A stretch of DNA of 64,000 nt from Labia minor (lineage: Eukaryota > Arthropoda > Insecta > Dermaptera > Spongiphoridae), in contig OY720346.1 of the NCBI GenBank assembly GCA_963082975.1, positions 36,359,787 through 36,423,786 of the forward strand, read 5' to 3'. Below the pieces are notes generated by a model. That model worked only from the letters and a program-made list of their open reading frames with translations. It made no database searches and had not been told where the DNA came from. Positions within the stretch are counted from its first letter, which is position 1. Each line of letters starts with the position of its first letter. Below, one piece after another: positions 1 to 64,000 of the stretch. The translations under genes were made by a program, and so were the position numbers.

Positions 1-1101
1 TTTAACAGGGTTTTTTATATCTACTAAAGACGCAGCTGTAGGAATTTTCTCATTGAAATTATTTGGTTTTCGTTTAATGTCTGTTCCTTCACTCTTCTGG
101 AATGAGGATCGAGCTAAGTTGAGGCGTTCTTCGCACTCAACTTCTTTACGAAGATGTTTTAATAAGTCATCCAGATGAGATAGACTTTCTGTTTTTTCGT
201 CATTATCACTTTCAGACGTAATCGATGCTTTCTGTCTTTCCCATAGTCGTAAAATATTATCAGGGAGTGCAGATTCGATAAGAGGAAATAGCATACATGA
301 GTATTTGTCAGCCGTAACCCCGAGACTCTCGAGAGCTCTAACTTGTGTCTCAATTTTATCATAAAGAGATCGTAAAGACAATTTTTTTGTATTAACGTTT
401 TGGTCTAAAACTAATTTTAGAAGTTCACGAACATACAATTCGATTAGAAGTTCGTCTCTTCCAAAACGTTTCTTCATTTGTTTTATGACTTTTTTGTAAT
501 TATTTGCTGAGGGCGGAAAACTTTCAACTAATTCCCGGGCTGGGGATTTTTCTAATGTGGACTGAATCAAGTATTGAAACTTGTCCTCATCATCTAAAGA
601 ATTATCCTCGTGGATTTTATTAAATTGTGCCCAAAAGCAAATCCAGTTTTTTAAATTGCCGTCGAATTTATATAATTGTAATTTTGGTAATTTATAAGTC
701 CGATTTTTTGATTTAACTGAAGAAGATCGGGTATAACTGGATTCGTCAGATGAATTATTATTAATTTTCATTCGTTCGTAAAGAGTATTTATTTCGATCC
801 ATCTGTCTTTATATTCTAAGGCCGAATCAAGTTCATTATCTATTTCATCTTGATCTTGTATTGCAAAATATAATAATTCACTTACTTGTTGTTCGTTATG
901 AGACAAACTGGTATACCTGTCTAGGAGTTTGTTGTATTCTATTTCGATTATATCGTCTGTAGTGTCTTTACATTTTAATATGGATTTCATCTTATTGTAA
1001 CAGGTTGTGAAGAGCCGTCTCAGTCGACTTCTTTCGCTTTTGAGCCGTTTAAACTTGAGTTCTATATCCTCCATTTTCGTTTCACTCTTCTCAGACGCCA
1101 T
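1..1101 (-). mobile_element. BEL/Pao LTR retrotransposon, gag region (fossil, cut by window edge)
   Basis: On the minus strand an open frame begins at the ATG at 1101 and runs off the left edge (367 codons visible). It starts MASEKSETKMED, has a charged helical N-terminal part, and then a block recognisable as the DUF1759 region of BEL/Pao gag: LPKLQLYKFDGNLKNW, then FWAQFNKIHED, and further on the MKKRFG motif. This family encodes gag-protease-RT-integrase in one long frame; only the gag part lies here. The visible part looks whole, so the copy may be fairly young. A primer-binding-like site and the LTR lie just upstream, at higher coordinates. Confidence 0.85.
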
Positions 1102-1114
1102 CGAAAAATTATTT

Positions 1115-1290
1115 CCCCACAAGGGATGCCAAATGTCGGATAAAAATTAGGTTCAAGGGAAACAATGGGATCTGATTAGGTGTTATGTATATTTAAATGA
1201 AGAATAGCGATTAAGATAATTAAATAAGATAATAATTAAATATTATAATCGTATATTTTGAAATGATAAAAAAATTACACTCGAATACAA
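1115..1290 (-). repeat. Candidate primer-binding site and LTR of the BEL/Pao element
   Basis: Read on the minus strand, 1131-1115 gives TGGCATCCCTTGTGGGG, which has the form of a tRNA 3'-end complement beginning TGG. It sits 14 bases before the gag ATG. Next to it, at 1134, plus-strand TGTCGGA could be the LTR boundary. The far LTR end was not identified; LINE-like sequence begins around 1290-1340, so the LTR is either short or interrupted. This is an inference from position and motif only. Confidence 0.5.
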
Positions 1291-1291
1291 A

Positions 1292-1860
1292 AAAGTAGAG
1301 AAGGCTCAATGAGGTAGGTAAAATAAGATAGAACATTTTATGTCAAAAAATTATCTGACACCTACCCTGTCCCATCTCTCTCACGTTCCTTCCTTCATTG
1401 TCCACCCTGTTCACAATTGGTCTTCCAAACGGACGTTTTCCAATCGAACTCCCCACCAATATATTTTTCCTCTCCCATTCTTGCCATGTGCCCTGCCGAT
1501 CCCAGTCTTCTCTATTTTATGACCTATATCTAGAGATGCATTGAGGTCATGCAATTCCTTTTTTATGCAGTCTCCGCCATTCCCCGGTGTCCTCATCTTT
1601 CTTAGGCCCATACATGCTGGGAAGAATCCTATTCTCAAATACTCTGAATCTATTCTCATCTCCCAGGGTTATAGACCATGCCTCCCACCCATATAATACA
1701 ATTAATAATTTAATAATTTTGATCCCCTTTGATAATAATTTTCAGATTGCAACCTCGATTTAAATTCTTTGCAAATATTATTCTCTCTGATACTAATTAT
1801 TTTGTCTTATCACTATTAATTTCAAACCCCATCAATTTTCCTGCCTCGATTAATTTTTTT
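1292..1860 (-). mobile_element. Non-LTR retrotransposon (LINE-A), 3' end of RT open frame, degenerate
   Basis: Minus-strand translation in several frames gives the C-terminal region of a LINE polymerase that recurs in this window: ALYGWEAWSMTLG-like, SEYLRIGFFP, MRTPGN, then the GHVARM-like and GRP-like blocks. The protein track is broken by stops and frameshifts. It is the same family as the pieces near 10.3, 15.4, 28.8, 40.9, 41.6, 44.1, 47.8 and 62.2 kb (here called LINE-A). Only the 3' part is present, as usual for 5'-truncated LINE insertions. An RTE-like or Jockey-like clade cannot be decided from this part. Confidence 0.75.
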
Positions 1861-2017
1861 ATGCTACTTTAAATGTTATTAATTCATTTTGACTATCTTT
1901 TCTTTTCTGTTGCTGGTGGCAACACCACGACACACTATCAGGTGGGAGCGAGAATCAAATTCAAAATTTGGATTATATCAACAACCTGTATCTTATCCCA
2001 ACGTTGAATACCCACTA

Positions 2018-2145
2018 CTTTTCGGTTTTTTAAATTCGGTTTATTTTATTATAGAAAATATAAACTCCGAAAAAGCGTTTAAATAACTTTAGTATGAATA
2101 AAACTATTTCTAAAATAAAATAAACCGAATTTAAAAAACCGAAAA
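2018..2145. repeat. Inverted repeat with 36-39 base arms and repeated spacer
   Basis: The left arm (2018-2056) and right arm (2107-2145) are reverse complements around the core CCGAATTTAAAAAACCG. The sequence TTTAAATAACTTTAGTATGA occurs once between the arms and again directly after the right arm, so the spacer is duplicated. This looks like a templated or fold-back duplication. No protein is implied. Confidence 0.7.
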
Positions 2146-2800
2146 TGTCTTTAAATAACTTTAGTATGAATAATTTACAATTACCAAGTATGAACCTGGC
2201 TATCTACTTTTCGGGAAACAATCCAGTAATTCTCCTTTCGATAAAAAGTGATCTATTAGAAGATAGAAGAAGAGCCTTGTTAAATTCATCAAAAAACTTT
2301 GAAATAAATAAGAGAAGATTTGACAAGAACAGAAGAGAGTATGAATTTTCTGATGGGGATGAAGTATACATAGAATATGGTAATAAACTAAATAGGAAAA
2401 AATTGGATAGTAAGAATAGGTCCTTATAAAATTTTAAAAAGAATTTCTTTGTTAATTGGGGGAAAAAGGGAAAACTTGTTCATTCAAGCAAATTATCACC
2501 TTTTCAGTGAAAAAGTGACCTTTGGGGGGGAGGTATAAATTCTATTTATAGCTTCTTTTAACCTTAGTATATATAGTTTAGGATAGAGGACTTATTAAGT
2601 ATTTATTAAGTATTAATGTAAGATAAGCAGTTAGTTTAATTTTGATTGTATATAATATTCTATAAATAACGTGTAATTTAATTATTCTTTTAGGTATGTA
2701 TTATTTAAATGTGTAAATATTCTAATAATTGTATAATAATTGTAAATATTCTTTTAGAATTAATAAAATCACAACAAAACCGAAGAAACCTTTCTCTCAT
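2145..2800 (+). mobile_element. Ty3/Gypsy LTR retrotransposon relic: integrase C-terminus and downstream LTR
   Basis: The plus strand shows the end of a Ty3/Gypsy-type integrase, including EYEFSDGDEVYIEYG and KLNRKKLD, which resemble the SH3-like C-terminal part that follows the catalytic core. A purine-rich tract (TTTGGGGGGGAGGT, about 2520-2534) comes next, and then AT-rich sequence with a polyadenylation-like AATAAAATCAC near 2762, as expected for a polypurine tract and 3' LTR. The element is truncated and broken and looks old. The LTR end is not sharply defined; 2800 is approximate. Confidence 0.65.
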
Positions 2801-2811
2801 TGAAAGCCACC

Positions 2812-3085
2812 TTACATATATAAGAAAAATCTAATAGATAGTAGTATATATATAAGAAAAACCTAATAGATAGTAGATAGTAGAGAGATGAAGAGAAGAG
2901 AAGAGGTATTGTGTATAGTATATATATAAGAAAAATCTAATAGATAGTAGATAGTAGAGAGATGTTGCTTGATGACCATCGACCTCCCCATCCATCCACC
3001 CGATAGAGTTTCTTACTTATATAGCTAGTTGTATATATATAAGAAAAATCTAATAGATAGTAGTATATATATATATAAGAAAAAC
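2812..3085. repeat. Interspersed tandem repeat, unit about 30 bases
   Basis: The unit TATATATAAGAAAAATCTAA followed by TAGATAGTAG appears about five times with small changes, interrupted by GA-rich and CT-rich spacers. It lies between the Gypsy relic and the Helentron-like repeat. It has no coding potential. Confidence 0.75.
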
Positions 3086-3714
3086 AGATATGGATAGAAC
3101 ATAAATATTTTTAATTTTATTTTATTTATATAGCTGCAGTAGCCGGCGTTGCCCGTGATCATAATACGGAGGCTGTGTCGTCATGAAGGGCTGGGTGACG
3201 TCATATAATTTTAAATTAAGAAAAACATAATGAAGATGATTTTTCCCGAGGATAAAACCAATACATTCCTGGTGATATGTAAAAAAATCTCCTCGTGTGA
3301 AATTTGGTGTGAAAATAACCCTTCCCTTCCTATCGTCTATCGCTAATACTACCACTTCCGGTTTCCGGATTTGCACCAAAAGTTGATCAATTCATCCCAC
3401 TGATGCATTAAGTAAATATACCAAATTTCATCAAACTCCGTTGAGCCGTTCAGGCTGTACACATCTATACGGACTGACAGACATCATGCTAAAAATACTT
3501 TTTACCGACCGACGATAGTAAGGGAGGTATTGTTTTCACACCAAATTTCACATGTGGAGATTTTTACATATCTCCACGAATCATGCATTTTCTTAACAGA
3601 AAAAAGTATTTTTAGCATGATGTCTGTCCGTCCGTCCGTCCGTCCGTATAGATGTGTACAGCCTGAACGTCTCAATCGATTTTGATGAAATTTGGTATAT
3701 TTACTTAATGCATC
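3084..3714. mobile_element. Two DINE/Helentron-like repeats joined head to head
   Basis: About 3084-3500 is a minus-oriented copy of a dispersed repeat (here DINE-A). It carries TGACGTCA at 3196-3203 and ends at the GACAGACATCATGC block. At 3504 a plus-oriented 5' end begins, ACCGACCGACGATAG, followed by the conserved ATCTCCAC block and a (GTCC)n run, to about 3714. Related copies lie at 16.3, 22.0, 46.9, 54.2 and 56.6 kb. The join puts two 5' regions back to back, and the left copy lacks its first 130 bases or so. Confidence 0.7.
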
Positions 3715-3935
3715 AGGGTTTAAGTTTAAGGGCTGTATGATTTATGACTATTTTTTTTTATGTTCTTTTAAATTATTTGAAATTGGTTCATAGATTTTAT
3801 TGTTTATTTATTTTAAATAATAATCTTAATTTTTTTCAAGTACCGAGCGGCGGCTCGGTGAACCAGGTACTTGAATATTATTATTTGGTCATTTACTGAA
3901 AAGTTATGATAAAAACATCGATTTTATCAAATTTT

Positions 3936-3957
3936 TTATTTAATTTATTTATTGAGC
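3936..3957 (-). promoter_or_regulatory. Polyadenylation signals downstream of the 631-aa gene
   Basis: On the minus strand, about 45-65 bases after the stop codon, overlapping AATAAA motifs occur in CTCAATAAATAAATTAAATA. Their position suits the 3' end of the gene at 4001-5896, although AATAAA is common by chance in such AT-rich DNA. Confidence 0.4.
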
Positions 3958-4000
3958 ATTTTGAATTTCAGAATTTAACATTAATTGAAATAAAAATTCT

Positions 4001-5896
4001 CTATCTGGATTGATTTATTGTTAAATGTTTTGAACATTTATTAAAATGTTTTGGCTGAGGTATCATTGAAATTGATTTACATTTGATATTTGTTATTGGT
4101 TTCTTATTTGTATCATCCGTATCGTCGTCATTGTCATTATCGATAGCATTATTATAGCTCCTTTTGTGGGGATAATGTCTTCTGGCATAAATGATTTCCG
4201 TCTTTTTTGGATAACTTATTTTTAATCTCTCCTTATTCAATTGAATAAAGTTCTTTTTAGGATAACTTTCATATTTATTTAAATTAATATTCTTTGCTAC
4301 ATCATCACAGTGTTTTTTCATATTTTGATTATGTTTATTTTCCGAATAATTATGACTGGAATTTTCACATGTATTTGTCTCAATCATAGTTTTCGTTAAA
4401 TTTTGTTTTCTTATCGTTGTTTTAGCAATTTTAAACTCTTTTTGATTACCGATAGAATTTGTAAAATTAATTTTTGATTGTATTTGTAATGGTTTTAATT
4501 TATAATTCATTTTTCTTTTTGATGAAACAACCCGTGGGGGGTTTATTTTACGAATTAAATTATTTTCAGATCGTTTATATTTCATGTTAATTTTTCCTAA
4601 AGATTCTTTCTTTGTGGTTCTTGAAACTTTCTTCTTTTTATGAATGATATTTGGCACAAAACCCAAATTTCGTTTATCTTTATTAGTTTTCAATGAATCT
4701 TCTTTATTTAATAATCTCAAACTACCCTTGGAGAAATGCTTGATAATGACATTATCGTTTAAATAAGAAGCAATTGATTCACTATTGGATAGCTCCATAT
4801 TGTCATTTAGAGATGAAGATTGAAAAATGGATTCTAATATTATATTATTTTTACAGATACTTTCTTTGGATTTATTTGATAGAGCGGTGGAAGGCGTTTT
4901 TTTAATTTGTGGAGATTCTTTTGATTCTCGTTCTTCTTTTCTAAGACTCTCTTCTTGCAATTTCTTTATGATTATATTTTCAATGAGTTCGATGGAATTA
5001 TTTTCTATATTTGAATCGATGTCGTTGTTCATTTTCAAAGTACTTGTTGGAACTTTTGATTGATTGGATGTTGCTGTTTTTGTTGGTTGTATTTCAATCT
5101 CATTTGTTGTCTCTTTTGTAGTCTGACATTTTTTATTATAATATATAGTTTTAGATGTTTGTGGTAAAAAGTAGGAACTGCGTCTGAGAAATAGAAAATT
5201 GTTCGGATCATCTTGAACGGTATCCGTGTGTTTATGGTGAATTTGTTTAATTGTTGAACCAAAAGTAGTAGCATTGCTCTCCGATTGAAGTTGTTGTACG
5301 GATTCAGCAATCCGATTAACCTGTTCTTGGATCCATGCAATTTTTTTATTAAACAACCCTTCAATTGGTTTAAATTTTGAGCTGAGACATTGTTTCGATT
5401 GTAATCGCTCAAGATTATATATTAATCGTTTTGCTTTTTCTTCATAAATCATTTGTGCATTTTTTAAATTTTCAATTAGCTCCTTATGTTTTATTTTACT
5501 TTTCATGAGAGATCCATCAATCATCGTCGATGATTTATTCTCAGTGTGCATAATTGGATAACAATTTCTTTCTTCGGGCTCAAAATCATTCGTATACGTC
5601 GTGAAACATTCACATGAATTCAATTTTTTCCAAGGCATGAGCCACCATTTCGAACTTTTCTCACTTGGTTCATTTTTCTTCGGAATACGATATTTAAAGC
5701 GCAAATACCACGGAAGAAGATCCGAACGTCGTGATGGAATCATGATTTGATTGTCAGAAGATTTTGATTCTTCTTCTTCTTCTTCTGATTGTGTTTGAGG
5801 CTGTGGCGGGGTAGTTATTTGTGGTAGACGTCCCAATGACTTCAGAACCAGGTGAATCATTCTCTTTTCTCGCTCAGGCTCCAAAAACGCATTCAT
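4001..5896 (-). CDS. Uncharacterised 631-residue Lys/Asn/Ser-rich protein
   Basis: A single uninterrupted minus-strand frame of 631 codons, exceptional for DNA this AT-rich, so it is almost certainly coding. The ATG at 5896 has a favourable context (A at -3). The N-terminus contains hydrophobic MIHLVLKSLGRLPQ, then an acidic run (SEEEEEESKSS, residues about 37-47), then a Trp-rich stretch with LLPWYLRFKY and WWLMPWKKL (about 60-95). A likely coiled segment with KAKRLIYNLERLQSKQ follows (about 150-170). The rest is low-complexity and basic with many KK and RK pairs, plus an acidic DNDNDDDTDD near residue 590. No signal peptide or transmembrane helix is evident. I do not recognise the family; it could be a nuclear or cytoskeletal scaffold, or one large exon of a longer gene. 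AATAAA motifs follow the stop. Confidence 0.75.
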   Translation of the reverse strand: MNAFLEPEREKRMIHLVLKSLGRLPQITTPPQPQTQSEEEEEESKSSDNQIMIPSRRSDLLPWYLRFKYRIPKKNEPSEKSSKWWLMPWKKLNSCECFTTYTNDFEPEERNCYPIMHTENKSSTMIDGSLMKSKIKHKELIENLKNAQMIYEEKAKRLIYNLERLQSKQCLSSKFKPIEGLFNKKIAWIQEQVNRIAESVQQLQSESNATTFGSTIKQIHHKHTDTVQDDPNNFLFLRRSSYFLPQTSKTIYYNKKCQTTKETTNEIEIQPTKTATSNQSKVPTSTLKMNNDIDSNIENNSIELIENIIIKKLQEESLRKEERESKESPQIKKTPSTALSNKSKESICKNNIILESIFQSSSLNDNMELSNSESIASYLNDNVIIKHFSKGSLRLLNKEDSLKTNKDKRNLGFVPNIIHKKKKVSRTTKKESLGKINMKYKRSENNLIRKINPPRVVSSKRKMNYKLKPLQIQSKINFTNSIGNQKEFKIAKTTIRKQNLTKTMIETNTCENSSHNYSENKHNQNMKKHCDDVAKNINLNKYESYPKKNFIQLNKERLKISYPKKTEIIYARRHYPHKRSYNNAIDNDNDDDTDDTNKKPITNIKCKSISMIPQPKHFNKCSKHLTINQSR

Positions 5897-6116
5897 CGTT
5901 GCCTAGTAAATCAATACAATTAAGCCTATTTGATTTGCTAAGTAAAGAAACGATCGAGCTCAAAATAATCTTTACACTATACTATACTCTTTTATAACTA
6001 AATTTTGGTTTTTCCATTTTTAAATATAATCGCATTTATAAAGATATCAGAATTTATTTTATATTTAAAATTTGAAAACGATACGTTTATTTTACAAAGT
6101 TATATAAAAAATAAAG

Positions 6117-6369
6117 TACCGGGACCCCGAGCCTCGGCTCGGTACTTAAGTTAAAAAAAATGATTCATTATTATTGGGTTTGGCTGATAATATTAATACC
6201 TGGGATACCGAGCTGTCGCTCGACCCTTTAAAAAATATTAATATATAATTCTTTAATTATTTATTACAATTATTAAATGTTGCATCATTGCATCAATCTG
6301 ATTAAAATGAATTGAACTGGGGACCTCAATAATACAAACAAACAATTTTAGCTAGCATAATAAGATTAA
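6117..6369 (+). repeat. Hairpin repeat (family H), internally deleted copy
   Basis: It begins TACCGGGACCCCGAGCCTCG and contains the palindrome CCGAGCCTCGGCTCGG, then TTAAGTT plus an A-run, ATGATTCATTATTATTGGG, and a second small hairpin GAGCTGTCGCTC. It ends TTTTAGCTAGCATAATAAGA. The long copies near 17.7-19.3 and 31.5-33.0 kb have the same beginning and end but a longer middle. Confidence 0.75.
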
Positions 6370-6897
6370 TTCAAGTAATATCGTCTATTTCTATTCGACA
6401 CTATTTTCAGTTATGAAATGAACAGTCAGTAGAGAGTAAAAAAAAATTGTAATTGAACACCGCCGTATTTTAAAATAATTAAATTATTTTAAAGATTATA
6501 AAATAAAAATTATTGTATTAACATTAAAAATATTGAAATAAAAAATAATAGTTTGATTTAATAAACTAAAATAAAATATTATAAACATTTTTAGTGGAAA
6601 TTTCTCAGGGAGGTAGGGAGCCCAATTCATTTAACCATCCATGTTACATAAGGCAAAATAATGTCTTAACACTCCCTTTTTTAAAATTTAAAATAGAGGG
6701 AGAGAAAGAGTTTCAATTATATTCGAATAGTCGATATATTCTATATATCAGTATTTTTTTCTGAATTTAATACCAAGTTGATTTTCAAAATTTTCTATTC
6801 TTTATGCATATGATTGATAGCACGTGTTAAAATTTAAACAAATTCAAATATTCTAATTTTTAAATTCATATATAATTTAATATTATTTTTTCGAGAC

Positions 6898-7001
6898 TAA
6901 TGGCAAATACCGGTGGCCCTAATCAGAGCAAGAGAAGACTCCTTAAGGTAGCGGCCCAGTCGATGATGTTATATGGATCGGAGATTTGGGCTTTACAACT
7001 A
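6898..7001 (+). mobile_element. Short fragment of a second LINE family (R1/Jockey-like RT)
   Basis: About 100 bases translate to MANTGGPNQSKRRLL then VAAQSMMLYGSEIWA. This matches the well-known GGP...RRLL...LLYGAEIW block in the polymerase of R1/Jockey/I-type LINEs. Both flanks lose similarity at once, so this is a tiny remnant. It differs from LINE-A, whose matching motif is VVLYGCEAWSMT. Confidence 0.65.
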
Positions 7002-7084
7002 TATTTTAAGTGACAAAATGATTTCTTGGTTATATAAAAATTAAAATATTATTCGTTATATCTTTATTATACAGAAAAGTAGGC

Positions 7085-8231
7085 GTGTTAATATAAAATA
7101 TATACTTGGGACACCGAACTATCACTCGACCCTTTAACCAATTTATACAATTTATTTTTATATACTTTAAAAATTTTACAATTTTTTAATTATTTATTAT
7201 AATTGTTAAATGGGATTTCTAAAAATGACCCATTCAAAATTTGTTTCCTAAAATGTTTCAAATTAATTATATCAGTGTGTCTGTTTCTCGATTTTTTAAA
7301 TTTTGATTTTGGATTCGATTAGAGTTTAAAATGTGTAAATGTAAAGTGTGGTCTTGGTTTTTTAAAATTCATTTGGGAACATGGTCAAATCGGCGGTCAA
7401 AGTTGAAAATTCCCCCATATATTATAACTACTGTAATTAGTATTATTATAATGTAAAATTATAAAGAAAAAATACTTAGATATTATTGTAGACATTTTCA
7501 TTCTGTAAATTAAATAATTTTATTTCATTTAAATAAATATCTATTTTTAAATATTTTTTTCTCTATACATTATTTATCTAATTCTCACAATATATTAAGA
7601 TCATACCGGGACCCTGAGCCTCGGCTCGGTAATTAAGTTAAAAAAAATTAATTCATTATTATTGGGTTTGGCTGATAATATTAATACTTGGGACACCGAG
7701 CTGATATACAATTTTTTAATTGATTTATTACAATTATTATCATTGCATCAATCTGATTAAAATAAATGGAACTGGGGTCCTCAATAATACATAAATATGT
7801 ATTATTAGGTATGTTTCTAAGTGCATGAATATTTTTTTTTATTGGAAGAATGATATATATTTATCGTAATTTATAATTATAAAATATTATTAAAATATAT
7901 ATTTTTAATTTTATTTCGAAATTAAATAAAAATTTTTAAAATATTTTAAATATAAAAAAAATATTAATACAATATCCTTTAAAAAAAGGCGGGAGTAAAA
8001 TTTAAAAATGGATGCCATTTTTGACGTCACCCATATATAATTTTTAATTAAGAAATAAATAATGAAGCTGTATGTTTCTAGAGATATGATCAATAAAACT
8101 TAATTTTTCTTTATAAATACTATATCTAGTGTGAATTTGAAAAAAATCGTTAGAGCGGTTTTTGAGAACCAATGGCTATATATAGAAATATAGATATATA
8201 CAATTTTAGCTAGCATAATAAGATAAGATAA
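7085..8231 (+). repeat. Hairpin repeat (family H), longer diverged copy
   Basis: This copy shares with the 31.5-33.0 kb copy the segment with ATTTTCATTCTGTAAATTAA (about 7495), the hairpin start at 7604, the AATTTTATTTCGAAATTAAA block (about 7905), a GGCGGGAGTAAAATTT block (7988), TGACGTCA at 8022-8029, the TTAGAGCGGTTTTTGAGAAC block, and the terminal TTTTAGCTAGCATAATAAGA ending in (GATAA)n near 8231. The tRNA-like part present in the long arms is absent. It lies between gene 1 and the IR gene. Confidence 0.75.
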
Positions 8232-8244
8232 AGTGGGGTAGAGG

Positions 8245-8410
8245 TATATGATCAGTAAAACGGATCATCTGAATTTTTTTCTTGATTTTCGGAGGTCGAA
8301 ACATTTTATTAGTAGCACCCAATTCTGATGGCTTAGACTTAGACTGAGAGAAATTTCCTTGTCATGTCTGGGACTTGAACACAGGACCAAGTTCGCCTGA
8401 CTACTTTGCG
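8245..8410 (-). repeat. tRNA-derived SINE, diverged copy
   Basis: On the minus strand GTTCAAGTCCCAGACATG fits a pol III B box (GTTCAAGTCC). The downstream body with TGATCAG and TTGATTTTC matches two other copies at 22.5 and 50.2 kb. The A box is not clear here. Confidence 0.55.
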
Positions 8411-8948
8411 TTTTATATAATAAGTAATTTGACAAAATATTTTAAAATATTATTATTGTATATATAAATCAATATATTTTGTGTGAAATTTTGACAATTA
8501 TTTAGATAAATATTTTTCCAATATTTCTTTTTTTTGAGTGAAAAATTTTAAAACGTAAATAATAATATAATTTTATTGCTAATTTTATATATGGGTAAAA
8601 AAACAATTTTCTTAATACGGTTACCTCAAGCTGGTACGAAGAGAGCCACACTATTTTTAGTCACCTGCTAAATTTGAAAATAACTAATGTATACATAATT
8701 ATAAATATTAACATTAATTTTTTATTTTATTAATTTAATAATATTTATTTACATTCTTTTTTACTAATTGACATTTAAGTAATACATAATTTTATGAAAA
8801 AAATATATTAATGTAGTTAATTGAATCTATACAATAATTTAATAATTCTATATATAATGTTTATATATATTTATATATACATGTTTTTATATTTTATAGC
8901 CAGTAAAACATAAGTCAGTAATCCTAAGTCAATAATCAGTATATGGAT

Positions 8949-11900
8949 TTATAAAAAAATTCCCTTTATTTTTTTATTTCTTTTCTTTGAATGAAAATAA
9001 AAAATTTCACAAATGAAAATAATTATCGAGAATATAACACCACCGAGAAAAATTACTAATGGCAACAAAATAATATTGATGGTAATCGATGTAAATTTAT
9101 CTTCCTTTGATGTTTCATAGATTGATTCCAAATATTTGGCCTTTATATAATCCAATACACCAAAATTACGAATTTGAATTATTCTAAAAAAATATAGATA
9201 TGTAGAGGATAAAGGGTATATTTTTACAGAAATTCAATATTACTTGTTTACATCTTAAAATGTATATGTGCCGGTCAGAAGCCAAACCGATTAACTCCAA
9301 TTTTTAAAATTTTGCTAATAATGTAATGTAATGTAATCTGCAACATATGAAGTGAATAATGAACTTGATAATCTTAATATTGCAAAGCAATATACATTTT
9401 TCTGTAATCAATAATCCTGAATTTCATACAAGCTGTGAACTTTGGGCTTCATTTTCTCATTTTGTTTATATGTGGAGTTAATCGTTTTGGCTGCTGAGTG
9501 GCACAAATATACAAAATAGAATATTTTAAATATAATGTATTTCTTGATTGTTATTACTTACTTGTAATTTATTAATCGTTTATATGGTGAATTTTTAGAA
9601 ATAATTGATGTTAAATATATTGATTCTTTATTAAGTGGAAAATTTATTATATTATTATCTTTAAATCGAAAAAAAAATTTCCCTAATGAGTATAACGCAA
9701 TAAATGCATAATTCGCTTTTTCGAGTACCATTTGAAGACCTTCTTCATTTCCTGGACGAATATTTTCAATTGGTTTTATAAAAGTTTTAAATAATTTTTG
9801 CATTAAAGGAATTCGGCTTAACTAAAAAAATATTGTTCTAAGAATTTATTAAAAATAAAATCAATTTTTTGTTAAAAAAAAAATTAAAAAAAAATTGTAA
9901 AAAACTACAAAGTATATTTACTAACTCGAATGCGGTCCTTTACGGATGAAACTTTAGAAATTTGTATTGTAAAGCTTTCAAAATTCATCAATCCTTCTAA
10001 ATCATTAAATGCATATAAATCAGGAGAATTAATTAAATGAGAAATGATACATCCCGAATAGAATATATAAATAACAATGAAAAAAAATAATTGAAGGATT
10101 AAGGTAATTTGAACACTTAAATCTCTTCGTAAATAGATGCGCTGACTTGAACCTAAAAATACATATTATCAGATGTAGTTTTTAAATAATATATTTTAAT
10201 ATTTAATTAATTAATTTAAAATTATTATCATAATTAATACTATTATATTTATTATAATTGATCAATGACCCGAGGAGACGAGACTAGGGGAGACCAGGGA
10301 ATAGCGAAGACTGCATAACAAGGAATTGCATAACCTCTATGAATCTCCAGAATTAGTTAGGTTTATAAAATCGAGAAGGCAGTGATGGGCATGGCACATG
10401 ACTAGAATGGCAAAACATATATTGATGGGGAAACCGATTGGGAAACTTCCGTTTGGAAGACCAAGGACGCGTTATGTGGACAATGTAGGAGGGACGTGAG
10501 ACAGATGGAAGAGTTCTCAAAACCCAAGAACCCTATATATGTGGGATATTAATTTTAATAGGTCTATGTGTATGCTTCAATTTGTATATATATTGGAACA
10601 AAAAAGTTTCCGGAATTTCTAAATAAAACGCAAAATAGTTCATCTTTTTCAATATTTATTTAGTTTTCTTCAAAATATGCCCCTTCTAAAGCAAAACACA
10701 TATGCCAGATTCTTCCACTCTTCGAAACATTTTTTTACGGGATGTCATCCAGCTCTCTCGTCGCATTCTGTATTATGGTCGGTTTGGAGTCCAAACGGGT
10801 TCCCCGGAGTGGCAATTTTAGTTTTGGAAAGAGGAAAAAGTCACACCAGTGTTTTGTATTAAATGCCTTCACAATCGTGGCTCGATGAAATGGCGCGTTA
10901 TCGTCGTGCAAAATCCACTAAGTTTCTGCCCATAATTCCGGCTGAACACGACGGACCTGTTCACGCAAACGCCTCAAAACATTCACATAATACTCCTTAT
11001 TGGCCGTTTGTCTCTCTGGAACGTATTCATGATGCACCACATCACGAATATCAACAAAAACAATGAGCATCACCTTCCGGAAACATTTTTGTCACAATGT
11101 ATGTGTGTCTTGTGGTAATTATAAATGTAATTAGAGAGGTACTATATAAATTTAATAATAGGTTGTCAAATATCTCCCTTCCGCCTTTTTCGCGGCTATG
11201 TACAAAGCGCTACAGAGCTCGTATCTGGTAATACTATACAGCATTTGAAAGGTCTTGACATAACCTACAAAACGACGCTATGCATGATTAGTTTGGATAT
11301 TGCGTTTAACAGTTATAGACGAGTAAACATGGAGTTCACTAAAGCCGAAATTCGCGTTATTTTAAAGTTTCCCTTCGTTAAAGGCAAATCCGCTAGGGAA
11401 ACGTTGCGTGAGATTAATGGTGTTTTGGGGGATGATATTTTATCACTTCGAACCGCGGAGGAATGGTTTCGACGATTCAGAGCCGGTGAAAACGACACCA
11501 TGGTGTTTGGTGGGATTGGAAGGGAATCATCCACTATGAGATGCTCCCATATGGCCAGACGCTTAATTCTATCATCTACTGCGAACAACTGGACCGCTTG
11601 AAGCAGGCGATCGACCAGAAGCGTCCAGAATTGGCCAACAGGAAGGGTGTAGTGTTCCACCAGGACAACGCCAGACCACACACTTCGTTGATGACTCGTC
11701 AGAAGCTACGGGAGCTCGGATGGGAGGATTTATCACATCCACCATATAGCCTGGACATAGCGCCAAGTAATTACCACCTGATCCTGTCCATGGCGAACGC
11801 CCTTGGTGGTGTAAAGTTAGACTCAAAAAAGGCTTGTGAAAAGTGGCTGTCCGAGTTCTTCGCAAATAAGGAAGGGGGTTTCTATGAGGGGGGTATTATG

Positions 11901-13841
11901 AAGTTGCCGTCTAGATGGAAACAGATTATCGAACAAAACGGCGCATATTTGAACTAAATCCGATCACTGTAACACTTTTTATAAAGCATTGAATAAAGAG
12001 CAAAAAAGCGGAAGGGAGAAATTTGACAACCTTATATTTATTTATATCAAAAATAATCATTAAGAAATTTGAAAATAAAAAAAAAAATTATAATACTTGC
12101 CTTGAAGAGAGAATTTGCCCATAGTATAATATAAAGATTCCAAATAAAAATGAATTTTATTTAATATATATTCTGGTGAAGATTTCAAATAAGAAAGTAT
12201 GCAGTCCCATGTTGTGAATAAGAATACAAATAATAAAATTAATAGCCAAATGGAAATATCAAACGGACTGATAAATGGTGCCCAATTCGATTGATTAATT
12301 TTAGGAATTTCACCCTTGCGAAGGAACACCATAAATCTAAAAAGGAAAAAGTACATTTATTAGTTTATATTATATATCATATAAATTCAGATTTTTTTTT
12401 TATTAAATTTAATAATTCATCTTTTAAATGTGACTCTCCACTAAATATTAATCTTTTTATTACTAACAAGTATACAAATATTGTGTATTTATTTTAATTA
12501 TTCCATTATTATTAATTATTAAACTGGTCAACAGTGGTTTTGGTACCAAAGATTTTGGACGTGATTTTATATGAATTTGATGCCCTGAATTCAAATATGC
12601 CATTAGTTTTTGTCTATCAGCCCGAATTTTTAAGATATCAAAATTTTAGTAAATTATACATTACACTGTTTTAAAAGAAAAACCATGGTTTAAACAAACA
12701 AATTAAACAGGGAAATTTTATTATATTACATAAATATTACTTATTAATACAAAAGAAAACAGAAAAACTCATCATTTAAACCAATTAATCACCGAACATT
12801 TCGGAAACTTCTTTTGCGTGACATTCTTGAACGTATTTTGGAACAATCCCGTTTTAAAGTCCAGCAGTAATCTGCCATCATGTGAGTATCCCATCTTCCT
12901 TGATAGCAATCTTCGATACATTTTATATCTTGGTGAAGGTCACTTCAGATAGTGGACAGACATCTCCATCTATCGGATTTCTATGGAACTAACTGGATGG
13001 CACTAATAAGTAGGATTAAATCCTACTTATTAATAGTTTGTTAACCAATCAGTTATATATCTCATACTGTTAGTCTTCTTTTTATAATAAATTAATTAAA
13101 ATAATAATTAGTTATTTCATAAATATTATTATTTTAAATTCAATTGATTACAAAAGAAGACTGACAATAGGGCAAACATATAAGAATCTATCCTTATATA
13201 AATTTTACAACATTCATACTAGAAAATATTAAATAGAAAAACGCATTGATAGATAAGTGAATTTATCTAAAAATCTAGAGCTGATACAGAAACACTGCTT
13301 TCATATTTAGATACAACAATAAAAATATAGTTAAAATCTGCTCTAAAATCCTAGGCACCAAAAAAAAATTTTTTTTTGTAGGCCTGTGTTATTGATCAAT
13401 CTACATTTTAAATTTAATAAATAAAAAAATCAGATAATAAATTATAACAAGTTAAGACTCCCAAGAATAATTAACTTTTTTATTCAAATGAAATTATTGA
13501 TAAAAAAAAATGATTAAAACAAAAGATACTAATCCTAATAGTGCGTGCAACTTGAGATTATTTCGTCCCCAATTCCCGTATGTTTTTCTGTTAATTAATT
13601 ATTCATTATAATTTAATGTCAATTTTAGATTTTGAAATATTTTAATAATCGACTAAATTAAATATTTAGTAATAAAAAATATTTTCATTTGATAAATGAC
13701 TTGGAGAATCTTTTGAAATAGTACATACATTTATATTTAATAAAACAATAAACAATAACTTATTTATTTATTCTCATATACTTTATAATCAAATTTGAGA
13801 TCACAGCCGTAGCAAGATATTTTATAGCTCTCGGCTTTTCG

Positions 13842-13876
<35 letters not shown>

Positions 13877-16800
13877 TTTATAAGAATAAACCCTCATTTA
13901 AATTTAAAATATTAAATAAAATATATTATAGAGACTAATTAAACTATAATTAAATAACATTTTAAATAAATATTTCTGTAATATAAAAAACAAAAATTAT
14001 AATTTCACTCATTGTGCTTTATAATCTGTCAATTCTCTTACTACGTAATTGTCTTACGGTTCAGTTTAATTATTATATAAAATATATTTAGCTTTCAAAT
14101 AAATAAATATGTTATAAAAATATAAAATTTCTAAATATGGAAAGTGCTTTAAAGTAGATACTTTATAATTTATTATGCCTGTACTGTTCTTAATAAGGAA
14201 GATTTTATTTTGATAATTTTGTTTTTTGTTAATTTCTTGATAATTATATAATTATATGTTTAAATTTTAGGTTTAAATTTGTATAATTATAGCAGGAAGA
14301 ATTTTAAGCCTGAAATGATATAATTAAGTAAAATAATATTATTTTTTTAAAAAACGGTCTATTTCTTTACATAGATTTTCAATAATCGATAAAGTGTCTG
14401 TTTTAGGGAGGTTTCATTCAATATTTTTTAATTCTGACAGTTAGATAAATACGAAACTAGAGATTTAAAAATAGATAAATATCTGGCCAAGTGGACTCCT
14501 ACAATTAGACCAGACACGGAAACTTATTATTGTGTGTTTATTTATCTTTATTTTCTTTTATTTATATAGTTTGAGTCAATAGGCCAGTTAAATCAATATT
14601 TAATTATATATTACAAGTAATTAATATTAATTACAAGTTAATTATGTTAATATTAGATTTAATTATATTACAAGTTAATAATCTTAATTTATTATGTTAA
14701 TTAATTGTGAGATTTGGGTCTCGACGTTTCAGCGCCCATTTTGGTGGCATTTTCAAGACAGTTTATTTAAGAAGGAATTGTTAGGGCTTCTGGGTCATAG
14801 TCTGTGTGATGCTGGAATTTTGGGTTCAATGAGTGGGTGATTTTGGACTTACTGTGTTATATTAACCCCTCCTAAATAAATTCTCTTGAAAATGGCGGCG
14901 AAAAGTGGAAACCCATTATACATTTAATAAAAAAGATAAATATATTCAATCAAAATGATAAGTAAATTGTTTAATCATTCTTTTTTTATTAAATTAAAGC
15001 TACAAATATTCTGCCATCTTTTATTGCTTAATTTTTTTTTTAAGTAAAGATATTCAATTTATATATATTACTAGCTGCTTAGAGCGCCTTCGGCGCCCTT
15101 CACACCTTGATGGGTGAATTTTTGTCGGAGGGAATTTTGGTGCAGAGGGGATTTTCATATGTATTCCAAATAAATTGATATAAATATTGATTCATTTTAA
15201 TTTCAAAACATTTCATTTCAATAATATATTTTTGTTGTATTATTCAAGTATTAATCAATAGAACGTTAAGAAAACGCGATTGGGCAATATTTTCGGAATT
15301 TGGCTTGACATTACATATATCTTCATATTTGTAAATTAATCAATGTTTTTAATGATTTCTAATCTGATTATGATAAAATATTGACTGTATGTATATAAAT
15401 GTTAATTACATTTATTATATTTGATATAAAGACTAAAATATAATAGGAGATTCGGCAATGGAAATTGCAATTAAAGATAGCGTAGAAAAATTGATCGAAA
15501 CAGAAAAATAAGTGGGGCTTGAAATTAATAGTGATAAGACAAAATATTTAGTAACAGAGAGGTACAGTATTAACACACAAAGTCTTAACATACAAAATGT
15601 AGAAATATTACTGTAATCACGAAGGATAATAATATTCAATAAAAGAATTTAGATCGAGCAGTAATTATCAAAGGGGATAAAAATTAAAATATATAAAACA
15701 ATTATTTTGTCAGTTGTATTATATGGGTTAGAGGCATGATCAATGATCATGAGAGATGAGAGCAGATTTAGAGTATTTGAGAATAGGATTCCTCGCAGCA
15801 TTTATGGGATAAAGAAAGATGAGGACACCGGGGAATGTGTGTGGAGGAGTAATTGCAAGTTATAATAATAAATAATAATAGAATATTACAATATTCAAAA
15901 TTTTTCATTCATTAATATAAAAAAAAGTTTAATTTCAAACTTACTTACTCATCAGTGAAAATGTCATGAATGAAATCAACAACGGAGAATCGGGATATTG
16001 AGAGTCCTGTGGTCATTCCAAGATCAATCGAATCATTTAGAAGAGCACCAACGATGCCATGCCAGGTTCCATTTACCTTAACATTGCCAAGAGGGGTTTT
16101 AATCTCTGAATTGATTGCACTAAATAAACAAAATGCAATTAAAACCTAAACTCTACACTATTTAATAGCTTAATTGGAACCCATACGTTATATTTAAATA
16201 AGTTGAAATCAATATCCACACATCAAATACAATCCCGTTAAATGTATCATTTTCACTCCATGAAAGTGGTGGAAGCTGTAACAGAAAAAAATAAGTTGAC
16301 CTGTGGCCAGGCGCAGAACCGACTGACGGTTTGAAATAAATTAATTTCCAGCTACAGAAACAATTTCAAATAATTTAAACGTATCTATTAATGTAATAAA
16401 AAACAGATATGGATATAACGTAAATATTTTTAATTTTATTTTATTTATAATATATAAGTAGGAGCTGGCTATGACCTCATGAAGGGCTAGGTGACGTCAT
16501 ATAATTTTAAATTAAGAAAAAACTAATGAAGATGATTTTCCCGAGGATAAAACCAATACAAAGTGCATGATTTATGGAGATATATAAAAAAAACTCCTCG
16601 TGTGAAATTTGGTGTGAAAATAACCCTTCCCTTCCTATCGTCGATCGGTAATACTAACACTTCCGGTTTCCGGATATACACCAAAAGTTGATCAATTCAT
16701 CATACTGATACATTAAGCAAATATACCAAATTTCATCAAAATCCGTTGAGCCGTTCAAGCTGTACACATCTATACGGACGGACGGATAGACATGATGCTA

Positions 16801-19800
16801 AAAATACTTTTTTCTGTTAAGAAAATGCATGATTCGTGGAGATATGTAAAAATCTCCACATGTGAAATTTGGTGTGAAAACAATACCTCCCTTACTATCA
16901 TCGGTCGGTAAAAATATTATTTATAATTTTTCAATAAATTGGCGCCTCAATTTATTAATAAAAGTTAATGAACAGAGCCACGATTCTGATTTGCCTTTAA
17001 TTTCATTTTTGGCTCATAAAAAGGGCATTCAGATACTTATAAAAGACCTTATTGAAAAATATATTTTTCATTTAAAAAGAAAATACACATTTTGTTATTT
17101 TTCGTTCCTTAAATAATGCATTCTATTCTATTCTATTCGGGCAAAGAGACTTTTTGAGTCGGTTTTAAGGAATAACTTATAGTCTCGTCTGAATTCACTT
17201 TCACTACTGACTAATGAGTTTTAGTTTTTGTGATGGCCCTGACTCTCACTTTTCTCTTCATCCCATTATTTTCGGCTCTGGAGTGAAGTAGTGTTACAAG
17301 ATTTGCAGAGTTATGTACTATACGTTGCAAAAAAATTATTCATCACTTTGAAAAAGCAAAATGTATTATTTTCTCTTTTTCCATGAGTTTGTTGGGATGA
17401 TTAAGAAATCACTTAGAGAGAGCGTTTTTAGAAACATAAAATATTAAAATGTTTATGATCAATAATTGATTATCTTAATGAAGTTCTTCGAAAATGATAT
17501 GTGTAACGGACAAAGTATTTATATTTTTTTTATTATTCATTTTATTTTGTTTTTCTATTTTTCTTATTATATTAACAAAGTTATTTTGTAGTATTAATGT
17601 TAAAATGTAATATATGTATATAGAGATAATATTTCGACTAAGGGGAAGAACAATCTCCCTCCAAGTTTTTTTTATATTTTGTCAGTTGAGAATTGGTAGT
17701 TGTAAAAGAGATATCATCCTGATATGAGCTTATCTTATCTTATTATGCTAGCTAAAATTGTATATATCTATATATCTATATATCTATATATCTATATATC
17801 TATTTATCTATAACCATTGGTTCTCAAAAACCGCTCTAACGATTTTTTTCAAATTCACACTAGATATAGTATTTATAAAGAAAAATTGAGTTTTATTGAT
17901 CACATCTCTTGAAACTTACAGCTTCATTATTAATTTCTTAATTGAAAATTATATATGGGTGACGTAAATGGCATCCATTTTGAAATTTTACTCCCGCCTT
18001 TTTTTAATTTTGTATTAATATTTTTTTTATTTATATTTAAAATATTTTAAAATTTATTATTTAATTTCGAAATAAAATTAAAAATATTTATTTTTAATAA
18101 AATATATATATATTTATTAATCTCTCTCAAAAAAAAAATAACAACAAAATAAAAAATGGTTTTGAAATAATTTTTTTTTTTTTTTTAATCTATTATTTTT
18201 TAATAAATTACTATTTTATATTTATTTATTCATTGTTCTTTTATTAAATTTAATATTTATTAATATTATTTATTATTTATCGATGACATATGACATTCAT
18301 ATTGAAATTTTACTCCCGCTTTTTTTTTAAATATTTAAAATATTTTAAAATAAAATTCATTATTTAATTTCGAAATAAAATTAAAAATATTTATTTTTAA
18401 TAAAATATATATATATTTATTAATCTCTCTCAAAAAAAAACAACAAAACAAATAAATGTCTTTGAAAGATGGTAAAAATATCTTTGTAATTATCAAAATA
18501 TCATAGACCAGCGGTAAGAACAATTGTTTTTACTCCCCGAGTTCGAAGGATCGAAACTCTCCGCGTGCATTTTTTTTTTTATCTATTTTCGTGATTTATT
18601 TATTCATTGTTCTTTTATTAATTAAGTTTTAGATAGTTTTATAATTTTTAATATTTTTTCAATAAAATATTATTTAATACATTTAATAATTGTAATAAAT
18701 AATTAAAGAATTGTATATCAATATTTTTTAAAGGGTAGAGCGAGCTCGGTGTCCCAGGTATTAATATTACCAGCCAAATCCAATAATAATGAATCATTTT
18801 TTTTAACTTAAGTACCGAGCCGAGGCTCGGGGTCCCGGTATACATATTTATGTATTATTGAGGACCCCAAGTTCCATGCAATGATGCAACATTTAATAAT
18901 TGTAATAAATAATTAAAGAATTGTATATCAGCTCGGTGTCCCAAGTATTAATATTACCAGCCAAACCCAATATAATAATGAATTATTTTTTTTTAACTTA
19001 ATTACCTAGCCGAGGCTCGGGGTCCCGGTGTGATCTTAATATATTGTCAGAATTAGATAAATAATGTAGAGAGAAAAATTATTTAAAAATAGATATTTAT
19101 TTAAATGAAATAAAATTATTTAATTTACAGAATGAAAATGTCTATAATAATGTCTAAATATTTTTTCGAGCGACAGCTCGGTATCCCAGGTATTAATATT
19201 ACCAGCCAAACCCAATAATAATGAATCATTTTTTTTAACTTAAGTACCGAGCCGAGGCTCGGGGTCCCGGTACTAACTATATTACGCCCCGTGATATAAT
19301 TATTTTTTTTATAAATCATCACACCCTGTGATAACTATTCCAGTTACTCCCTGTAATAATAGTGAATTACATTATTTTTTTAATTTAAATGTCTTATATT
19401 TAATCTGTTTAAACTTTTTTTATTAATTAAGTGTATTAGTGCGAACATTATTTTTTTTCCCTTTCCCTTAAATTTTTTAACACTCTTTTTTATTCTGGGA
19501 TAAAGACAATTTACCCAAAGTTTGGCGCCCATAATTTACTTATAATACAATTCACAGTCATCGTGGGTCATTATAAGTGCACCATAGTTGGACCCTTTTA
19601 CATATGTTCAACTAAGGAAAACTATGAAAAAATAGTAATAAATTATGTTTTCTTTTTAAATTTAATTATTGTATTTCAAAAGTTTTATATTTGAATGTCC
19701 CTTGTAAGTCTAACACTCTTAAGGTCTAATAAATTTACGTTTTGGATCAATAATGATTAACTCCAATATTCAACTTATATTGTAATAAAAACAGATTATA

Positions 19801-21482
19801 AATTAATAAGATATGTGAGTTATAATTACATTTGAAATACCCATTCGTAATGTTGTGCCAAGCAGATTATTTCGTTGATTATAAATGCTGGGCAATCGTT
19901 TGATATTAAATCCCACAGTGGATTGCCATTCACCATACTTTTTGATTTCAAATTTACTAGTAGAAGAGAATCGATATATTTCCGACCAATTATAAGCATG
20001 AGACGATTTGGGTGTCACAACCAAAAAACGGCAATTTAAACTGATATAAATATTATAAAAATATTTTTCATAATCTATCTCGTATGTAGTTTGATTAAAA
20101 AACATAACAATGATAACATCTAAATCACAATACTTGAAAACAATCTAGAAAAAATATAAACAAATCATTAAAGATCTTAAAAAGAAGTAAATAAAAAAAG
20201 ACAATGGTTTAAATCAGAGGTTCTCAAACTGTGGTACATGTACCACTGGTGATATGTACAGTAAAGTTACTTTTAATACCGAAATCATTTTAGAGGTGCC
20301 GGAATTTTCTGTGATACTATCTTCAATAAGTTTGAGATACTTTGAGATTTTTGTTTGAGATTTAAATAAAAGTAAAACTAGACTATTTAATTGATGATGA
20401 AGATTAATACAATTTCTCAATAGCAATTAATTATGCCTTATTTAGATGAATTTTAAAAGAAAAAATAATTATTAATATAAACTTAATAATTTAAATTATT
20501 GTGATCTAAGTAACAAAAATATCAATAACGATTTGAAGATGATACAAAGAAATTGATAAGGATAATTAATAAGTAATTAAAATATTTAACAATCGTCGTT
20601 AGTTCATGATCAATTTAGGGCGGATTTTAGACTTTCAATTAGAAAATATGTAGATGGAACAATGTCTTTCCAGAAAAAGAAAAAAACCTAGCAAATGATT
20701 ATCTTAATGGAGATACCAAATGTTTTTATCGATTGATATGTATATTTTCGTTTATATAACAAATTCGAATTTTGGCATTTTTTAAATTTCTTTTTGTTCA
20801 TTCCTACATGTAAAGATGTACATGAAGAATAAAAAATTCTCTGATACTACCTACTTAGATAATTATTAAGCAAAATTCAAAAAACAATAAATTGAATATC
20901 AATTTAATTAAAATAATTTGGATCCTATTGAATTAAGAGTTGTGTTTCAAAAAAGATTTTTAACTTGTAAAATCTCAAAACAGATGGGAATTATTGATAA
21001 TATAGATTTAAAAATTCCAAAATAATAAAATATTAAATTTCTCACCTGTTCTAAATTTTGATTAGGAAAAAGTGACATGTCGATTAACAAAAGTCGTGGT
21101 CCTCTCAAGCATTGATTTCTCGCCACCAGACATAAATCCGATTGCACTTGTATCCAACTTTTAATTAAATTCGGACACCATTTCACTTGTTCTATAAAAA
21201 ATTTCTTTTAATTATTTTTATTTTTATTTCAAAATATCCATTAAACTAAATAAATAAACAATAAAAATATTCAAATACCAAATCTGGACAATGATTTGTC
21301 TTTGATTACGAAAAGACATTGAATATTCAATTGTTTGGTCAGATCCCCTAAAAACATACATTGCAAATGAATTGTATTACTTGGAGATAGTTGATAAATA
21401 AAAATTACAGAAAACATCAAGTTATTCAAATGCATTCTAATAACTGTCTGTTTTTCATTTGATCGTGGGTTTTGGTCTACCA
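8949..21482 (-). CDS. Divergent ionotropic receptor (IR), nine exons, N-terminal exon not found
   Basis: A variant ionotropic glutamate receptor, a ligand-gated cation channel family used in chemosensation. Exons on the minus strand, in order: 21482-21279, 21191-21046, 20144-19830, 16275-16187, 16119-15949, 12336-12101, 10152-9926, 9821-9562, 9183-8949. All junctions keep phase and give 626 residues from the first visible exon to the stop. Landmarks: NLLGTTLRMG (about 209-218) and LPPLS (222), typical of the start of the ligand-binding domain; NGTWHGIVG (267-275); ISRFSVVDF with a retained Arg (294); M1 with ISIWLLILLFVFLF (about 335-358); pore loop; SLQGSSQRI; second helix with IYIFYSGCIISHLI (about 414-427); second ligand-binding lobe (463-560); final helix (about 581-612) and short basic tail. 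The SYTANLAAF motif of true iGluRs is replaced. One intron is GC-AG (12100-10153). The first coding exon must lie above 21483. Function as a divergent chemosensory IR is inferred from family membership. Confidence 0.88.
9264..9511. mobile_element. MITE with about 35-base terminal inverted repeats in the last IR intron
   Basis: The left end TATATGTGCCGGTCAGAAGC continues into CAAACCGATTAACTCCA. The reverse complement of the right end reads TTTGTGCCACTCAGCAGCC then AAAACGATTAACTCCA. The arms match with about five differences. The element is about 250 bases, non-coding, and fills most of the 378-base intron 9184-9561. It contains a short (AATGT)n run. Confidence 0.75.
10265..10560 (+). mobile_element. 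LINE-A fragment, 3' part
   Basis: The plus strand reads like the end of the LINE-A polymerase: GAAGACTGCATAACAAGGAA, then a GRPRTRYVDN-like block (AAGACCAAGGACGCGTTATG) and a RRD..RQM-like block. It is truncated at both ends and diverged. It sits inside the IR intron 10153-12100, next to the two mariner copies. Confidence 0.75.
10591..11095 (-). mobile_element. Mariner-like transposon remnant, second family, internally deleted
   Basis: Minus-strand translation gives HHEYVPERQTANKEYY, VLRRLREQVRRV, HDDNAPFHRATIVKAF, then directly CDFFLFPKLKLPLRGTR. These are blocks of a Tc1/mariner transposase that carries the second catalytic Asp in HDDNAPFH. The region up to the third Asp block is deleted between KAFNTKHW and CDFFLFP. 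A terminal-repeat-like GGAACAAAAAAGTTTCCGGA lies at 10593. The N-terminal half is missing. This family differs from the mariner directly downstream. Confidence 0.8.
11160..12032 (+). mobile_element. Mariner transposon, internally deleted copy with both ends
   Basis: Terminal inverted repeats of about 25 bases: left AGGTTGTCAAATATCTCCCT then TCCGC; right reverse complement AGGTTGTCAAATTTCTCCCT then TCCGC (one difference). Flanks are TA-rich, as expected for TA target sites. The element is about 873 bases against roughly 1.3 kb for a full mariner. It contains transposase remnants (11329-11957) and ends about 70 bases from the GC splice donor of IR exon 12101-12336, inside the intron. Confidence 0.92.
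11329..11957 (+). pseudogene. Mariner transposase pseudogene
   Basis: The N-terminus MEFTKAEIRVILKFPF with AEEWFRRFRAGEND is the HTH DNA-binding part of a DD34D mariner transposase. After DTM (about 11503) the frame changes and the protein resumes at WWDWKGIIHYEMLP, which holds the first catalytic Asp, so about 85 residues are deleted with a frameshift. HQDNARPHTS holds the second catalytic Asp. The third site, 34 residues on, reads APSNYHL where active relatives have APSDYHL, so the last metal-binding residue is Asn. The C-terminus RWKQIIEQNGAYLN and the stop are normal. It cannot encode an active enzyme. Confidence 0.92.
12787..12953 (-). pseudogene. Transposon-type ORF fragment (HQDI...YQGRWD...MMADYCW)
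   Basis: A single minus-strand frame gives SDLHQDIKCIEDCYQGRWD, then THMMADYCWTLKRDCS and a basic end before a stop. I recall this C-terminal block as common in repetitive proteins of arthropod genomes (usual form ERFHQDI...YQGRW...MLADYCW). The family name is uncertain and no ends were found. It lies within the IR intron 12337-15948. Confidence 0.55.
14711..14918. mobile_element. Inverted-repeat element with GAAACGTC-type ends
   Basis: The left arm TGGGTCTCGACGTTTCAGCG through ATTTTCAAGACAGTTTATTT and the right arm (reverse complement TGGGTTTCCACTTTTCGCCG through ATTTTCAAGAGAATTTATTT) pair over about 50-55 bases with a few gaps. The core is about 90 bases. Read outward, the left arm contains CTTGAAAATGCC and TGAAACGTC, which resemble ends seen in some Penelope-like elements with hammerhead ribozyme cores, but the CUGANGA part is not intact. 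It is non-coding, in an IR intron. Confidence 0.6.
15430..15850 (+). mobile_element. LINE-A fragment with part of RT
   Basis: The plus strand gives the region after the YADD box: IGDSAMEIAIKDS-like, GLEINSDKTKYLVTER, INTQSLNIQNVEI, then a truncated LPSVVLYGLEA block and FRVFENRIPRSIYG. Several stops and small deletions are present. The right end is abrupt after the MRTPGN-like region, about 100 bases before the IR splice donor at 15948. Confidence 0.8.
16291..16913 (-). mobile_element. DINE-A (Helentron-like non-autonomous repeat), near-complete copy
   Basis: Element order, read on the minus strand: TTTTTACCGACCGATGATAG start; ATCTCCAC block; AGCATGATGTC block with (GTCC)n; second TTCACACCAAATTTCACA block (internal duplication); TGACGTCA (16492-16499); AT-rich part; CTGTAGCTGGAAATTAATTT; subterminal CCGTCAGTCGGTT; terminal hairpin built on CCTGGCCACAGGTC; end AACTTA near 16293. 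A hairpin at one end, subterminal inverted ACCGACCGACG and an internal tetranucleotide run are traits of DINE/Helentron-associated elements. The terminal hairpin lies just before the acceptor of IR exon 16275-16187. Confidence 0.72.
17730..19276 (-). repeat. Left arm of a 1.5-kb inverted repeat (family H, composite)
   Basis: Read on the minus strand it starts ACCGGGACCCCGAGCCTCGG (19273) and contains three hairpin units starting near 19273, 19031 and 18840, then a tRNA-like segment, AATTTTATTTCGAAATTAAA blocks repeated twice, GGCGGGAGTAAAATTT, TTAGAGCGGTTTTTGAGAAC, a (TATATAGA)n run, and the end TTTTAGCTAGCATAATAAGA with (GATAA)n at 17730. The 31452-32990 segment is the same in opposite orientation with very few differences. 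Short matching reading frames in both arms are a by-product of the repeat. It lies in IR intron 16276-19829. Confidence 0.9.
18494..18572 (+). repeat. tRNA-like promoter region (SINE head) inside the H composite
   Basis: TCATAGACCAGCGGTAAGAA resembles a degenerate A box region and GAGTTCGAAGGATCGAAACT a B box region (GTTCGAANNTCG), with spacing like a tRNA. No acceptor stem or clean cloverleaf is apparent, so this is a tRNA-derived repeat head, not a tRNA gene. The same sequence with a few differences is in the other arm at about 32160-32226 on the minus strand. Confidence 0.5.
20214..20420 (+). mobile_element. hAT transposon end, solitary
   Basis: CAGAGGTTCTCAAACTGTGG at 20214 followed by TACATGTACCACTGGTG has the form of the terminal inverted repeat of a common hAT family (CAGGGGTTCTCAAAC...). 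The matching right end was not seen, so this is a fragment. It lies in IR intron 20145-21045. A similar end-like AGAGGTTCTCAAACTTTTTA is at 39060. Confidence 0.5.
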
Positions 21483-21955
21483 CTAGAAATTTATTAAAAT
21501 GCGATTATCATGGTTATTAATTTAGGTGAGACACGGATTTTCTATCTGATTAGTAATATAAATAAATAAATTCTCATTAAATATGAACAATACAGATTAT
21601 CACTCATGATAATCTACACCTTTCTCATTATTTCTATTTTTATATTTTTCTTTCAAATTCTTAACATATAAGTTAATAAAAGTAAAAAATCAAAAAAAAA
21701 ACATGTATTATTCTTTGTTTTGAAATTTTGACAGACAAAAAGTTAAAATTGATTTAAATTTGAATACAAATATCATTAAAAAATTGATCTCTTTGTGACA
21801 GTATGTCTAGATGAAATCTGTTTATAAAGTCCTATAGATATGTGTCACGAGAATTTTATATACATATAAGATTTTAATAAGATTATTTTTAAAAACACAT
21901 AATATATTGAATAAACTTATTTCATTTTTCTCTTTTGTAATGGAATATTTTTGTC

Positions 21956-22399
21956 TTTTTACCGACCGATGATAGTAGGGGAAGGTATTGTTTTCACACC
22001 AAATTTCATATGTGGAGATTTCTGTCCGTCTCTCCGTCTGTGTGTCCGTATAGACGGGTATAGCTTGAACGGCTTAACGGATTTTGATAAAATTAGGTAT
22101 ATTTACTTAATGCATCAGTAGCATGAATTCATCAACTTTTGGTGTATATCCGGAAGTGGTAGTTTACAAAGTATTAATTTTATATTCATTGTCAGAAAAT
22201 ATTTCACTTAAAATATAGTATTGATAAATAATTGATTAATTAAACTAAAAATAAAATCTAAGATAATATAATTTAGTCATTTTAATTCAAGTTTTAAAAA
22301 TATTTTTTTTTCATACTTCATATATATATATATAAAATGGTGTTTGGAAATTAATTTATTTCAAATCGTCGGTCGGTTCTGTGCCTGGCCACAGCTTAT
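21956..22399 (+). mobile_element. DINE-B (Helentron-like repeat), short subfamily
   Basis: It starts TTTTTACCGACCGATGATAG, keeps the TTCACACCAAATTTCATA and AGACGGGTATAGCTTGAACG blocks, then switches to a different 3' half with ATAAAATCTAAGATAATATA and ends with subterminal CGTCGGTCGGTT and hairpin GTGCCTGGCCAC. It lacks the TGACGTCA-bearing part. The 54.2-kb copy shares this 3' half. It begins about 470 bases upstream of the first visible IR exon. Confidence 0.7.
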
Positions 22400-22479
22400 A
22401 TTTTCATTGTTTAGTTTAAGTTCAATTATAACTGAATGTGGTTCATTAAAAATAATCAAAATGAACCGAATGCCGCCTA

Positions 22480-22645
22480 AGCGGGATAAAGGTGTTCTAT
22501 GATCAATAGAGCGGGATCTCTCAAACTTAATCTTAATTTCTTGATCGATGACTACTTTTTATCAAGTAGATTTTCAATTTTGGATCCTTGCCAGGCCCGG
22601 GACTTAAATTCGAGACCAATATAAGGGCAATGACTCCCGTGCGTG
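22480..22645 (-). repeat. tRNA-derived SINE, diverged copy
   Basis: It shares ATGATCAATAGAGCGGGATC, TTGATCG and ACTACTTTTTATCAAGTAGA with the 50.2-kb copy. The B-box-like region, minus strand, reads AATTTAAGTCCCGGGCCTGG. Diverged and non-coding. Confidence 0.55.
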
Positions 22646-22649
22646 GCGT

Positions 22650-24837
22650 CTTTGTAAATCAAAATTAAGAAAAACGGTTGTCATTGTATAAGAGGATGAA
22701 AATAAAAATAACCCAAAAATGGCCAAAGGGCCTGAAAATATTGAATGTTAGTAATTTGATGGTGAGTTAAGCACAGTGGTGTAAAACCTAACTCTCAGGG
22801 GCTAAAATGAAATTTTCAAATTTGCTAATGAAAACAAATATGAAAATTAATAGCATTCTTAATATAGATTAGTGAACATTTAATCTCTAAAATGTTTTCA
22901 TATTTTTTTAATATATTTTTCTTTTAAGGAAACAAATTAAATTTTTTTTAAACCATACCATATTTAAAATTATATTAATAAGAATAAAATTCAAGTTCAA
23001 TTCCGTTAATTAGCCATATTTTCAAAAACCTGGATAGAATTATTTATTTATTGTCATGAAGACCAAATAAGTGTGTGAAAATTGAAGTTAATTGAAAGTT
23101 TGTTAAAATTCCATCTTATGTAAATAATATTATAAAATATAAAGCACTTTTATGAAATAATTATAACAAAGATTGGAAAAATGAGAATTTGATCTTAATT
23201 TTTTAAAATTAAAAAATTAACATTTTTAAATAGTTCAAAAAAATTAATTTGAATAGAACATTATATGTATATTAGTTAAAAGGCATATTTTTTAAAGAGA
23301 TTTGTGTATGTATCTGAGAAATTAATCAGAAAATCGTTGTTAACATTGAATTAATAGATCCCCAAGTATTTGACAATTTATTAAAAATGTTAAGAAGAAT
23401 GTTATATGTTCATATTATAGAAAATAACAGGACACGTTGTTCAGATTTATCTTTATTAATTCTAAAAGAAAAGTACTTGAGTTATTTAATTTTAAATACA
23501 TATAAATCGATATACCTATTACAAATAATACTATATATATTAAATTTTAATAAATTAAAATAAAGTTTGAATTACATAATTTATATTAGTAAATTGTTTT
23601 AAAAATAACAAATAATTTTCAGAGAAAAAATCTTTTTGTTTTTATTAATTATATTTATATATTTGAAATTGCTAATTAATTATTAATTTAGGATCTAATT
23701 ATAATAATAATTATGTTTAAACAAAATAATGCATTTTATAGGAAGCTATTAGTAAATTATTAGTATTATTAGTAAATAATAGACTATTAACAACAGGTAA
23801 AGGTAATTCAGCGACTAAAATTATAAATATTTTAAACTAGATCATTTAAACAATTTTTGAAATAATTTCAAACAATTCTAGACATATGGTTGTTTAATTA
23901 CTTCTCTTTAGAACATCCTCCCCCGATCTTAGTCTTGATCTTATTAATATGTATATGGAGGCAACCTTAAAGTTTTAATATAAAATTTTGTTTTTAAGGT
24001 TATATGTAGATATTCAAATTTTTTTATTAAAAGAAAAAGTTAAATACATTTCTTAAGTTTTTATAAGATATAATATTTAAAGGGTCATATTAAAAAATAA
24101 ATTTCTTCCATTTTAAAATATTTATTATGGTTTGAAATGTCTCAAATCATTCCTTTCTTTTCCAAAAGCTATATATAGATATATAAGTATGTATATATAT
24201 TTGTTACATATATATGTGTATTAATTAGAACATTTTATTTAATATTGATAGGAAAAATTTAGAATTCGCCAAACTTCAAAATTAATTTGCTGCAGCAATT
24301 AATTATTGTTTATACATATATATATATATTGTATATATTACAAGAAAGAGTAATCATTTTTTTTGTTCAAGATGATATTGGCGAAAATTGAACTGTTAAC
24401 ATGTATGATAGAATTCCTTTATTAAGCTTAACAATATTATAGATATGTAATTTATTATTACTTTATATTTTGGGGTTTTGTGCTGTTTATTACACATCAT
24501 AAATATTTAATAATAATCTTTTTGTTACTTTTTGGCACATCAAACGATATATAATTGGTCCATATTATTATATATTTATTTACATATCCTTCAATGATTT
24601 GAAATATTTGGAAAATTTAATTTATTTAATTTTTATCAATTTATTTTTTATATTATCATGAAATTTATTAAGTGTTAACCAGAAAAATAATTTTTTTTAT
24701 GCAACATTTACGAATTAAGAATATAAAGATGTGCAAAAGGATTCATCAGCTAAATATTGAATCCCAGCCCCAATGAAAACGAATGAATAAAGGATCTAAT
24801 GATCTACATAAATAAAAAGATAATTGTCCAGATTAGA
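22650..24837. other. AT-rich non-coding stretch
   Basis: No gene or family-level repeat recognised. A TAATAATAATTAT-rich area lies at 23690-23800. The only non-AT landmark is CATCCTCCCCCGATCTTAGT near 23907. It lies between the SINE and the fold-back element, upstream of the IR gene. Confidence 0.5.
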
Positions 24838-25318
24838 TGTTGTAATGTCGTGGATTTGGACAAAACCCAGTCGATTCCTTTGTTAATTTCAAAGAAACTT
24901 CCCTTATGCAATTTTTCCTGGTAGCTTCTAGTTTATGGGATATAAATGATTAATATTTGCATATAAATGTATTGATATTCTATTTAGCTACCATGTTTTA
25001 TTCATTTGACCAGCAGAGAGCTCCACCAATTTTCATGGTTTTTTTCAGTTCGGATTGGATATAGAAAAATTAAAAAAATAATTAATTAAATAAATTCCCT
25101 AAATCCAAACAGAATAAAAAAAAACGAAAATTAGTGAATTAGTCAATAAAACATTACTTAACCATCATAACCATCTAATCTGTCAACCTTCAATAATTTT
25201 TATCTCATGAACTAGAAGTGACCCGGAAAAATTGAAATAAGGAAAGTTTCTTTGGAATTAACAAAGGAATCCAATGGTAAAGTTTTATCCAAACCCATGA
25301 CATGACAATTACCAATAA
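24838..25318. mobile_element. Fold-back element with long inverted repeats
   Basis: The left arm (about 24838-24950), with GATTCCTTTGTTAATTTCAA and CTTCCCTTATGCAATTTTTC, matches the reverse complement of about 25195-25318 (GATTCCTTTGTTAATTCCAA, CTTTCCTTATTTCAATTTTT). The arms are about 115 bases, roughly four-fifths identical, around a spacer of about 250 bases. A related scrap occurs near 59055-59085. No coding capacity. Confidence 0.7.
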
Positions 25319-26188
25319 AAATATAAATAATAAATAATAACAGCATCCTTAGGATGGAATCAAGTTACAAAGATTAGTTAAAGTATCTTGTTTACATATG
25401 TTTTAAATTGTTGCTATAAGCCCTATAAGCTTTTTTAGTAATATAAATAATGTCATAATTTTAAGTTTTAGTATAAAAATAATTAAATTACATATTTTCA
25501 TACACGTTTATACTTTAATTATTTTCATCTATAAATTTGAGTTTTGATTTGTATAAGTGTTATATAATACATATATTTATTAATATATAATTTACATAAT
25601 AGATATAATAAGGATATATATATATATTGTTACAATGTGATTAATGTATGTATATTCCTAAATAATACAAGGAGTTGGGATTGATTGATTAGTTGAAAGG
25701 CTTTTCATTAATCAATCATTATCATTTATATCCATCAGTGAGCCAGACAGTTCTTTTGGAATATTCAAATTAACATAATTAATCCTATTAATAAAGGGAT
25801 CTTATATTATATATAATAGGCAATATAATCATGAATAAATTATTGAATTCTCGTTACAATATTATATAAATATGGTAAATAATATTTTTTTAATTTGAAA
25901 TATTTGATTTTTTTTCTAATATAAATAAAATAAATATAATTAATAAAATATCATTTTCAAAAATTACTAATATAGTTTACTTTAAAAAAAAATATTATCC
26001 AGTCCTTGAGTGGGTAATGATAAAATTGTAAGAAAAGAAATAATAAATGATAAGATAATTCGTGAAACACTGAGGAAGTTTGATTAACTGAATGATCGGC
26101 CACCAAAAAGTCGTGTTAAATTTTTAGGTGGCACATACGGTGGCACTGTAATTTCTTCGTGTCCCTGAATGGGGGACACAAGCAATCC
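25319..26188. other. 3' flank of the membrane-protein gene, no other feature
   Basis: AT-rich. The 90 bases directly after the stop (26100-26188) are GC-richer, with GGTGGCACATACGGTGGCAC, and probably belong to its 3' UTR. A duplicated TTGATTGATTAG / TTAATCAATCA palindromic area lies near 25680-25722. No exon seen. Confidence 0.45.
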
Positions 26189-29100
26189 TCATGTTCTTAC
26201 AAATTTGTAAACAATTCCAAAGACGAGGACACTGAAAAGGCAAAGGAGAAGAGCGGTGATGACTTTGGCACAGGCCTGCATCCCGCCCCCTTCCCGGTCT
26301 AAGGAACGAATTGGGGCGCGGGAATTGCGACGTTTATAGGCGAGTCCACGCGCGAGAGCGGGGAACGCTAAACTTTGAGTGAATGTTAATTTGTGAATGG
26401 AGCCACTGAGACTATAAGGTCCGATGCTGCCTCTGGCTGCAGCCCTTAGTAGGGCATATTCCAAGTCCAAAGCGTCGAAAAGCGAATAACGAACCGTCAT
26501 TGATGATGAACGGCGGCGGTCTGCTGTAATCGCTACGGAAGTTTGCGAAGAAGTAGTGGACGAACTACATGAGCGTACATCTTCGAGTGAAGTATGATGC
26601 GAATTTTCACTGGAAAACAAACCACAATTTTATCTAACATATATAAATTCATAATATTTATTGTTCGGGATGGCGCTAACATTTTTTGGTAAATTTCAAA
26701 TTTTGTCACTCTTTTGGTTTATATTTTTATTTAATAATTAATTATGTATAATACTTAATTAATAAATATTTAATAACTTTTATAAAATTTAAATATTATA
26801 CAAGAAATAGTAATTAATTATATTACATTCAGAAAAGCTAAGAGAACTCTCAGGGGTTAGTATTTTAAAGATATTAATACTCCTATTTTTCATAATTCAG
26901 CTGAGGGCATGAAATGATGACTTTTTTCTTGGTTTAACTATCTTAGAGTTAACTAGTGTAGCCTTCCCTAATATTTGTTATGGGAGTATATATAGCATTA
27001 ATCAAGACGAGTTGATTGAATAGTTTTTGGAATTAATTTTTGTATAAGTAAATCTAATTAAAAATACTATTTACTGTACAAAGGGTATTTTTTTTAAATA
27101 TTATTTTTTGTATTTGAATTTATTAAATAAATCCAGAGTTTTCATTATTATAAATTTTCAATCATTAAATTTTTCACGGGATTTTATTGTTTTTGTCACC
27201 AAAAATTTATTTTTGCTTAAATTTTTTATATTCTTATTATCAATCATTATTATAATTTGTTCGCGATGTAACTTTTCTTGAGTACTATTTTGCTTTAATT
27301 TTTATCAAATTTTGTTTATTTTTTGTTATATAAACCCATCCCCCATCTGTTTTAATATCTTTTTTTTTCCTTTACACTTTTCATTTGGATAAATTATTAT
27401 TATAATTGTTAGTTGGGATTTTACAATTTTCATTGACGAAATCCGATCATTTCCCATAGTTTGAATACTTTCTATAAAATATTTCTTGCAACACACACGG
27501 TCAAAATTTATTCATATTAATTTAATTCATTATAATTATTTTTATTTAATTTATCTTTTCATTTTCATTTCAATATCACGAAGTGCGGGGGACCCTTTTT
27601 ACCTGTAGATTTTATTGTCTTTTTCATTTTTTCGATCACAGGTTTTTTTTTCCTAAAATATCTTTGTTTCCATTATTTTGTTGCCCACGTGCGCTTACAA
27701 ATAATAATGAATGGTTTAATTAATAAATTACTTTTATTCTAAAATGTCAAAATTATATACATACCTATCACAAAAAAATCAAAAGTTTATTTAATTATTT
27801 ATATAACTCTTTTCATAGATCAGTTCAGTTCATTTATTTTCATGTAAAATAATTAATACACTTCCTCGAAATAGATAATACATTTTTTTAAAAATAAATA
27901 TTTTTAAAACAACATCCTATTATTATATTTTATATTTTATGTTATTATACATTTTATTAATAAAGTTGGAAAATTAAAATTTTAAAGCTTAAATTAAAAT
28001 TTACTCTAGTAAAAAAAATTGATTAATGGTGTTTTATTGATTGCAATGGTTATTTTCATTATTTTGCTGTTTTTTTCTAATATGGCATGTCTATAAAAAA
28101 GGATGAATGATTGGTAGAGTTTGCGGAGATAGGAAAGAAAGGCTGATATATTATCAATAGACTCAGAATCCGATACTTGAGAGCTATTTCAATTTTCATT
28201 CATACTCATATATTGAAAATAAAAAAAGGAAAAAATAAGTTAATATATATATATATAGGTATAGAGAAAAAAGTATTTTTCCCTTCCTGTTTCTTTATGA
28301 CAAATGATTTTTATACATTTTTTCATTATTTTTTCAATGAATGTCACGTAGAGATACAATAACCTTGATTATTTATTAATGACCACCTCTGAATATTCTA
28401 TTGTTCCTTCCATTTTAACAAAAGTTTATTTATTTAAATAATAAATGTATATAGTCTTTACATGCCGAAATAAATATTGACATTTTTGTCTGCCATTTTC
28501 AATTTTAGATTCTTATATATGAAGAATTATTTTTTTAATAAAATAATATTGCAAATTTCTCAATTGATCCTCAGCCAATTCTTTTATTTTATTTTTTATT
28601 TTTGTTTTCTCTCATTCCTCTATTCATCTCCTTGTTTTTCAATTATGATAATTTAATAAAATTAAATAAATTAAATATATTTTTTATATTTTATTAAAAT
28701 TATAATTAATTTAAATAATATAATTAAAATCGTGTTCTTTATTGATGCAAAGTTCTTGATCAAATCTAATTTATAGAACAAATTGAAAACAAACAACCGT
28801 AAATAAAAAAAATATGAAAATTTTATCTATCTATCTATATGTTTTGGTCCGCAGCAATCACATTCACCCATCCAATGCATATCTTCTCCCAATTTCATTA
28901 TATATATTTACCTTGTTTTGACAGTCTATCAGGTATACTGACTAGTCGTTTTCCAATCGGTTTTCAATAACCAAACTTCTAGTTAATCATTCCTCAATCA
29001 TTCAAATTCAAGCTACATGTCGCGCCCTTTATACCCCTTTATACCTTTATCGATTTTATGACTCTAAGTTTGGGGATCATGTAAATCCTCCTTATACGAT

Positions 29101-32100
29101 TTCCATCATTCCCCTATGGTTATCTTAAATTATACGAAGAATTTTTATTTAAATGAATTTCCTATAAAGTCATGGACCATGTCGCACAATATATATATAT
29201 ATATTTATATTTTATATTTTAAAATCAATTATTGGTTTATGGTGCAAATGAATAAATTATATTGTATTATATAAGGAAAGTTCAGTTGAGGGTTATAATC
29301 AATATTTCATAAGAAATTTATTTTTATCCGAACATTCAATTTTGAGATCATCTGTAAGTTTAAAAAAACAGCAAGGATAAAAAAATTATATTATTATTTT
29401 ACTTTCAAAAATACGATATAAAAAGAGTTGAATAAAATTAAAAATCTAATTTTTTCCTCTCTATTTTAAATCTAAATATTGTATAGTAAATTAATTAATG
29501 TAAGTAATCATCGAAATTGATGAAAAAAAGATAATCAATATCCAGATAAGATATTCATTTGTGTTAGTAATAGTTTTTTCTTTATATTTTTAAAATTTAG
29601 ATATAATGTAACCACTCTGAATAATTTAGCAATTATTTTTATTTTATTATTTTACTGATAAAGAATATCCAGAAAATTTTAGAAATTAATTTGAAATAAC
29701 ATGTCTGATCTTTGATTAAACACGATGATTTACTATTTTAGTAATCAATATTTTATTATATAAATATGGATGATGAAAGGGAGAGAAAGAGAGATGAGGC
29801 AACAAAGTTCGATGTTTGATAGTCCTAAAATTTGATTAAAAAATATATTGACACATTAGCTGTATGATTCCGTTATGAATTCGTAATTAAACTCCAACCC
29901 AAAATTAATATTAAATAATTAATTTTATCATAAATTATTATTTTTTAAACTTATTCATAAATACAATTTATTTTTATTTGCATTTAATAAACACTGCCAG
30001 AATAAAGTTTTTTGTTTGATTATTCTAAATAATAAATTTATAAACTCGTATTTTCTGTCAAACATGAAATGTATGGTGGCTCTGAAATATCATTTTTTTG
30101 ATGCAACCATCCTATCATCTTTAAAAAGAGATAAGATGTAGGTATATAAATTTCTAATATCTTGCAAGTGAACTAACAAATTTAGTAATTTTTTTTTTAA
30201 ATCGGTATTAATTTATATGGTCAGAAACTCTGGAGTAAAAATTTTGTATGTTTTCATCAGAACACACACAGAACATGATACGACGTGGCGTCGGTTAAAT
30301 TTAAATTATTTAAAAAAAAAATTAAAATTATTTAAAAAATTAAATATTATTTTTTCAATTTAGAATTAAATATTTTTTTTATAAAAATCAAATATTTTTT
30401 TAATTAAAATTAAATGTTTTTCATAATTAAAATAAAATCTTCTTCTTCTTAGCCTTATTTCCCAAGGGGTGTGGGGTCGGCTCTTCTCGTAAATTGGCGC
30501 CAACTAAATCTGTTGTTGGCGTCGTCTGTAGAGAGACCAGATGCCATTAGATCTCCCGTTATACGGCAGGACCAGCTGGTTTTAGGCCTCCCACGCGGTC
30601 TTTTTTGGTACTCAACCTTCGATGACGGTGATGATGGTGTTGACGACTTTTTGATGTGAGGTTGATGGCAATGATGCTGATGCTGACCGATGTGACGATG
30701 TTCGGTGATGGTGTCGATGTTGATGTGGATGTAGATGTATGTAGATGTGGATGTTGGACTATCTTCTTTAGCCCACCTCGTCCATAGGAGGGTAACCCTA
30801 ACCCATTTCTCGCATCGCCCGGGTGCTGACAATGCGCGTCGCTTGCAGGGGACGCCCCAGCCGTTAACCGTATAACATTTCTCCATTAATTGTTGATGCG
30901 ACGCGAAGATGATCCAGCCGGCCTGTCGCTACAGCCTGACGCGTGATAATTAAAATAAAATATTTTTATAAAATATATTAATTAAATATTTTTGGGCTCT
31001 GCTTGGCAATATTCTTTATTCTTATTTCATATTTTGACCATTAAAACTTCTAATTCTTCTAATTCTATTTTATTATTTTTTTTTCATTCATATATATATA
31101 CAGGGCCGGCCATGTAACAGCCAGCCGAGGCAGCCATTTGAATGAAATAGTATTTCATAAATAATCGGAAGGTCTATACTTCACTATGAAAAAATAAATT
31201 TGAAAATTCATCCAACCGTCTTTGTTTTATTGCATTAAAAAAAATGTTACATGGCGGACCCTGTATATTCTATTATTCTTATATTCTTTTAAAAAGTGAA
31301 AATTTTATATAAAATATGAATGTGCTTTATTTAATAAATAGACCTTGTATTTCAAAACTATCAAGGAGTCATTGTATTAAACAACAGAATAATCAAAACC
31401 TATATCGAAAATACTCTTATACTAAATTCAATAGCAATTTATTATAAGTAATTAGTACCGGGACCCCGAGCCTCGGCTCGGTACTTAAGTTAAAAAAAAT
31501 GATTCATTATTATTGGGTTTGGCTGGTAATATTAATACCTGGGATACCGAGCTGTCGCTCGAAAAAATATTTAGACATTATTATAGACATTTTCATTCTG
31601 TAAATTAAATAATTTTATTTCATTTAAATAAATATCTATTTTTAAATAATTTTTCTCTCTACATTATTTATCTAATTCTGACAATATATTAAGATCACAC
31701 CGGGACCCCGAGCCTCGGCTAGGTAATTAAGTTAAAAAAAAATAATTCATTATTATATTGGGTTTGGCTGGTAATATTAATACTTGGGACACCGAGCTGA
31801 TATACAATTCTTTAATTATTTATTACAATTATTAAATGTTGCATCATTGCATGGAACTTGGGGTCCTCAATAATACATAAATATGTATACCGGGACCCCG
31901 AGCCTCGGCTCGGTACTTAAGTTAAAAAAAATGATTCATTATTATTGGATTTGGCTGGTAATATTAATACCTGGGACACCGAGCTCGCTCTACCCTTTAA
32001 AAAATATTGATATACAATTCTTTAATTATTTATTACAATTATTAAATGTATTAAATAATATTTTATTGAAAAAATATTAAAAATTATAAAACTATCTAAA

Positions 32101-33111
32101 ACTTAATTAATAAAAGAACAATGAATAAATAAATCACGAAAATAGATAAAAAAAAAATGCACGCGGCGAGTTTCGATCCTTCGAACTCGGGGAGTAAAAA
32201 CAAGTGTTCTTACCGTTGGTCTATGATATTTTGATAATTACAAAGATATTTTTACCATATTTCAAAGACATTTATTTGTTTTGTTGTTTTTTTTTGAGAG
32301 AGATTAATAAATATATATATATTTTATTAAAAATAAATATTTTTAATTTTATTTCGAAATTAAATAATGAATTTTATTTTAAAATATTTTAAATATTTAA
32401 AAAAAAAGCGGGAGTAAAATTTCAATATGAATGTCATATGTCATCGATAAATAATAAATAATATTAATAAATATTAAATTTAATAAAAGAACAATGAATA
32501 AATAAATATAAAATAGTAATTTATTAAAAAATAATAGATTAAAAAAAAAAAAAAAATTATTTCAAAACCATTTTTTATTTTGTTGTTATTTTTTTTTTGA
32601 GAGAGATTAATAAATATATATATATTTTATTAAAAATAAATATTTTTAATTTTATTTCGAAATTAAATAATAAATTTTAAAATATTTTAAATATAAATAA
32701 AAAAAATATTAATACAAAATTAAAAAAAGGCGGGAGTAAAATTTCAAAATGGATGCCATTTACGTCACCCATATATAATTTTCAATTAAGAAATTAATAA
32801 TGAAGCTGTAAGTTTCAAGAGATGTGATCAATAAAACTCAATTTTTCTTTATAAATACTATATCTAGTGTGAATTTGAAAAAAATCGTTAGAGCGGTTTT
32901 TGAGAACCAATGGTTATAGATAAATAGATATATAGATATATAGATATATAGATATATACAATTTTAGCTAGCATAATAAGATAAGATAATTTGTTTAAAA
33001 AATATTGTAATATAAATGCTAGATATTTTAAAATAACATTAAATATTTTAAATAATATTAAGTATTCAATACTGATTCTTCGATTGCCATAAAAGAAAAA
33101 AATATTGATTT

Positions 33112-33142
<31 letters not shown>

Positions 33143-34466
33143 GCTATTAAGTTATTTCAGTAAACGTCGGGACTTCAAACTAAGTGCTGATAAATAGGAA
33201 ATATTAAAATGAATATTCAATCTTGTTCTGTATTGTCAACCAGTCTTTAAAGCCCTTAAAATAACCTTCTAATTAAATTTTAAAATTATGATAATAAATA
33301 TATTTTCAAAACAGTAAATTAAAAGAGAATTGTTCATTGTAATGGTTTATTTTAATAAATCCATTTACTCTTGGAGTTTATAAGTGGAATCAATAACATC
33401 ATCTACTTGGTAGTGTTGTTGTTACATTTTGTATTGTGTTTATGAAGATTATGAAGAGGAAGAAGCACTTTAAGGAGATCAATATTTCTCTCCTTTATAC
33501 ATGCACACACAATTACTTACGTAATTCCTTAGTAATGCTCTATATCAATTTGTTCATTGGAGAATATTCAGAATAGAAAATCAAAACGCCTTCACACACA
33601 CTAAGTGGAATTGAAATATTTAAGATTTAAGCTATATTATTACAAAATGAAAATTATAAACATTAAGAAATTATTATTAATCGGTATTAATTTTATCAAT
33701 TGTTTCTAGTGTGAAATTAGTGAATTTATAATTTTTTTTATTTCTTTTTAATTTATCTGGACATTTATTTAAAAATCTTTACGTCTACACGAAGTTTATA
33801 ATGTATTTTGTTTTCTTGGCCTAATTTTTTTTCAGAGCTTGAATTTAAAGAAGTCGAATAATTACTTCTTATCTATTTGGGGCATGAGCATGGTGCAAAA
33901 AGAATCCCATAAATAAATGATTTATAATTATGATTATAAATTTAAAGTGCTATATACTTACATGTAAATAAGTAGTTTGTTAAATTTTATTTATAAAGCT
34001 CATTTGAACCTTAAAGTGATATATTCATTTTTAATAAAAAATAATCGATATATAACTGAAACGTATAGATAGGATCATAGATCGAATTTTGGATTTGGAA
34101 ATGGTGTCATATTGATATTTAAAGAAACTGGGAAGAAAATTCAAGACAAAACCTTTCCCCTCTGGGTCCTGCTGAGTGTCTTCGAAGCGCGTGATGGGGA
34201 TGTAAAAGTGAAGGGGATGCTTTCGTTGATGGTGAACTGGGACTGGGATCCACTGAGGCAATGCCGGAGTCCTCGGTGGCTTTGGCCGCGTCCTCCTCTT
34301 CTTGAGTAGGCCATACTTGAAGTAAGGGTGGCTCTTGGATGCGAATGGAGTGCTCCCGTAGGGGTGGTGGCTCTTCACAGAGCTCTTCATCGACGGTGGC
34401 ACTGGAGCTACTGCCTCGCATCGCTGACCAGAGCTTCCTGAGCCCTAGCTCGCGAAGAGGCACCTG
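26189..34466 (-). CDS. Last two exons of an unknown C-terminally anchored membrane protein
   Basis: Two GC-richer minus-strand exons. Exon n-1 is 34463-34153 (or 34466-34153; the acceptor is a tandem CAGCAG), reading VPLRELGLRKLWSAM then an acidic, Pro-rich part with VDEELCEEPPPL and TEDSGIASVDPSPSSPST. The last exon is 26609-26189, reading ENSHHTSLEDVRS, a Ser-rich tract, a basic RRRSSSMTVRYS, LFDALDLEYALLRAAARG, then a C-terminal helix (CAKVITALLLCLFSVLVFGI) and the end VYKFVRT. Joining across GAAAG|GTTTTG and TTTTCCAG|T keeps the frame and gives GPRGESENSHH. Single-helix C-terminal anchoring is inferred, with the Ser/Pro-rich part cytosolic. The weak donor (GTTTTG) is the least certain step. 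Upstream exons lie above 34466 and were not found. I do not recognise the family. Confidence 0.72.
28825..29130 (-). mobile_element. LINE-A relic, very degenerate 3' end
   Basis: The plus strand begins TATCTATCTATCTATATGTT and then TTGGTCCGCAGCAATCACAT, aligning loosely with the LINE-A 3' end at 41610 (TTGGCCGCAGCAACCACACA). Later blocks GTCGTTTTCCAATCGG and TCGATTTTATGACTCTAA also line up. Many changes make this one of the oldest copies. It lies in the intron of the membrane-protein gene. Confidence 0.6.
30440..30905 (-). mobile_element. LINE-like C-terminal fragment in a GC-rich island, with a GATGTN minisatellite
   Basis: The minus-strand frame 30886-30455 ends RPRGRPKTSW, GDLMASGLSTDDANNR, SWRQFTRRADPTPLGK. 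This GRPK..W...DL...G...A..R..WR...RRADP pattern is seen at the C-terminus of LINE polymerases in animals. The centre is a decayed GATGTN repeat (about 30617-30770) that translates to His/Thr/Ile runs. Base composition differs sharply from the surroundings, which marks an insertion. The family differs from LINE-A. Confidence 0.5.
31097..31267. mobile_element. Short MITE with 23-base TIRs (TATACAGGG type)
   Basis: The left TIR TATACAGGGCCGGCCATGTA+ACA (31097-31119) and the reverse complement of the right (31245-31267) TATACAGGGTCCGCCATGTA+ACA differ at a few sites. The element is about 171 bases with TA/TATA flanks, as for Tc1/mariner-type MITEs. It is non-coding, 185 bases left of the right arm of the large inverted repeat. 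Confidence 0.8.
31452..32990 (+). repeat. Right arm of the 1.5-kb inverted repeat (family H, composite)
   Basis: It matches 17730-19276 in inverted orientation from TTAGTACCGGGACC (31452) to GCATAATAAGATAAGATAA (32990). Three hairpin units start near 31455, 31698 and 31889. The differences I can spot are few, for example AATGATTCATTATTATTGGA runs identical over long stretches and single changes near 32163, 32205, 32215 and 32261. The sequence outside both ends is unrelated, so the unit moved as one block of about 1.54 kb. It lies in the intron 26610-34152. Confidence 0.9.
33115..33143. repeat. (TA)n microsatellite
   Basis: Pure alternating AT over about 28 bases. Comparable short runs occur at 13845-13873, 36211-36234, 43327-43336, 54947-54960 and 63030-63041. 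Confidence 0.9.
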
Positions 34467-34987
34467 CTGAACCAGTAAAATCATCAAAACAATAAATACA
34501 ATAGAAAATAAAAGAGTAATTTAAATATAAATATATAAATTTAAAAAGTGATTTTTTAAATTAATGAACAAAAAAACAAAATAACATAAAATATAATATT
34601 CTTAATGATAGTTTAGATATTATAATGTAAGAAATATATATATATATATGATTTTATTTTACATTTAAAATATTAAGTATTTAATTAAAATATATGAAGA
34701 TATAATATATAAATATTTCTGTAATTAGAAAAATATTCAATATATTAAATAAAGTTTAAAAGAATTCAATCGTTTTTAATTTCATATTCCGAAAATTTTA
34801 TTGAGAGAAATTGATAAAATAAAAATTGTTAAAATTATTTTCAGGGATAATTTTATTTTTAATATGTATACATTCACTTGAAAATCAGAAAAACTAAATG
34901 AACATATGTATATGAAGTTAAAGAAAAAAAAATTAACTAAAATAAAAAAGAATTCATATTTTTTATACATAGCCTTGTATTATATTT

Positions 34988-36720
34988 TTAATTTATTATA
35001 AATAAATCTTATCTTATTATACTAGCAAAAATTGTATATATTAGTATAAGGTAATGGCACCTATAGATGACATGGCACCTATAGATGACACTTTTGAATT
35101 TAAACTAAAAAAATAAGCAAATTTTAAAACATACGCGGAAATTTTTTTTTTTAAATGATAGTTATGCTTTTCCACCACCTGAGATATCCTACAACAATAC
35201 AATAAGTCGCCCTATTTTTTTTCTTTTAACTTGAAAAGCAGACCGAATCGTCAACAATTGATTTTTTCAACAAATCTTAAAGATAACCTTAAGGTAACTA
35301 ATGTTCTTAATTAGTATTTTATGTTTTTATTTTCATATTTATCAATAATTTAATAACTACATTATAAAATAGACTTAATATAGATATAAATCACTTCAAT
35401 TTAAACACCTAATTTTTAAAAGTATCTTTTTTATCAACCGTGTCATCTATAGGTGCCCCTAAAAATTGTTTTTCCTATAGATGACAGCAATGTCAGCTAT
35501 AAGTAGGTTTTTAAAAAAATTGTCTATTATATTAATAGCTGTAAAGAGGAGATAATTTTATATAATTCCACCAAGTTGCATGTCTGAATTGATATAGGAA
35601 CCTAAAGGTGACGCTGTGTTTCTCATTGTCGGAAAATTTTTTTCTGTTCCAGAACTTCATACACTATTTTTTTGAAATTTTTTTTAAATTACTCTGTTCT
35701 CAATGTATAATTAAAAATGCATAATTAAAAAAAAGATTTGTTTAAAATCAATTTTTTATTTTATTATAATAATCAGCTAAAAATAAAATCAATCCCAATA
35801 AATATATCTAATGTATCATTATATGAAACCTGATTTTTTTATTATAACTAAAGTTAAATCAGCAACAAGGTGTTGGAAAGATGTTTTACTTTGTAAATAA
35901 ATAAGTTGAAGATAAAGAGAGCAAGCGAAGTGAAAAAAAGTAGATGTCATCTTTGGGTTCCATAATTGTCATCATTAGGTTCCACCAAAATTTTTGGTGT
36001 CATCTATAGGTTCCATTTGATTACTTTAAAAAAAAATTATATTTCCTATTAAACTCATATAAAAGATTAAAATATTTATCCTGGTGATAAAAGGTAAGAT
36101 AAGCTTTATAATAACCAAAAGATTTTTTTTGTGAGACGTATAGTTTCGGTTTTATAAAAGAAAATAGCGACAAGAGCGCTTAAAATGTCATCTATTGGTG
36201 CCATTACCTTATATATATATATATATATATATATTTGTATATTTTTGAGTTATTAAACCGCTCGATGCATTTTTTTGAAATTCACACCATATTTATAAAG
36301 AAAAATCGATGTGTATTAGTTTCAGCCTAGAGAAAAATGACGTCACAAATGACGTCATCAATATTGAAATTTTCCTCTTGCCATTCTTTTTTTATTGATA
36401 TTGTATTAATATTTTCTTTATATTTAAAATATTTTAAAATTTTTTACTTAATTTCAAAATAAAATTAAAAATATTTATTTTAATAATATTTTAGAATCAA
36501 TATAAGAAATAGTATATTTATTAATCTTTCACCAAAAAAAATCTAAAATTTATCTTATTTGTCTTGCAAACATTCTTTTTAATCTGTTTTGTTGTTTAAT
36601 TTTTTGTTAATTCTTATAAATTTTTATTTAGATAGTTTTATAATTTTTAATATTTTTTCACTAAAATATTGTTTATTATTTATTATTATTATTCGACGTC
36701 GAGGTACCATATATTATGAT
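34988..36720 (-). repeat. Hairpin repeat (family H) 3' half, split by an inserted element
   Basis: 34988-35040 reads CTTATCTTATTATACTAGCA then AAAATTGTATATA, the family H terminus in minus orientation. The family continues at about 36236 with TTGAGTTATTAAACCGCTCG, TTTGAAATTCACACCATATT, two TGACGTCA motifs (36338-36345 and 36350-36357), ATTGAAATTTTCCTCTTGCC and AATTTCAAAATAAAATTAAA, to about 36720. The interruption is the terminal-inverted-repeat element at 35045-36213. This H copy is older than the 17.7- and 31.5-kb arms. Confidence 0.75.
35045..36213. mobile_element. TIR element with iterated GTCATCTATAGGTKCC motif
   Basis: The left TIR (35045-35072) TATAAGGTAATGGCACCTAT+AGATGACA matches the reverse complement of 36186-36213 with one difference in 28. 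The target is an AT dinucleotide run of a family H repeat, consistent with TA or TATA duplication. The motif CCTATAGATGACA occurs twice in tandem at the left end (35060-35072, 35078-35090), inverted at 35441-35453, direct at 35474-35486, and in variants near 35491, 35601, 35945, 35967, 35999 and at the right TIR. No transposase frame was seen, so it is non-autonomous. I do not recognise the family. Confidence 0.85.
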
Positions 36721-37873
36721 CATAAGCAAGATACTAATGAATTGTAATTAATGTACATATTATTGAAATTTCAAATTTATTTCAATTTTAACAAATAATA
36801 AGTAATTGTATTACATTAATTTGAATAGAAATGAAAGAGAAGTTGAGAAGAATTTAACATTTATTAATAGTGTTTAAAATTTATTAAAAATTTTATATGA
36901 TATATTTTAAATATTGAATTTTTAAATCATTAATCTTTAATGGAAAGAAATGAATGATTTTTATAATGAAATTATTTTTATTTCATTTATACATATATGG
37001 TAAATAACTAAATCAAATCCTTAAATTACTTCATTAAGTTTCTCTATTTTAGACATTTTTCTTGCAAGTATTTTGCTAAAATTGTTTCGAAAGATGGATA
37101 TGATGCATTGTAAGTGCGAGGGATATGGAGCGCGTTTTATCTCGGCTTAACAGTGAAAAATTAAACTCTCCAAACAATTTAGTAAGACGAGGGATTCATA
37201 TTTATGTAAATTTTAGTAGTTCTTATTTTGAGACTATTGCTGCAATTTTTGCTATGAACACATAATAGTCACAGGTACCATTAACACCAATAATCAAGTC
37301 ATAATAGGTATTAATGTTTGAGATTTAGCAAAAACCCGAATTATGCGTCATATCCCTTATATATATAAATTTTAAACATTAAATTTGTAGACAAGATTAA
37401 TCTTTAATGTCAGCAAACAAATGTTTGCTAAAATCAAATAATTATTATTATATCTATATCGTATAAGTTTATTTTTGGTTCAATTGTAGTAAATAATAAC
37501 TAAATTATATTTTTAATAAATATGTATTATATTATTATTATAATTATATATGTGTCAAAAATACAAAACATAAGCTGGGATTATAAAAATAACCTAGCAA
37601 GCAAATCATTTAGTTCATAACAACATGGCAAATATAATATAATACATCCATCATATTGTCAATAAAAATAGATAAAATTCAATTTCAATTCAGCTCCATC
37701 ACTCATATATATAATATTTTTTTTAAATGTATAATTATTTTTTTATTATATAATATTTGTCAAATAATATTATTATAAAATTATTTACACAATATAATTA
37801 TTGAAAAAGTTTATATTAAATAAATACAATTTTTTAGTATTAATTATTTCTTTTGCTTGAATTCATTGATAAT

Positions 37874-40800
37874 TTATAACCAAGATACAAGTGCATCGAC
37901 ACCTAAATCTTTAAGTTCTTTTATTCCTTCTCTGGTAACAATTTCGCCAGATCTTCTCACCACAATTAATTTGGGAATTGCAGTAATTTGGTATCTAAAA
38001 AAAAATATACAAATATCGTTAACATTTATAAATAAATTAATTATTTTGAAAATAATTTATTTTAAATTTTGTTTGTATTTTGTGTCAGGAATTGATTCTT
38101 TGGTGATATCAAGTTCCAAAGGATTATAATATGGTGAATGGGAAAGAATTCAGTATTAAAGTAATTCAATTGGTGAGACTATGATTTGATTTCTTTTTAT
38201 AAGATGATACGAGTATGATTACTCCATCGACTTAATTTTAGTAAGTTTTTTTTTATCTTTGAGAGAGAAAGAATTAGAATGTGATTAATTTCTTCTCTCT
38301 TTTCTCTCAATCAAGAAATTAAATTTCTCATTTACTAAAAATGTATGAATCAGTTTTTCTTTTTTTTTTCTTTATGAATGAATTCATTAGAATTTAAATC
38401 TTTTCACACAGGCATTGGCAACTCAATTATTAAAACCTCTTCTTTTATCAAATAATGAAGTTTCCTGTGGAATTAAGAGGTGTGTTGAAAACAAACCGTT
38501 TTTCATAGGTCATGGGATTGAATATACTACATCAAAATATTATCTAGATAGATAACTCTATTCTAATCTATTCTATTTGAAATAAAATTTTTTAAGAAAT
38601 CGTTAGTAAAAAATAAGTTTTTTTTTTTGTTGAGGATTAATCGACTATAGTGTTATTGTATTTCTGTGATTTGCAATTTCTTAAATTAACGTCATTCTAA
38701 TATTATTCCGTGAGTTCTCACGGCAGAGCATGGGTAATTATGGAAGAAGAAAGATTGAGTGATTAATTACTCTTCGACTAATTGAGAGACAAAAGAGCAT
38801 GTTATCAATTAAATGGATTCTTAACATTTTTATTAGAATTGATCATGATCCTATGTTATGTTGATACTCGTATATTCAGGATATTGATGGAAAATAATCT
38901 TAATTATTTTTTTAATTTGTCATTTGCGTGACTTCCATTTCATTTTAATCATTGATTAAAAAAGAATAATAAAGAAATTGATCACAAACAAAAGGATGAT
39001 TGATTTTTGTATCTAAGGTTTTTGCAAGATTTCATAAAATTAATTACTTATCATAAAGTAGAGGTTCTCAAACTTTTTAAAGTTGATACCACCTACATCT
39101 CACTTCAAAAAGTTCAAGTACCAATAATTATATTACTAAAGGTAAATGTTGTGGTCAGGTTATAAGGAACCAGTATATATTCTATATATATGATATAAAA
39201 AAGTAAATTAATCCTATAAATATCGTATATTGTTTTCAATATTATTTTAAAATAATTATCAATTAATTAATTAATTATGTTATTATTCATGATTTATGTA
39301 TGATGTCAAAAAAAAATATCAATTGGTTAGATTATCTTAATAGATTCTGAGAGATTTGATTTGAAAAGTGAGTTTTAAAGAGAAAACTGGTAGCTATATA
39401 GATAAAAAAAATAATAAATCATATTTTACTTTTACTTTGAATAAAGTGATTTGTCTGGAAAGTTAATAAATATCTTGAAATGCACGTGGAATAATTAATA
39501 AATCTAAATAAAATATTAATTCAAAGAGATCTCTCTGCCAGCTTTAATCTTTATCTGAGGGAAAGGGCTGGCCCATTCCAAAAATAAAATATTGAAGGTA
39601 CAAAATTACAAATAATAAATTACTTTTTTTTGTAAGAAATTGACAAAATCAGTGGTGTATTGGGAGGGGAACGACGTTCCCTTACCTTTTTACTATCTCG
39701 CCAGATTGCGCCGTATTGCGATCACGAAAATTTTCGATGTCGAGATTTTGATGTTTTTATACGTTTTGTAGGTTCCTGAATCATTTTCACTAAGGTTGAG
39801 AAAAATGTCTGTCTGTGTGTGTGTGTGTATTTGTGTGTGTATGTAAACAAGATTACGCAAAAACGGTTTGAGCTAGAATAATGATATTATTATACGGGAA
39901 TTATTCAAATTCGTAGTTTTCTATCAACTTTTGAGAAATGTAGCTCAACCGGAAGAGGGTCATTAGGTCATTACCCACAACGTTTTGATTTTTTTTCCTC
40001 TAAAGTGACCGTAAAAATAAAGATATATGTTTGATAGTTTTTCATATGATTAAAAATTGTATAAAACTGCTATATATAGAATTTCAGCTTGATTGAATCG
40101 CTGAAAGTACCGGAATTATTTTTTTAAATTTTGACTTAAAAATGAAGGTAAAGGTTTTTTTACGTTGAAAAAAATCAAAACAATGTGGAGTAGAGACACT
40201 CCAGCTTTTTTCAGAACCGGTACGCGTTCCAGTACTTTTTCATGTCCCGACAACTCCCACTTAAATCTACTATTAGAATTTCTTTTTTGTGTTCGTAAAT
40301 ATTTTGTATAGTAAGAATAAGAAAAAATAAAAACTTATATGGAAAAAATAGTTTGCAGAAAATAGGACTTTTTTTGCTCCCACTAAGCGTTACCTTACTT
40401 CTTATTTTACCAATACATCACTGTACAAAATGTATATATTTTACATTAGAATAATGGGGAAAAATTAAATGAAATATTGACATAGTATTAAATGCTATGA
40501 CATTGTAGAAAATACCTATATTTAAGTTCAAGTACCAAATTGGCTCCATAAGGGACGCTATACCATCCTTTGGTGAGGCGAAGGAGGTTAGTCGTCCAAT
40601 CTTCTTTTGTATCTTCCATTGACACAAGAATAAAAATGGCAGGAATTTTAGCCTTTTCACATAAATTTTGAAGTCGATATAATTCACAAATAACACTTCG
40701 AGAGTGATGACACCTAGATATGAAATATTTTCTTAATTCAAAATTTAAATAATAACACCCATTACTAAAATATTTTAAATATTGTACTTTATTTAATATT

Positions 40801-42584
40801 TATTTTTTTATTATTTTAAATATATAAAAAAATCACATTTGAAAAAAGATCAAAATAGAGAATGGCAGAGATTGCCTAGGGATTGCCTATTGTATCGAGA
40901 TGTAAGATGTGGCTCAAATGGGTGAAGAAAGAATGGTAAAAAGTTTCAAAAAGGAAACCATTTGTGACACAACAGGCGGATACTTTCAAGACACGATGGG
41001 TTGACAATTTAAAGGTAGTTGTAAGGAATTTGAGAAATGATATGAATTAGATGGAGGTGGTTCAGAAAAAAGATAGTTGGAGTAATATAATTACTGAGAT
41101 CAAGGACTTTCTAGAAATTGATAAATAAATCAAATTTAATTTTTAATTTATTTCTTTAAAAAAAACTTTATTGTATTAAAATATAAATTATATAAACTAA
41201 TGTGTATTATGTTTTTGTATTTTTTTCCCTTCTCTCCGGATGTTGAGTGTGACTATCTTTGTTAATTAAATCGTAATTTTATTATTTTTATTATTAATCA
41301 TGTTTAGAAATAAAAAAATTGAGAATTAATATATTCATTAATTTTTTTTCAATATACTAAATTCATGCAACTTTATTCTTGTCCTTTCATTTTTTTTTTG
41401 TGGTAAATACTTTAATATATTTTATAAAAAGAGATTTATTATTCCCTCTCTGAATCTCTTTTAATCGCATTTTACTTTAAGCCGAGGCTCACCACGATTT
41501 ACAGAGGAAGATTATATTCAGATCATTTTGATACATTAAACATGATTTTATACCCATTGCCAAAACTTAGCAAATTAATATTTTATAAAATTAAATAGAA
41601 TATATCAATTTTATCTATCTATCTATCTCTGTGGCTCTACGGAACTCGAAAGTTCTTGGCCGCAGCAACCACACAGAACCAAGTGTCCCTATTCTGAGCC
41701 ACAACCTTCCAATCCCTATCCTCTCCCATCTCTCTCACGTCCCTTCCTACATTATCCACTTGGTCTCCCAAGAGGGCGTTTCCCACTCGGTCTCCCCCCC
41801 TCCCCAATATATTTTTCGCCATTCTTTCCTCCCCCATTCTAGCCACGTGTCCTGCCCACCGAAGCCTTCTCGATTTTATAATTCTAACTATATCTGGAGA
41901 TAGAGGTCATGCAATTCCTCGTTATGCAGTCTCCGTCATTCCCCGGTGACCTCATCTTTCTTTGGCCCATAAATGCTTCGCAGAATCCTATTCTCAAATA
42001 CTCTAAATCTACTCTCGTCACCCAAGGTCATAGACCATGCCTCACACCCATATAATACAACCGGTAAAATAATTGTTTTATATATTTTAATTTTTATCCA
42101 CTTTGATAATAATTTTGACGCGATAAGGCCCTTTACGGCATGATAACAGGCGCTTCCTGATTGTAACCTCACTTTAAACTCTTCTCGAATATTATTATCT
42201 TTCGTTATTACAGAACCTAAGTTATTAAATTTTTCTACATTTTCAAATTCCATATCTTGTATGTTAAGATTTTGTGTGTTAAGACTATTCCTCTCTGTTA
42301 CTAAATACTTTGTCTATATCAATATTATATACTCGTATATATACTATTTATGTACTTATATGTAAAGAGTAGAGAATTGATTCAAAGATGAATATTAAAA
42401 ATCTAAACATGCATTTAAGAGTTTTAAATACATTTGTAATAGTGAATGAAAATAGTTTCAAAAAACAAACTCACCACATTGCACTAAAAAAATAGAGAAC
42501 CAGGTGAGAACTTTTAATCAAGGGTCCAGCTTTAACTGTTTCAAATTGGGGTGTAATAAGGGTTTCACCAGCGAGAACGTCCAT
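37874..42584 (-). CDS. Nucleoredoxin-like thioredoxin-fold protein, complete, three exons
   Basis: Exons on the minus strand: 42584-42475, 40713-40516, 37994-37874, with splice phases 2 and 2. They give 142 residues, close to vertebrate nucleoredoxin-like protein 2 (about 156). The start ATG has A at -3 and G at +4. The order fits a thioredoxin fold: MDVLAGETLI, beta strand LVLYFFSAM, active-site WCHHSRSV (residues 37-44), helix ICELYRLQNLCEK, strand AIFILVSMEDTKEDW, WYSVPYG, then YQITAIPKLIVV with the cis-Pro, GEIVTREGIKEL, and C-terminal LVSWL. Family members have WC-x-x-C; here the second Cys is Ser (Cys38-His-His-Ser41), so classical disulphide exchange is unlikely and a monothiol or binding role is possible. 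No signal peptide, so probably cytosolic. Introns hold a hAT element and two LINE-A fragments. Confidence 0.9.
39650..40423. mobile_element. Non-autonomous hAT element with 8-base target duplication
   Basis: The left end CAGTGGTGTATTGG (39650) and the reverse complement of the right end CAGTGATGTATTGG (to 40423) pair with one difference. Flanks GACAAAAT (39642-39649) and TACAAAAT (40424-40431) agree at seven of eight bases, the hAT target size. Length 774. The interior has (TG)n near 39808-39840 and no transposase frame. The right end is about 90 bases from exon 2 of the nucleoredoxin-like gene, within its intron. Confidence 0.88.
40860..41125 (+). mobile_element. LINE-A relic, C-terminal end
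   Basis: Plus-strand frames give a RWLKWVKKEW-like block (from a RW.GHV.RM ancestor), KPFVTQQADTFKTRWVDNLK (ancestral GRP..RW.DNV) and VVVRNLRNDMN. It is highly diverged and lies in intron 1 of the nucleoredoxin-like gene. Confidence 0.55.
41610..42320 (-). mobile_element. LINE-A fragment, best preserved 3' end
   Basis: The minus strand holds MEFENVEKFNNLGSVITKDN, FKVRLQSGSACYHAVKGLIA, IKIYKTIILPVVLYGCEAWS and SRFRVFENRILRSIYGPKKD in one frame (42253-41936), then in a shifted frame HNEELHDL, KSRRLRWAGHVARMGEE and DVREMGEDRDWKVVAQNRD. A (GATA)n tail lies at 41612-41628. It is 5'-truncated, inserted in intron 1 of the nucleoredoxin-like gene about 150 bases from exon 1, in the same orientation as the gene. 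This is the reference copy for LINE-A. Confidence 0.88.
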
Positions 42585-42599
42585 TATAAACTTATCAGA

Positions 42600-44060
42600 A
42601 TATTATTTGTCATTTGAATAAAGAAAACAATTTGAATTAATAATTTTATTTTTAATTTTCAAAGAAAGAAAGGTATCCATAGAAATAATTATATAATGAA
42701 ACTTGAAAATAAAAATTTAAAAGTAAAAAGTGAAAATATTAAGATAATAATTAAATAATAAATAGGACACAACGAATTTGGGATATTTATCTAAAATCAT
42801 TTGGGAATTTTAATTTTATTTTTTATTTAATTTTTTTATCTACTAAAGAATTAAAGTCCCATATTAATCTATATCAAAAGTTATTGAATATAATTATGTA
42901 AAAGAAAAATAATTTATTTAATATTTAAACATCATATAAAAAAAAACTCCATACCTTTATTATAATATTGAAATACCTTATATAATAATGTTGAAATATT
43001 GTTCTTGTACTCCAATTTGAAAATAATATATTATTAAAAAACAAAAACATTTAGATTCCATTTTAACAAAAGGTCAGATATCTAAAAAAAAGAATTAAAA
43101 CATGCTAGAGGGGTTTTTAATTAAAATTGAATTTAGTTTTTTATTCTCTTCTCCTTTATTTATTTTGGAAAACTCTTCTTTGGAGTAAATTTTCTCTGGA
43201 GTAAATTTACAGAAAATATTAAAAGGTTATTTCAAAAAGAAAAAGGAAAAAAATGAGAAAAACAGGTGGTTGGCAGGGTCAAGTTTTAATTCATACAGAT
43301 TATGAAATTAAATATTTGTATAATATATATATATATAGAAAATGGATAAAATGGTAGAATTCCTACATTATAAAAGCTTTAATCTATATAATACATATAT
43401 GAAACGTTATTTTTGAAAAGGGAATATATTTATTTTTTCATTTATCAAGAAATGTAAAGGTTAGCGCATAAATGAATTTAAAAATATGGACAAAGGTTAA
43501 TCAATACTTGTGTGATCTTTTTAATAATATAATTCTGGTAAACTTTAAAATTCATAAATGATTATTAAAATTATTAAACAAATAAAAAAAATTTTAATTC
43601 CAAATGAGTGTGAATGAGGGGGATAGGGGTAATAGTTGTCAGGTTGTATTCTAGAATATAATATCATCATTTCAATAAAAATACTTACCGTTAACAGTTA
43701 CTGCTGGAAATGTCTCTTATGCGAGTTACCTAAGGACTGGCTAACTTAGGAATAGGGGATATGAGTCCCTAAGACTTAGACAACCAGCAACATTTTAAAT
43801 TATCTCAAAATTTATACTATTGAGAGAATGTAAAAGTTTCCGAAATCTATTTTAAAATTTTTTTTTTAAATTAAAAAATAGAATATCAAATTTTAAACTT
43901 GATTAACATATAATTAGAGATAACATAGGAAGATGCACGCGAGATAGGAAGATTTTTTATATTCCTGATATACATATGTTTATATGAATACACGTTAATA
44001 TTTACATTATTACTAATAATTTTTATAAATAATTTTTATTTTCTTATAAATATTTGAAAA
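42600..44060. other. Upstream of the nucleoredoxin-like gene, no gene seen
   Basis: AT-rich sequence. A short palindrome-like area with GTTACTGCTGG and CCAGCAACAT arms lies at about 43696-43795. No promoter motif can be singled out before exon 1 at 42584. Confidence 0.4.
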
Positions 44061-44064
44061 TATT

Positions 44065-44265
44065 TTATTCAGGAATTGTATGACCTCTATGTATCTCCAG
44101 ACATAGTAGACCAAGGACGCGATGGGTGAACAAGTAGGAAGAGGCGTGAGAGAGATGGGGGAGGGTTGGAGTTGGATGGTAGTGGCTCAGTATAGGGACA
44201 CGTGAAGAAATTTGGTTGCTGCGAACAAAAACCTTCGAGTTTCGTAGAGCCACAGAGATAGAGAT
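44065..44265 (+). mobile_element. LINE-A fragment, internally deleted 3' end
   Basis: The plus strand reads ELYDLYVSPDIV and then jumps to RPRTRWVNK-like sequence, so the RW.GHVARM part is deleted. It ends with the GAACAAAAACCTTCGAGTTT block and a short (GATA)n tail (about 44253-44268). Confidence 0.75.
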
Positions 44266-44269
44266 AGAT

Positions 44270-46334
44270 ACATAAATATTTTATTCTTCATTCAATTTCA
44301 CAAGCATTGGAATTTTATTTTCCTTTTAAGTTAAAGAACTAAAAAAAAAATAAAAAAATCTTAACGACAATAAATAAAGAAATTAATATTAATATTAAAC
44401 AAAATTGTGAAAGGAAAATTCATTGAAAATTGAAAATCATTCACAAGTATCTGTTGTCATAAATAAAAGGTATATTAACTTTTCTTTTGCAAATGTGTGT
44501 CTGCTTATAAAGTTAATCTTCTTACCCCTCTTCTCTAAACTCTGAAATCTTTTATTTTATGTCACAATTGGATACATTGGACGTTCGTATCCAAACTAAA
44601 TTGACCATAAACCTTATAGTCTCAATTGAATTTTAGGAATAAATTGAAACTATAGTATATCAATAAGTAAATATCCCTCCCAAATTGGTTTATTCTTTAG
44701 TATCGGATTTATATCCTTTTTCTTAATTTTTATTCTTTAATATTCTAAATATTTCATTTTTACTTTTAGATAGATTTTTACATTTTTTCTTTTTCTTTAA
44801 TAATTAATAGCACATTGCCTGCGGCAGCAATTCGCACATCTATCGAAACTTAAGACATTAAAGAATGAAAGTAAAAAATCCCTAAAGGGCATTTACTAAT
44901 GCTTGTGTCACTTGGCCCCAATTCCATTTTAATCTAACCAACCAAGGATTCATTCTTTTGTACAACCACATATAGACACGCACACACACGTTCAGTAAGA
45001 AGACCAAGACCAAATCTCTAATAAACATAAACATAAAAACGATTATTTGAAAAATAAATACTATTTAAGAAGAGATTGCTCTTTATATCAATTAAGAATA
45101 TTTGACTAAAATATTTTTAATTTTTAACGTATGTGTGTGTGCATGTAATTTAATTTACATTAAAGAATAAATATAGGTCTATAAATATATAGCTATAAAT
45201 TATATATTAGGTAGTTTATCTTTCATATATTTATACAACATGAAAATATGGTCTTTAGAAAATCATGCATACAAAAATCATAAGAGAACAATAAATGATA
45301 AATTTGAATCGTGTAGGATAAAAAAACCTATGATATTTTCCGAAAAAGCATGTGAAAAAATATAAAAATCCACATATAAATAACATATTTAACAAATAAA
45401 TCAACTATTATACACAGTGACTGTAAAATGTAAATGCCAGGATGATGTAGTTGTCGTGCAATGGCAATGCGTCTACTCAACAGCAACCCTGGCGTTGACT
45501 TTTTTCCGTCATTATACATATGTACTAAACATAATATAAATGTAAAAAAACTCAGGTTCCCATTGAATTAAACAATAAACTTTAAATTTAAAATTAAATT
45601 TACTGAATTATGTATTGCAATTTAATTTAATACAAAATAAAGAAAACAGTGAATATGTGTAAAATTTGGGTATTTTAATTTTCTAATACAAAGTAAATAA
45701 AAGTACTCACAAATCGATTGTCTTCTCGTCAAAATGAAAATTAAGAATATTTTCTATATGCTTCAGGTGAGATTAAAACATTCGGGTAAAATAGAGAATT
45801 GACGAAAAGTGATATTTAAAAAAAAACATAGATAAATGTGGGGAGAATATATTGGAGGCTTAGTATAAGTTAGTAAAAAATGGGTCCAGAATTCATAAAA
45901 TTGATTTTTAATTAAGATGCTTAGAATTAATTATTAAGATTTATTTCTAGAACATTTTGAGAATAATTTATCAATAAAATATAAATATAAAAAAACTTTA
46001 TAAAATAACGTTTTTCCAATGGACTAAAAAAAATAAAATAATTTTTCTATAAGCTTGAAAAAGTTTATGGATGAATTGCATTACATTTAAATTGAAATCT
46101 ATCCTGAAATCAATATTTATGCTTCAGAATCCGCTGAAAAAAATTAATAGGGGCAATACAAAAGTAGTTAGTTACTAAAAGTAATTAATCGCTAATTAAT
46201 TACAATTCAATTATATTTCTTCTATACCTTCTAGGAATCCATTGAAATATCTATAAAAATTTTCAAAAGTCTATCTCAATCTAAAGTTGATGAAAAATCG
46301 ATTTCAATTAGTGATTAAAAGAGATAGTATAGAT
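44270..46334. other. AT-rich stretch with one GC-richer patch
   Basis: Nothing family-level recognised. About 45425-45515 is GC-richer; its minus strand reads GLLLSRRIAIARQLHHPGIY in frame, which could be an exon or chance. A related GC-richer patch is at 44815-44945. Neither has convincing splice sites on both sides. Confidence 0.4.
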
Positions 46335-46695
46335 TATCTATATATATAAAGGAGACTGTTTGTATGTATGTATGTATATATGTATGTAATTTGTTTACTT
46401 TTTTGCTGTCATAGAAACAAACAAAAAAGAAATTTCCTACTTAACCGACACTTTACCGGTAATTTAGAATTATGAACATCAAAAAATAAGAAACGATTTC
46501 TATGAAATTACATCACAATATTCTTATATATCTCTATGGTAACATAGGCTCTATAGATTTTATTAATATCTAATTCTAATCAATAACCGCAGAATTTAAT
46601 TTTTTAAAGTTTTTATAGTTCTCCGTGTTGTTCATTCAAGAGCCAGGCGTGGCCCACTGACTGGCGGACTCATTTTACACAATGTATATAACTAG
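46335..46695 (+). repeat. Repeat with (ATGT)n run after a GGAGACTGTTTG start
   Basis: TATATATAAAGGAGACTGTT leads into (TATG)n at 46360-46388, and the unit ends near CACAATGTATATAACTAGC. This layout is common in non-autonomous rolling-circle-like elements. A related end may lie near 63005-63045 (GCAGACAAAAACCTTTTTAT). Family assignment is tentative. Confidence 0.4.
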
Positions 46696-46907
46696 CAATC
46701 AAAGAATTATTATAATATTTAACTTTTTATTTTAATTTCTAATATTCAAATATCATTTCAATTAAATAATTTATTCTAAAAGTTCTCATTTTAATTAATA
46801 TAATAAAATATTTAAATCATATTTAACTTAAATTATTTTGTATTTATTCTTTCTATATTTGAATACTTCTTTTATTTTAAGGGAGGGAATTAACTATGAT
46901 CTAAAAT

Positions 46908-47533
46908 AAGTTGACCTGTGGCCAGGTCCGAACCGATTGACGGTTTGTAGTAAATTAATTTCCAGCTACAGAAACAATTTCAAATAATTTTCATATATCT
47001 ATTAATGTAATAAAAAACAGATATGAATATAACATAAATATTTTTAATTTTATTTTATTTATAATATATATGCAAGACGAGGCTGTGACGTCATGAATGG
47101 TTGGATGACGTCATATAATTTTAAATCAAGAAAAAACTAATAAATATGATTTTCCCGAGGATAAAACCAATACAAAGTGCATGATTCGTGGTGATATATA
47201 AAAAAATCTCCTCATGTGAAATTTTGTGTGAAAATAACCCTTCCCTTATTATCGTCGATCGCTAATACTACCACTTCCGATTTCCGGATTTGCACCAAAA
47301 GTTGATCAATTCATCCTACTGATGCATTAAGTAAATATACCAAATTTCATCAAAATCGGTTGAGCCGTTCAGGCTGTACACATCTATACGGACGGACGGA
47401 CGGACAGACATCATGCTAAAAATACTTTTTTCTGTTTAGAAAATGCATGATTCGTGGAGATATGTAAAAATCTCCACATGTGAAATTTGGTGTGAAAACA
47501 ATACCTCCCTTACTATCGTCGGTCGGTAAAAAT
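46908..47533 (-). mobile_element. DINE-A (Helentron-like) complete copy
   Basis: Very close to the 16.3-kb copy in order and length: AAGTTGACCTGTGGCCAGGT end with the terminal hairpin (46908), two TGACGTCA motifs (47086-47093 and 47106-47113), both TTTCACACCAAATTTCACA-type blocks in reverse, a (GGAC)n run at about 47389-47405, and the other end ...CGTCGGTCGGTAAAAA at 47533. Flanks are A/T-rich at both ends, without an obvious long target duplication, as expected for rolling-circle transposition. Confidence 0.75.
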
Positions 47534-47754
47534 CAAATAAATCCATTAATTTAAATTAATACTATTAATGAATGTATATATTGTTAATTTATCTTTAGTT
47601 TTATCAATACTTTTATACCGTTAATTTTTATAAATTGTCTCAAGTCTCTAACTTTGCATTTTCTCAAAATATTCAATAAAAATCAATAAAAATTAAAATA
47701 TCGAAATGAAATGATCAAGAAATATTATACTCTATTATAACATATACAATACTT

Positions 47755-48960
47755 ATAACTATAGGCGGAGGAAATATTAGACGATATCATTGCGGGTTCA
47801 TGCCAAATCGATCAACATTAATTAAGATATTTTTATTATGACAGATATTAAAAAAACCGCGAATTCAATAATTCTGTTCACTAATTATTTGTAGACTTTA
47901 GTAAAACCTACGCATGACTCAATAGATCCGGATAAACTTTTTCAAATTTTGATCTTAAAATTTATCTTGAAGGTAGTAAAGAAAGAGTAAGATGCGGAAA
48001 TCAATTGTAAAATATTAGGTTACCCAGACGACTTAAATATAATCGGAGATTCGGCAATTGCAATTACAGATAGCGAGGAAAAATTAATCGAGGTAGGAAA
48101 AGAGATGGGGTTTGAAATTAATAGTGATAAGAAAAAATATTTAGTAACAAAGAGGAACAGTATTAACATAGAAAATCTTAATATACAAAATGTAGAATTT
48201 GAATATATGTAGAAAAATTGAATGTAATCACGAAGGATAATAATATTTGAGAAGAATCGAGGTTGCAATTGGGAAACGCCTGTTATCATGCAGTAAAGAG
48301 GCTTATCTCATCAAAATTATTATCAAAAGGAATCAAAATTAAAATATATAAAACAATTATTTTGCCTGTTGTATTATATGGGAGGGAGGCATGGTCTATG
48401 ACCCTGGGAGATGAGAGTAGATTCAGAGTATTTGAGAATAGGATTCTTCCCAGCATTTATTGGCCAAAGAAAAATGAGGTCATCGGGGAATGACGGAGAC
48501 TGCATAACGAGGAATTGCACGACCTCTATGCATCTTCAGAAATAGTTAGGATTATAAAAGCGAAAAAGCTGCGACAGGCAGGGGAGGTGGCTAGAATGGG
48601 AGAGGAAAAATATATTGGTGCGGAGACCGATTGGAAAACGTCCGCTTGGAAGACCAAGGAGGCGTAGGAAGGGACGAAAGACTTGGAGAAATGTGGTTGT
48701 TGCGGCCAAGAACTTTTGAGTATCTTTGAGCCACATAGATAGATAGATGTTACATATACAAGAATAATATATATAATTAATTTACTGATTAAATTAAAAT
48801 ATATTTTAAATAAGAACACCAAAAGAAATGAATGTTTTATGTAATATACGCATTGAAACACAATGGATGAAAACCTTTTACTACTTTCAACCAAATACTA
48901 TGTACCACTCGGGGGTACAGGGGGCGGAGCCCCCGTCTAGATGTGAAGAGCGACGAAGGA
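47755..48960 (+). mobile_element. LINE-A, longest copy, with RT motifs A and C and 3' UTR
   Basis: The plus strand includes CGFMPNRST (RT motif 2a-like), LFVDFSKTYAxDSIDPDKLF-like motif A with the catalytic Asp, then a deletion and GYPDDLNIIGDS (motif C, Y-x-D-D), FEINSDKKKYLVTKR, the IYKTIILPVVLYGREAWS block and FRVFENRILPSIYW. The frame is broken in several places. The coding part ends with a (GATA)n tail at 48738-48749, followed by a 3' segment shared in reverse with about 61990-62180 (AAAACCTTTTACNNNTTTCA, CCAAATACTATGTA). No endonuclease region is present. Confidence 0.82.
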
Positions 48961-50231
48961 GCTCTGAGCAGCTAGTTCTTCCTAAATTTAGATTCTTCTT
49001 TAGAATCGCATCGGAAATATAAAACAAATGTTCTCTTTTTATTTTTACCCACTCTTCGTCTGTTTCTAATAAAATACTTTTTTGAATTTATAAAAGCTTC
49101 TTGTCTGTTATTTTCCAAGTTTCCTTCTATTATAGCGAAATTGAAGATAGTTCATCAAAAGGCAAGACACTTTTAATTATTAAACATTTCTTTTATGCAT
49201 TAATTTAAACAAAAATTAATTTCCATTAACACTTAAATATATATAGACACCTTATCCGTTTTGAATTTTCTTATGAATATATCTTCTAAACTATATTTAC
49301 ATTTCGATCTAGATCTATATATAATGTTAAGTTCTATTATAATCGTAACTCTAAAATAATCAAATTGATATAAATTTGAAATATCAAGTCCCAACGGCAT
49401 TGAAAGCAACACCGCTAGACAGAAATACATTTCCATTGCTTATTCTTATTCTCTAACATGTAAATTATGCATTACTCAATTCTAATACAACATATTTCTT
49501 ATTCCGTTTGAGATTGTGTTGTATTTTTGAAAGATATTTGAAATAGGAATTCATTGAATTTTTTAAAATATTTCTTTCAAGTTTTTTTAATTTTTCCACT
49601 AGACATGTAAAGTGTATAAGTAATTGTCAAAATGCAATTGAGTAAAAGCGCCACATGAAGAAACAGTAATGAGCTGCCAAATGAAAAATGAATAAATAAT
49701 GGTAAATGTTCGAAGGAAGAAGAGTAAAGTACAAAAAAAAAAACAACATCAGGGCTTTCTAGCAGAAAAGGAAATAGCATTAGGATTTCGTGGTGCATAA
49801 TTTACAGGTGCTAGTCGGTTTCTCTATCTTTGGGAAGGAAAGAAAAATTTCCTGTCTGGCCAACATTAAAAAAAACAATAAATAAATTTAATATAGAAAA
49901 CGAATTTTTTTTATTACTCTCCTATAGAAAGAATGGCTTGGAATAAATTTGAGTTTTATTTACAAGCATAATTTTAAAAATTAATTCACTTATGTTGCTT
50001 AGGATTTTAATTAATGAAAAGAAAGATAATAATTCAATAGATTTTGCCATCTTCAATATTTGTAATTATTTAAATAAAGATGATATTTTTTAAATTAGAT
50101 AGGCTGCATTGATGCTAAATACTTCAACAATATTTTTAAAAACCCACCCCCCATTTAAAAATAGTCAATACCTAATTTATTAAAAGAAAGAGCTAAACAA
50201 ATCATTAGATTAATATTGAAAAAGTCATCTG
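48961..50231. other. No gene recognised
   Basis: 48898-48995 starts GC-rich (GGGGGTACAGGGGGCGGAGC), the tail of the LINE-A-associated 3' segment. The rest is AT-rich. A hydrophobic frame on the minus strand at 49798-49577 has no supporting context. Confidence 0.4.
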
Positions 50232-50510
50232 ACTTTTGTACATGCTATACAAGGGCGTCGCCTATCAAGTCGGTTATGTGAGTACTATGATCAGTAGAAT
50301 GGGTCCTATCAACCTTTATCTTGATTTTCTTGATCGGAGGCACTACTTTTTATCATGTAGTTTCCCAATTTTGATCCCGAAGACTGGGTTGACTCCGTCC
50401 CTTAGAACCCAGCTAATGAAATTCCCTTGCCAGGCCTTGAACCTGGGACAAATGGAATATGGGTTAACGCCGTTAACACCCAAGCTGCATAGCCTCTCAG
50501 ATTATTGGTT
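50232..50510 (-). repeat. tRNA-derived SINE, best copy
   Basis: On the minus strand CTATGCAGCTTGGGTGTTAA resembles an A box and CAGGTTCAAGGCCTGGCAAG a B box (GGTTCAANNCC), about 40 bases apart. The body includes AACCCAGTCTTCGGGATCAA and AGTAGTGCCTCCGATCAAGA. Copies lie at 8.3 and 22.5 kb. The head has a higher GC content than its surroundings. Plus-strand frames across it are not genes. Confidence 0.65.
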
Positions 50511-52914
50511 TAATTAAATTCAATTTTATTTTGAATATAAATAAATTGTGTAAATAAATAATTAATGTGACTTTATTTAAAAGTTAAATTGTAATACGTT
50601 AAAAATCTGAATAAATTAAATAATAAATAGGATAATTATTTCTTAAATGTATATTTTATCATAATGCATTCTTTCAGAGGAATTTCTTTAACTAATCTCA
50701 TTTTCTTTAATGGTCTTCCGTTTAAATATTTGAAAAAAATTTATTTTATTTACATCCAATTTAATTCATGGTATTCTAATGAATTTAATTTGTAAATTCT
50801 TTGTTTGTTTTGGGAAATTGATAAATGTTATATTGAATATTTCTTAAATGAATCAATGAAATATTTATCTCTCTAAAGTTTTAATTATAAATAAAAGTTA
50901 ATGAGGAGATAAAAAGTAGCTATTGATTTTAATATGTGAAATTTTAATCAATATTTTTTATTTTATTTTTGAATACACTTAATCATTGGTGAGAATATTT
51001 TAATTTTTAATTTAAAACTTCCTAGCAATCTATCAATTAAATATGTCCTTTAAATACTCTAATGGGAAGTCATTCGCCACTCCCAAGTGACTCATTCACT
51101 AGATCCATTTCCACTAGAAAAGTGTCCGTTAATATTACATTGAAATTTTATCTTAAACAATAAATAATATTAAATAATGGATTCATATAATTGACTAATT
51201 ATGATATACGAGATAGCTCATATTTATTTCACTACAATAAGCTTTAATATTCACGTTCATCAAACAGATGCGTAAAACATTTAAAAATTGATTTTTTTTT
51301 ATATTATATTTATTTTAAATTATTATAATTATGTATATCGATCAAATAAAATACACCTAATTATTTATTCTAAAAGTTATCATTTTACTTTATTTAAAGC
51401 ATATGTGAAGTTAATTATAATAGATTTTATAAATAATAAAATCTTGAAACTCTCTTAATATAGTTAATATTTTGTATATAGATTGAAGAAAATTGTGACA
51501 GTTATCAATGTTTTTCAATAATTTAGTAAGATTTTGCTAATATAAAATTGAAACAATTTAATTCTGAACGAAAATTCTTGTGAATTGTTCAGGAAGTGGT
51601 TTGAAATATTTATATCAGAATGAAGTTCAATGCGAATAATTGGAATATGCACAAAAATCTAGATTATGGGCTAAAGCTAAACTAAGGTTCAAAATAATCA
51701 AAACTACAGTCATTTATCAAGTCAGTATCAATAAATTGGCTGATAAATGAGATAAATATATCCCTAGAGAAAGTTATTATTAATATATTTGATTATTTAT
51801 GGAATAAATGAGTAGAAAAAACATCAATTTTTGAGGAGTGTCACACTAGATATTTTTATGCCCATCAGATGGCAGCATCTATCAAATACCCCTGGTATTT
51901 ATGCAACTAAAAAATAACATAGTTTTTTTTCTTTCACTTAAAAAAAAATAATATAATTTAATCAAGATAGAAATAATTTTTGGTTGTAAGTTTTGAAAAT
52001 TGAAAATGTTAAAAATTTTAGAGCAATTTAAATGTGTTTAATTTACACATAAGCATTTTTAACAAATTTTATTTTAGTTGATGTATTTTAATATCTTGGA
52101 TTCAACTTTATTATTTCTAAAAGTATATAATATCGTATTTGTATAGTTTAAATAAATCATGTACAAATCATACTAAAAAAATATATTTCATAAAAAAAAT
52201 AGATATTTCATACTAAAAAAGCACAAATTAAATCTAAAGTATAAATTATTGAATTGTAATTTATTTTTATAATTGATTAAACAAAATTTCATTCTGATTA
52301 ATAACAAAAATATGGTTTTTCTTTCGAGTCATTTCACCCACCCATTAATCTAATAAAATTATTACGTTATTTAATGTTTATTTATTTAATAAAATATGAA
52401 TTATAACTATAAATTAAAAATAAAAAATAAAATTTTTTTGGTAGTTAATTCAATTTTACACTTTTAGAAAATTTGTTTTCGTAAAATATAATGTTAATGA
52501 ACTTTTATCAAAAAATGAATGAGCTTATAAATTTTGAATGCAAATAAATAATTTTAAAAACAGTAGATTTAATAAATAACGTGTGAATTAAGTAAAATAT
52601 GTTTTACTTTTCTTCAAAAGCTACATAAATGTAGCGTTCCTGAATATATATGAATGTTTAAATTAATAAATTATAATAATATAAATGTAATATAAATATC
52701 ACAATAATAAGTTCTAGAGAGACTAAGTGTTTTAATGTATCCGACACACACATATATAAATTGTTTATTTTAAAAATATTTTAATATCAAACAAAGTAAA
52801 AATACATTTTTTTAACTTGATTATTCTTTATTTTAAGTTAAATAAAAAAATATAAATTTTTAATTAAAATTCCAGTCACAATTTTCAAGTGTTTCATGAT
52901 TATATGGTAATATT
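50511..52914. other. AT-rich gene-free stretch
   Basis: About 2.4 kb without a coding or repeat signature that I can support; short (TA)- and (AAT)-rich tracts only. Confidence 0.5.
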
Positions 52915-53010
52915 TCTGACGTCACAGGATCATTGATTATCCATGTGTCATCTTCCATTCACCCCATTTCTCTATAAAGGGAGGAAAAAATTTTAATGGA
53001 CCATCATTTA
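52915..53010 (+). promoter_or_regulatory. Promoter-like cluster: CRE palindrome and TATA box
   Basis: TGACGTCA at 52917-52924 (CREB/ATF-type site) is followed about 50 bases on by CTCTATAAAGGGAGG (TATA at about 52972). Downstream is a 250-base GC- and purine-rich plus-strand tract (53010-53270) with AGGAGGAGG-like sequence, then (AAG)n at 53285-53302. Unlike the other TGACGTCA sites this one is not in a recognised repeat. It may be the start of a plus-strand gene leaving the AT-rich background, but no first coding exon can be defended. Confidence 0.35.
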
Positions 53011-54202
53011 ATGAAGAGTTAAAGGGGAAGAGGAGGAGGTGGGTGTATTTTGTGCGGGCGTATAGAAAAGGCTTGTGTGGGCGAATATAAACGGGGAAGG
53101 GGAGAAAGTGGTAGGTAGGAGAGTGAATGAGCAACAGAGGTCGATAAATTGGCTTCTGGTCCAAACAGGTGGCTGTTGCCTGGCTGACATTGTTCTGTTG
53201 TTGTTGGTATAAAGACAAGATGCGAAAGTTAGTAAATGAATTGGACAAGTTGTTATTACACTGTTTAGAAAAATAAATAACAAAAGAAGAAGAAGAAGAA
53301 GAAATACTCCCATATAATATAGATATAGATAAATAATCATTATCATCTAGAGTAAATGTCAAAAAGAAAGTTTTTCTGTTACACTCAAGGGAAAATACTT
53401 TTTTCTTTAAAAGAAATAAAAAAAATACAAGCAAAACCTTTTAATAAAAATTAAAATGAAATGAAAATGAAAAAAAAAGATGTTTGGATCAATTTTTAAA
53501 TGTAATAAATGAAAAAAAAACAATAAAAACATATTTTAGTATTAGTAAATTTAATTTTTTAAAGAATGATATTAATATTTCATTAATTTTACATATATAT
53601 ATATATTTTGATAAAACTTAGCAATCCAAGAAAATCTTTGTTTAATCAAATAAAATATAATTCAATTTTTTATATATATATATAAACTTAATAAAAGAGA
53701 TAACAGACACTTGACCTTAGGATTCAGAGATAAAATAAAATGTCTCTTTTGTATGGAACTTTATATTTCTAAAAATGTTACCTATATATTTCACAAATGA
53801 ATTTCTCGTTCAAATCCACTTCTTTATCCAATGCATTGGAAATGTAATCATCTAAATGCGTAACTCTGTCGTTTTTACTCGAATCCATGAAATCGCTTCT
53901 TCACACACATATATGTATGTTTTTTACAGGAATACGGCTTGTTTTTTTAAATTTTAGATAAATACAGTTAATAATATATTAGATACTATCAAATGTGTTT
54001 CCAAATTTTCATTGAAATCGGTACATTTCGGTATTTCCAATCGAAAATGTAATTAGGAACACGTTTGGATATTTTTTACTAGTTTATTGCAATTATTATA
54101 AATACCTGTAGTCAGTTATTTACTAGTATGTTTTGAAATTCTTCTATGTATTTTAAATTGAAATAAATTTACTAACAAGGTGGATGCTCAAAAATCGATT
54201 AA

Positions 54203-55020
54203 TTTTTACCGACCGACAATAGTAAGGGAGGTATTGTTTTCACACCAAATTTCACATGTGGAGATTTTTACATATCTCCACGAATCATGCATTTTGTTAA
54301 CAGAAAAAAATATTTTTAGCATGATGTCAGTCCGTCCGTCCGTCCGTCCGCTGTGTTTCCGTATAGATGTGTACTGCTTGAACAGCTAAACGGATTTTGA
54401 TAAAATTTGGTATATTTACTTAATGCATCAGTGGGATGAATTGATTAACATTTGGTGTCCGGAAAACCGGAAGTGGTAGTATTACCGATCGACGATAGGA
54501 AGGGAAGGGTTATTTTCACACCAAATTTCACATGAGGAGATTTTTACATATCTCCACGAATCATGCATTGTGTTAACAGAAAAAAAGTATCTTTAGTATG
54601 ATATCTGTCCGTACGTCTGTCTGGCCATTGTGTGTCCGTATAGACCTGTATAGCTTGAACGGCTTAACGGATTTTGATAAAATTTGGTATATATTTTATA
54701 CTTTTTATATTTACTTAATGCATCAGTACCACGAATTCATCAACTTTTGGAATCCGGAAACAGGAAGTGCTAGTTTACAAAGTATTAATTTTATATTCAT
54801 TGTCCCAAAATATTTCACTTAAAATATAGTAGTAATTAATAATTGATTAATTAAACTAAAAATAAAAACTAAGATAATATTATAATATAATATTTAGTCA
54901 TTTTAATTTAAGTTTTAAAAATATTTTTTTTCATTCTTTATATATTATATATATATATATACTTAATGTTGTTTTGAAATTAATTTATCGTCTGTCGGTT
55001 CTGTGCCTGGCCACAGCTCA
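54203..55020 (+). mobile_element. DINE-B copy with two tandem internal units
   Basis: It begins TTTTTACCGACCGACAATAG. The 5' unit (ATCTCCAC block, AGCATGATGTC, (GTCC)n, ATGCATCAG) is present twice, at 54203-54480 and 54485-54730, followed by the DINE-B 3' half (ATTAAACTAAAAATAAAAAC) and the end CTGTCGGTTCTGTGCCTGGC. It shows that the family grows by internal tandem duplication. Confidence 0.75.
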
Positions 55021-56469
55021 TATTTATTTCTGAGGTATAATAATAAGATAATATTCATTTTAGAGTTAAAATAATGTCTTTATAACATTTCACTGACTAT
55101 ATAATTATAATTTATTTATTTTTATGAACCTTCATGTTATTTTTTAGTGTAGTAATTCAAAAAAATCCAAATAATCCTACAAAAGTTGTAATCTTGTAAT
55201 GAGTTATTCCTGGTCTTTTTGTTTTCTATTGCTTTTGTAGGTCCTTTGAAAGGCAGAAAGATTAACTCTTAAAATCTACTCTTAAAAACGATTTTTTTAT
55301 CCTAGAATTTAGTTAATAAGAACTGTAATCTTAAATTTTAATGGTGTCAATGATCAATTTTTGAAAACATGATCAACTACATGTTTACCAAAATGGTATT
55401 TTGAAAAGTTTGACTTGATCCAAGGGTGTATCAAGGTTATTTTATTTTTAGGAATATTATAGATCCTAACTGTCTATTTGAGGTTGATGTTTTAATATTT
55501 AAAAAGGTGCATCAAAATAACATTTATTGATTTTTATCCCAAATAATATAGCAGACAAACTACCTTGGTTATTAACACACTCCCACTCATTCTTTATATA
55601 ACATCATAATTAAATTAACAAAAACAAAAAAAAAGTTATAAATAATTTAAATCATTCCCCTTTTTAACTGTTTTTATGATTACTTCCTTCGGAACATTCA
55701 TGTATATTTAATTGTTTCGGAATGTGAAACTTTTTATTTCTATAATTTCTATATTAAATTTTGTTGAATTTATAATTATTAATTTACCAATGTAAGACCT
55801 TCTTGTGTTGTAATTTTAAATATCTCTTAATATTATATTTAATTATGTCTCTTGGCGATGCTTAAACTCAGGTAGGTAATATTTTGATTAAAAATTTACA
55901 AATAATATAATATAAGACATTTGACATAAAGATAATAAATTGATTTTTTCGTTGTTAATAATAAAGGACAGCATACACATACCAATGATAAATGACAAAA
56001 TGGTTTAAATAATTAATAATGTATTGAAGAAACATTCAGGAGAACTTAAAGTAAATATTTATTCATATTTAAATATTAATCTAAAAGTATGGTGAATTCA
56101 ATTAAATAAAATTACTGTTTTCATTTTATAAACACTTGTATCTTAATAATTAACTCAGTTAAAGAAAACTGCATTAAATGTATTTTATATAATAGTATAA
56201 GTATAAAAATTAATTAAGATTAATAATTAAATATTTTTAATAACCTCTCGTAATGATAGAAAGTAAAAATTATTTTTTGAAGATCATGTCTGTTTCAACA
56301 CTAAATAGGGGAGGGTTGCTTTGGATAGGCCACTGAAAGGAAAGTTGTTATAAAATCCATGGATAATACATATAATATAATATATTTACTAGTGCAATAG
56401 AATATACATTATATATTAATTTTCATTATACTAGGTACAGAATTAAGCAATACATTTTCAATGTTACTG

Positions 56470-56585
56470 AGATATTTGAAAAATAAAAGACTTGTCATCA
56501 GTCCATTTAAGGTGACTGGTTTCCATCAAAATAGATTTGTTTGTGAGATGATTTCAACGTTGGAGTCAAATCTCTTTCTGCCGAA
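56470..56585 (+). repeat. Dispersed repeat R1, copy 1
   Basis: ATATTTGAAAAATAAAAGAC then TTGTCATCAGTCCATTTAAG and GTGACTGGTTT match the reverse complement of 61735-61800 with a few differences. Similarity may extend left to about 56385. Family unknown, non-coding. Confidence 0.6.
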
Positions 56586-56624
56586 CCATTTCTTCAGGTT
56601 TGGAAAATAGTTACTCGGGGATAG

Positions 56625-57150
56625 TATTTTTAGCATGATGTCTGTCAGTCCGTCCGTATAGATGTGTACAGCCTGATCGGCTGAACCGATTTTGATGAAA
56701 TTTAGTATATTTACTTAATGCATCAGTGGGATGAATTGATCAACTTTTGGTGCAAATCCGTGAACCGGAAGTGGTAGTATTAGCGATCGACGATAGGAAG
56801 GGAAGGGGTATTTTCACACCAAATTTCACATGAGGAGATTTTTTTATATATCACCACGAATCATGCACTTTGTATTGGTTTTATCCTCGGGAAAATCATA
56901 TTTATTAGTTTTTTCTTGATTTAAAATTATATGACGTCATCCAGCCATTCATGACGTCACAGCCTGGTCTTACATATAAATATATACATATATTATAAAT
57001 AAAATAAAATTAAAAATATTTATGTTATATGCCTATATGTTTTTTATTACATTAATAGATATATTAAAATTATTTGAAATTGTTTCTGTAGCTGGAAATT
57101 AATTTAGTTCAAACCGTCGGTCGGTTCGGACCTGGCCACAGGTCAACTTA
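56625..57150 (+). mobile_element. DINE-A copy lacking its 5' end
   Basis: It starts within the element at TATTTTTAGCATGATGTCTG and runs through CGATCGACGATAGGAAGGGA, two TGACGTCA motifs (56932-56939 and 56952-56959), CTGTAGCTGGAAATTAATTT and AACCGTCGGTCGGTTCGGAC, to the perfect hairpin GACCTGGCCACAGGTC and AACTTA at 57150. This copy has the best-preserved 3' end. Confidence 0.75.
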
Positions 57151-58283
57151 TTTTCTTTATTGATAGTAATATAGAAATATAGAAATATTCAATCATTTTC
57201 TTTTTTACAAACATTAATATAAGAGTGAATAGAACTTTAAAGAATTTACGTTCATTAATAATTAGAAACTTCTTTTAAAGAAGAAAAACAATAGGAAAAG
57301 AAGAAGATAGTGTTTGTGTTCAACATTTCACTTGTTGAAAAGTTGCTCTTCTCTTTCTTTCTCTTTCTATTAACAGAATCATTGAGATGTGGGAGGGTAT
57401 TTTTTACTTTATTATTTAAAATGTAATTAATACATAAAAGAATATCCTCTAACTTAAAATGAAAGTATGGATAAGAAGTTTAGTACATTTGAGTGTTTTT
57501 ATATCACTCCATTCTTTGTCAATTGAAGTTAAAACGTTTGATATTCATTCAATTAAAAATTTAATTTGTTTTATTTTGTTTTTATAATTTATTATAATAC
57601 TAGAGGAATTTATATTGCATGAGATTAAATTAATATATATATTCACTAAATAAATGCAAAATAAGATAATTATTAAATTTAACGCTGTGTTAACTAATGA
57701 GTTCCAGTTGAAATACAAATATTTTTTAAAAAAGATTAAAATTATATTAAATGTTAATCAATTATATTAATTTAATATGTTTATATTCATTTATTTGCTT
57801 TTTATTTTATTTTAAATCAAGTTTTAAGGGCGTATTTAATAAAACATACTCTTCAAAAAAAACATTTTTCAATTAATTGAAAATAATTGTATTTATTTAA
57901 GACGAATAAATATACTTAATTTATAAATTAATTGTCCACAGTTGCTCAGTCTGATTAAGGTATATGCTATTTCCAATTTTAGCCATATTGAATAATTTAC
58001 TTTTGAATGACAGATGGATAATTATCGGTACTAAATTGAAGACTGAAAGATAATCTTACATAATTAATTCACATTTAGTAGGATAACTATATTATTTGTG
58101 AATAATTGTGAAATTTGTTTGTTGGCTTTAATCAAGACGCAACGCAATTTGTAATTTTATGACTACTACTACTAATTAACTATTTTTTGATCAGAGTAGT
58201 AATTAGAGTCTTTTTAACTATTGACTCCTTAAATATTTAACATTTACCATAAAGTAGTAATTAGTAGATCCCTTGCTTTAGAG

Positions 58284-59461
58284 CAGTGAAGGCAAACCTT
58301 TTTGAGAAGTGGGTCAAATTTTGATCATTATTTTTTTAGATCTAGCTCGTGGGTCACTAAGTATTTGATTGAAAAAGGAATAAAGAAAATCACATACAAT
58401 AATAAAGTTGATTATAAAGTATTTAATGGGAAATTTCTTGCTGTTTATTTTCAGAAAATTTTGAATATTTGGTTCATATTTTGAGTTCATGAATTTAACG
58501 CATTTCGCAGTTAATTCCGTATCAAGTGAATTTTTGTTTGAAGATTTCACAAAGTTCATTGACGAAAACAATTTTTCACACGAATATGCGGACCCAAAGC
58601 ATTTGAAAGTTTCTACATACAAAATTATTTGGTAATGAATCTAATTTAATATAATATTTTTAATTTTTACTGAGGTATCAATATTATCTGCACTGCTTTC
58701 GGACATTTTCTCTTCTACTTCCAAAATAAAGTATTCAAATTTTGTTTTCCACACTACACTGTTTCGTGATTCAACTAATTCCATCTGTAAATTATCGATG
58801 CTTTGTCACATAAATTCGGTTAACTCCAATGTTTCAAATTCCATTTTGTGTGGATATAAAATAAAATTAAATATATTTTTCAACTTTTTAAATTGAATGA
58901 ATCTCGCCTTAAATGTTTGTTTTATTTCTTGCATAATCTCTTTGAGAAAAACACTCTGATGACAATAATATATAATAATTATCTAACTTCCATTATTTTA
59001 ACAAATATATCTCTAAAATTCGTTATTAATTAAGATACTATTAAATAAGTAATCCACTGGTGAAGTTTTATCTAAATCCATGATACTTAAGCTAAACTGA
59101 ACAATTAGCGATTTTTTTATTAACTTACTTAATGTACATATTACATATAATACATATCACTTTTGACAAAAGTGCCACTTGTTAGATCAGCACCGGTACA
59201 TTCCCTCACTCTGCGATGCAACGAATATACTCGCGCGTAAAGTTGCACAGGTACAGTAATATCTTTCAAATAGGAAATCAGCTAGCCAATGTCTAGTTGG
59301 AAATATTCTTTTATAAATTCAATTATAGATATAAAAATTTTATTTGTTTATTTTTTTTTTTTTGAGTATTTATTCTCTTTTTTACCATAAAAAATAACAT
59401 TTATAAAAATTAAACTGTGGGTCAGTGCCCGGACCCACGGGTCATGAGTTCGCCATTACTA
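58284..59461 (-). mobile_element. hAT element, deletion derivative with transposase C-terminus
   Basis: The left end CAGTGAAGGCAAACC (58284) and the reverse complement of the right end TAGTAATGGCGAACT (to 59461) form degenerate TIRs. Flanks CTTTAGAG (58276-58283) and CTTGAGAG (59462-59469) agree at seven of eight bases. On the minus strand 58622-58470 encodes CFGSAYSCEKLFSSMNFVKS, then NKNSLDTELTAKCVKF and KYEPNIQNF. This is the hAT dimerisation region of the GTF2IRD2/SCAND3-like transposase group. The catalytic part is missing or decayed, so the copy is non-autonomous. Confidence 0.85.
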
Positions 59462-60167
59462 CTTGAGAGTTTGAGTTAAATATAAAATTTGTTTATTTAG
59501 TATTTATAAAATATAGCATAATTTTATATTATAAAAACTTGTTATTTACACCGTAGTGTACTAATAGAAGGAAAGTGTACTAGGAAATATATTTGTACAA
59601 AAATATATCTGTAAGAAGTTCGTATCGTTTTTTTACTAAATACTGGTTTTCTTATAATATGTAAAAAATTATTTTAAATCAAATATGCTGGAACTTCTGT
59701 GGTTTCTGGTTTAAAAACTGAAATGGTTTTCACGGGCCGATTTTGAAACTAGCTTAAGTGGGAGGTACAAGTTAAAGTCAAAGTTATAATATTAGGACTC
59801 TATAAGGCATTAAAACTTACCAACTAAGCTCTGGCAATTAGTTATGGATCATCAAAGAATTGTATCCACAAACTGTCTTGTCTTGATCCACTTTTCATTT
59901 GCGATGATGACAAGTTTCAGAAATGGCTTGATTTACTTGCGCTGAAATTTATTTCTCATGTCTTTAAGATTAAAAGCGTTTTCTAAAAATAATTCAAAAC
60001 AGTTTTGTGGATAATGCCAAGGTCTATATCAATATCGATATTACAGATATGCTTATCTTGTACGACTTTGAAGAATATTCAGCCTTTTCAGTAATTGGAC
60101 AACAAGAGTATCACTCATCTTTAAGATCAAAATTACCAAAACGGAAGGAAGAGAAACATTTTGTTTT

Positions 60168-60505
60168 TGAAAAAGTACCTTTACTGTAAATAAAGCAAAT
60201 ATTTTCACAAAAATTATTTCTCTTGTTGTGATTATATTGCAAAATATTGTACAACTTTTCATTATTTTTCTCTCTATCTAAAAGGAAACAACTTACCAAT
60301 TTTTGATGTTTATAGACATGAGCCACCTATCCAATTGGTGATAGTATAAGATCTCTGTTTTCTAAGGTATTTTTGAAAAATTACCTTTATTGTAAACAAA
60401 GCAAATATTTTCACAAATATTATTATTGTTGTGATTATATTGCAAAATATCGCACAAAATATCGTAAAAAAATCATTACCTTTAAAAGATAATAGAATTC
60501 TTTGG
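60168..60505. repeat. Two-copy direct repeat, period 206 bases
   Basis: TACCTTTACTGTAAATAAAG (60176) recurs as TACCTTTATTGTAAACAAAG (60382), and GCAAATATTTTCACAAA...GTTGTGATTATATTGCAAAA recurs in each. Similarity is about 85-90 percent over about 90 bases. The small frames in and around it show no recognisable domain. Confidence 0.75.
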
Positions 60506-61689
60506 TTATATATATAATTGGCATATTCTGGCATTGATTAGATAAAAAGAGCTTTTTCCCAAACTTTTTTTATAAGTCTTAAATAAGGAGATAGATTAAC
60601 AACTATGGTAATAGATTTTTATATTTTTAGAGAATTATTAAGAACTCAATAAAAATGGTCTATAGGTGTAAATAATTTTATATAAGTATTGAAGTATTGT
60701 TTTATTTTATTATTACTATAATTAAGTGGTATATAGATCAGCGATATTTTAATTTATATCATACACCTACATTACAAAATAAGTATATCTTTGTGTAATA
60801 TAGCGAGTATTCAATATTCTATGGTAAACCTGTTGCTATTTGTATATATGTATATCAACAGGTTGTAAATTATAAATTAAATTAGTCATACTTTCACATA
60901 AATAATTCATTGTTTTTTAATTTGTCAAAAAAATTAAAATTATCAATATTATATATTTTTAAAATAATATAATATGATGATTGATTAATTTAAAAAGATG
61001 TAAAGACTTATTATTTTAAAATTTATGTTTAAAATTATAAATAAGAAAATATTAAAGACATATTCATAGTTAAGTAATATTACTTACTCATTGTCAATAT
61101 CACATGTTTATATAATTTAATAGAATAATATTTAGAATAGGAGAATAGATGGGCCGACTCCTAAAATGGGCTAGATTAATCTCTCATTAGATATTACGTC
61201 AATAAGTTTAACATGTGTTGCCAAAATGTAGTTTTGAGTTTTTTCAATTAGATAGAAAAAAGTGATTAAAAGTAAGATTTTAACTTATTTCATCTTACAT
61301 TAGTAATAATAAACGAAACATTTCAGCAAGAATGTAATAGTGATTAAATTTATACAAGCAATATTTTTCTTGACATAAACTGAGGTTGAATGATTAGATC
61401 TTGCTAAGCGATGTCGTGTTGGTTGCTATAAATGAACCACTGTATCCGCAATCCTTTTCACGACTATCGAGTTTCAAAGTAAACCAATTAAAAAGAAACA
61501 ATTGCATAATAATAACTGACTAGATAAAAATAAACGAGAAATATTTTGTTTAATAACATTTAAAGTATAATAATTAAATGAATAATTAATTTACAATTAA
61601 CTTAATGGTAATTAACTTATAATTTAATTAAATACTAAGTTAATTAATAAGTCTATTAATTATAAATTATATTTTAACGCCAAGGTCAG
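60506..61689. other. AT-rich gene-free stretch
   Basis: No exon, TIR or LINE-like sequence recognised. Around 61385-61490 is slightly GC-richer (GCTAAGCGATGTCGTGTTGG) without an open frame of note. Confidence 0.45.
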
Positions 61690-61800
61690 GCCTTCAGTTC
61701 TCATTTGTCTTTTGGAGTAATAGGGGACTGTCCGGACTAATCTAGAAAACCAGTCGCCTTAAATGGACAAATGACAAGTTTTTTATTTTTCAAATATCTT
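61690..61800 (-). repeat. Dispersed repeat R1, copy 2
   Basis: Inverted relative to 56470-56585. The minus strand reads ATATTTGAAAAATAAAAAAC then TTGTCATTTGTCCATTTAAG and GCGACTGGTTT. The extra right part (GGGGACTGTCCGGAC) is specific to this copy. Confidence 0.6.
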
Positions 61801-61861
61801 ATTAACATTTAAGATTAATTAATTATATGTTAAATCAATATATCTATTGCGTTAACAAATA

Positions 61862-61920
61862 TACAGGGGGGCGCAGGGGAACGTGTTCGAAATTTTCCGT
61901 TTCCAGTTGCCCCACCGGAA
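61862..61920. repeat. Hairpin element end (ACAGGGNGGCGCAGG type), copy 1
   Basis: ATACAGGGGGGCGCAGGGGA then TTCGAAATTTTCCGTTTCC shares the core TTCGAAATTTTCCGTTT with 63394-63447. Each copy folds on itself through GCGCAG/CTGCGC-like arms. ACAGGGTGG ends are typical of Tc1/mariner-type MITEs; the family is not determined. Confidence 0.5.
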
Positions 61921-61984
61921 TATGATATAAATAAAATTGCTAAATATATGTTTTTATTTTGAAAAGTCTGTTTTATTTTATTAT

Positions 61985-62590
61985 ATAATTGTATTTACTC
62001 TGCCCCCTATATCCCCGAAATAATACATAGTATTTGGTTGAAAGTTTATATGTAAAAGGTTTTCATCCATTTTGTTTCAATCAGTATATTACATAACATT
62101 CAATTTTTTTTTGTGTTCTTATTTAAAATATAATTTAATTTAATCAGTAAATTAGTTATATATTATTATTGTATATATTATATCTTTCTATCTCTGTGTC
62201 TCCACGGTACTTGAAAGTACTTGGCCGCAACAACCACATTTCTCCAAATGTCTCTACCCGGAGCTATAACCATCTAACTCAGTGATCGCTATTACGTGGC
62301 ACGCGTGCCAAAATTGGCACGTTGTGAAATTTTGCTGGCACGCGTTATAAAAATATGAAAAAAAAACATATTACAAAAATCGATCATTTAATTAAATTTA
62401 TTCGATATCCTGACAAGTTTATTCCGGATAATAATTTCAGGGAATTTAGATTGCTAGGCTTTGATAATTTCGAAAGTGAACTGGTAGAAAATTCCAAGTA
62501 CCCAAAATCTAATTGCGACCACTGATCTAACTCCTACCCTGTCCTATCTCTCTTACATTCTTCACCCTTATTAAAAACTTACATGAAAAT
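61985..62590 (-). mobile_element. LINE-A 3' end with 3' UTR, interrupted by a hAT MITE
   Basis: The minus strand carries GGATGAAAACCTTTTACATA and AACTTTCAACCAAATACTAT (3' UTR shared with 48.8-48.9 kb), a short (GATA)n near 62183-62196, then AGTACTTTCAAGTACCGTGG and the TTGCGGCCAAG block of the coding 3' end. The LINE-A sequence stops at CTAACT (62279), resumes after the inserted element at CTAACTCCTACCCTGTCCTA (62527) and fades near 62590. Confidence 0.75.
62280..62524 (+). mobile_element. hAT MITE with perfect 8-base target duplication, inserted in LINE-A
   Basis: The left end CAGTGATCGC and the reverse complement of the right end CAGTGGTCGC differ at one base. The duplication ATCTAACT is exact (62272-62279 and 62525-62532). 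Length 245. The left part GTGGCACGCGTGCC resembles known hAT termini. The right part is open in one frame, FIRYPDKFIPDNNF then REFRLLGFDNFESE, possibly a leftover transposase C-terminus. Its clean ends make it a relatively recent insertion. Confidence 0.92.
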
Positions 62591-63393
62591 TCAATTATGA
62601 GATCAAAATTAAAATTATTATATAATCTTAAAAATTACAAGATGTAATATAGTCGCAATATGAATGTTTTCAGTGTTAAATAAGTTAAAAAGGCCAATAT
62701 GATCAATTGAAATATTGTAAATATTAGAAAAATAAAAACATAAATATTATAAACATTCTTTATATTGAATTCTTTGCGCTGATGAATCATAACATGTACA
62801 TATCAAATTTTAAAAAATTAATTTCTGCAGTAATTTATTAGATATTTATAAAATTTATAGCCTATGTTCAAATAGAATATGCAAGAATATTGTGATGTAA
62901 TTTCATCGATATCAGTTCAGCCAATTTTGAAAAAATTCTAAAGACACTTTTGTATTAGAGAGATCATGAAACGCGAAGATATGCAAAACATTTTAAATTC
63001 TGAGCAATGTGCAGACAAAAACCTTTTTATATATATATATAGATTATGTATATATTTATATATTCATAATAATGAGAAGCATAAACACTTAGGTAATAGG
63101 AGGTTCAAAAAAGATTTATATTACAAAAATGCTAAATAGGTTAAATTATAATTACAATCAAAATAATTTTACAATGAAACTTGAAAAGTGAATAATGATT
63201 ATTCTAATAAATTTTAATACACCTAAATATATATATATACTTTACAGTCTATTACTTTAATCAAACATCCTGTTGAATTTATAATGAAACATTTGTTCAA
63301 AGGCGTATACAGTGAAAAGCACCTTTTGAAACGTTGGTCTTCGTTATTCATTTCTGAAGCAACCATATAATATGTTATGTGCCACGGATACAC

Positions 63394-63447
63394 ATTCGAT
63401 AGCGCAGAACGAGTTCGAAATTTTCCGTTTACCTGCGCCACCCTGTA
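63394..63447. repeat. Hairpin element end (ACAGGGNGGCGCAGG type), copy 2
   Basis: GCGCAGAACGAGTTCGAAAT, TTTCCGTTTACCTGCGCCAC and CCTGTAT. The arms GCGCAG-AACG and CGTTT-CTGCGC pair around AAATTTTC. It is the reverse-orientation partner of the 61862 copy about 1.5 kb away; whether both belong to one 1.6-kb element is unclear because the two cores lie in the same orientation. Confidence 0.45.
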
Positions 63448-64000
63448 TTTAGATTACATTATCCATGGATTTAATTACAAATTTTCTTTAAGACACCCAT
63501 CGATGGCAACGGTATAAAAATTATTACTAAATTTAAAATTATATAGAAAAGTACTATTTTATATATAAAGTGAATCCTATGTGGTTTAATAATTAATAAT
63601 TATAGATTTTAAAATCTTTGGACTAATAATCTAATTAAGTCTTAACTTGTTTAAATCAATAAATTAGAGAAATTATTTATTTAGATTACAAATAAAAAAG
63701 TTTTAATAATCTTAATAAAATTTATATAAAATTGATTATTTTCTTTATTATTGAATGGCAAAGAGAAAATAATATGAAATATATATGTACCAGATTTTTA
63801 TAATTAATATTTTTAGTCAAATAAATTTTTTTGTTTTATATTTATAATTTTAATTTATAAAGGAATAATATTGGATTAAAATAAGGAGAAATTGTAATAG
63901 ATATAATTAAATTCAAGTGAAATGAAACGAAAAAAATATTTATTTTATTTATAGATAATTTATAATGTTAATTTAATAATAGAATATTGCGAAATCGGAT
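63448..64000. other. AT-rich right edge, nothing recognised
   Basis: Low-complexity AT-rich DNA to the window end, with no open frame or repeat signature. Confidence 0.5.

Follow-up and report, generated by a model that had tools for sequence, protein, structure and literature searches.

A noncoding stretch of the Labia minor genome repeats one short word about ten times within little more than a kilobase, between terminal inverted repeats (TIRs) that contain the same word. What kind of element is this, from what did it arise, and what might so many copies of part of its own ends be for? We address these questions for the copy in the window, by which we mean the whole stretch of 64,000 nucleotides that was analysed.

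Extent and parts of the element

The element, a member of what we call family A, is 1161 bp long and has TA on both sides (Table 1). An earlier note, made from the letters of the window, had placed a transposon-like element at 35045..36213; the element is real, but its ends lie slightly inside these bounds, at 35049 and 36209. Its TIRs (AGGTAATGGCACCWATAGATGACAT) are 25 bp long with a single mismatch. The 28 bases previously assigned to them were slightly too many, because the inverted match at the element ends extends over 39 nt (90%) and takes in the TA-rich flanks; a (TA)n run adjoins the window copy.

No frame of 110 or more codons overlaps the element, which agrees with its earlier description as lacking coding sequence, except that comparison with the parent described below reveals a 14-codon relic of the 3′ end of a transposase gene. 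Elsewhere in the window, two overlapping frames at 11131-11957 resemble a broken mariner transposase.

The recurring word coincides with the TIR interior. Specifically, the 17-bp motif GGCACCTATAGATGACA is matched at 12 or more of its 17 positions by ten distinct sites, four in plus and six in minus orientation, located at positions 9, 27, 394, 423, 444, 550, 898, 920, 951 and 1139 of the family A MITE. At the same threshold, 100 dinucleotide shuffles yield a mean of 0.06 sites and never more than one, so the earlier count of about ten copies was accurate. A looser scan returns 16 raw matches (mean 0.42 and maximum 2 in 200 shuffles), some of which are counted twice because the motif is nearly palindromic.

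Table 1. Features of the family A element, in window coordinates.
Feature	Position	Strand	Basis
Left TA of target site	35047..35048		Flank ends and single-TA empty sites
5′ TIR, AGGTAATGGCACCTATAGATGACAT	35049..35073	+	Sequence, inverted match
Family A non-autonomous (MITE-type) pogo element, 1161 bp, AGGTAATGG...CCATTACCT	35049..36209	+	Copies, ends, consensus, parent
Motif site 1, within 5′ TIR	35056..35072	+	Motif scans
Motif site 2, tandem, 18 bp on from site 1	35074..35090	+	Motif scans
Motif site 3	35441..35457	-	Motif scans
Motif site 4, TTTTCCTATAGATGACA	35470..35486	+	Motif scans
Motif site 5, CCTACTTATAGCTGACA	35491..35507	-	Motif scans
Motif site 6, GGAACCTAAAGGTGACG	35597..35613	+	Motif scans
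Deletion junction, parent 606 joined near 2803 (L115 coordinates)	35621..35630		Parent alignment
Transposase 3′-end relic, GKFFSVPELHTLFF-stop (parent: RKFFSVPELETLFF-stop)	35631..35675	+	Read against parent
Motif site 7	35945..35961	-	Motif scans
Motif site 8	35967..35983	-	Motif scans
Motif site 9, 188 bp from 3′ TIR site	35998..36014	-	Motif scans
3′ TIR, contains motif site 10 (36186-36202)	36185..36209	-	Sequence, inverted match, motif scan
Right TA	36210..36211		Flank ends, empty sites

Copies and target sites in the genome

A search of the Labia minor genome (604 Mb in 71 contigs) finds the element at at least 40 places with 97-100% identity, the window's own included (40 of 529 candidates were scored), and at 36 of these 40 the match covers the whole or nearly the whole element. 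The copies listed are spread over seven contigs and have differing flanks. Matches to the TIR with up to three mismatches number 604 + 626 genome-wide, compared with none for a reversed-pattern control; as each element has two ends, we estimate that there are about 600 elements. The earlier note would have taken a lack of further copies with the same ends as evidence against a transposon family; such copies exist, and this objection does not arise.

The divergence of 38 aligned copies, the window copy among them, from their own consensus ranges from 0.26 to 3.15%. Over 1163 bp, three copies (L009, L010 and L011) do not differ from the window copy at all, and a fourth differs by 3 mismatches; identity of this kind suggests very recent movement. 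One A copy (L080) is itself interrupted at about 980-1395 by an insertion, CAGTGATTCTCAACC...GGTTGAGAAACACTG, with an 8-bp duplication of CATTAGAT, which we take to be hAT-like.

Among the 39 loci retrieved (L009-L047), element ends could be located in 37. T is the last base of the left flank at all 37, and A is the first base of the right flank at 36 (L046 is the exception). Empty sites, which the earlier note had suggested as a check, were sought by joining the flanks of 49 copies by script and comparing the products with the fetched loci. At L022, L034 and L037 the joined flanks each match several paralogous copies, cleanly and with one TA at the junction. All three of these clear insertions fall within one dispersed repeat family; window positions 39647-40423 are occupied by this dispersed repeat, whose members elsewhere were hit by the three A copies and provided the empty sites. 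Most of the 77 flank alignments that cross a junction were set aside, being either simple AT repeats or divergent at that point, and a comparison of the L015 and L098 flanks gave no fit. The MITE thus has a TA target, at which the sequence would look alike whether TA was duplicated or the element simply inserted between T and A.

A parent element with an open transposase frame

Several transposase groups were considered as the source of family A and rejected. No A ends lie within about 1.5 kb on each side (3.1-3.5 kb) of PIF/Harbinger transposases (PF13359) at the 30 of 48 places scanned, at any of the six PF13613 places scanned (6/6), or around eight Tc1-like DDE_3 representatives over 2.2-2.6 kb (150 of 1371 candidates scored). 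For mariner (PF01359), places were compared by eye only with partial TIR lists (150 of 5668 scored). Two observations on these groups stand on their own. The PF13359 elements at L048-L061 form groups of near-identical copies with ends AATGGGGT...CCCCATT and no evident duplication in the copies examined, and the DDE_3 transposase frame at L104, 378 codons long and preceded by an Arg_repressor match, has by far the best score among the 150 of 1371 candidates scored.

Variants of the TIR were examined as well. A perfect TIR followed by an altered next base occurs at ten sites, and all nine that were read are altered A copies (C1:97980766 was left out). The TIR tip with a different interior occurs at seven sites, versus one in the reversed control; three are A variants and four have other interiors, among them L097, where neither a second end nor the motif is present and the match may be due to chance. 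A pattern that excludes the A interior finds 74 sites, about 50 of which carry the TIR of a sister family, B (TAAGGTAATGGCACCTATAGCG). Family B contains an 83-codon relic ending in FSVPELEKLK, the counterpart of the relic in the window element (Table 1). Searching the genome with 81 relic residues gives at least 107 matches (150 of 220 candidates scored); those listed include open frames of two lengths, 735 codons (five frames) and 745 codons (four frames). The parent was recognised from a 735-codon frame situated 2.6 kb away from a perfect A TIR, itself one of the TIR matches counted above.

Spanning 3336 bp (L115:37-3372), this parent is bounded by A ends and flanked by TA, and from its first ATG a frame of 726 residues is open. 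Full-length open frames with 99-100% identity occur at five places; ends were read for one of the five, and all statements on parent DNA concern this single copy. Positions 1-574 of the A consensus correspond to L115 37-606 (95.3%) and positions 583-1163 to L115 2803-3372 (92.0%), so that loss of about 2.2 kb of coding DNA from the parent accounts for the window element. Family A shares its ends with an autonomous-type element and has no transposase frame of its own, as a MITE does. The longer, transposase-coding copy that had been envisaged earlier is therefore present in the genome.

The predicted transposase (P0001) matches the Pfam domain DDE_1 (PF03184) at 4.1e-17, above the curated cut-off. 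Two helix-turn-helix (HTH) domains score just above theirs: HTH_psq (PF05225; 1.1e-4, 22.3 bits versus 20.4) and HTH_Tnp_Tc5 (PF03221; 1.3e-4, 22.3 bits versus 22.2). Residues D174, D285 and D321, picked by eye, make up a DD35D triad with 35 residues between the last two. P0001 thus combines a DDE_1 catalytic domain, a DDD triad within the DD29-56D range and N-terminal HTH domains. Judged by the sequence of this predicted transposase, the parent of the window element is a member of the pogo superfamily, and a family that was initially unrecognised can be placed. Structure models are poor, with mean pLDDT values of 58.5 and 36.9, and no fold match reached E <=0.001.

When all of L115 is scanned with up to 4 mismatches in 16, motif sites turn up only in its noncoding parts, and at 12/17 the noncoding ends hold 11 own-motif sites. 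Seven are upstream of the ATG if the TIR pair is counted (five beyond the pair), and three inner sites are downstream of the stop codon, besides the TIR site. The earlier impression that copies lie throughout the element is correct for the window element but not for the parent, whose sites occupy only two subterminal stretches. The array seems to run throughout the window element because the deletion of about 2.2 kb joined the two subterminal arrays; nearly the whole site array was retained.

Array spacing and repeated word in three families

In family B (examples L112 and L113, with B turned round), the motif is found at 9, 26, 393, 422, 444, 542, 563, 926, 948, 979 and 1169, and all of these sites score 10-17/17. 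The genome search with the relic revealed no long open frame of B's own. The 81-aa relic of B is found in full length at 44 places with 98-100% identity, which marks this family as young. The 745-codon frames define a third family, E, which occupies four places; its TIR is TAGGGTAAAGGTACTAGTGTTTGGCAAT, and CTAGTGTTTGGCA is repeated in the noncoding ends. For E, the sequence comes from both ends of a single copy (L116 and L117); here, in contrast to A, an intron seems to separate the first coding part from the rest.

Each family repeats its own TIR word. At 12/17, own-motif sites number 10 in the A MITE, 11 in the A parent ends, 9 in B and 12 in E, versus at most two in shuffles. The A and B words have no sites in E, and the E word has none in A and B. 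Nevertheless, the spacing of sites is partly held in common while the words differ. Consecutive 5′ steps are 18, 367, 29, 21, 102 and 22 bp in the A parent, and 18, 356, 29, 22, 22, 22 and 22 bp in E. Counting back from the 3′ TIR site, the steps are 188, 31 and 22 bp in A, 190, 31 and 22 bp in B, and 188 and 42 bp in E, where a site of opposite orientation follows. In helical terms, 21-22 bp is close to two turns and 31 bp to three.

The A parent and E have five consecutive steps in common in both spacing and orientation (within 1 bp; 18, 29, 21/22, 22 and 188), two of which are one and the same step of 21-22 bp; the window MITE and E have four. When the inner sites of E are placed at random (n=20000), none of the placements reaches five shared steps and the mean is 0.35. 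A stricter control that keeps the periodic run of E as a block (n=20000) likewise gives none at five, with 3 at four and a mean of 0.53; for these comparisons, site lists, thresholds and A/B site pairs were set after the sequences had been seen. At the same threshold A and B share 4 steps, and B and E share 1, counts that are low because two B sites score 10-11.

The change of word is best followed between A and B. Across 11 position-matched site pairs, differences fall at motif position 12 in 10 pairs and at position 13 in 9, whereas each of the other 15 positions differs at 0 to 6 of the 11, which amounts to a change from GATGAC to GCGGAC. Because the places are kept and positions 12 and 13 have switched at nearly all pairs, the word has changed in concert between the two families. 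The single long A/B stretch that can be aligned, at the 3′ end, is identical at 53/68 motif positions and 109/198 spacer positions. The A and E ends align no better than shuffles do. Global gapped identities (motif 0.76-0.85, spacer 0.73-0.79, shuffles 0.78-0.79) are uninformative in such AT-rich DNA, and only their A/E null was used.

We tentatively propose, while rating it as slightly short of probable, that this pogo lineage carries a conserved nucleoprotein scaffold with some ten predicted transposase-binding sites in both subterminal stretches, that their spacings and orientations have been partly kept (18, 29, 21-22 and 188-190 bp), and that the word has changed in concert at nearly all sites, from A to B and to the wholly different CTAGTGTTTGGCA in E.

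Origin of the element and role of the array

Taken as a whole, the following account is in our view highly probable: the window element is a young deletion derivative of the parent which would move in trans into TA, its motif is probably bound by the transposase, and the inner sites may aid pairing. An internal deletion in a 3.3-kb pogo-superfamily transposon created a coding-free, recently mobile element, while a parent with an open frame persists in the genome. The parent transposase would act in trans, such that the element is cut and pasted into TA. This protein, in which one HTH domain of psq type and one of Tc5/CENP-B type are predicted, probably binds the 17-bp motif once per TIR, a second time 18 bp inside the 5′ TIR, and otherwise at the subterminal sites. 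The inner sites might load extra transposase and help to pair the ends, or they might govern how active the element is; restraint of pairing, as in piggyBat (PMC11707139), is another possible role. The simplest interpretation is transposase binding, since the word is that of the TIR interior, it is specific to each family, and the parent protein has two predicted HTH domains. On these grounds the array probably consists of transposase-binding sites, as the earlier note had plausibly suggested. Mobilisation in trans and the role of the inner sites are likewise inferred.

The inner sites might instead be operators, at which the transposase or a host factor represses or drives the transposase gene, and which the MITE simply inherited. 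The seven parent sites upstream of the ATG, TIR pair included, would suit such a role, whereas the three inner sites 3′ of the stop would not, and steps on that side are held in common (188, 31 and 22 bp in A, 190, 31 and 22 bp in B, 188 bp in E). Repetition of its own TIR word in each family also speaks against operators, and we regard this explanation as unlikely. The array might also be functionless, a product of repeated exchange between TIR and interior by gap repair or template switching, homogenised by conversion. Rearranged copies do occur, one with a terminus fused at an inner site (L094) and one with an extra 254-bp 5′ end (L092). However, conversion alone does not predict steps shared by A and E, whose ends align at the level of shuffles, and the alignable A/B stretch is better matched in motif than in spacer; we judge a functionless array to be quite improbable. 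Exchange between motif sites, as in L094 and L092, might also allow a new word to spread.

The two other alternatives can be given almost no credence. A local satellite or TA-rich structure might be suspected from the (TA)n run beside the window copy, but the listed copies occupy seven contigs with differing flanks, empty sites exist, and the parent encodes a transposase. Membership of PIF/Harbinger, ISL2EU or Spy (PHIS) would be compatible with a bare T/A site, as Spy inserts without duplication, and PF13359 elements are present in this genome. Nonetheless, a DDE_Tnp_4 transposase with matching ends is absent from the 30 of 48 PF13359 places scanned, the 6/6 PF13613 places also lack A ends, and the parent encodes DDE_1.

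Comparison with known systems

As described in the main text of Gao et al. (2020; PMC7386202), pogo elements have a TA duplication, TIRs of up to 40 bp and a total length of 1.2-5.2 kb, and encode transposases of 300-977 aa with DNA-binding and DDE parts and a DD29-56D triad. The A parent resembles them in its TA, short TIRs, 726-aa transposase, DD35D triad and total of 3.3 kb. Its placement is at the level of the superfamily, from domains (the pogo families are Passer, Tigger, pogoR, Lemi, Mover and Fot). The main text of that paper uses none of the terms 'subterminal', 'binding site' and 'direct repeat', and 'subterminal' is likewise absent from the main texts of PMC7325037 and PMC8472432. 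Occurrences of the TIR string GGTAATGGCACC in the literature are unrelated, judging by titles and the beginnings of abstracts, and a search that included GGTAATGGC and 'subterminal', and covered few papers from subscription journals, found no description of family-specific pogo arrays with conserved geometry.

Pogo-derived MITEs are already known, and the transposon in the window is an ordinary young pogo MITE. What looks new, within this limited literature search, is the conservation of array geometry across a change of word. If our tentative proposal is true, transpososome geometry would be older than DNA specificity, and specificity could be rewritten at all sites together. One genome offers a young MITE family, an open parent and two relatives with similar geometry and different words, and hence a natural experiment on the purpose of inner transposase sites and on the joint change of specificity in a protein and ten scattered sites.

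A counterpart to family A is Emigrant of Arabidopsis, one of the MITEs that Feschotte and Mouches reportedly traced in 2000 to a pogo-like transposon, Lemi; family A likewise consists of MITEs derived from a pogo-like transposon. We know of no comparable site array in the Arabidopsis pogo-like MITEs. Drosophila pogo has a repeated 12-bp word at its ends that is bound by the transposase, and it shares a repeated word at the ends with family A. CENP-B, a pogo-derived protein, binds the 17-bp CENP-B box with two HTH domains; family A also has a 17-bp word and two HTH domains, here predicted. Unlike family A, CENP-B is a domesticated centromere protein with sites in satellite DNA. The arrays of family A further resemble those of piggyBac, piggyBat and Tol2, in which binding words are repeated inside the ends. 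According to PMC11707139, these repeated subterminal words aid transposition or, in piggyBat, restrain it; unlike family A, all three belong to other superfamilies and use other target sites.
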